A DNA stretch of 48,045 nucleotides, taken from NCBI GenBank assembly GCA_032718865.1, contig JALUTQ010000012.1, positions 1 through 48,045 on the forward strand, in the 5' to 3' direction. The translations under genes were made by a program, and so were the position numbers. The notes beneath the pieces were generated by a model, which worked only from the letters and a program-made list of their open reading frames with translations, had not been told where the DNA came from and did not search any database. This DNA comes from Tilletia caries. Its lineage: Eukaryota; Basidiomycota; Exobasidiomycetes; Tilletiales; Tilletiaceae. Positions 1 through 48,045 of the stretch are shown piece by piece. How positions within the stretch are numbered: position 1 is the stretch's first letter; each line of letters begins with the position of its first letter.

Positions 1-240
1 TTACAGCGCGGCGGTAAAATCTGACCCCAGCACTGTAAAACTCGGCTGGAGCCTAATGAGGAACAGAGATTTACAGTGCTATCCTCGGTTTTACCGCGCC
101 AAATGCCGAATTTTACAGTCAATCCTTTACAGTCGCTGTAAAAGGGCGTCCCTTGGCGGTAAAAGTCTCCTGAGGGTTAGGACAAGCGTACTTTTACCGC
201 ATCTGCGTCCACTTTTACCGCGTTCCGGACCTTATCTCTG
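1..240. repeat. Left cluster of GTAAAA-core motifs
   Basis: About eleven copies in 240 bp of two related motifs, ACTGTAAAA and GCGGTAAAA, occur in both orientations (their complements read TTTTACAGT and TTTTACCGC). They are irregularly spaced, often in inverted pairs such as TTTACAGTCGCTGTAAAA near 125. The same motifs recur only at 5408-5752 and in the mirror copies. They probably are subterminal binding sites for the element A transposase. Confidence 0.8.
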
Positions 241-475
241 CACTTTCGATTATTAAACCCTCGAAATTCAGACCTGAAGTCTCTGCGTCCATCAGACCGT
301 GCACCGCAATCAGTGATCACTATATATCATATAGGATCGTGGGAAATTTGATCGTGTATATTCACATATGAGTCTTGCTCTTCAGCATCTCCCTCTGAAC
401 TCTTTGACGCTGTCGCTGATCGCTGGGCGCTGATTGTCCATCCACCGTCCGTTGACATCGGAGAGGGTACATACA

Positions 476-955
476 TACGAGGCCGTTGTCAAAAGTATCC
501 GGACACTAAATTTTTAACCATACGTTTACTAAGTAATCGCCTGTTTTGGGCTCTCGATGCAACTCAAAGACATGGATATGGAAGACGCTCAATGACGGGC
601 CATTTGGAAAGCCTCTATACTGGAGAACAACTTCTCTCTTTGGAGATTTCCCAGCTCTGACTTGGAAGACAGGTTGCTCTAAGTGGAAAGAGGAAGAAAC
701 GATTTCAATTAGTAATTTACTAGGTGATTTCAAACTCCTTCACACCCACCTTACTCAACCCAGCTCCTCAATTTTTCTCAATTTTTTTGAGTCACATATT
801 CCGATGCTCCTGCGCTCTCGCTAGAAGGTCAGCTAAGAGGTGTATTTTTACAGATTTTACTGACCAAGTTTGACTTAAGGTGAAATAGAGGCGAACACTT
901 AGTAAACGTATGGTTAAAAATCTGGTGTCCGGATACTTTTGACAACGGCCTCGTA
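476..955. mobile_element. Tc1/mariner-type MITE with TA target duplication
   Basis: A 476-bp element (478-953) has terminal inverted repeats of about 58 bp that begin CGAGGCCGTTGTCAAAAGTA and contain GTATCCGGACAC. It is flanked on both sides by TA (476-477 and 954-955), the target duplication of Tc1/mariner elements. The interior has no transposase frame, so it is non-autonomous. It sits 3' of the C19 domain inside element A and does not interrupt a recognised coding region. Confidence 0.92.
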
Positions 956-1228
956 TGTAGGCAAATGAGCAACCGGGGCAAAGGCTTAGGATGGTTAAAA
1001 TGTTTCAGCGGTTGTCATCGCGTCGTGAATCATCATGCATCATGCGTATTTAAGAACCCATAATTAATCACTGTGTCTGGACTCTGGGCAGCACGTACTT
1101 GCCCACTATAGGAACAACTAGCAGTGCAGAGTGGTCCCATGCTGCCGTGCGTTGCCAGTCGTTTGCACAAAGCTGCAATTTATTTGGAATTGACAAGAGA
1201 ACCACTAAGAGAGGGGAGGCACAAACGG

Positions 1229-1345
1229 ACGATCAGGTCGCCGCTGAATTTTGGGGAGAAGGGGAAGACGATCAAGTCGTCACAGTTTTTGGAGGAGTAA
1301 GGGAAGACGATCAGGTCGTCACGATTTTTGGAGGAGAAGGGGAAG
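1229..1345. repeat. Three tandem copies of a 39-bp unit
   Basis: Units at 1229-1267, 1268-1306 and 1307-1345 each start ACGATCA and end GGGGAAG or AGGGAAG. The period is an exact 39 bp with a few substitutions. The array begins 16 bp beyond the stop codon of the transposase-protease gene, so it most likely lies in its 3' untranslated region. The period is a multiple of three and both strands stay open through it, so an earlier coding role is possible. The interval 956-1228 shows nothing recognisable. Confidence 0.9.
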
Positions 1346-1360
1346 TAAGAGCAAGAGAAC

Positions 1361-4300
1361 TCAGACCCTGGGCCCTGATACATGAACGACGCCCGGTTCT
1401 GGGGAGGGTCGGTCATTTTTGGGATAAATGGGTGCTGTCCGAGCGAGACCCAAAATTTCACCAACGGGGGTGAATAAGAGCCGCCGAGTTCCAGGCGGTG
1501 TGCGGTCAAATGGGCGTTCAACTGCCTGAAGGCGGGCAGCTGCAGCCCCGCGGGCAATGTAAATAATCTGGCTTGAGAACGGAACGTTCTGGCAGACGTT
1601 CTGCAGTTGCTGCGGCACTGCGTCCCCAGGTGCAGGCAAGGTTACGTTGGGCTTCGGCAATGCAACAGTGATGTAGGCAGCCCCGTCAAAATCGTTATAG
1701 CTGTAAACAGCTGACCGGAACGGTGCGGGTGACTTTTCGTTGTGAATTGTCAGAGCCGTAAAGTGAAAGCCACCCAAGCTGGTCCCAACGATGCGTCCCA
1801 CTAACTCGTACTCTGTGTCTCCAACCTCAATAAGAGGCTCTACAGTCCAGCATCCGTCATGTGGCTGCGAGGGCAGTTCCACCATGAGGATTTTTCGGAA
1901 GGGAGACAGCAGAACAGGTTGCGTGAGAGGAGAGGGGACACCGCCCCAGTCCAAGCTGAGAGGACCTGCATTTCACAGCAGCAGAACGCTGTGTGAAAGC
2001 CAGAACGTTGGAATTGACCGAGTGATCGTTTCCCGCCCCGCTTAGCAACCCCAGGTCGCAGTGGCTAAAACGAGGCTGAGTCACATACTTGTGGCCAGCC
2101 TCGCAATTAGACACTTCTTGCTCCCCCCAAAGCAAAGAAAGCCTGCACCTGAAACTGAGTCTCCTCTGCGATGATGCGGCTGATCCACGCCCAGTTGCCA
2201 TGTTCCTGGGGCGCATACCATCTCATGGTCTGAATAACGTATTCAATGACCATATCTCGAGAGGCATTAATTTTTTTCTGCTGAGCAGCAGGGGTCTTGT
2301 GGCCGTAGGCACTTTCTCTCAGCTCCAGGGAAGCTGTGAGAATGCTGAGCCCACCCCCCCTGAACCATTTTGTCCTTCAGGGCCAACCACTCCTCCTTGC
2401 ACCTCAGGAAGGAGGCAAACAGGACTTCCAGAGCGCTTGTAATGTAACAAGTCTGGGCTGTGTGGCTATATGAGAGGACGTGACCAGGTGGGTGCTTCCT
2501 CTTCCGAACGGTCGGGACGTTCTGCATCGGGGAACGTATTTCAGTTAGCACACGGAATGAAACAAAACCTTCTGCCACCTGGGATTCGATTCTACTCCCT
2601 CACGCCTCAGGTCTCAGCACACAAAACAGGAAGCTTACCTGGGCAGTGGTTTCGGAGTCTGGCTGTGGAGCAGGCTCTTCTTTGGCTAGCTTTTTCTGCA
2701 GGTGAACATATTAAAAAGTTGAGTAATTGTCAGTGGCTATGTTTCGATATATAAGCAAGAAAAAGCGTTAGCCCTTTCCCCCCCGGGTAAACGTTGCTAT
2801 ATTGATGCTACACCGACCATCTGCCCCAGAGTCTCTGTGCGCGCGTGTAATTGAAACCAGCGAACAGCTAAAAGCGATCTCTAAGGCAGTATGGCCGATG
2901 ATGCAATAATATGCATGTTCGACGGGAAAGGGCTACTGTGTGCTGCTTTGCTCTCACCTCTGCCGCCTTCTGCGCCTTTTCCCCCCCTTCTTTAGATCCG
3001 CTGTAGAGTCCGGAGCTCTTCCATCGTTCTCGTAGCCCTCGGAGGGATCAGCCGCAGTGCGCTTCCGCCCCTTCTGCCTCTTGTCGGCTTGGTGTTTGTA
3101 CCTTGTGGCAATCCCCAGCTTCTCCGCTGCGTACTCATCCTCTAGAAGCTCCGCCAGCTCCTGAAGACACTGCAGCCCTGTGATGAGATCCATATTGGTC
3201 TCCCAGCACAAATAATATATGGAGTGCATGTTCTCCAACGCAGAGGTGGAAGTGGGGATCCGGTCCCACATGGCATCGTCCATCGTCTTTAAAGAACGAA
3301 AGATCATGCATGCAGTATCACACTGCAGCCACCATGCCAACCATTTCGTGCACTCTGGAAACTTGTTGAAGAGCGACGCAAACGTTGTGTGCAGAACGTC
3401 CTCGGTCTTCGCAGCTAGGGCAGCGTGGATGAGAGACATGAACGTGTCCTGCATCGTAACGCGCACAAAATTGCCGTTGTTTTTGACCCGTTTCACAGAC
3501 TGATGAAAGTGAAACAGGCAGCCCTTTAGCAGAGAAGCTGCATGAGCCTCAAAGCTGGCAATTTCAGCGTCCCGGGCGGCTTCGCTAAGGTCGGCCAGGC
3601 TAGTGAAACTAACCCGCCACCTAGCATAGGCCTTCTTGAACCCGTTCCGCTGGGCCAATGAGAAATCCACCACAGAGGCCATCTTATCCTCTACCTCCTT
3701 CCGTTTTAGACCATTGGCGGTCAGACACTCGAACATATAGTAAAAGTGCTGCGCAAAATCCTCCTCCTTCTGGCTTCGGAGGACGGTCCAGAGGATTGGA
3801 ACCCATCTACCCAAACGCACAGAAAATATGCTAGAAGTGCACAGATAGTAACGTTCCAAGACTCGAAACGTTACGTCTGTAAGAACACCCTCGTGCCTGA
3901 TGTTTGAGTCTGAGTCTTCAGATCGGTCATCACGTTGGCAGAACAGCTGATGCTGCCAAGGGGTCTGTAACACTACTGCAAAATCATCCCATAGGAAGCT
4001 TGCCCGCTTTAGGTGCAACTGCGAGGGAGTTCCCGCTTCCCTTGCTGCAGAAGCGTTCTGCTGGGTGTTCATGCCGTCTGACTCGGCATTACTAACCACA
4101 GTATCAGAAGGACGCTGGAGGTTCAGAAAATCCAGGAAGGGACCATCTCGAGAGCCATCACGTGGCTGAATGCCGGCATCTTTTAGGAAAGTGATGCGAT
4201 AGTATGACAAGCAATCCAAGTTAAGGAAAGCATCATCAATGTGCCGAGCAGGTGTTATTTTCCTTGTCACCTTCGATCCACTCTTTACCCTCCCTACACT

Positions 4301-5053
4301 CAGACCCTTGGCCTTCGTGTGGGGGTTCTCAGAGACTATCTTACGCAACTGTTCCTATGTAAATTAATTTAGAAGCTAGGTCAATAAACTATTCGAAATC
4401 GATCTAAGCGTAGATGCGTCTAGTTCGTACCTTGGAAGATGGACGTGGCTTATTGACGGGGGGGTTTCCCGTGGTCATGCTTGCCAATGTGTTCATAGAA
4501 CCCCAGACTAGTGTGAGTCTCAGGGTATGTCGTGAGCCGTAGCTCGGCACTGCACTTTTTGGTGCTGCAGAGCCCCGACTTCCCCAAGTTTTTTACAAAC
4601 GGAACAGCCTGCACTGATCCAGTCTGTTAAGACAGCCTTTCGGCTGGAGGTAGGGGCTCGGTGGACGGTTTCGCACCTGTCACACGTTAGCACCCCACGA
4701 CAGATCAGCCTATTCTCGCTGCCTCTTCCGAACCTCGTGTGATCGATTTTTGTGTGACCCGATCAGATCGAAAACACCAGTCGCTGTGAAACGCCCAGTC
4801 GGGGCAATCGTCGAGATTGAACGTGTGTTTGATGTTCCCGTCGGGAAAAAGAAGGGTAGCGTTCCGAAAACTGAGGATCGTATTCTTGATCGTCTTCGCT
4901 CATTCCATCTCCGTGCTCGCTCTTCTTCTCTGTCTCAGTCCGCCGTCTTTCACTAGCTTTGTCTGTATCACTATCGCTAATTTCAATGTCAGAATTCTTA
5001 TCGGGCTCTCGTTTGCCGCGGATACCAGCGTCCGAACGAGGCGAAGAAGACAT
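1361..5053 (-). CDS. MULE transposase with N-terminal WRKY-GCM1-type zinc finger and C-terminal C19 (USP-like) domain
   Basis: Exons read as 5053-4431, 4354-2958, 2695-2639 and 2521-1361, all with GT-AG introns; the product is about 1080 aa. After an acidic Ser/Asp/Glu-rich start comes a Cys/His module (LTCDRC, CSVC, QHQKC, ending GKHDHGKPP) of the GCM/WRKY-FLYWCH class used by MULE transposases for DNA binding. Exon 2 holds the RNase H-fold transposase: TDVTF (Asp 158 of its 464-codon frame), VVDFSLAQRNGF (Asp 228), GCLFHFHQS (Cys 277/His 280) and STSALENMH (Glu 372), a full DDE triad. Exons 3-4 add a charged linker and a C19-like domain: Cys box TAQTCYITSALEVL (Cys codon 2449-2447) and His box GGFHFTALT (His codon 1765-1763) followed by YSYNDFDG. 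Small frame breaks near 4535, 2980, 2350 and about 1950 are mostly homopolymer miscounts that the other arm corrects. The protease fusion is the unusual part. Confidence 0.8.
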
Positions 5054-5400
5054 AACAGAGAAAACGCGATGTGTTGGCTAGGAGAGGGAAAGAGACAGAG
5101 AAGAAGAGGAAGGAGACGCTAACGAGTAGCTGGTAGGTAGCTGCGAGGCGGGAGGTCAGAGCCGGAGGCGGAGGGAGAAAATTGTTTAAAGTTCGGAGGG
5201 CGGGATTTTGAGCGGCGGAGGTCAAAGTGCTGCAGGTGTCGAGATGGTGCGCGTACATAAGAACATTCTGTCCGGCGGAAAAAAACTTTTTCACATAGTC
5301 TGGCCAGACTGTGACCGAGTTCTGGAGGGGAATGATGAATAAACCACCAAAAAGGTGAGCGCCAACTGAGATTCCGAGTTGCGGTCAGCTTCAGGGCCAG
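5054..5400 (-). promoter_or_regulatory. Pyrimidine-rich leader/promoter of the element A gene
   Basis: Read on the minus strand, the 50-60 nt before the ATG at 5053 are a strong CT tract (CCTTCCTCTTCTTCTCTGTC), typical of fungal core promoters and 5' leaders. Further upstream lie a GC-rich stretch (5140-5230) and then the transition into the GTAAAA motif cluster. I see no convincing TATA box. The assignment rests on position and composition only. Confidence 0.4.
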
Positions 5401-5407
5401 CGACAGC

Positions 5408-5752
5408 CTTTACAGTGCCACGTGGTCTTCTCATAGTGCGGTAAAAGGCTCATCGTGCGGTAAAAATGAGGTTGCGGAAGCCGCTATGGGGACTTTTACC
5501 GCATCGGTCCCTTTACAGCGGCGGTAAAAGTTGCGATTGTACTGTAAAAATTCCGATTCAATCAAGTGGGGGCAAGACTTTTACCGCCGGGAGCCTTTAC
5601 AGTGGCTGTAAGAATTGGCCCTGACTGTAAAAGTTGGCGTTCGTGCGGTAAAAAGCCTCCGAGGCACTGTAAAATTCGCCTTCACCCTAACATGACCAAG
5701 ACTTTTACAGCATGACCTTTACAGTACTGTAAAACCTCACTGTAAAATTCCG
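5408..5752. repeat. Right cluster of GTAAAA-core motifs
   Basis: About seventeen copies of CTGTAAAA or GCGGTAAAA, in either orientation, occur in 345 bp, ending with a dense block at 5701-5752. Several occur as inverted pairs, for example TTTACAGTACTGTAAAA near 5720. The motif mix matches the cluster at 1-240, which is why both are taken as the two ends of element A. The rest of the interval has no coding potential. Confidence 0.8.
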
Positions 5753-5779
5753 TAGTGCCGTGCCAACCGGGCCAGTTCG

Positions 5780-5877
5780 CTATGGAACGCCGTTTTCACC
5801 ACCTTCGCTTTTCCCTTTTTCCCTTTTCGCTTTTCCCTTTTCGCTTTTCCCTTTTCGCTTTTCGCTTTTCGCTGCTT
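5780..5877 (+). repeat. Left terminal inverted repeat of element B
   Basis: The first 28 bp (CTATGGAACG through CACCACCTTCGC) match the right end in reverse complement. Then follow about eight units of CGCTTTTCCCTTTT or CGCTTTT, a short-period pyrimidine array. Unit number differs between the two ends and between arms, as expected for a slippage-prone array. Confidence 0.9.
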
Positions 5878-5965
5878 TAATATTTCCAATTCCATCAGCG
5901 CTCTATAATTCATCGTATGTACATCCTTCCCACCGTCCACCACAGTCTGCATTCTGGTTTCTGCC

Positions 5966-7769
5966 ATGACGGAGGTTTCACTCCTCACCGTCGAAGAGGT
6001 TACGGCTCTCCGTGAAGACATTTCGCGGGCTACCTCTCCCATTTCCCACTCCCTTTCTCAGACCACCTCTCCTGTCAACAGCGATATGCTTCTCATCTAT
6101 GAGTTGACCATTGAGGAGCTGTCCACGTCTCTTCGCTACTTGTCCCCTCGTCTCCATCCTCTAATTTTTGACAGCTTGTGGGTTCCACTTCAAGACTTGG
6201 CTCAGCAGCTGTCCTCTTTACAGCAACAAACGTCTGCCGGAACCTCAGATCCTAGTTCCATGTCTAGCGTGCAAGAGTGGGTCAAGGCGGACTCTGGTCA
6301 GTGGAAACTCAGCATCCCCGGCGAGCTCTTGCTGGAGCTTGTAGAGCTGGGTTTCCGGGATGCCGACATCGCCATCATGTTGGACTGCTCTCCTGGAACG
6401 ATATATCGCCGTCGCAAAGAGATGGGCATCGAGAAGTGGAACACTTCCATTGACGAGCAAGCTCTGATCGAGGTCAGTCCGTGCCCCTATTCCCTTGAAC
6501 TATGAACGTCACATCCTCATCATTCTCACAAATCGCGACTGTCTTCATCTACTATTTTAGCATCTTGTAAAATTACGCAGCATGCACAGCGACACGGTTG
6601 GCGAGCGAGGAACGATGGGTGCCTTAAACAGTCTTGGCATCCGGGTCAGCAGGTCAAAGTTGAGGACTGCGATCAAGGCCCTCGACCCGATCGGGGTTAC
6701 TTCTCGATGGACCAAGTATCTCAAGCGTCGGGAATACTATGTGCCCTTCGTCAACTCCCTGTGGCACATAGACGGGCATCACAAGCTGATAAGGTGGAAG
6801 ATTGTCATTCACGGTGCCATCGATGGCAAGAGCAGACTAGTTACCTTTCTACAAGCATCCGGCAACAACCGAGCGGAGACAGTGTCGGAGCTGTTCTTGC
6901 AGGCCGTGGAAAAACGAGGGTGGCCGAGTCGAGTCAGAGGAGATCATGGAGGAGAGAACTTGGGGGTTAAGAGGTTGATGGAGACGAAAAGAGGTTAGTG
7001 GTGTCGAGATTCGGGCTGTTCTCTGCGATGGTTAAAGGAAAGCTCATCAGATTGTGTTCAGGTCTCGACCGGGGCTCTTTCATCCAAGGCACCTCTACTC
7101 ACAATCAAAGGATCGAGCGTCTCTGGGTGGACCTCCGCAAGTGGACGGTGTCCAAGTACAAGTCTTGGTTCGAATATCTTGAGGACTGCGGTGTGCTGGA
7201 TATCGAGTCGGATATCCACTTGTGGGCGCTCCACTTTGTCTTCTTGCCGCAGTTGAATGGCGCGCTCGACCACTTTGTTGGAATGTGGAACCACCACAAG
7301 GTTCGAACTAAAGGAATGGGGAACCTGTCGCCAGAGCAGATGTACACTTTGGGTGAGTCCATGCGCGTAATTGTACGTCGAAGCACAGCTTGGGGTACTC
7401 ACTGATATGGTTATGAATCGTACTGGTGTCTGGTGGGGATGGAAAGGTTCTTGGGATGCTGCACGTCGGGGATTCGATGTCGGGCTGATGGATCGTGAGG
7501 AGAGGCAGGATCTGGAGGCGGCGGGCGTGGAGATGGGTGGTGAAGACTATGGCGTCGATGATGTTGTTGGGGAGGGGGGTTTGGATGAGTACGATGGCCC
7601 GCACGTCCACGTGGACCGGATAGAAGACCGCGTTCCTCCGGTTCTGAATCTGGAGGAGACTCGACACGGGTTATCGCAGCTGCTGCCTTCTCCGTCGTTC
7701 CCGCCTCCCGAAGACTTCGGCCTGCGTGCCTACTTGGATGTGCTGGATGCCATCAACGAGGTGTTGTAG
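5966..7769 (+). CDS. HTH-fused DD35E integrase/transposase of element B
   Basis: Four exons (5966-6472, 6561-6993, 7062-7352, 7447-7769) join in frame to 517 codons without correction. Residues 121-154 (LGFRDADIAIMLDCSPGTIY) form a helix-turn-helix that should bind DNA. The catalytic core follows: Asp 240 in LWHIDGHHKLIRWK, Asp 297 in VRGDHGGEN and Glu 332 in STHNQRIERLW, giving D-D-35-E spacing. Downstream come LHFVFLPQLNGALDHF and WNHH...LSPEQMY, which I recall as conserved in the HTH-plus-integrase-core proteins common in fungi and animals. The last 105 residues are acidic. The gene should cut and join element ends in the nucleus. It starts 186 bp inside the left terminus and converges on the zinc-finger gene with 25 bp between stops. 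All triad residues are present, so it may be active. Confidence 0.88.
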
Positions 7770-7794
7770 ATCACACAAACACAAGACAGATTTG

Positions 7795-9837
7795 TTAGCA
7801 TCTAGCATCGCCAGCCAAAAGCTGAGACTCATACAGATACTCACCATGCACGCCTCGAACGGAACGACCCTTGCGTTGCGAGTGGTCAGGAGACTGTCGT
7901 TGATGCGCGGTATCGTCGCTGGCATCTTCTGGTTGAAGAGATGTCAAAGATGAGCCGTCGGAAGCGTTGACTGAATTATCGATGATCTTGACGTCAGACT
8001 GGGCAATGCTCTTGGAACTGGTAGTGCCGCCGCCGCCCTTGGTGTTGTCGCTCGAGATGGTACGGTCGCCGTCGTTTGCGTTGCCGTCAAGGTCATCGTC
8101 CGACTCGAAGAAAGGCCCGTCGAGGGGGGGTCATCCTCTACTTGTTCCGTCTTTGGCATCACGAGCTCAATGTCGCTGTCGTCGATGTGGTTGACGTACT
8201 TGTATTCGCACCGTTTCTGTGTTAAGGAAAGGAAGGCTATCATGTTAGCCACGCTCATCGGAACATTCGCTGGCTCAGCTATCCAACATCCCAGACGTAA
8301 CATGAGACTCACCTTCTTCGGCCGACAACCCACTTCATGAGCTGCCAGAACGGACGTAGGAAAGGTGTTCCTACAGCGGTAACACTGGTCAAACTCCTTG
8401 TCCTGCGCTGATCGACTATCGGAATCTTCGCCGCTCATGGCACTGATGTTGGAGTCGTACTCGTCCTCGTGGCGGTGGCGCTTGGAGATCTTCGACAGAA
8501 GATTGTCGTAGATTTCTGCCTTGAGGTCGCTCTTGACAACGATGAAGCATTCGCGGCCGGTGAACTTAGCCTGAAGGCTTTGAGCGTTGATGAAGTCGAC
8601 GGCATGCTGCTCGTCGCTCCCAAGCGTGCGAAACTTGAGGTCGGAGGTGCTGAGACACGCAAATCTAAGTTAAGAGATGTATGCGTAAGTTAATGCGAGC
8701 TCAAGCATGTAGCGAGAGAAGTGAGGTTGTTAGTACTCACTCGTATCCGCATTGACCTTCCGTGCACAGTCGATGTCCGTGAGCTTCGAACTCTGACACG
8801 ATGATGCTGAACACTTCCTTAGCGTCCGCAGTCTTTGGAATGACCGGCCAGATCCGAAGCCGATGCTTGTCGACCAGGGTTTCGAATTGCTTTCCGGCTA
8901 TGCCCATGCGCAGGTTCTCGTCAAGAAGCCGACGGTCCTTGAGGAGGACGATACCCGAGCTGCTCTGGTCGCCCTTGCGTTTCTTGAAGACAATCGGTTG
9001 AACTGGTGCTTTTCGACCCGAGGATCCTTGTTCCGACTTCGAACCTGCGCCGGTGCCCCTTGAGATTGCCATCAGCTTGCCGTGCCTTGTCACGTGTCTT
9101 GCCGCTAAGCTGGTTGCTGTTGCCGGTGAAGGTCGAAGCTGCCCGTAAGACGGATGCCGGGCAGAAGGAAACCCCCTGCTTGCGAAGTGGCCTGGACCTT
9201 GAGAGTGCTGAGACGGCTGCGAGGTCGACGTGGCTGGCGAGCTCATTCGGAGCATTTGGAATTTGATGTCGTCCGCAGTGCCTCCCGAGGACGTGGACTG
9301 GAAGCGCATATCGGGGATGCCGGCGCTCGTCGTAGGCGCTGCGGCCGGGAAAGAATGCTGCGGCAGACCTGAGGCGTAGGACGTCGAAGGTCCCGGTCCC
9401 GCAAACATCGATCCACGGACTGGCTGTGACTGGACTGGAGCTGAGGAAGAGCAAAGTGAATCAGTAACTGGTTATGTCAGGCTCTTCTGGACCGAAGCAG
9501 GAGCTACTCACTAGTAGTACTGCCGTTGTCAGAGGGCCGAGGAGCTGTGGACTGGCCATAGAGACCTGAGTGGGCTTCCAGCAACTGAAGTCGCTCGGTG
9601 ACCTTGCCGAGCTTGCCGGAGACATCATCCACGTTGGTACCAACGTGGTTAACCTGCTTGAGAATTGCCGCGAGCGTGGCGTTGATATCCTATCCAAAAG
9701 AATACAGATGTCAGTCATACGATCAACGTGGACGTCTGCGACGGTAAGAATGGATGGAATGAACTCACGTTGTTGCTGTGCTGCCCTGTCGAATTACCAG
9801 CCGCGCTGGACGCAGGCTGTGTGCTGCGCGTATCCAT
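7795..9837 (-). CDS. C2HC zinc-finger, coiled-coil protein of element B
   Basis: Five exons (9837-9769, 9689-9512, 9440-8741, 8664-8313, 8216-7795) join across GT-AG introns to about 573 aa. A likely 5' UTR intron lies at 9956-9867. Residues about 24-70 (DINATLAAILKQV... to ...TERLQLLEAH) are heptad-like, suggesting a coiled coil. Then follow a Ser/Pro/Gln-rich segment, a basic KKRKGDQ-type patch, a compact domain (about 255-405), a zinc finger CX2CX11HX3C (Cys 410, Cys 413, His 425, Cys 429) and an acidic Asp/Ser-rich tail. One frame break at a C7 run near 8130 (complement) is probably a miscount: C8 or C5 gives an open frame to the TAA at 7797. I do not recognise the family. By position it may be a DNA-binding partner of the integrase. 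That is inference. Confidence 0.7.
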
Positions 9838-10400
9838 GATAACAAGCGCCTGATCGTGCCAAAATACTACGAAGATACGAGACAAGGAAGAGAGTAGCGC
9901 ATGTCAGCAAGGGGCCAAGACCGCAGCGAGAGCATTGGGGTGTGGAAGTAACTTACAGCAATGTAGTTCGCGCAGTCCAATCGTCCTCGAGTCTTGTCGC
10001 ACCGAACTCGCCGACGTCGTTGCACAGGTGCCACCGCACTGCTCGAGAGGGGACCAAAAGAAGCGAGTATCACAGGCCTGAGCCCAAAGAGCGCCAGACG
10101 GACAATGCGCTAGATGGTCCACACAGCTCAAGACTAGCGGCGACGAGGAGTGCCGCGACGTTGACGAGCCGAAGCGGCGAGGTAGGAGGAGAGGAGAGGA
10201 GAAGATACGCGCAGAGAGCCGATGGAGAGGAGAGGCGAGTATGGCCGGTAGTGTGAGTGTGGCAGAAGGCGTCGGAGGTAGAGGAAGGTAAGAGGTGAAA
10301 GGGCAGAGCTCAGAGGAGATGGTAGAAGAGAGGAAACTAGAGGGGGGGAGGGGGGGTGCTTCAGAGAACGGGCTGGAAGAAGGAAAAAGTGCCACATATA
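9838..10400 (-). promoter_or_regulatory. CT-rich promoter and leader of the zinc-finger gene
   Basis: On the minus strand this stretch is dominated by CTCCTCTCC-type tracts (10160-10350), followed near the gene by a candidate 5' UTR intron (GTAAGT at 9956, TTCGTAG ending 9867). Open frames here are low-complexity Ser/Pro/Leu shadows of the pyrimidine tracts. No TATA box stands out. Confidence 0.45.
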
Positions 10401-11707
10401 CGACCTTGTTCTTCGTCTGCGACCTGCGTGATGCATTCCTTGAATAAGGTACATGAAAAAAAGGCAAGAGACCCGGAAAGCCGGAACGGATGTAGCGAGG
10501 CGACGACGAGCGGAAGAATGTTATTGAGTTACATTAAAAGAATGTTTGGCTGGACCCTGATTTCTGTTCGGTCGATTATCGGGCTCGGACTCTCGGAGGT
10601 CGGGCCTCGAGGATGACTATATTAACTCAGCAGTCGCTGATCGCTGATCATCGGTCACTGTCGAAGGCAGAAGGTTGAGCTGGTTGCTTCACCTCATTAG
10701 AATGCGGTCTTGCACTCTCTCGAGTCTCGGACCTCGGTGATCGGTCTCCATATGTAGCGTTTCAGGAACTGAGGCGCAATAAACTAGAGTGCTTTGCAAT
10801 ATAGATGAGACAATTAATTTAGAGACAGAAGCGGGTAGCTGGCAGCCACCATTATACATTATTGCACACCGACAGGCGTCAATCCGCACAGATGAGCACA
10901 GTGATACACTTCTACCGGAAGGAGGCACGCCGCACGGCCAGTTGGCGTCAGCCTTCGAAGAAGTGTGGCTTGGCCTGGCCATTCGGGCGCCTTAGCTTAG
11001 AAAATGAAAACCCTGGTTCCTGAAACTTGAATATGCGAATTGTTAATCACGCCACACGGCCGGCCGACGCGGGGCGCGGCCTCACGTCGGCTGTCACGTC
11101 GGCGGTCAAACGAGAAGATGCGAATAATGAGATCTTTACGCGGGGCTGCCGGCTGAGAGTTAACACACTGAGACTTACTGAGTCACCACACCAGTGAGGT
11201 GACAAGCGGTCGTCGTTCGGGCTTCACCCATGAACCCATGCCTCATTTGTTATTTCGCATTGGCCAGCTTCAGACGATAACCCCTGTTTTGGTGCCTGTA
11301 ACCAGCGTACCAGCCGTGCAGTCGCTGGCGCTTGCCAAAGCCCAAATGGCATCGCAACAGCTGGTAGGGCTGACCGGGGAAGACTACAGTTCACAGTAGT
11401 CTAATTCATTATTGAAACAGAGTATGTAAAATCAGAACTCAGGAGGTGCGACGCGGGCGTAACCGCGCAACCGCGTAAGTCCCCCTCATCAATCCGTCGG
11501 ACGGCGGACCAGTGTATGTATCAAGCCTCATATGTTCCGGTCACCGAAATGCGGGAGCCCGTGCCCTATGGACTGTTCTCACTTCTCAGTGCGATGAGCG
11601 CCGGGGGCTGATCGGGCAGCGGAACCTACGCCGGAATATATGTATATGGATTGGATGTCCGATGTGATAGATGAACATCAGTCCAAACCTGCGCCCAAGT
11701 TGAAACA
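10401..11707. other. Intergenic part of element B without a recognised gene
   Basis: Two short open frames occur: 97 codons at 10982-10689 (-) and 66 codons at 11199-11399 (+). Neither has a recognisable motif, a splice context or a useful comparison, since the other arm is a copy and gives no conservation evidence. GC-rich blocks around 11050-11110 contain repeated ACGTCGGC motifs. The stretch probably holds the promoter of the basic protein gene at 11708. Confidence 0.5.
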
Positions 11708-12490
11708 ATGCGGAAAGAAAGACGGCAGCGTCTGCGTGAGCAAGCGGCGACGGCAAAGAAAGCAGCAGCAGCAGCGACGGCAGCGGCGGCGGCAGCAGCG
11801 GAAACGGCAGCCCAGTCAACCGGAACGGTCACGGAAGCAGCACACACGGGGGGGTTCAGCCTGAATCACGCTTGGATCGGCGACCATGTGGCCCAAAGCG
11901 CAAGATGTTACGGCTCCGCAATCGGCGCGGACAACCCAACGACCGACGACATACGGCACTCAACGAGCTACGTAGCAAACGGATCGAAGCCCAGCAAAAG
12001 GCGCTTCGGGCGGCGCAGCGAGAGGAGGTGAAACAGGCCCGGCTTCTTGCCAAAAAATTTGTGGAGGCGGAAGCAGCGGTTGAAGCGCCCGACGGATCCG
12101 AGGTGCGCATCAAGCCTCGACTCAGGCGGCCTCAGAAACAGCACCTGGAGGGGTTTGTGGTTCCAGACAACGAAGTCGGCCCACCTGTCAACCGAAGGGC
12201 AGCATACACCAAGTCTCTCTCGTAAGTTAACCATCTAAGTCCTCTGACTTTCAAATTGGGACGAGGCTGACAATAATCATAATTTATCCAATTGTCGAAC
12301 CCTGATCGACGTGCACCACAGGCTAAAGGTTGGCGCAGATCGTCATCAGCTCAATAAAACCATTCGCACCTTTCAGCCCGTCGACCACCACGCCGAGGCT
12401 ATGCTTAACTACCACCGCATCTGCGGCAGGTTAGATTATGGTACCCGCAGGACATTCCTCACACCCCCTAGTCAGCAAAGACGCAGGTGA
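11708..12490 (+). CDS. Basic Ala-rich protein of unknown function, element B
   Basis: Two exons, 11708-12221 and 12322-12490, give about 226 aa once a G7 run near 11850 is read as the G5 seen in the other arm. The start is strongly basic (MRKERRQRLREQ), then a CAG/GCGG tract encodes poly-Ala, then an Arg/Lys-rich helix-forming segment (RSKRIEAQQKALRAAQREEV) and a Pro/Arg region; exon 2 ends with LNYHRICGR and a short tail. The CAG tract is open in other frames as Gln/Arg-rich sequence, so the N-terminus is uncertain; an alternative start at 11640 reads into the Gln/Arg frame. The frame choice rests on continuity into the downstream exon. No family is recognised. The charge suggests nucleic-acid binding. 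It converges on the RGG/Gly-Ala-X gene. Confidence 0.5.
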
Positions 12491-12661
12491 CCCGCCTATG
12501 ACTGATGATCGATGACTGCGTTCTCCATCCCCTCTTCTCTCATGTCCAAGCGGCAAGCCTCTAGTAACCGAAAACACACTTGTACCGGGCACCAGACCGA
12601 CCCATGTGCTTGAAGACTCTGATGTGTGCTTCCGATGGGTCCACAACTGGCACTGACGTCC

Positions 12662-13122
12662 CTACTTCATTACTTTGCCGTTCTCGCCAGCAGCACCAGC
12701 CGCACCAGCCGCATCAGGCGCATCAGGCGCACCAGCAGCACCAGAAGCACCAGCAGCACCAGCCGCACTAGACGCACCAGCAGCACCAGCAGCACCAGAG
12801 GCCCCAGGCGCACCAGCAGCACGAGCGTCACCAGCAGCATCGGGCGCACCAGCAGCACCAGGCGCACCAGACGCACCAGGCGCGCTCGTTTCGATTCGGG
12901 TAGGCGCGACACCGGCAGCGCCAGCGGCAGTGGAAGCAGGTTCCAGGTCGGCACCGCGGCGCCCAGCAGCAGCAACTTGCTTACCGCCTCTTCCTCCTCG
13001 TCCACCTTCACAGGACACAGTCGCAAAAAAAATAATAATTAGCACAGGCCACTAACACTTTTGGTGAGTTTACCCTATGATCTATGGAACGTACCTTTGC
13101 GCGCCACTCCTTTCTGACTCAT
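12662..13122 (-). CDS. Small RGG plus Gly-Ala-X repeat protein, element B
   Basis: Exon 1 is 13122-13095 (MSQKGVARK), the intron 13094-13006, and exon 2 13005-12662; total 123 aa. After the basic start comes an RGG-type patch (GGRGGRGGK), then about 30 triplets of the form Gly-Ala-Ala/Ser/Pro or Asp-Ala-X, ending GENGKVMK. The triplet period resembles collagen-like or silk-like repeats, while the N-terminus looks nucleic-acid binding; there is no signal peptide. The 9-bp GC-rich period leaves all six frames open, and the + strand frames here are shadows. The frame was chosen because it joins a short ATG exon over a consensus intron and lies 105 bp downstream of a TATA box. The frame stays open in both arms. 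Function unknown. Confidence 0.6.
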
Positions 13123-13226
13123 TGTGTCTGTGATTGGGCCAGAGAGGCGAGCAGGTGAGGGATTGGGTCTTGGGAGCAAGAGAGTGGGGATTTGGTAAAG
13201 GGGGGGCATCAGGTGAGAGCGGTTCC

Positions 13227-13232
13227 TTTATA
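13227..13232 (-). promoter_or_regulatory. TATA box (TATAAA) of the RGG/Gly-Ala-X gene
   Basis: On the minus strand GTCCTTATAAAGGAACC lies 105 bp upstream of the ATG at 13122, a usual distance for fungal RNA polymerase II promoters. Its presence is one reason for accepting this small gene. Confidence 0.6.
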
Positions 13233-13239
13233 AGGACTT

Positions 13240-14629
13240 CTACATACACATCACACTCTCGTCCATCGACCATCGCTGAGTGCTTACTGAGCTCCACCCA
13301 CCGGCTGATTTTTCCTTTTTGTTCTTTCTGGCCCCGCAGATCACACCGTAATCAGCTTCGATGCCGTAGGTTGAACGGTGAACCGCTGGAGTCTACCGCT
13401 GTACTGCATGCGTCCTGCTGAGTGCTAACCTTCTTCTGTTCCTCGTCGTTCGCGTCCGACCTGAGGTTGCATTGATTTATGATTCATTGATTGATTTTTG
13501 CAGATAGCTCTTGGCTACTAACTGACTGGCTAACCATCACCTTTCCTTTGTGCTCAAGTCTCGACAGTGCCTCGCTGAGCTGTCTGTTAACCCTCCCGCA
13601 GAGCTCACGCTGAGATTCTCGTTCACTCACATCCTCTCCTTTCCTGTTTCTGTTGCTGATTACCAGATTCTTACAACCTTACGTGTCCGGGTGTTGGGAA
13701 CTTGGGAATGCATTGGGAACGACAATTTGCTGAGAGGAGGTATGTGCTACGAAAACGAAAGAGTCGTGAAGTGACACGTCCAACACTCCCCCAACCCTTT
13801 CCTCCTGCCCCGTTCTCAACTCTTCCTTCGAGTTTCCAGCCCTTTTCTCACTTTTCAGTTCTTGACAGCAGCACTCTGCACGCTACACTCTGCACTCGCT
13901 GACTGTTTTCTCTTCACAAACCGTAATCACCGTTGACCCTCTCTCTTTCTATCTTCGCCGCTGTGACCATGATTTGATACAGTACTGCAACGGCCAACGG
14001 ATTGCATACCTCAGGGCTCAGCAGACAGCAGCTGCTCTTGATATTGGAGACCTGCATATTGTGCCCGCGTTTGTGCTTGCTCGCTGACCTCTTTCAAAAT
14101 CTGACTGAATGCTGAATTTCCCTTAGGAGTCAGGGCTCAGATGCACCAGTGTTGATCGAATCCTGTTTGTCTGCAGCAACTCTTCAATCTGGAGTCTGGG
14201 CTCTGACTGTCATTTTTCATTTTCAGCAGTTACAGGTGGGCGTGGACGTGGACCCGGGACAGCCGACAGACATGGGCCATCGCTGTTGCGTCTTCTCCAT
14301 GACTTGAGGCAAGCCCTCAAGCCCCTCAACCCTCACCCACAGCACACAGGCCACACTCCACAGCATCTTCCATCGACCATATTTGCGGCACGCTCGGCTG
14401 GTATCCCTGTTCGACTCGGCTCCCTTTTTTTCCGCTCGACTTACTCTGATGCGATCATGCACCCGCCACCCAGCACCCCAGTCCATACTCCATAGACTGT
14501 GGTTGCATCTCTTCCCTCAATACATAGTTGACATTGAATAGAATCTGATTCATTCATTCATTCGTTCATTACTGACTTGTGTGCGAGGCCTGAGTGCGAG
14601 CTGCAATGGAAGAAGGGGTATGGGTGAGC
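13240..14629. other. Long segment of element B without a recognised gene
   Basis: Short frames (74 codons at 13550, 87 codons at 14486-14223 on minus, others) have no motifs and are interrupted. The sequence has a mild T/C bias with repeated CTGAGTGC and CTCTGCAC-like words near 13860-13910, and a run of four ATTC repeats (14552-14570). I see nothing assignable. Confidence 0.5.
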
Positions 14630-14765
14630 CCTGCGCGCGGTCTGCGCGCGCCCCAGGGCTCGCGCGGGGGTGCGCGACCACCGCACGAACGCTGCGGCGC
14701 GCAGACTTCGCACGGAGTCAGTGTGCGGGGTCCTCGCACGGTGCTCGCGCACCCCCGTGCGACTG
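14630..14765. repeat. GC-rich hairpin-forming block near the right end of element B
   Basis: The block is rich in GTGCGCG and CGCGCA words. GGGGGTGCGCGA near 14667 is the exact reverse complement of TCGCGCACCCCC near 14744, giving a 12-bp stem with a loop of about 65 nt; further inverted words (TGCGCGCGG, CGCGCAGAC) lie inside. It sits about 190 bp from the right terminus. Confidence 0.6.
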
Positions 14766-14877
14766 ACTACCTAATCCCCGATGAATCTACACTCCCTTTG
14801 GCGTCGGAAACCTCTTGACTGAGTCCCGTTCCTCTCCGTTCCGAGGGGCCCGGGAGATTCCAACTGAGCTGAAGCTG

Positions 14878-14956
14878 AAGAAGCGAAAAGCGAAAAGGGA
14901 AAAAGCGAAAAAGGGAAAAGGGAAAAAGCGAAGGTGGTGAAAACGGCGTTCCATAG
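14878..14956 (-). repeat. Right terminal inverted repeat of element B
   Basis: An array of GCGAAAAGGGAAAAA units (14880-14930) is followed by GAAGGTGGTGAAAACGGCGT and then CCATAG. This is the reverse complement of the left end at 5780. TTCG follows at 14957-14960. Confidence 0.9.
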
Positions 14957-14960
14957 TTCG

Positions 14961-15386
14961 CCAGCACTCAGTACTCAGTCTCAGCAAAAAGTTGCGGCGG
15001 TTAACCAGAGGTATACCGTCGGCTGTATCCATGCCTCTGTAACGCCGGTGGTTAGCCTCCGACTTTATCGCTGGATCGCCGCTGGTTTTTGCTCACTCTG
15101 TCCGGTTGGCCGCTGGTCACCATCTGAGCGAATAAGACTCGTTTCTACACCCGGCGGTTCTCGGCGGCAGCTCAGCGGCTATGCCGCTACCCCATCCTCA
15201 CCGCCTCACCGTTCCTGGCGGCGTCACCCATTTGTCCGTCTGTGCGGACACCCGTCCGTCCTGCCTCAGGTTGCAGCGCCTGTCCCTACACTCTGCCAGC
15301 CTGCACACGGGTGACTACATCCTCAGCGTGCCATCTGTTCTCGTCACTCCTGTTTAGAAATCGCGTTAAACGACGTTGTTGCGTCT
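14961..15386. other. Segment between element B and the LINE
   Basis: No gene, RNA or repeat is recognised. It is moderately GC-rich with many GCGGC/GCCGC words and no long frame with recognisable content. Its right limit is set at a run of eight T, which on the minus strand is A8 and could be the 3' tail of the LINE. Confidence 0.4.
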
Positions 15387-15923
15387 TTTTTTTCACGATC
15401 ACCTTGCTCCATTTTGGCTGCAGGGACGGTTCGGACTTAACATAAAAATTCCACGTGGGCTTCGCTAACCATTCGCGGGGAGAAACGGCTGTTGCCAACC
15501 AGGGGCGGGTTTTTTGTACATGGGGTATCCATTGCTTATTTTTGGCGGATGGGAAAGATTGTGGAGAGCAAGATGCCAATGTGGACAAAGCAATAATGGG
15601 GACACGTCAAAGGGGGTATAAGGGGTGTCGGTCGCCAAATCGACCTCTATGCTGTTCCAATCCATCATCCCAAAGTCTGGCTCAATCCCGATAGCACCGC
15701 AGAGAGGGTTCCTTCAGCCTCCGCATTGGCGGCCGTTATGGGTTCCGTGCATACGTTGCCTGGTATCGAGAGATTGGGGCGGTAGGGTGAACGAGGTGGC
15801 CTAGAGCTGTGGGCCGGTACCCTGCTTGAGGATGCTGGATCGATGTGGCGCCGAGATCTAATCGTTGATGTGTCATGTGCCGATGTAGCGACCGTGGATT
15901 TTGGGAAGGAAGATTGATGGTAG

Positions 15924-18900
15924 TCAAAAGAAAGTGAAGGAAGGGCGGGGATCGTCCTGAGATGGTAGGTGTGCAAAGGTTGAGTTTTGAAGCCAGGTTT
16001 TTGGTGAACAGGTGCAGGGAGTTGCTCCCTTTGCGCGCGGCTCGAGCTCGGTGTCGGGTCAATGCGATCGCGATGCCTTCCGATATCGTGAGCTGAAGCG
16101 ATGATCTGAACCGGGAGGCGTCCACGAGAGGTAACGTGAAGGTGCCTGTGTCCTTGAGGCGCTGAAGGGCTGGCCGGCGAAGTGTTACGATCAAGTGGAT
16201 CACGGCGGTGCGCCATAGTAGGAGTCGGGGCCGGTGGTTGGGGTGGGAGGGCCACCCCAGGGCAACCTCGGCGGCGTCGATCGGCGGATTGAATGCGACC
16301 CCTAGGGCGTGGAGCGTGGTAAGGAAGAGCACGGAGTAGACCCCGGAATGGGTTTGCAGGAATTCCGGGGCACTCCGGGCAGAGTTCCGGCGGTACCCGG
16401 AACCCGGAATGCTAATTTTTCAATTTTTTTGTCAGTTTAGTCCTTTTTAAGCAGGAAGCCGGAATTTCCTGGTACCGCTCAGCCGGAATGCGGAATAGAT
16501 CTTGCTTTGGCCGTAACTTTTTCTTGCGGAATGCGGAATCTGTGGTCAGACAAGCTCATTCTCCCGAAATTCCGCCGGATTCCGGGAGATTCCGGGGGGG
16601 TCACGTGATGTGGGGTCTCATTCGGGGTTTCATTTATCAATGAGACTCTCCGGCGAGTTTCACATATGAGGAGACCCAGTCTTGTGGTCTCAACAGGACA
16701 CATGAGGCTTGAAGAGGAGCAAATTGACGCGAGTGAGGCATCAAATGGCCAATGCAGAGCTTCAATGTAGACTGTGGACGAGTACAAAGCCGATTTAGAA
16801 AGGGGTCGACTCGTTTTCATATGATCTTGCGACTGCGGAGGAGAGTCCCGGAATCCGGCGAAATTCCGCATTCCGGGAGCTGCAGAATGCGGAATCGAAA
16901 ATTGATCAAAGCCTAAATTTTGACGGAAGCCGGAATTCCAGATGTACGAATTTGAATCTTTCCCCGGAATACGGAGCTCTGCGCCCGAAAGAAGAGTAAT
17001 TTAACCGGAATGCGGAATGCCCTGAGAGGCCCCGGAATTGCTGCGGAGGTCCTCCCCGGAGTGCGGAAATTCCGGGGCACTCCGTGCTCTTCCTTAGAGC
17101 GTGGTTAGGGCCGCGTCCCACAGCGTCAAGGCGAAAGAGCAGATTAAGAACGAGTGCTCAGCGCTGTCGTAGCCGGAGCAGGAAGGGTGAGGGCAGGGGA
17201 GGGCCGTTGCTTTGTCTGTGGCCAGCCATATACGCTGGTGCATCCAGAGGAAGCAGTCCGCAATGGCTGCGCTGGGCAATGTGCATTCGTGTAGCTCCTT
17301 CCAAGCCCGGGACCAGTTTGCTGTGGTGACGGTCGTGGAAAGGTGGCTGGGCCACGGGGGGGGGCATGACTGGTGTGGCCAGTCCCAGGTCGCGCCGTGT
17401 CAGGCGGGTCGAGACTTCGTGCCATTGTCGGCTTTGAGGGAGGACGAGGTGCCAGGGGAAATGTGTTGCGTGGGGATCGCGTGTGCGTGGTCGCTGGAGG
17501 GTAGGGTCTGAGATGTCGTCGAAAAGGCCGGTTGACGACGCCTGGAGCCGGGAGCGGAGTTTCAGTGGCTGGGATTTCCAGTATGAGCCGAACATGAGGC
17601 CCATGTGCGGGCCTTTGGGGTCGGCGGAGGCGCCAGGGCGGGGTACGAGGTTCCGCTGGCAGGCTGGTGGCCCGGGTGGGGACAGTGGCCAGGCAGGCGA
17701 GAAGGTTTGGGCTCGTGTGGTCGGGGACGATTTCCACAGGATATCCGACCATGTGATCCATCCGCGGTTGGCTACTGTGTGGTAGCTGTCTGCGGTCCAT
17801 GGTGAGGGTAAAGGAGGTGAAGCGCCTTCCAGGAACCAGGGGAGCTCGAGTAAAGCGGCGGTGTCCAGGTTCGCCCAGTCGGAGTCGAGGTGAAGGTTTG
17901 TGTTTGCCAGGGCGTGGAGTAATCGACCCCAGAAGCCTGCGGCTCTCGTTTCGCGTCGTTTGAGGGTCTTGTGAAAGATGCTCCGGGGGAGAAGGAGGGC
18001 TGCCGGGGAGCATTTGTATCGACTGTGAAGCTCCCAGGCGAGACCTTCTCGGAGCCACTTGCCAATGTTGTCTGTTCGGAGTAGGTTGTGGGAGAGGAAG
18101 GTCATGGACTGAGCTGTGAACATGTGGTCTGGGTGTATCAGTCCCAGGCCTCCCAAGTGTCTGGGGGCACTGAGGACCGTCGTTCCGAACCACGGCTTGT
18201 CCCCTAGGTACAGATATTTGCATGTGGCTTCTGTGATGAGGGAGCGGGAGTTGATTGGGAGGCCTCCTGTCGAGCTGTGATGCCAGAGCATGGGTGTGAT
18301 CACGCTGTTGCATAGGCGCGTGCGCAGGATAAGGTCGGTGTTAGCCTGCTCTAGGTTTTTAATGCGTGTCCCAACTGCGTGGAGTCGGTCGCCATAGGCG
18401 AAGGGGCAAGGTAGCCCTTGAGGAGCAGTGTTGACAGGGTGTCCCAAGTGGGTGAGTTCGTCCTGGTATGTTTCGAGTTCCTGGAAGCCAGCATGAAGCA
18501 TAGCGGAACGAGGGGAGACGTTTTCAACGCTCGAGTGGGTGGGATGTGAGATCTCCACAAAGCCACTTTTGTTTCGGTTCAGACGAGCTCCGCTCGCAGT
18601 TTCGTATATCCTGATGGCCTCAAGTATCTTTGGCCATTGGGTGATACCTTGGTTTCCTCCGGGCATGAGGATCGCCACGTCGTCCGCGAAGGCTAGGTAC
18701 GTGGTACGGCCAAGACCTGGGACTGTAATGCCAATGTTAAGGTCTGTGAGCAGGTCCAGGAGTGGTTGCAGGGAAACGTTGTATAGCGAGCAAGAGAGGG
18801 GGTCACCCTGTAATGCTCCAGCTCGAAGGGGGACCAGGTCGGTGAGATGTCCATTGATCGATACTTGAAGGTGAGGTGAGCTGTATAGCGATTGAAGAAG

Positions 18901-20922
18901 ACGGAGGAAGCTGGGGGGGCATCCTGCGGTCGTGAGCGTGGCCCACAGCCAGGGGTGTCCCACGCGATCGTACGCCTTCTGTTGGTCTAGTAGAAGGAGG
19001 AAGAAGGAGGTTGGCTGCTCGGGCTGGGTTTGGTTTGAGAGGTCCTGTGGTTGCGAGAGGATCGAGTGGGGGCGGTCCTGTCCGAAGTGGTCAATGATGC
19101 CCTGGAGAGTCCCCGAGATTAGAGATGTCCGGCGGCCGGGCATGAAGGCTGCCTGGTTCCATGGCAGGGCGTGGCCCGTTGCTGTTTGGAGGCGCTGGGC
19201 CGCCATTCTTGTTATGGTTCGGATCGTGGTGTCCGAGACGGATATCGGTCTGTAGTTCGCCAGGTCAGCCTTGTCGCCCTTCTTGTGGAGTAGGGTGGTT
19301 TGGAGGAGTACGTTGAGCGGTTGACCATGCCGCATGCCCTCGGCGAGGCTGAGAAGGTGGGGTCCCGTTGTTTTCAGCGTAAGGGTGAGGAAGGAGTAGC
19401 CCAGGCCGGTGGGTCCAGGGGAGGAGTACGGGTTGGAGGCTCGGATCGCTGATGTGAGTTCCTCCTTTGTGAATGGGGCATCGAGTAGGTTGATGTCCGC
19501 CAGTGAAAACCGTGTGTGGGAAGCTTGAAGGAGGCGAGCTTGGCACCAGTCTTGGGAGGGGTGCTTCGGTGGTATGGAGTATAAGTCTGCAAAGAAGGCG
19601 TAAGCTATCCGTCGCATAGAGTCTGGGTCTGTTGTGGTTCGGCCCTGATTGTCTCGTAGGCGGGATATGGTGTGGGAACCGCCAGTTTTTGTGAGGGAGG
19701 TGGTTATCCATGACGATGGGCGAAAAACGTTGAGGGTCTTCTGGTTTGTCGTTCTGATTGCGGACGATGTGTGTACCTGTTGTCGTGCTTTGTGAAGGCG
19801 TGACATTAGAGATGGGAGCTTGAGAGCTTCCGAGGGGTCTGGAAGGAAAAGGGCTTTAATTTCTTGTTCCAGGGTCGTCACGCTCTCTCGGAGAGACAAG
19901 AGTCGTTTGCCGACCCGGGTTGATTCGGTGCGGGCTACGTCCCGAAGTCGGAGGATGTAGTTCTCCCATGTTACCACTCGATCGTTGTCCCGTATATTGG
20001 TGGGTGGTGGGCCGATTTCCGCGCATGTGTTTAGGATCGTGTTGCAGAATTGAAGGTCGTTCATTATGCCGGGGTGGAGGGTCCAGGGGTGGGTGTGGGT
20101 ATTTGGTTCTTTTTGCAAAGGCGACGTTGAGGGAAAAGCTAACCGCCGCCGCGTGGTGGTCCGACGATGTCGGTGTGAAACGAGGATGTTTTTGAGAAGG
20201 GGAGGAGGCGCCTGGATGCCCAGATGGAGTCAATGCGTTTCGCGGACGTGATCCGCCCTGCCGCATTTAGGACGATGCGGGTGTATTGGCGGTGTTCAGG
20301 AAAGATGTATCGGTAGGTGTCTTCGACGTCCAGTGGGATGAGTGAAGGGGCGATCAGGTGCCATGGGCACGAGCAGGTGGTGCCGGTAAGGGAGTCTCGG
20401 AGTGGGGAGGGGGGTAGAATTCCAATCCGCTCCGATGATTGTGTCAATCGATTTGTGGTAGAGGTCCCGAGCTCGGGGCCACTCGGTATCCCAGAACGAT
20501 AGGTCGGTGACCGGGCCGTGTATGGACCAGAGGTCGATAGTCGTGATGGCCGCGGACCCCGTACCGAGCGGTCGAATCGTTGCTTCAGCGTAAGCCCATC
20601 TTGGGCCATGGGCGGCGGTAGTGGGCTGTACTGCGGAGGTGAGGAAGAGGATACCTGCATCCGATGTCAGGATGGCGCGGTAGGAGGAGTGGTAGAAGGT
20701 ACCTAAGATGGTGGATAAGGCGTGGTCATCTGTGATGGTGATGGGTTCTGTGATAAAGCATTCCTGGAGGAAGATGATATCAGCGTTGGCCAGAGCAGAG
20801 TCTTTGGTTAAGAAGATGTCAGCTAAACGTCGGCGGAGGCCAGCTTTTCCGCAGTTGAAGGTTGCTACCTTCAGTGGCTTTGTTTCTGTCGGGGTTGCAG
20901 AGACAAGTGTCATTGTGCGCAT
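15924..20922 (-). pseudogene. LINE ORF2: endonuclease-reverse transcriptase, broken
   Basis: The endonuclease starts LKVATFNCGK after an ATG at 20922, with FLQECF, GADWN, RIDSIWAS and SDHHAA marking the catalytic and DNA-contact motifs. The reverse transcriptase lies in a 986-codon frame (20118-17158): SSPGPTGLGY, NYRPISVS, LLLLDQQKAYDRV (Asp codon 18987-18985), GALQGDPLS and LAFADDVAI (FADD at about 18690-18679). After a C9 run near 17358 the frame moves to one ending with a CX4CX7HX4C motif (CPHPSC...HSFLIC), then ALTTL, where the hAT element splits the gene; it resumes as HALGVAF and stops at 15924. Breaks at the GADWN segment and just after SDHHAA are the same in both arms, so they look like real decay. 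The enzyme would nick DNA and reverse-transcribe LINE RNA. Confidence 0.88.
16312..17104. mobile_element. hAT-type MITE inserted in LINE ORF2
   Basis: The 777-bp element 16320-17096 has 18-bp inverted termini TAAGGAAGAGCACGGAGT, which fit the hAT end pattern YARNG. It is flanked by the exact 8-bp duplication GAGCGTGG (16312-16319 and 17097-17104), the hAT hallmark. The interior has no transposase but many copies of CCGGAAT, GGAATGCGGAAT and CCCCGGAAT concentrated near both ends, resembling hAT subterminal binding motifs. Removing the element and one duplication rejoins the LINE reading ...ALTTL-HALGV... in frame. Confidence 0.95.
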
Positions 20923-21109
20923 ACAGCCTGTCGTGGTTGTTAGGATCAAGCTAATCAGTGTTTTGAAAAGGAGGCGTACTGCATTCCAGAGGGCATATGG
21001 ACTACGTGGCCGTTTGATTGGCTTATTTGTCCGGTAAGGGGCATAGAAGGATTGTGTGTATGGGGACCAGACTCCGTCTGGTGTGGGGTGGCACGAATTT
21101 GAATCATGG

Positions 21110-22895
21110 CTAGGGGCTTGTAGGGTAGGATGGAGATCCTGGGGTAGGGGTGGTAGGGAATTCTCTTCGGGGTATCTTGTGCGGAGGGGAATTCTCGCGA
21201 AGGGGAGGAGCTTGGGTTCCTTGCTTGGGGCTTGGGACGAGGAAGGCGCTGATTGGCAGCTGGCCCACCTCAATTCCCCCTTCCCTTTCCCTTAGCTCGA
21301 GGTGATTTGGCCGCCTTGGCTCTGGCTGTGAGCTTGAGGATGGTCTCGCCGTACGTGCTGCTAGAAGGGGCCTTCGTCTTCTTGCGTCCACTGTTGGAGG
21401 TACTGCTGGAAGCATGACGGCTGGGGCCTGCTGTCGGTTGCATGTGGGGTGGTGGGGTTCTTTCGGCGGCCGGGGGGGTAGCACACCGTGGTTGGTTTCG
21501 TGTGCCATCGTGCTGTCTTCCGTGGGGGGGCCGAGGGGTTTTTCTTCCTGAGGGACACCGAGTGAGTGTTCGGGGGGTGGGTGGGGGTGTTGTGCGTCTT
21601 GCTCTGGTCCCTTTCTCCTCGTGCATTCATCGACAGGGTGGTTCTTGCGGCACTTCTTGCAGTATGGTGTCGGGCAGTGGTCTTGGATGTGTGGGTCCCC
21701 GTAGTTGCCGCGGCAAGATCTGCATGCTGGCATGCGGCCATCGAAGGAGGTTTCGAAGTAGGTGTTCCCACACCAGACCCATAGGACGAGTAGGGCCAGT
21801 TCAAACCAGTCGAGAGGGAGCTCCTTATTGTCGTTCTTGAATTCGACAATTGCGACCACGATGCCCGTTTGTCTCGGGGGTTGTGAGTCGTCCGAGGGGC
21901 GAGTGGTGATGGTCCATAGGTGAGTAATAGATAGCCATTTGTGTGTTGAGCCGCGGAAGGCGTCGGCGAGGGCCGTGCCGCTTTCAGTGGCGCTAAGGTG
22001 GACTTTGATGACCCGCGAGCGGAGTGGGAGGGCGGGTCCCCATGTGGTTGCCGAGTATGGGATTCCCTTCCAATAGATGCGGAAGCCAATACGCTTGGCT
22101 GTCTTGAAATCCTCCATGTCGGCCCAGCAGACTTTGACGGTTTTGTTCCGGTTGCCTGAGGAGGAGATGTCAATGACGATCGGCCTATTGAAGCCCTTCT
22201 TCCTCCCGTGCTTCTCCGTGTCCGCAATGAGTTTGCACTGGTGGTCCGGGTTCTCCGGGTCAAAGTTGCGGGCTGTAATGGTGTAAGAGGCCGTGCAGGG
22301 GCCGCAAGAGGCCTGGCCCTTATTGACCAAGGGGGCGACTTCGGCGTATGTGATCGTCGGTTCTTTGTCGCAAGGGTGGCTTTCGGCGACGATGACCCGG
22401 CGGTAAGATTGGGTGATCGACCCGGCCGAGGAGAAGGAGTTGTCCTCGGCGGCTTGGTCTTCGTCCATTCCATCGTCCATGTAGGTGTCAGTGGGTTTGG
22501 TACTGGGGGGGAAGGGTTGGTTCATGGTTGACCTTATGAGCAGTCTTGGGCTCAGGAGCGTTGTGACCGTGTGTTGCGGTGGATGTGGTTGCTTTACCGC
22601 CATGTTCGCGCTCGGCGATGACCATGTCCATATTGACGGTGTGGCGATCCTCAAGGAGTGACTGGACTTCCTTGCCGAACTCGTTGATCTGTGGGCCTTC
22701 GGGGCCGACAGTCTGGGTGTCGGGCTCGTATTCACCGTAGTCTTCATCCTGGTCCTGGGAGTCTTTAAGGTGGGAGGAGGTGGTGGTTGACTCGGTGGTA
22801 GAAGACTCCTGAGTGGACTGAGAGTCCTGGGAGCTGACCGATATGGGGGCGGCGGCGGTGCCGTGGATGATGGCTCGAGAGCGAAGGGTGGACAT
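21110..22895 (-). CDS. LINE ORF1: zinc-knuckle RNA-binding protein
   Basis: The ATG at 22895-22893 (MSTLRSRAIIHG) opens a frame of about 594 codons ending TAG at 21110. It has an acidic Ser/Thr-rich start, a central domain (YTITARNFDPENPDHQCKL and onward) and then two knuckles, CX2CX7HX4C and CX2CX3HX4C (CRSCRGNYGDPHIQDHC and CKKCRKNHPVDEC), followed by a Pro/Ser-rich basic tail. The product should coat LINE RNA. A G7 run near 22505 shifts the frame in this arm; the other arm has six and stays open there, so it is probably a sequencing error. ORF2 starts about 190 bp further on in another frame. Confidence 0.82.
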
Positions 22896-22914
22896 CGTGG
22901 GTAGTAGGTGTTTG

Positions 22915-22962
22915 GGGGGGTGGGGTGTGGGTGTGTGTATGTGTGTGTGTTGTGTGGTTGGG
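22915..22962. repeat. GT/CA microsatellite in the LINE leader
   Basis: An imperfect run of GTGTGTATGTGTGTGTG lies just 5' of ORF1 on the transcribed strand (CA-rich in the RNA). It is partly surrounded by G-runs and is copied at 25041-25085 of arm 2. Confidence 0.8.
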
Positions 22963-23013
22963 TAGGATGGTGTGGATGGTGCTTGTGGGTGATGAAGGGA
23001 GAGGGAGAGCCCG

Positions 23014-23020
23014 TTATATA
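23014..23020 (-). promoter_or_regulatory. TATA-like motif upstream of LINE ORF1
   Basis: TATATAA on the minus strand, inside CCTATATAACGGG, lies about 120 bp before the ORF1 ATG. LINEs usually use internal promoters, so it may be a chance match, or a host promoter next to which the element landed. Confidence 0.35.
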
Positions 23021-23038
23021 GGTGTATGGCTGCCCTTC

Positions 23039-23707
23039 TCATGATTGTTCTTCTGTGATGAGGGTGGTCGACGCTGTCGGAATCCAGGGTGTCGTGGTGG
23101 GTGGAATGCCGTACAGGTGGCCTGGGATGAAGAGGAGTTGACAGGGGCGTGTGGTGGTAGAGGACGGAGGGAGAGGAGTGTGTCGGATGAGTATCGAGTA
23201 TTTGTGTGTCCGTGGAATGTAAAGGAGTTGGATGATGAATGTCGGAGTTGAAATCAAGTTGGTTGTCCCCGCCGTTGGCCCGCGTCCTTCCCGTTGGAAC
23301 TCCGTCAATATGCACCACGTCAGCATGCACCGGTGCGAGCCACGGTGGCAGCGAGTACTGGGGTGTTGTGGTGTCGTGGCAGAAACGGGCCGAGTGGCCC
23401 GGGGATAGGGGGTCTGCAGGTGGGGTGAGGATGATGGTGGGGAGGGTGTTGTCGATGCTGGGGCTGGGTTGTCCGTGAGCGCTGCTGCTTGTGGCGTGGC
23501 TAGGTGGCTCCGTCGTCGAGGAGGGGTTCGTCGGGGTGGCCAGGCTCTGTGCTCCCTTGCGCGCGCCTGCATCGTTCTGGCGGTTGAGGGAGATGTGGTG
23601 CTCGAGGGGAGGGTAGGTGGTTGGGATCCGGGAATCGGATTGCGGTTGGTGTTCCCAGCTCTGTCGACAGACCTCGCTGCTCTCCGCGTCGCGCGCGCAT
23701 TCGGCAC
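23039..23707 (-). CDS. Hypothetical 222-codon Pro/Ser/Thr/Arg-rich open frame
   Basis: The frame starts MPNARATRRAARSVDRAG and is rich in Pro, Thr, Ser and Arg with no recognisable motif. It is open in both arms, but arm 2 is a copy, so this gives no conservation evidence. Several other frames are also open here because of the GC-rich composition. It could be part of a LINE leader or noncoding sequence; I give it low weight. Confidence 0.2.
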   Translation of the reverse strand: MPNARATRRAARSVDRAGNTNRNPIPGSQPPTLPSSTTSPSTARTMQARAREHRAWPPRRTPPRRRSHLATPQAAALTDNPAPASTTPSPPSSSPHLQTPYPRATRPVSATTPQHPSTRCHRGSHRCMLTWCILTEFQREGRGPTAGTTNLISTPTFIIQLLYIPRTHKYSILIRHTPLPPSSTTTRPCQLLFIPGHLYGIPPTTTPWIPTASTTLITEEQS

Positions 23708-23949
23708 GGAGGGGAGATGGTTGAGCTTCTATGTCCTCAGCTTTTTGAGTCCAGTGGGTGAGGTCTAGAGGTGCTGATTGGGCGTTGGTTTGGGGCCCGC
23801 AGGTGGTGTTCTTGATCGTGCCTTAGGAAATAATAAGTCGACCCGGGTCGTTTTTGGGCGCGTTTGGCGCGTGGGGGCGAGCTCGTCTTGCTCGCGAGGG
23901 GCTCATTGTTGAGCCGGTGTCGTGTGGACCCCTACAGGGCCGGAAGCAC
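23708..23949. other. Innermost part of arm 1, no gene seen
   Basis: GC-rich sequence with a T/G bias and repeated GGGGGCGAGCTCG/CGAGGGGCTC words. The first bases (about 23725) differ from arm 2 by a homopolymer: a single G here against 14 C there. No recognisable function. Confidence 0.5.
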
Positions 23950-24034
23950 GTCTGTGCAAGATTCAAAGCGAAGCAGTACATGTACCTTCGCCAATGACGT
24001 GTGGTGTCGTCTGGATGACTCCTCAAATGTGGTA
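23950..24034. other. 85-nt single-copy spacer at the palindrome apex
   Basis: Arm identity stops abruptly after GGGCCGGAAGCAC at 23949 and resumes in reverse complement at 24035. The intervening 85 nt has no partner elsewhere in the window. It contains a small imperfect hairpin: GCGAAG at 23968-23973 pairs with CTTCGC at 23986-23991 around GTACATGTAC. I see no sequencing-adapter-like sequence and no telomere repeat. A single-copy loop is expected both for a fold-back (template-switch) event and for a genuine inverted duplication with a spacer. Confidence 0.9.
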
Positions 24035-24257
24035 GTGCTTCCGGCCCTGTAGGGGTCCACACGACACCGGCTCAACAATGAGCCCCTCGCGAGCAAGACG
24101 AGCTCGCCCCCACGCGCCAAACGCGCCCAAAAACGACCCGGGTCGACTTATTATTTCCTAAGGCACGATCAAGAACACCACCTGCGGGCCCCAAACCAAC
24201 GCCCAATCAGCACCTCTAGACCTCACCCACTGGACTCAAAAGCTGAGGACATAGAAG

Positions 24258-24271
24258 CCCCCCCCCCCCCC
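24258..24271. repeat. C14 homopolymer present only in arm 2
   Basis: Fourteen C stand where arm 1 (about 23725) has a single G in the equivalent position. This is the largest difference between the arms close to the centre. Confidence 0.9.
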
Positions 24272-24288
24272 TCAACCATCTCCCCTCC

Positions 24289-24957
24289 GTGCCGAATGCG
24301 CGCGCGACGCGGAGAGCAGCGAGGTCTGTCGACAGAGCTGGGAACACCAACCGCAATCCGATTCCCGGATCCCAACCACCTACCCTCCCCTCGAGCACCA
24401 CATCTCCCTCAACCGCCAGAACGATGCAGGCGCGCGCAAGGGAGCACAGAGCCTGGCCACCCCGACGAACCCCTCCTCGACGACGGAGCCACCTAGCCAC
24501 GCCACAAGCAGCAGCGCTCACGGACAACCCAGCCCCAGCATCGACAACACCCTCCCCACCATCATCCTCACCCCACCTGCAGACCCCCTATCCCCGGGCC
24601 ACTCGGCCCGTTTCTGCCACGACACCACAACACCCCAGTACTCGCTGCCACCGTGGCTCGCACCGGTGCATGCTGACGTGGTGCATATTGACGGAGTTCC
24701 AACGGGAAGGACGCGGGCCAACGGCGGGGACAACCAACTTGATTTCAACTCCGACATTCATCATCCAACTCCTTTACATTCCACGGACACACAAATACTC
24801 GATACTCATCCGACACACTCCTCTCCCTCCGTCCTCTACCACCACACGCCCCTGTCAACTCCTCTTCATCCCAGGCCACCTGTACGGCATTCCACCCACC
24901 ACGACACCCTGGATTCCGACAGCGTCGACCACCCTCATCACAGAAGAACAATCATGA
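24289..24957 (+). CDS. Arm 2 copy of the hypothetical 222-codon frame
   Basis: Mirror of 23707-23039 with the same predicted sequence. Coding status is equally doubtful. Confidence 0.2.
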   Translation: MPNARATRRAARSVDRAGNTNRNPIPGSQPPTLPSSTTSPSTARTMQARAREHRAWPPRRTPPRRRSHLATPQAAALTDNPAPASTTPSPPSSSPHLQTPYPRATRPVSATTPQHPSTRCHRGSHRCMLTWCILTEFQREGRGPTAGTTNLISTPTFIIQLLYIPRTHKYSILIRHTPLPPSSTTTRPCQLLFIPGHLYGIPPTTTPWIPTASTTLITEEQS

Positions 24958-25099
24958 GAAGGGCAGCCATACACCTATATAACGGGCTCTCCCTCTCCCT
25001 TCATCACCCACAAGCACCATCCACACCATCCTACCCAACCACACAACACACACACATACACACACCCACACCCCACCCCCCAAACACCTACTACCCACG

Positions 25100-26880
25100 A
25101 TGTCCACCCTTCGCTCTCGAGCCATCATCCACGGCACCGCCGCCGCCCCCATATCGGTCAGCTCCCAGGACTCTCAGTCCACTCAGGAGTCTTCTACCAC
25201 CGAGTCAACCACCACCTCCTCCCACCTTAAAGACTCCCAGGACCAGGATGAAGACTACGGTGAATACGAGCCCGACACCCAGACTGTCGGCCCCGAAGGC
25301 CCACAGATCAACGAGTTCGGCAAGGAAGTCCAGTCACTCCTTGAGGATCGCCACACCGTCAATATGGACATGGTCATCGCCGAGCGCGAACATGGCGGTA
25401 AAGCAACCACATCCACCGCAACACACGGTCACAACGCTCCTGAGCCCAAGACTGCTCATAAGGTCAACCATGAACCAACCCTTCCCCCCAGTACCAAACC
25501 CACTGACACCTACATGGACGATGGAATGGACGAAGACCAAGCCGCCGAGGACAACTCCTTCTCCTCGGCCGGGTCGATCACCCAATCTTACAGCCGGGTC
25601 ATCGTCGCCGAAAGCCACCCTTGCGACAAAGAACCGACGATCACATACGCCGAAGTCGCCCCCTTGGTCAATAAGGGCCAGGCCTCTTGCGGCCCCTGCA
25701 CGGCCTCTTACACCATTACAACCCGCAACTTTGACCCGGAGAACCCGGACCACCAGTGCAAACTCATTGCGGACACGGAGAAGCACGGGAGGAAGAAGGG
25801 CTTCAATAGGCCGATCGTCATTGACATCTCCTCCTCAGGCAACCGGAACAAAACCGTCAAAGTCTGCTGGGCCGACATGGAGGATCTCAAGACAGCCAAG
25901 CGTATTGGCTTCCGCATCTATTGGAAGGGAATCCCATACTCGGCAACCACATGGGGACCCGCCCTCCCACTCCGCTCGCGGGTCATCAAAGTCCACCTTA
26001 GCGCCACTGAAAGCGGCACGGCCCTCGCCGACGCCTTCCGCGGCTCAACACACAAATGGCTATCTATTACTCACCTATGGACCATCACCACTCGCCCCTC
26101 GGACGACTCACAACCCCCGAGACAAACGGGCATCGTGGTCGCAATTGTCGAATTCAAGAACGACAATAAGGAGCTCCCTCTCGACTGGTTTGAACTGGCC
26201 CTACTCGTCCTATGGGTCTGGTGTGGGAACACCTACTTCGAAACCTCCTTCGATGGCCGCATGCCAGCATGCAGATCTTGCCGCGGCAACTACGGGGACC
26301 CACACATCCAAGACCACTGCCCGACACCATACTGCAAGAAGTGCCGCAAGAACCACCCTGTCGATGAATGCACGAGGAGAAAGGGACCAGAGCAAGACGC
26401 ACAACACCCCCACACCCACCCCCCGAACACTCACTCGGTGTCCCTCAGGAAGAAAACCCCTCGGCCCCCACGGAAGACAGCACGATGGCACACGAAACCA
26501 ACCACGGTGTGCTACCCCCGGCCGCCGAAAGAACCCCACCACCCCACATGCAACCGACAGCAGGCCCCAGCCGTCATGCTTCCAGCAGTACCTCCAACAA
26601 TGGACGCAAGAAGACGAAGGCCCCTTCTAGCAGCACGTACGGCGAGACCATCCTCAAGCTCACAGCCAGAGCCAAGGCGGCCAAATCACCTCGAGCTAAG
26701 GGAAAGGGAAGGGAAATTGAGGTGGGCCAGCTGCCAATCAGCGCCTTCCTCGTCCCAAGCCCCAAGCAAGGAACCCAAGCTCCTCCCCTTCGCGAGAATT
26801 CCCCTCCGCACAAGATACCCCGAAGAGAATTCCCTACCACCCCTACCCCAGGATCTCCATCCTACCCTACAAGCCCCTAG
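25100..26880 (+). pseudogene. Arm 2 copy of LINE ORF1
   Basis: It starts with the same MSTLRSRAI sequence and is open through both zinc knuckles (to about 26380), where this arm has the better sequence at its C6 run near 25490. It then loses the frame in the C-rich tail: indels around 26410-26480 move translation out of the proper C-terminus and create an artificial 864-codon frame that runs into the endonuclease. The true tail continues in another frame to TAG at 26880. Confidence 0.8.
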
Positions 26881-27067
26881 CCATGATTCAAATTCGTGCC
26901 ACCCCACACCAGACGGAGTCTGGTCCCCATACACACAATCCTTCTATGCCCCTTACCGGACAAATAAGCCAATCAAACGGCCACGTAGTCCATATGCCCT
27001 CTGGAATGCAGTACGCCTCCTTTTCAAAACACTGATTAGCTTGATCCTAACAACCACGACAGGCTGT

Positions 27068-30000
27068 ATGCGCACAATGACACTTGTCTCTGCAACCCCG
27101 ACAGAAACAAAGCCACTGAAGGTAGCAACCTTCAACTGCGGAAAAGCTGGCCTCCGCCGACGTTTAGCTGACATCTTCTTAACCAAAGACTCTGCTCTGG
27201 CCAACGCTGATATCATCTTCCTCCAGGAATGCTTTATCACAGAACCCATCACCATCACAGATGACCACGCCTTATCCACCATCTTAGGTACCTTCTACCA
27301 CTCCTCCTACCGCGCCATCCTGACATCGGATGCAGGTATCCTCTTCCTCACCTCCGCAGTACAGCCCACTACCGCCGCCCATGGCCCAAGATGGGCTTAC
27401 GCTGAAGCAACGATTCGACCGCTCGGTACGGGGTCCGCGGCCATCACGACTATCGACCTCTGGTCCATACACGGCCCGGTCACCGACCTATCGTTCTGGG
27501 ATACCGAGTGGCCCCGAGCTCGGGACCTCTACCACAAATCGATTGACACAATCATCGGAGCGGATTGGAATTCTACCCCCCTCCCCACTCCGAGACTCCC
27601 TTACCGGCACCACCTGCTCGTGCCCATGGCACCTGATCGCCCCTTCACTCATCCCACTGGACGTCGAAGACACCTACCGATACATCTTTCCTGAACACCG
27701 CCAATACACCCGCATCGTCCTAAATGCGGCAGGGCGGATCACGTCCGCGAAACGCATTGACTCCATCTGGGCATCCAGGCGCCTCCTCCCCTTCTCAAAA
27801 CATCCTCGTTTCACACCGACATCGTCGGACCACCACGCGGCGGCGGTTAGCTTTTCCCTCAACGTCGCCTTTGCAAAAAGAACCAAATACCCACACCCAC
27901 CCCTGGACCCTCCACCCCGGCATAATGAACGACCTTCAATTCTGCAACACGATCCTAAACACATGCGCGGAAATCGGCCCACCACCCACCAATATACGGG
28001 ACAACGATCGAGTGGTAACATGGGAGAACTACATCCTCCGACTTCGGGACGTAGCCCGCACCGAATCAACCCGGGTCGGCAAACGACTCTTGTCTCTCCG
28101 AGAGAGCGTGACGACCCTGGAACAAGAAATTAAAGCCCTTTTTCCTTCCAGACCCCTCGGAAGCTCTCAAGCTCCCATCTCTAATGTCACGCCTTCACAA
28201 AGCACGACAACAGGTACACACATCGTCCGCAATCAGAACGACAAACCAGAAGACCCTCAACGTTTTTCGCCCATCGTCATGGATAACCACCTCCCTCACA
28301 AAAACTGGCGGTTCCCACACCATATCCCGCCTACGAGACAATCAGGGCCGAACCACAACAGACCCAGACTCTATGCGACGGATAGCTTACGCCTTCTTTG
28401 CAGACTTATACTCCATACCACCGAAGCACCCCTCCCAAGACTGGTGCCAAGCTCGCCTCCTTCAAGCTTCCCACACACGGTTTTTCACTGGCGGACATCA
28501 ACCTACTCGATGCCCCATTCACAAAGGAGGAACTCACATCAGCGGTCCGAGCCTCCAACCCGTACTCCTCCCCTGGACCCACCGGCCTGGGCTACTCCTT
28601 CCTCACCCTTACGCTGAAAACAACGGGACCCCACCTTCTCAGCCTCGCCGAGGGCATGCGGCATGGTCAACCGCTCAACGTACTCCTCCAAACCACCCTA
28701 CTCCACAAGAAGGGCGACAAGGCTGACCTGGCGAACTACAGACCGATATCCGTCTCGGACACCACGATCCGAACCATAACAAGAATGGCGGCCCAGCGCC
28801 TCCAAACAGCAACGGGCCACGCCCTGCCATGGAACCAGGCAGCCTTCATGCCCGGCCGCCGGACATCTCTAATCTCGGGGACTCTCCAGGGCATCATTGA
28901 CCACTTCGGACAGGACCGCCCCCACTCGATCCTCTCGCAACCACAGGACCTCTCAAACCAAACCCAGCCCGAGCAGCCAACCTCCTTCTTCCTCCTTCTA
29001 CTAGACCAACAGAAGGCGTACGATCGCGTGGGACACCCCTGGCTGTGGGCCACGCTCACGACCGCAGGATGCCCCCCCAGCTTCCTCCGTCTTCTTCAAT
29101 CGCTATACAGCTCACCTCACCTTCAAGTATCGATCAATGGACATCTCACCGACCTGGTCCCCCTTCGAGCTGGAGCATTACAGTGTGACCCCCTCTCTTG
29201 CTCGCTATACAACGTTTCCCTGCAACCACTCCTGGACCTGCTCACAGACCTTAACATTGGCATTACAGTCCCAGGTCTTGGCCGTACCACGTACCTAGCC
29301 TTCGCGGACGACGTGGCGATCCTCATGCCCGGAGGAAACCAAGGTATCACCCAATGGCCAAAGATACTTGAGGCCATCAGGATATACGAAACTGCGAGCG
29401 GAGCTCGTCTGAACCGAAACAAAAGTGGCTTTGTGGAGATCTCACATCCCACCCACTCGAGCGTTGAAAACGTCTCCCCTCGTTCCGCTATGCTTCATGC
29501 TGGCTTCCAGGAACTCGAAACATACCAGGACGAACTCACCCACTTGGGACACCCTGTCAACACTGATCCTCAAGGGCTACCTTGCCCCTTCGCCTATGGC
29601 GACCGACTCCACGCAGTTGGGACACGCATTAAAAACCTAGAGCAGGCTAACACCGACCTTATCCTGCGCACGCGCCTATGCAACAGCGTGATCACACCCA
29701 TGCTCTGGCATCACAGCTCGACAGGAGGCCTCCCAATCAACTCCCGCTCCCTCATCACAGAAGCCACATGCAAATATCTGTACCTAGGGGACAAGCCGTG
29801 GTTCGGAACGACGGTCCTCAGTGCCCCCCCCCAGACACTTGGGAGGCCTGGGACTGATACACCCAGACCACATGTTCACAGCTCAGTCCATGACCTTCCT
29901 CTCCCACAACCTACTCCGAACAGACAACATTGGCAAGTGGCTCCGAGAAGGTCTCGCCTGGGAGCTTCACAGTCGATACAAATGCTCCCCGGTAGCCCTC

Positions 30001-32061
30001 CTTCTCCCCCCGGAGCATCTTTCACAAGACCCTCAAACGACGCGAAACGAGAGCCGCAGGCTTCTGGGGTCGATTACTCCACGCCCTGGCAAACACAAAC
30101 CTTCACCTCGACTCCGACTGGGCGAACCTGGACACCGCCGCTTTACTCGAGCTCCCCTGGTTCCTGGAAGGCGCTTCACCTCCTTTACCCTCACCATGGA
30201 CCGCAGACAGCTACCACACAGTAGCCAACCGCGGATGGATCACATGGTCGGATATCCTGTGGAAATCGTCCCCGACCACACGAGCCCAAACCTTCTCGCC
30301 TGCCTGGCCACTGTCCCCACCCGGGCCACCAGCCTGCCAGCGGAACCTCGTACCCCGCCCTGGCGCCTCCGCCGACCCCAAAGGCCCGCACATGGGCCTC
30401 ATGTTCGGCTCATACTGGAAATCCCAGCCACTGAAACTCCGCTCCCGGCTCCAGGCGTTGTCAACCGGCCTTTTCGACGACATCTCAGACCCTACCCTCC
30501 AGCGACCACGCACACGCGATCCCCACGCAACACATTTCCCCTGGCACCTCGTCCTCCCTCAAAGCCGACAATGGCACGAAGTCTCGACCCGCCTGACACG
30601 GCGCGACCTGGGACTGGCCACACCAGTCATGCCCCCGTGGCCCAGCCACCTTTCCACGACCGTCACCACAGCAAACTGGTCCCGGGCTTGGAAGGAGCTA
30701 CACGAATGCACATTGCCCAGCGCAGCCATTGCGGACTGCTTCCTCTGGATGCACCAGCGTATATGGCTGGCCACAGACAAAGCAACGGCCCTCCCCTGCC
30801 CTCACCCTTCCTGCTCCGGCTACGACAGCGCTGAGCACTCGTTCTTAATCTGCTCTTTCGCCTTGACGCTGTGGGACGCGGCCCTAACCACGCTCTAAGG
30901 AAGAGCACGGAGTGCCCCGGAATTTCCGCACTCCGGGGAGGACCTCCGCAGCAATTCCGGGGCCTCTCAGGGCATTCCGCATTCCGGTTAAATTACTCTT
31001 CTTTCGGGCGCAGAGCTCCGTATTCCGGGGAAAAGATTCAAATTCGTACATCTGGAATTCCGGCTTCCGTCAAAATTTAGGCTTTGATCAATTTTCGATT
31101 CCGCATTCTGCAGCTCCCGGAATGCGGAATTTCGCCGGATTCCGGGACTCTCCTCCGCAGTCGCAAGATCATATGAAAACGAGTCGACCCCTTTCTAAAT
31201 CGGCTTTGTACTCGTCCACAGTCTACATTGAAGCTCTGCATTGGCCATTTGATGCCTCACTCGCGTCAATTTGCTCCTCTTCAAGCCTCATGTGTCCTGT
31301 TGAGACCACAAGACTGGGTCTCCTCATATGTGAAACTCGCCGGAGAGTCTCATTGATAAATGAAACCCCGAATGAGACCCCACATCACGTGACCCCCGGA
31401 ATCTCCCGGAATCCGGCGGAATTTCGGGAGAATGAGCTTGTCTGACCACAGATTCCGCATTCCGCAAGAAAAGTTACGGCCAAAGCAAGATCTATTCCGC
31501 ATTCCGGCTGAGCGGTACCAGGAAATTCCGGCTTCCTGCTTAAAAGGACTAAACTGACAAAAATTGAAAATTAGCATTCCGGGTTCCGGGTACCGCCGGA
31601 ACTCTGCCCGGAGTGCCCCGGAATTCCTGCAAACCCATTCCGGGGTCTACTCCGTGCTCTTCCTTACCACGCTCCACGCCCTAGGGGTCGCATTCAATCC
31701 GCCGATCGACGCCGCCGAGGTTGCCCTGGGGTGGCCCTCCCACCCCAACCACCGGCCCCGACTCCTACTATGGCGCACCGCCGTGATCCACTTGATCGTA
31801 ACACTTCGCCGGCCAGCCCTTCAGCGCCTCAAGGACACAGGCACCTTCACGTTACCTCTCGTGGACGCCTCCCGGTTCAGATCATCGCTTCAGCTCACGA
31901 TATCGGAAGGCATCGCGATCGCATTGACCCGACACCGAGCTCGAGCCGCGCGCAAAGGGAGCAACTCCCTGCACCTGTTCACCAAAACCTGGCTTCAAAA
32001 CTCAACCTTTGCACACCTACCATCTCAGGACGATCCCCGCCCTTCCTTCACTTTCTTTTGA
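27068..32061 (+). pseudogene. Arm 2 copy of LINE ORF2, interrupted by the hAT MITE
   Basis: Same domain order as 20922-15924, with more frame breaks: the reverse transcriptase is split by indels near 28142, 28480 and 29825. A substitution turns LQGDPL into LQCDPL near 29183. The C-terminal part, from MPPWPSHL to ALTTL (30600-30895), is open here while arm 1 carries a C9 run, so this arm is probably right there. After the MITE the frame runs to TGA at 32061. Confidence 0.85.
30888..31674. mobile_element. Arm 2 copy of the hAT MITE
   Basis: Element 30896-31666 (771 bp) has the same TAAGGAAGAGCACGGAGT termini and the duplication CCACGCTC at 30888-30895 and 31667-31674, the complement of the arm 1 duplication. 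Confidence 0.95.
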
Positions 32062-33024
32062 CTACCATCAATCTTCCTTCCCAAAATCCACGGTCGCTAC
32101 ATCGGCACATGACACATCAACGATTAGATCTCGGCGCCACATCGATCCAGCATCCTCAAGCAGGGTACCGGCCCACAGCTCTAGGCCACCTCGTTCACCC
32201 TACCGCCCCCAATCTCTCGATACCAGGCAACGTATGCACGGAACCCATAACGGCCGCCAATGCGGAGGCTGAAGGAACCCTCTCTGCGGTGCTATCGGGA
32301 TTGAGCCAGACTTTGGGATGATGGATTGGAACAGCATAGAGGTCGATTTGGCGACCGACACCCCTTATACCCCCTTTGACGTGTCCCCATTATTGCTTTG
32401 TCCACATTGGCATCTTGCTCTCCACAATCTTTCCCATCCGCCAAAAATAAGCAATGGATACCCCATGTACAAAACCGCCCCTGGTTGGCAACAGCCGTTT
32501 CTCCCCGCGAATGGTTAGCGAAGCCCACGTGGAATTTTTTTTATGTTAAGTCCGAACCGTCCCTGCAGCAAAATGGAGCAAGGTGATCGTGAAAAAAAAG
32601 ACGCAACAACGTCGTTTAACGCGATTTCTAAACAGGAGTGACGAGAACAGATGGCACGCTGAGGATGTAGTCACCCGTGTGCAGGCTGGCAGAGTGTAGG
32701 GACAGGCGCTGCAACCTGAGGCAGGACGGACGGGTGTCCGCACAGACGGACAAATGGGTGACGCCGCCAGGAACGGTGAGGCGGTGAGGATGGGGTAGCG
32801 GCATAGCCGCTGAGCTGCCGCCGAGAACCGCCGGGTGTAGAAACGAGTCTTATTCGCTCAGATGGTGACCAGCGGCCAACCGGACAGAGTGAGCAAAAAC
32901 CAGCGGCGATCCAGCGATAAAGTCGGAGGCTAACCACCGGCGTTACAGAGGCATGGATACAGCCGACGGTATACCTCTGGTTAACCGCCGCAACTTTTTG
33001 CTGAGACTGAGTACTGAGTGCTGG
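32062..33024. other. Arm 2 copy of the LINE 3' region and the segment next to element B
   Basis: Mirror of 15923-14961. It contains a GTGAAAAAAAAG run (about 32590) that may be the LINE 3' tail. No gene is recognised. Confidence 0.45.
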
Positions 33025-34857
33025 CGAACTATGGAACGCCGTTTTTCACCACCTTCGCTTTTCCCTTTTTCCCTTTTCGCTTTTTCCCCTTTTCGCTTTT
33101 CGCTTCTTCAGCTTCAGCTCAGTTGGAATCTCCCGGGCCCCTCGGAACGGAGAGGAACGGGACTCAGTCAAGAGGTTTCCGACGCCAAAGGGAGTGTAGA
33201 TTCATCGGGGATTAGGTAGTCAGTCGCACGGGGGTGCGCGAGCACCGTGCGAGGACCCCCGCACACTGACTCCGTGCGAAGTCTGCGCGCCGCAGCGTTC
33301 GTGCGGTGGTCGCGCACCCCCGCGCGAGCCCTGGGGCGCGCGCAGACCGCGCGCAGGGCTCACCCATACCCCTTCTTCCATTGCAGCTCGCACTCAGGCC
33401 TCGCACACAAGTCAGTAATGAACGAATGAATGAATGAATCAGATTCTATTCAATGTCAACTATGTATTGAGGGAAGAGATGCAACCACAGTCTATGGAGT
33501 ATGGACTGGGGTGCTGGGTGGCGGGTGCATGATCGCATCAGAGTAAGTCGAGCGGAAAAAGGGAGCCGAGTCGAACAGGGATACCAGCCGAGCGTGCCGC
33601 AAATATGGTCGATGGAAGATGCTGTGGAGTGTGGCCTGTGTGCTGTGGGTGAGGGTTGAGGGGCTTGAGGGCTTGCCTCAAGTCATGGAGAAGACGCAAC
33701 AGCGATGGCCCATGTCTGTCGGCTGTCCCGGGTCCACGTCCACGCCCACCTGTAACTGCTGAAAATGAAAATGACAGCCAGAGCCCAGACTCCAGATTGA
33801 AGAGTTGCTGCAGACAAACAGGATTCGATCAACACTGGTGCATCTGAGCCCTGACTCCTAAGGGAAATTCAGCATTCAGTCAGATTTTGAAAGAGGTCAG
33901 CGAGCAAGCACAAACGCGGGCACAATCTGCAGGGTCTCCAATATCAAGAGCAGCTGCTGTCTGCTGAGCCCTGAGGTATGCAATCCGTTGGCCGTTGCAG
34001 TACTGTATCAAATCATGGTCACAGCGGCGAAGATAGAAAGAGAGAGGGTCAACGGTGATTACGGTTTGTGAAGAGAAAACAGTCAGCGAGTGCAGAGTGT
34101 AGCGTGCAGAGTGCTGCTGTCAAGAACTGAAAAGTGAGAAAAGGGCTGGAAACTCGAAGGAAGAGTTGAGAACGGGGCAGGAGGAAAGGGTTGGAGGAGT
34201 GTTGGACGTGTCACTTCACGACTCTTTCGTTTTCGTAGCACATACCTCCTCTCAGCAAATTGTCGTTCCCAATGCATTCCCAAGTTCCCAACACCCGGAC
34301 ACGTAAGGTTGTAAGAATCTGGTAATCAGCAACAGAAACAGGAAAGGAGAGGATGTGAGTGAACGAGAATCTCAGCGTGAGCTCTGCGGGAGGGTTAACA
34401 GACAGCTCAGCGAGGCACTGTCGAGACTTGAGCACAAAGGAAAGGTGATGGTTAGCCAGTCAGTTAGTAGCCAAGAGCTATCTGCAAAATCAATCAATGA
34501 ATCATAAATCAATGCAACCTCAGGTCGGACGCGAACGACGAGGAACAGAAGAAGGTTAGCACTCAGCAGGACGCATGCAGTACAGCGGTAGACTCCAGCG
34601 GTTCACCGTTCAACCTACGGCATCGAAGCTGATTACGGTGTGATCTGCGGGGCCAGAAAGAACAAAAGGAAAATCAGCCGGTGGGTGGAGCTCAGTAAGC
34701 ACTCAGCGATGGTCGATGGACGAGAGTGTGATGTGTATGTAGAAGTCCTTATAAAGGAACCGCTCTCACCTGATGCCCCCTTTACCAAATCCCCACTCTC
34801 TTGCTCCCAAGACCCAATCCCTCACCTGCTCGCCTCTCTGGCCCAATCACAGACACA

Positions 34858-35315
34858 ATGAGTCAGAAAGGAGTGGCGCGCAAAGGTACGTTCCATAGAT
34901 CATAGGGTAAACTCACCAAAAGTGTTAGTGGCCTGTGCTAATTATTATTTTTGCGACTGTGTCCTGTGAAGGTGGACGAGGAGGAAGAGGCGGTAAGCAA
35001 GTTGCTGCTGCTGGGCGCCGCGGTGCCGACCTGGAACCTGCTTCCACTGCCGCTGGCGCTGCCGGTGTCGCGCCTACCCGAATCGAAACGAGCGCGCCTG
35101 GTGCGTCTGGTGCGCCTGGTGCTGCTGGTGCGCCCGATGCTGCTGGTGACGCTCGTGCTGCTGGTGCGCCTGGGGCCTCTGGTGCTGCTGGTGCTGCTGG
35201 TGCGTCTAGTGCGGCTGGTGCTGCTGGTGCTTCTGGTGCTGCTGGTGCGCCTGATGCGCCTGATGCGGCTGGTGCGGCTGGTGCTGCTGGCGAGAACGGC
35301 AAAGTAATGAAGTAG
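34858..35315 (+). CDS. Arm 2 copy of the RGG/Gly-Ala-X protein gene
   Basis: Exon 1 starts with ATG at 34858 (MSQKGVARK); exon 2 ends TAG at 35315. The Gly-Ala-X frame is fully open and matches arm 1. The intron differs by two T in a homopolymer. The TATAAA motif is kept at about 34750. Confidence 0.6.
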
Positions 35316-35487
35316 GGACGTCAGTGCCAGTTGTGGACCCATCGGAAGCACACATCAGAGTCTTCAAGCACATGGGTCGGTCTGGTGCCCGGTACAAGTG
35401 TGTTTTTCGGTTACTAGAGGCTTGCCGCTTGGACATGAGAGAAGAGGGGATGGAGAACGCAGTCATCGATCATCAGTCATAGGCGGG

Positions 35488-36269
35488 TCACCTGCGTCTT
35501 TGCTGACTAGGGGGTGTGAGGAATGTCCTGCGGGTACCATAATCTAACCTGCCGCAGATGCGGTGGTAGTTAAGCATAGCCTCGGCGTGGTGGTCGACGG
35601 GCTGAAAGGTGCGAATGGTTTTATTGAGCTGATGACGATCTGCGCCAACCTTTAGCCTGTGGTGCACGTCGATCAGGGTTCGACAATTGGATAAATTATG
35701 ATTATTGTCAGCCTCGTCCCAATTTGAAAGTCAGAGGACTTAGATGGTTAACTTACGAGAGAGACTTGGTGTATGCTGCCCTTCGGTTGACAGGTGGGCC
35801 GACTTCGTTGTCTGGAACCACAAACCCCCTCCAGGTGCTGTTTCTGAGGCCGCCTGAGTCGAGGCTTGATGCGCACCTCGGATCCGTCGGGCGCTTCAAC
35901 CGCTGCTTCCGCCTCCACAAATTTTTGGCAAGAAGCCGGGCCTGTTTCACCTCCTCTCGCTGCGCCGCCCGAAGCGCCTTTTTGCTGGGCTTCGATCCGT
36001 TTGCTACGTAGCTCGTTGAGTGCCGTATGTCGTCGGTCGTTGGGTTGTCCGCGCCGATTGCGGAGCCGTAACATCTTGCGCTTTGGGCCACATGGTCGCC
36101 GATCCAAGCGTGATTCAGGCTGAACCCCCGTGTGTGCTGCTTCCGTGACCGTTCCGGTTGACTGGGCTGCCGTTTCCGCTGCTGCCGCCGCCGCTGCCGT
36201 CGCTGCTGCTGCTGCTTTCTTTGCCGTCGCCGCTTGCTCACGCAGACGCTGCCGTCTTTCTTTCCGCAT
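35488..36269 (-). pseudogene. Arm 2 copy of the basic Ala-rich protein gene
   Basis: It starts with the same MRKERRQRL sequence and reads correctly through the G5 run that is G7 in arm 1. An indel near 36000 then diverts the frame in the Arg/Lys-rich segment, and others follow. Read together, the two arms support one continuous frame. Confidence 0.5.
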
Positions 36270-38137
36270 TGTTTCAACTTGGGCGCAGGTTTGGACTGAT
36301 GTTCATCTATCACATCGGACATCCAATCCATATACATATATTCCGGCGTAGGTTCCGCTGCCCGATCAGCCCCCGGCGCTCATCGCACTGAGAAGTGAGA
36401 ACAGTCCATAGGGCACGGGCTCCCGCATTTCGGTGACCGGAACATATGAGGCTTGATACATACACTGGTCCGCCGTCCGACGGATTGATGAGGGGGACTT
36501 ACGCGGTTGCGCGGTTACGCCCGCGTCGCACCTCCTGAGTTCTGATTTTACATACTCTGTTTCAATAATGAATTAGACTACTGTGAACTGTAGTCTTCCC
36601 CGGTCAGCCCTACCAGCTGTTGCGATGCCATTTGGGCTTTGGCAAGCGCCAGCGACTGCACGGCTGGTACGCTGGTTACAGGCACCAAAACAGGGGTTAT
36701 CGTCTGAAGCTGGCCAATGCGAAATAACAAATGAGGCATGGGTTCATGGGTGAAGCCCGAACGACGACCGCTTGTCACCTCACTGGTGTGGTGACTCAGT
36801 AAGTCTCAGTGTGTTAACTCTCAGCCGGCAGCCCCGCGTAAAGATCTCATTATTCGCATCTTCTCGTTTGACCGCCGACGTGACAGCCGACGTGAGGCCG
36901 CGCCCCGCGTCGGCCGGCCGTGTGGCGTGATTAACAATTCGCATATTCAAGTTTCAGGAACCAGGGTTTTCATTTTTCTAAGCTAAGGCGCCCGAATGGC
37001 CAGGCCAAGCCACACTTCTTCGAAGGCTGACGCCAACTGGCCGTGCGGCGTGCCTCCTTCCGGTAGAAGTGTATCACTGTGCTCATCTGTGCGGATTGAC
37101 GCCTGTCGGTGTGCAATAATGTATAATGGTGGCTGCCAGCTACCCGCTTCTGTCTCTAAATTAATTGTCTCATCTATATTGCAAAGCACTCTAGTTTATT
37201 GCGCCTCAGTTCCTGAAACGCTACATATGGAGACCGATCACCGAGGTCCGAGACTCGAGAGAGTGCAAGACCGCATTCTAATGAGGTGAAGCAACCAGCT
37301 CAACCTTCTGCCTTCGACAGTGACCGATGATCAGCGATCAGCGACTGCTGAGTTAATATAGTCATCCTCGAGGCCCGACCTCCGAGAGTCCGAGCCCGAT
37401 AATCGACCGAACAGAAATCAGGGTCCAGCCAAACATTCTTTTTTTAATGTAACTCAATAACATTCTTCCGCTCGTCGTCGCCTCGCTACATCCGTTCCGG
37501 CTTTCCGGGTCTCTTGCCTTTTTTCATGTACCTTATTCAAGGAATGCATCACGCAGGTCGCAGACGAAGAACAAGGTCGTATATGTGGCACTTTTTCCTT
37601 CTTCAGCCCGTTCTCTGAAGCACCCCCTCCCCCTCTAGTTTCCTCTCTTCTACCATCTCCTCTGAGCTCTGCCCTTTCACCTCTTACCTTCCTCTACCTC
37701 CGACGCCTTCTGCCACACTCACACTACCGGCCATACTCGCCTCTCCTCTCCATCGGCTCTCTGCGCGTATCTTCTCCTCTCCTCTCCTCCTACCTCGCCG
37801 CTTCGGCTCGTCAACGTCGCGGCACTCCTCGTCGCCGCTAGTCTTGAGCTGTGTGGACCATCTAGCGCATTGTCCGTCTGGCGCTCTTTGGGCTCAGGCC
37901 TGTGATACTCGCTTCTTTTGGTCCCCTCTCGAGCAGTGCGGTGGCACCTGTGCAACGACGTCGGCGAGTTCGGTGCGACAAGACTCGAGGACGATTGGAC
38001 TGCGCGAACTACATTGCTGTAAGTTACTTCCACACCCCAATGCTCTCGCTGCGGTCTTGGCCCCTTGCTGACATGCGCTACTCTCTTCCTTGTCTCGTAT
38101 CTTCGTAGTATTTTGGCACGATCAGGCGCTTGTTATC

Positions 38138-40208
38138 ATGGATACGCGCAGCACACAGCCTGCGTCCAGCGCGGCTGGTAATTCGACAGGGCAGCACAGC
38201 AACAACGTGAGTTCATTCCATCCATTCTTACCGTCGCAGACGTCCACGTTGATCGTATGACTGACATCTGTATTCTTTTGGATAGGATATCAACGCCACG
38301 CTCGCGGCAATTCTCAAGCAGGTTAACCACGTTGGTACCAACGTGGATGATGTCTCCGGCAAGCTCGGCAAGGTCACCGAGCGACTTCAGTTGCTGGAAG
38401 CCCACTCAGGTCTCTATGGCCAGTCCACAGCTCCTCGGCCCTCTGACAACGGCAGTACTACTAGTGAGTAGCTCCTGCTTCGGTCCAGAAGAGCCTGACA
38501 TAACCAGTTACTGATTCACTTTGCTCTTCCTCGAGCTCCAGTCCAGTCACAGCCAGTCCGTGGATCGATGTTTGCGGGACCGGGAGCCTTCGACGTCCTA
38601 CGCCTCAGGTCTGCCGCAGCATTCTTTCCCGGCCGCAGCGCCTACGACGAGCGCCGGCATCCCCGATATGCGCTTCCAGTCCACGTCCTCGGGAGCACTG
38701 CGGACGACATCAAATTCCAAATGCTCCGAATGAGCTCGCCAGCCACGTCGACCTCGCAGCCGTCTCAGCACTCTCAAGGTCCAGGCCACTTCGCAAGCAG
38801 GGGGTTTCCTTCTGCCCGGCATCCGTCTTACGGGCAGCTTCGACCTTCACCGGCAACAGCAACCAGCTTGGCGGCAAGACACGTGACAAGGCACGGCAAG
38901 CTGATGGCAATCTCAAGGGAGCACCGGCGCAGGTTCGAAGTCGGAACAAGGATCCTCGGAGTCGAAAAGCACCAGTTCAACCGATTGTCTTCAAGAAACG
39001 CAAGGGCGACCAAGGAGACAGCTCGGGTATCGTCCTCCTCAAGGACCTGCGTCGGCTTCTTGCGAGAGACCGCATGGGCATGGCCGGAAAAGCAATTCGA
39101 AACCCTGGTCGACAAGCATCGGCTTCGGATCTGGCCGGTCATTCCAAAGACTGCGGACGCTAAGGAAGTGTTCAGCATCATCGTGTCAGAGTTCGAAGCT
39201 CCACGGACATCGACTGTGCACGGAAGGTCAATGCGGATACGGTGAGTACTAACAACTCCGCTTCTCGCTACATGCGCCGACTCGCATTAACTTACGCATA
39301 CATCTCTTAACGCAGATTTGCGTGTCTCAGCACCACCTCCGACCTCAAGTTTCGCACGCTTGGGAGCGACGAGCAGCATGCTGCGTCGACTTCATCAACG
39401 CTCAAAGCCTTCGAGGCTAAGTTCACCGGCCGCGAATGCTTCATCGTTGTCGAAGAACGACCTCAAGGCAGAAATCTACGACAATCTTCTGTCCGAAGAT
39501 CTCCAAGCGCCACCGCCACGAGGACGAGTGCGACTCCAACATCAGTGCCATGAGCGGCGAAGATTCCGATAGTCGATCAGCGCAAGGTTCAAGGGGTTTG
39601 GCCAGTGTTGCCGCTGTGAGCACCTGCTCCTACGTCCGTTCTGGCGGCTCATGGAAGTGGGTTGTCGGCCGAAGAAGGTGAGTCTCATGTTACGTCTGGG
39701 ATGTTGGATGGCTGAGCCATGGCGAATGTTCCGATGAGACGTGGCTAACATGATAGCCTTCACTTTCCTGCCACAGAAGACGGTGCGAATACAAGTACGT
39801 CAGCCACATCGACGACAGCGACATTGGGCTCGTGATGCCAAAGACGGAACAAGTAGAGGATGACCCACCTCGACGGGCCTGGCTCAGCAGGTCGGACGAT
39901 GACCTTGACGGCAACGCAAACGACGGCGACCGTACCATCTCCGAGCGACAACACCAAGGGCGGCGGCGGCGCTGCACCAGTTCCAAAGAGCATTGCCCAG
40001 TCTGACGTCAAGATCATCGATAATTCAGTCAACGCTTCCGACGGCTCGTCCTTTGGGCATCTCTTCAACCAGAAGATGCCAGCGACGATACCGCGCATCA
40101 GCGACAGTCTCCTGACCACTCGCAACGCAAGGGGTCGTTCCGTTCGAAGGCGTGCATGGTGAGTATCTGTATGAGTCTCAGCTTTTGGCTGGCGATGCTA
40201 GATGCTAA
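38138..40208 (+). pseudogene. Arm 2 copy of the C2HC zinc-finger gene
   Basis: It has the same first exons (MDTRSTQPAS, then DINATLAAILKQV), splice sites and stop. From about 38700 on it has many indels and substitutions; the zinc-finger exon (near 39570-39680) has lost frame and conserved spacing. It is best read as an error-laden version of 9837-7795. Confidence 0.65.
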
Positions 40209-40233
40209 CAAATCTGTCTTGTGTTTGTGTGAT

Positions 40234-42055
40234 CTACAACGCCTCGTTGATGGCATCCAGCACATCCAAGTAGGCACGCAGGCCGAAGTCTTCGGGAGGC
40301 GGGAACGACGGAGAAGGCAGCATGCGATAACCCGTGTCGAGTCTCCTCCAGATTCAGAACCGGAGGAACGCGGTCTTCTGTCCGGTCCACGTGGACGTGC
40401 GGGCCATCGTACTCATCCAAACTCCCCAACAACATCATCAGACGCCCGCCGTCTTCCACCACCCATCTCCACGCCCGCCGCAACCTCCAGATCCTGCCTC
40501 TCCTCACGATCCATCAGCCCGACATCGAGATCCCCGACGTGCAGCATCCCAAGAACGCTTTCCATCCCCACCAGACACCGAGTACGATTCATAACCATAT
40601 CGGTGAGTACCCCAAGCTGGTAGCTGGGCACGTGCAATTACGCGCATGGACTCTCACCCAAAGGTGTACATCTGCTCTGGCGACAGGTTCCCCATTCCTT
40701 TAGTTCGAACCTTGTGGTGGTTCCACATTCCAACAAAGTGGTCGAGCGCGCCATTCAGCTGCGGCAAGAAGACGAAAGTGGAGCGCCCACAAGTGGATAT
40801 CCGACTCGATGTCCAGCACACCGCCAGTCCTCCAGATATTCCGAACCAAGACACCTGTACTTGGACACCGTCCCGCGCGGAGGTCCACCCAGAGACGCTC
40901 GATCCTTTGGTGATTGTGGAGTAGTGGTGCCTTGGATAGAAGAGAGCTACGGTCGAGACCCTGAACACAATCGAAATGAGCTTTCCTTTAACCATCGCAG
41001 AGAACAGCCCGAATCTCGACACCACTAACCTCTTTTCGTCTCCATCAACCTCTTAACCCCCAAGTTCTCTCCTCCATGATCTCCTCTGACTCGACTCGGC
41101 CACCCTCGTTTTTCCACGGCCTGCAAGAACAGCTCCGACACTGTCTCCGGCAGGTTGTTGCCGGATGCTTGTAGAAAGGTAACTAGTCTGCTCTTGCCAT
41201 CGATGGCACCGTGAATGACAATCTTCCACCCTTATCGGCTTGTGATGCCCGTCTATGTGCCACAGGGAGTTGACGAAGGGCACATAGTATTCCCGACGCT
41301 TGAGATACTTGGTCCATCGAGAAGTAACCCCGGTCGGGTCGAGGAGGCCTTGATCGCAGTCCTCAACTTTGACCTGCTGACCCGGATGCCAAGACTGTTT
41401 GGTGCCAAAACGTTCCTCGCTCGCCAACCGTGTCGCTGTGCATGCTGCGTAATTTTACAAGATGCTAAAATAGTAGATGAAGACAGTCGCGATTTGTGAG
41501 AATGATGAGGATGTGACGTTCATAGTTCAAGGGAATAGGGGCACGGACTGACCTCGATCAGAGCTTGCTCGTCAATGGAAGTGTTCCACTTCTCGATGCC
41601 CATCTCTTTGCGACGGCGATATCGTTCCAGGAGAGCAGTCCAACATGATGGCGATGTCGGCATCCCGGAAACCCAGCTCTACAAGCTCCAGCAAGAGCTC
41701 GCCGGGGATACTGGGTTCACTAGGCCAAGTCGCCTTGACCCACTCTTGCACGCTGAGTACTGGAACTAGGATCTGAGTTCCGGCAGACGTTTGTTGCTGT
41801 AAAGAGGACAGCTGCTGAGCCAAGTCTTGAAGTGGAACCCTGGCTGTCAAAAATTAGAGGATGGAGACGAGGGCAAGTAGCGAAGAGACGTGGACAGCTC
41901 CTCAATGGTCAACTCATAGATGAGAAGCATATCGCTGTTGACAGGGAGAGTCTCGATCACAAGAAGGGAGTGGGAAATGGGAGAGGTAGCCCGCGAAATG
42001 TCTTCACGAGAACCGTAACCACCTCCCCGACGGTGAGGAGTGAAACCTCCGTCAT
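40234..42055 (-). pseudogene. Arm 2 copy of the integrase gene
   Basis: The core motifs LWHIDGHHK and GVLDI-like segments are still readable, but frames break in exon 1 (near 41700-41900), around the catalytic Asp/Glu region (40900-41150) and in the acidic tail. The arm 1 copy (5966-7769) needs no correction. Confidence 0.75.
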
Positions 42056-42958
42056 GGCAGAAACCAGATACGGGCTATGGTGGGACGGTGGGAAGGGATA
42101 TACGATGAATTATAGAGCGCTGATGGAATTGGAAATATTAAAGCAGCGAAAAGCGAAAAGCGAAAAGGGAAAAGCGAAAAGGGAAAAGCGAAAAGGGAAA
42201 AGGGAAAAGCGAAGGTGGTGAAAACGGCGTTCCATAGCGAACTGGCCCGGTTGGCACGGCACTACGGAATTTTACAGTGAGGTTTTACAGTACTGTAAAG
42301 GTCATGCTGTAAAAGTCTTGGTCATGTTAGGGTGAAGGCAGATTTTACAGTGCCTCGGAGGCTTTTACCGCACGGAACGCCAACTTTTACGGTCAGGGCC
42401 AATTCTTACAGCCACTGTAAAGGCTCCCGGCAGTAAAAGTCGCACTTTACTTGATTGAATCGGAATTTTACAGTACAATCGCAACACGCCGCTGTAAAGG
42501 GACCGATGCGGTAAAAGTCCCCCATAACGGCGCTTCCGCAACCTCATTTTACACGCGATGAGCCTTTTACCGCACTATCGAGAAGACCACGTGGCACTGT
42601 AAAGGCTGTCGCTGGCCCTGAAGCCCCGACCGCAACTCGGAATCTCAGTTGGCGCTCACCTTTTTGGTGGTTTATTCATCATTCCCCTCCAGAACTCTAG
42701 TGCAGTCTGGCCAGACTATGTAGAAAAGTTTTTCCGCCGGACAGAATGTTCTTAGCACTAGCACCTGCATCGACACCTGCAGCCTTTGACCTCCGCCGCT
42801 CCAAAATCCCGCCCTCCGAACTTTAAACAATTTTTCTCCCTCCGCCTCCGGCTCTGACCTCCCGCCTCGCAGCTACCTACCAGCTACTCGTTAGCGTCTC
42901 CTTCCTCTTCTTCTCTGTCTCTTTCCCTCTCTAGCCAACACATCGCGTTTTCTCTGTT

Positions 42959-45900
42959 ATGTCTTCTTCGCCTCGTTCGGACGCTGGTATCCGCGGCGAC
43001 GAGAGCCGATAAGAATTCCTGACGTGAAATTAGCGATAGTAATCTGAACAAAGCTAGTGAGCGGCGGACTGAGACAGAGAAGAAGAGCGAGCACGGAGAT
43101 GGAATGAGCGAAGACGATCAAGAATGCCGATCCTCAGTTTTCGGAACGCTACCCTTCTTTTCCCGACGGGAACATCAAACACACGTTCAATCTCACGACG
43201 ATTGCCCCGACTGGGCGTTTCACAGCGACTGGTGTTTTCGATCTGATCGGGTCACCAAAAATCGATCACACGAAGGTTCGGAAGAGGCAGCGAGAATAGG
43301 CTGATCTGTCGTGGGGTGCTAACGTGTGACAGGTGCGAAACCGTCCACGCGAGCTACCTCCAGCCGAAAGGCTGTCTTAACGAGACTGGATCGGTGCAGG
43401 CTGTTCCGTTTGTACTTGGAAGTCGGGGCTCTGCAGCACCAAAAGTGCAGTGCCGAGCTGCGGCTCACGACACACACTGAGACTCACACTAGTCTGGGGT
43501 TCTATGAACACCGCATTGGCAAGCATGACCACGGGAAACCCCCGTCAATAAGCCACGTCCATCTTCCAAGGTACGAACTAGACGCATCTACGTAGATCGA
43601 TTTCGAATGAGTTTATTGACCTAGCTTCTAAATTAGTTACATAGGAACAGTAGCGTCCAAGATAGTCTCTGAGAACACACACGAAGGCCAAGGGTCTGAG
43701 TGTAGGGAGAAAGTGAAAGTGGGATCGAAGGTGACAAGGAAAATAACACCTGCTCGGCTTACGTGATGATGCTTTCCTTAACTTGGATTGCTTGTCCTTT
43801 CTATCGCATCCACTTTCCTAAAGATGCACCGGCATTCAGCCACGTGATGGCTCTCGAGATGGTCCCTTCACCAGATTTTCTGAACCTCCAGCGTCCTTCT
43901 GATACTGTGGTTAGTAATGCCGGGTCAGACGGCATGAACACCCAGTAGAGCAGCTTCTGCAGCAGGGGAAGCGGGATCTCCCTCGCAGTTGCACCTAAAG
44001 CGGGCAAGCTTCCTATGGGATGATTTTGCAGTAGTGTTACAGACCCCTTGGCAGCATCAGCTGTTCTGCCAACGTGATGACAACGATCTGAAGACTCAGA
44101 CTCAAACATCAGGCACGAGGGTGTTCTTACAGACGTAACGTTTCGAGTCTTGGAGACGTTACTATCTACGTGCACTTCTAGCATATTTTCTGTGCGAATT
44201 TGGGTAGATGGGTTTCCAATCCTCTGGACCGTCCTCCAGAAAGCCAGAAGGAGGAGGAGTTTTTGCGCAGCACTTTTACTATATGTTTCGAGTGTCTGAC
44301 CGCCAATGGTCTAAAAGCGGAAGGAGGTAGAGGACTAAGATGGCCTCTGTGGTGGATTTCTCATTGGCCCAGCGGAACGGGTTCAAGAAGGCCTATGCTA
44401 GGTCGGCGGGTTAGTTTCACTAGCCTGGCCGACCTTAGCGAAGCCGCCCGGGACGCTGAAATTGCCAGCTTTGAGGCTCATGCAGCTTCTCTGCTAAAGG
44501 GCTGCCTGTTTCACTTTCATCAGTCTGTGAAACGGGTCAAAAACAACGGCAATTTTGTGCGCGTTACGATGCAGGACACGTTCATGTCTCTCATCCACGC
44601 TGCCCTAGCTGCGAAGACCGAGGACGTTCTGCACACAACGTTTGCGTCGCTCTTCAACAAGTTTCCAGAGTGCACGAAATGGTTGGCATGGTGGCTGCAG
44701 TGTGATACTGCATGCATGATCTTTCGTTCTTTAAAGACGATGGACGATGCCATGTGGGACCGGATCCCCACTTCCACCTCTGCGGTGGGGAACATGCACT
44801 CCATATATTATTTGTGCTGGGAGACCAGCCTATGGATCTCATCACAGGGCTGCGGTGTCTTCCAGAGGAGCTGGCAGGAGCTTCTAGAGGATGAGTACGC
44901 AGCGGAGAAGCTGGGGATTGCCACGAGGTACAAACACCAAGCCGACAAGAGGCAGAAGGGGCGGAAGCGCGCACTGCGGCTGATCCCTCCGAGGGCTACG
45001 AGAACGATGGAAGAGCTCCGGACTCTACAGCGGATCTAAAGAAGGGGGAAAAGGCGCAGAAGGCGGCAGAGGTGAGAGCAAAGCAGCACACAGTAGCCCT
45101 TTCCCGTCGAACATGCATATTATTGCATCATCGGCCATACTGCCTTAGAGATCGCTTTTAGCTGTTCGCTGGTTTCAATTACACGCGCACAGAGACTCTG
45201 GGAGCAGATGGTCGGTGTAGCATCAATATAGCAACGTTTACCCGGGGGAAAGGGCTAACGCTTTTTCTTGCTTATATATCGAAACATAGCCACTGACAAT
45301 TACTCAACTTTTTAATATGTTCACCTGCAGAAAAAGCTAGCCAAAGAAGAGCCTGCTCCAGCAGACTCCGAAACCACTGCCCAGGTAAGCTTCCTGTTTT
45401 GTGTGCTGAGACCTGAGGCGTGAGGGAAGTAGGAAATCGAATCCCAGGTGGCAGAAGGTTTGTGTTTCATTCCGTGTGCTAACTGAAATACGTTCCCCGA
45501 TGCAAGAACGTCCCGACCGTTCGGAAGAGGAGGCTCCACCTGGTCACGTCCTCTCATATAGCCACACAGCCCAGACTTGTTGCATTACAAGCGCTCTGGA
45601 AGTCCTGTTTGCCTCCTTCCTGAGGTGCAAGGAGGAGTGGTTGGCCCTGAAGGACAAAAATGGTTCGGGGGTGGGCTCAGCATTCTCACAGCTTCCCCTG
45701 GAGCTGAGAGAAAGTGCCTACGGCCACAAGACCCCTGCTGCTCAGCAGATTAATGCCTCTCGAATGTGGTCATTGAATACGTTATTCAGACCATGAGATG
45801 GTGTGCGCAGGAACATGGCAACTGGGCGTGGATCTAGCATCCGCATCATCGCAGAGGAGACTCAGTTTCAGGTGCAGGCTTTCTTTGCTTTGGGGGAGCA

Positions 45901-46663
45901 AGAAGTGTCTAATTGCGAGGCTGGCCACAAGTATGTGACTCAGCCTCGTTTGCAGCCACTGCCGACCTGGGGTTGCTAAGCGGGGCGAAACGATCACTCG
46001 GTCAATTCCAACGTTCTGGCTTTCACACAGCGTTCTGCTGCTGTGAAATGCAGGTCCTCTCAGCTTGGACTGGGGCGGTGTCCCCTCTCCTCTCACGCAA
46101 CCTGTTCTGCTGTCTCCCTTCCGAAAATCCTCATGGTGGAACTGCCCTCGCTTGCCACATGACGGATGCTGGACTGTAGAGCCTCTTATTGAGGTTGGAG
46201 ACACACAGAGTACGAGTTAGTGGGACGCATCGTTGGGACCAGCTTGGGTGGCTTTCACTTTACGGCTCTGACAATTCACAACGAAAAGTCACCCGCACCG
46301 TTCCGGTCAGCTGTTTACAGCTATAACGATTTTGACGGGGCTGCCTACATCACTGTTGCATTGCCGAAGCCCAACGTAACCTTGCCTGCACCTGGCGCAG
46401 TGCCGCAGCAGCTGCCAGAACGTCTGCGCAGAACGTTCCCGATTCTCAAAGCGAGATTATTTACATTGCCCGCGGGGCTGCAGCTGCCCGCCTTCGGGCA
46501 GTTGAACGCCCATTTGACCGCACAACCGCCTGGAACTCGGCGGCTCTTATTCACCCCCGTTGGTGAAATTTTGGGTCTCGCTCGGACAGCACCCATTTAT
46601 CCCAAAAATGACCGACCCTCCCCAGAACCGGGCGTCGTTCATGTATCAGGGCCCAGGGTCTGA
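42959..46663 (+). pseudogene. Arm 2 copy of the MULE/C19 fusion gene
   Basis: It starts MSSSPRSDAG and ends at the same stop after HVSGPRV. The DDE region is readable from about 44430 to 44880, including CLFHFHQS and a changed STSAVGNMH (Glu replaced by Gly, probably a miscall). The frame is broken many times. It helps at three places where arm 1 is wrong: the zinc-finger AAAA run (QHQKCSAELRL), the G5 linker before exon 3, and the LPLELRESAYGHK segment of the C19 domain. Confidence 0.75.
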
Positions 46664-47066
46664 GTTCTCTTGCTCTTACTTCCCCTTCTCCTCCAAAATC
46701 GTGACGACCTGATCGTCTTCCCTTACTCCTCCAAAACTGTGACGACTTGATCGTCTTCCCCTTCTCCCCAAAATTCAGCGGCGACCTGATCGTCCGTTTG
46801 TGCCTCCCCTCTCTTAGTGGTTCTCTTGTCAATTCCAAATAAATTGCAGCTTTGTGCAAACGACTGGCAACGCACGGCAGCATGGGACCACTCTGCACTG
46901 CTAGTTGTTCCTATAGTGGGCAAGTACGTGCGCCCAGAGTCGGAACACGAGTGATTAATTATGGGTTCTTAATCCACGCATGATGCATGATGATTCACGA
47001 CGCGATGACAACCGCTGAAACATTTTAACCATCCTAAAGCCTTTGCGGTTGCTCATTTGCCTACCA

Positions 47067-47557
47067 TACGAGGCCAGAATTTGTCAAAAGTATCCGGACA
47101 CCAAGATTTTTAACCATGCGTTTACCCAGTGTTCGCCTCTATTTCACCTTAAGTCAAACTTGGTCAGTAAAATCTGTAAAAATACACCTCTTAGCTGACC
47201 TTCTAGCGAGAGCGCAGGAGCATCGGGACTTATGTGACCTCGAAATTGAGAAAGAAATTGAGGAGCTGGGTTGAGTAAGGTGGGTGTGAAGGGAGTTTGA
47301 AATCACCTAGTAAATTACTAATTGAAATCGTTTCTTCCTCTTTCCGCTAGAGCAGCCTGTCTTCCATGGTCAGAGCTGGGAAATCTCCAAAGAGAGAAGT
47401 TGTTCTCCAGGTATAGAGGCTTTCCAAATGGCCCGTCGACGAGGCGTGCTTCCATATCCATGTCTTTGAGTTGCATCGAGAGCCCAAAACAGGCGATTAC
47501 TTAGTAAACGTATGGTTAAAAATTTAGTGTCCGGATACTTTTGACAACGGCCTCGTA
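47067..47557. mobile_element. Arm 2 copy of the Tc1/mariner-type MITE
   Basis: Element 47069-47555 is flanked by TA on both sides. The left terminus has several base changes relative to arm 1 (CGAGGCCAGAATTTGTCAAA), and the interior has extra indels. Confidence 0.9.
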
Positions 47558-48045
47558 TGTATGTACCCTCTCCGATGTCAACGGACGGTGGATGGACAAT
47601 CAGCGCCCAGCGATCAGCGACAGCGTCAAAGAGTTCAGAGGGAGATGCTGAAGAGCAAGACTCATATGTGAATATACACGATCAAATTTCCCACGATCCT
47701 ATATGATATATAGTGATCACTGATTGCGGTGCACGGTCTGATGGACGCAGGAGACTTCAGGTCTGAATTTTACGAGGGTTTAATAATCGAAAGTGCAGAG
47801 ATAAGGTCGGAGACGCGGTAAAAGTGGACGCAGATGCAGTGATAAAAGTACGCTTGTCCTAACCCTCGGGAGACTTTTACCGCCAAGGGACGCCCTTTTA
47901 CACGGCGACTGTAAAGGATTGACTGTAAAATTCGGCATTTGGCGCGAGTAAAACGGGGGATAGCACTGCTGTGTAAATCTCTGTTCCTCACGTGAGCTCA
48001 GCCGAGTTTTACGGTGCTGGGGTCAGGTTTACCGCCGCGCTGCAA

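What the first reader, a model, noticed from the sequence alone, without database searches (positions are those of the whole stretch)
5776..14960. Four-gene integrase transposon with a 4-bp target duplication
The element has matching termini, a TTCG duplication, an integrase with intact HTH and DD35E residues that splices in frame without correction, and three further genes I cannot assign: C2HC/coiled-coil, basic Ala-rich, and RGG plus Gly-Ala-X. The genes form two convergent pairs. Simple integrase-type DNA transposons usually carry one or two genes, so a conserved four-gene cargo would be a new kind of element.
Basis: partly seen in the sequence, partly recalled or inferred. Interest (0 to 1): 0.85.

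Follow-up and report, generated by a model that had tools for sequence, protein, structure and literature searches.

The report
Fungal IS3EU transposon with changeable cargo
This is a real jumping gene of a wheat-bunt-type fungus, a member of the known IS3EU group; it carries an integrase and a steady partner gene, but of its other two supposed genes one is found only in this family and one is a captured scrap of another gene, so it is not a new kind of element.

Summary
The element is real (window 5781-14955), but it is an IS3EU transposon, a known superfamily. Of 13 end-paired elements with these ends in the same genome, 10 have perfect 6-bp duplications. The 517-aa integrase is Pfam rva_4; a relative models with a retroviral-integrase fold. 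The host is a Tilletia. The four-gene set is not conserved. Integrase and gene B occur in 5 of 5 independent full-length copies, are under purifying selection, form a complete 5.1-kb element in a second family and recur together in a third. Gene C was found only in this family; its frame is interrupted in the window copy, but open copies and a T. indica relative exist. Gene D is the truncated front of another gene: 2.1 kb, 97% identical to a locus on contig C21. Sister copies carry a different segment there, related to contig C28. The right arm thus looks like a replaceable cargo bay. The whole window is a palindromic contig that repeats a C23 locus.

The parts
5775..5780 (.). left target-site duplication GTTCGC
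   Evidence: identical to 14956-14961; 6-bp register 6/6 in 10 of 13 paired elements
5781..5880 (+). left terminal inverted repeat TATGGAACGCCGTTTTCACC... with CTTTTCCC/CTTTTCGC subterminal repeats
5966..6472 (+). integrase exon 1 (169 aa, HTH)
6561..6993 (+). integrase exon 2 (catalytic D240, D297)
   Evidence: rva_4 PF24764 8.5e-36
7062..7352 (+). integrase exon 3 (catalytic E332)
7447..7770 (+). integrase exon 4 with stop
7841..8216 (-). gene B exon 5 (acidic tail; reads differently in the window copy from sister copies)
   Evidence: end placed by eye
8313..8649 (-). gene B exon 4 (conserved domain; C2HC pattern by eye)
8741..9440 (-). gene B exon 3
9512..9689 (-). gene B exon 2 (coiled-coil look, by eye)
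9769..9837 (-). gene B exon 1 with ATG
11708..12221 (+). gene C exon 1 (basic, Ala-rich; frame interrupted in this copy, open in C36, C39, C27b and C3 copies)
12322..12490 (+). gene C exon 2
   Evidence: in frame in the C39 (226 aa) and C3 (230 aa) copies; resembles the C-terminus of T. indica P0005 by eye
12687..14786 (.). captured 2.1-kb segment, 97.1% identical to C21:815836-817929
12662..13005 (-). gene D exon 2: RGG and Gly-Ala-Pro repeat, truncated front of a longer gene; its last codons lie outside the captured segment
13095..13122 (-). gene D exon 1 with ATG
   Evidence: splice sites read by eye
14883..14955 (-). right terminal inverted repeat ...CGGCGTTCCATA
14956..14961 (.). right target-site duplication GTTCGC

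Best explanation
It is an IS3EU DNA transposon of a Tilletia fungus. Its integrase (HTH plus DDE core) binds the long inverted ends, cuts the element out or copies it, and joins it to staggered target sites, giving 6-bp duplications; it probably also moves the 2-kb relatives that have the same ends but none of the four genes. Its core is two convergent genes: the integrase and a fast-evolving partner, protein B (coiled-coil look, conserved domain, C2HC pattern; in other families a PHD-like finger lies downstream), which I infer helps the integrase choose or bind chromatin targets. Gene C is a third gene limited to this family. Gene D and the rest of the right arm are passengers: segments copied from elsewhere in the genome that replace one another between gene C and the right end.
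Against: No tree with Repbase IS3EU transposases could be made. B's fold could not be modelled (pLDDT 37). The window family's B shows no PHD hit; PHD hits in other families are below Pfam's cut-off, and that they belong to the same gene as B is assumed. B-like ORFs next to two more divergent integrases (C15, C1:473k) are not statistically supported (E 0.18, and no hit at E 1). C shows no significant purifying selection (0.58, p 0.23; above 1 with few changes against close copies). Paired elements C3 and C5, and the second copy of the second family, lack duplications. The integrase of C27b is broken by inserted DNA.
Confidence: 0.8

Rival explanations
1. A new kind of element: a four-gene transposon in which all four proteins are needed for movement.
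For: B and C were found only at integrase elements in this genome, and D is shared by two independent full-length copies plus the C3 derivative.
Against: D is a truncated piece of a gene whose family has matches at about 20 places and is absent in 3 of 5 full-length copies; a complete second family has only integrase and B; ends and duplication are those of IS3EU.
Confidence: 0.03
2. The integrase alone moves the element; B, C and D are all passengers, B being an old one that persisted by chance.
For: B diverges faster than the integrase's catalytic exons between families (31-34% against 57-78% identity), though not by much faster than integrase exon 1 (36-47%); simple IS3-like elements move with little more than a transposase (established knowledge).
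Against: B has the same convergent position in three families and low dN/dS (0.43, p 0.004; 0.08, p 0.0003).
Confidence: 0.2
3. Polinton/Maverick-like or LTR-retrotransposon-derived element.
For: Retroviral-type integrase core; 6-bp duplications also occur in Polintons.
Against: No polymerase, protease, ATPase, capsid or reverse transcriptase hit above chance in the 8 window ORFs scanned; inverted, not direct, terminal repeats; TA..TA ends as in IS3EU.
Confidence: 0.02
4. Chimaera of nested insertions or an assembly artefact.
For: The window contig is a palindrome with many gaps between its arms.
Against: The same structure is found on C36, C39, C5 and C27b with other flanks, three of these four with their own 6/6 duplications.
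Confidence: 0.02

Closest known systems
IS3EU (Repbase superfamily; joined with GingerRoot in PMC10045372)
   Same: TA..TA ends, TAYGG..CCRTA in fungi, inverted repeats over 30 bp, 6-bp duplications, DDE integrase core without an HHCC motif
   Different: partner gene B in the place where TET-carrying rust families have an alpha-kinase; exchangeable right arm
TET/JBP-carrying IS3EU of rust fungi (PMC12730594, passages)
   Same: several genes; a second gene in opposite orientation to the transposase
   Different: no kinase hit here (alpha-kinase search negative but with silent controls); TET/JBP was not searched for in the genome, none among the window ORFs scanned
Pack-MULEs and other gene-capturing transposons (recalled)
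   Same: fragments of other genes carried between the ends, different fragments in sister copies
   Different: the capture sits in an element that also has its integrase; mechanism unknown
Ginger1/Ginger2, Polinton
   Same: retroviral-type integrase
   Different: 4-5 bp duplications (Ginger) or a self-synthesising gene set (Polinton, recalled)

Membership tests
IS3EU | termini TA..TA, TAYGG..CCRTA in fungal families | tested here: met
   TATGG..CCATA at both ends in 11 of 13 paired elements; left end is GATGG in C5 and TGTGG in C22
IS3EU | 6-bp target-site duplications | tested here: met
   10 of 13 paired elements 6/6; C22 5/6 by eye (the script misplaced its end), C5 3/6, C3 1/6; second family 1 of 2
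IS3EU | inverted repeats longer than 30 bp | tested here: met
   48 nt at 96% in the window copy
IS3EU | DDE integrase-type transposase without HHCC zinc motif | tested here: met
   rva_4, D-D-E residues, fold of a relative; absence of HHCC read by eye
IS3EU | transposase groups with IS3EU/GingerRoot in a tree | not testable with these tools
   Repbase sequences and paper supplements not available here
Ginger1/Ginger2 | 4- or 5-bp duplications | tested here: not met
   6 bp
Polinton/Maverick | DNA polymerase B, ATPase, protease, capsid genes (recalled) | tested here: not met
   no such Pfam hit above chance among the 8 window ORFs scanned
SLX9 ribosome-biogenesis protein (UniRef's label for the T. 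indica relative of gene C) | Pfam SLX9 PF15341 | tested here: not met
   P0003 and P0005 give no SLX9 hit at E 1; the genome's own SLX9 match is at C21:417258 and gene C does not align to it beyond chance (E 0.5)

The most novel reading that the evidence does not exclude
IS3EU elements of fungi have an obligatory two-protein machinery: the integrase plus a modular partner encoded convergently, whose front part is kept while its effector end is exchanged (acidic tail or PHD-like histone reader in Tilletia, alpha-kinase in rusts), so that the partner sets where the element lands or how it escapes silencing; and the element's right arm is a docking bay that repeatedly captures and replaces fragments of other genes.
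Probability: 0.2. Interest if true: 0.65.

Novelty: new variant of a known kind. Interest (0 to 1): 0.4.

Why it matters
It settles an apparent 'new kind of transposon' as IS3EU, corrects the duplication length, and separates a conserved two-gene core from passengers. The unnamed partner protein B, convergent with the integrase in three families and under constraint, is a testable candidate for a targeting factor of a eukaryotic integrase transposon. The swapped right arms point to gene-fragment capture in a superfamily for which the passages I read describe carriage of TET/JBP and alpha-kinase genes.

Tried and rejected
Four-base duplication TTCG: rejected, the register is 6 bp. Gene C as SLX9: rejected. 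Gene D as a functional fourth gene: rejected. C11b and the C23 copy as independent insertions: rejected. Structure of B: the AlphaFold2 model on a 4-row alignment failed (pLDDT 37), so no fold search was made with it. Relatives in viral contigs: 18 pattern matches, none confirmed. Alpha-kinase in this genome: none at E 0.01, but the control genomes were silent too, so nothing follows. B-like genes at C15 and C1:473k: only suggestive. Paper searches: on Tilletia with transposon terms (0 papers with all 4 terms; 12 of 1,548 listed), on IS3EU with partner-protein terms (9 of 9 listed; 12 of 116 listed), and two general ones (25 of 94; 25 of 222); in the lists seen, no title or abstract start describes these Tilletia elements or gene B. 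Supplements could not be read. A resemblance of B to partner proteins of animal integrase elements came to mind from memory and was not tested.

Full report
What is there. The window lies on contig C11 of an unnamed 38.1-Mb genome of 40 contigs. Protein relatives at 91-96% identity are from Tilletia caries, T. controversa and T. laevis, so the host is a Tilletia of that group. A 38.18-Mb T. caries assembly is described in PMC10684912 (start of abstract in a search listing only); identity with it was not tested.

Ends and duplication. The inverted arms are 5780-5827 and 14909-14956. A search of the whole genome with the first 29 nt, up to 3 mismatches, gave 30 places; the reversed pattern gave none. 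They make 13 pairs; the other 4 are single ends (the second window copy, the C23 copy at 590.7k, and lone ends on C25 and C40). The base before TATGG is C, G or T. Read from TATGG to CCATA, 10 of 13 pairs have identical 6-bp flanks: C11, C36, C39, C23 (788k), C27a, C27b, C7, C25, C32a, C32b. C22 reads 5/6 by eye (the script misplaced its left end), C5 3/6, C3 1/6. Two of the 13 have a changed left end (C5 GATGG, C22 TGTGG). Hence the element is 5781-14955 with the duplication GTTCGC.

One locus, seen three times. The window aligns to its own reverse complement from end to end: 97.4% over 48,467 columns, 387 mismatches, 850 gap letters. C23:581300-591023, flanks included, matches the window with 1 mismatch plus gaps. 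So I take the two copies in the window and the C23 copy as one insertion; the contig is probably a fold-back artefact or a redundant contig. Window 19000-20000 also occurs twice, inverted, on C23 itself, so a shorter inverted repeat there may be real. Of 589 gap runs between the arms 186 lie in homopolymers, so frames in this contig must be read with care.

Membership. PMC12730594 (passages) describes IS3EU of rust fungi: 6-bp duplications, inverted repeats over 30 bp, ends TAYGG..CCRTA, and, in TET-carrying families, a TET/JBP gene between the transposase and an alpha-kinase gene in opposite orientation. PMC10045372 (passages) gives TA..TA ends, usually 6-bp duplications and no HHCC motif for IS3EU, and joins it with GingerRoot. 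The element meets the features that could be tested; the transposase tree could not be made.

Which genes recur. Counting each insertion once, there are 5 full-length copies (C11/C23, C36, C39, C5, C27b) and 2 deletion derivatives (C3, C23 788k). Integrase, B and C are present in 5 of 5, D in 2 of 5. C27b is interrupted by inserted DNA, once within integrase exon 3. In C3 the D reading frame is cut by other DNA and integrase and B are partial; the C23 derivative keeps integrase sequence only. Reading frame of C exon 1: open throughout in C36, C39, C27b and C3, interrupted or shifted in C11a, C11b, C23 and C5.

Gene B. A genome search at E 0.001 found B in these copies and, at 30-33% identity, at three other places, each near an integrase. 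One, C1:231802-236885, is a complete 5084-bp element with perfect ends TATGGAACGCCGTTTCGGCCACCT, 6/6 duplication AACGCC, integrase and B convergent, and no match to C or D. Its copy at C1:1703359-1709076 has no duplication (1/6). The third is a large, interrupted element on C25, whose ends I did not find. A profile from these three families finds its own members; outside them it ranks a C15 ORF at E 0.18 and gives no hit at C1:473k among 4787 ORFs, so B there is only suggested by position and cysteine pattern (by eye). PHD-finger hits lie downstream of B in the C25 (9e-5), C1 (0.0099) and C15 (0.031) elements, below Pfam's cut-off. Pfam gave no PHD for the window's B or for P0001, and structure prediction failed. 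External relatives found: two, T. caries 352 aa and T. controversa 255 aa, only the 7993 candidates sharing most words having been scored.

Selection. Against the most diverged copy (C39 with C27b) dN/dS is 0.27 for the integrase (p 7e-7), 0.43 for B (p 0.004) and 0.58 for C (p 0.23). C39 with C36: B 0.08 (p 0.0003), integrase 0.39 (p 0.07), C 1.42 (p 1.0). In the other comparisons, all against C39, B ranges 0.20-0.43, integrase 0.22-0.79, and C 1.4-2.2 with 5-7 changes each (C11b was not included, C3 and the C23 copies are partial, p-values only for the six pairs named). So integrase and B are constrained; C is not shown to be.

Gene C. It has two exons; the second is in frame in C39 (226 aa) and C3 (230 aa), and reads off in another frame in C36 and C27b. 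In the genome it was found only in this family: 14 matches at E 0.01, in 8 assembled copies. Relatives: T. controversa 171 aa (92%), T. laevis 106 aa (94%) and T. indica 212 aa (48%). UniRef's name SLX9 for the last is not supported. Whether the T. indica gene is in an element is unknown.

Gene D and the right arm. Element 6908-9007 (window 12687-14786) is 97.1% identical to C21:815836-817929, where the same start runs on into a longer gene, and pieces are about 94% identical to a C15 locus. The gene beyond the repeat has 22 matches at about 20 places, identity down to 30%. Thus D is the front of that gene plus its upstream DNA, and its last codons and stop lie outside the captured segment. 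In C39 and C5 homology to the window copy stops at 6906 and resumes at 9005: another segment lies there, matching C28:867651-868936 and C28:873073-873782 at 95-97% and, in C39, containing a repeat of about 769 bp found at 37 or more other places. C27b has a third arm without match to the other two beyond short stretches. C28 shows no integrase or end match, so it is more likely donor than element, but the direction of copying is inferred.

How it probably works. Shown: structure, ends, duplications, conserved catalytic residues, insertions at different sites, relatives with the same ends and none of the four genes. Inferred: end binding by the integrase through its HTH and the subterminal repeats; two-ended strand transfer with a 6-bp stagger; movement of the 2-kb elements in trans; B as a partner for chromatin or DNA binding; replacement of the right arm by template switching or gap repair during transposition.

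Verdict. A well-formed IS3EU family in Tilletia, probably recently active (independent copies up to 98% alike, inferred). Not a new kind of element, but with a partner gene that I did not find described (searches, lists partly capped) and a swapped cargo arm.

Noticed in passing
window 1-48045: The whole window is an inverted duplication of itself (97.4%, mostly gaps); its stretches tested repeat C23 (581300-591023 and about 594.8k); probably an assembly fold-back or redundant contig.
   Followed up: partly
C27:207859-219675 (L039, L040): An 11.8-kb element with the same ends is a 2-kb element interrupted by about 9.8 kb that includes a 685-aa ORF resembling a Pif1-type helicase (by eye, not tested), possibly a Helitron.
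   Followed up: partly
C7:1645948, C25:1112419, C32:652890, C32:678529, C22:753638 (L043-L047): A non-autonomous subfamily of about 2.0 kb: four copies 96-98% alike, C22 81-83% over 1.2 kb; 6/6 duplications in 4 of 5.
   Followed up: partly
C39:785055-788555 (L033): A repeat of about 769 bp inside the right arm of the C39 copy has 37 or more other copies at 89-99% identity in the genome.
   Followed up: no
C21:817589-818395 (L053) and about 20 places in all: The parent family of gene D is a multi-copy gene family of unknown nature, with open frames up to 833 aa.
   Followed up: no
window 5400-5760: Flank left of the element is full of short TTTACAGT/ACTGTAAA and GCGGTAAAAG repeats in both orientations (by eye).
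   Followed up: no
window 2954-4354: A 466-aa ORF on the minus strand beside the element, without a Pfam match.
   Followed up: no
window 14660-14762: A 29-nt GC-rich inverted repeat (86%) in the captured segment close to the right end.
   Followed up: no
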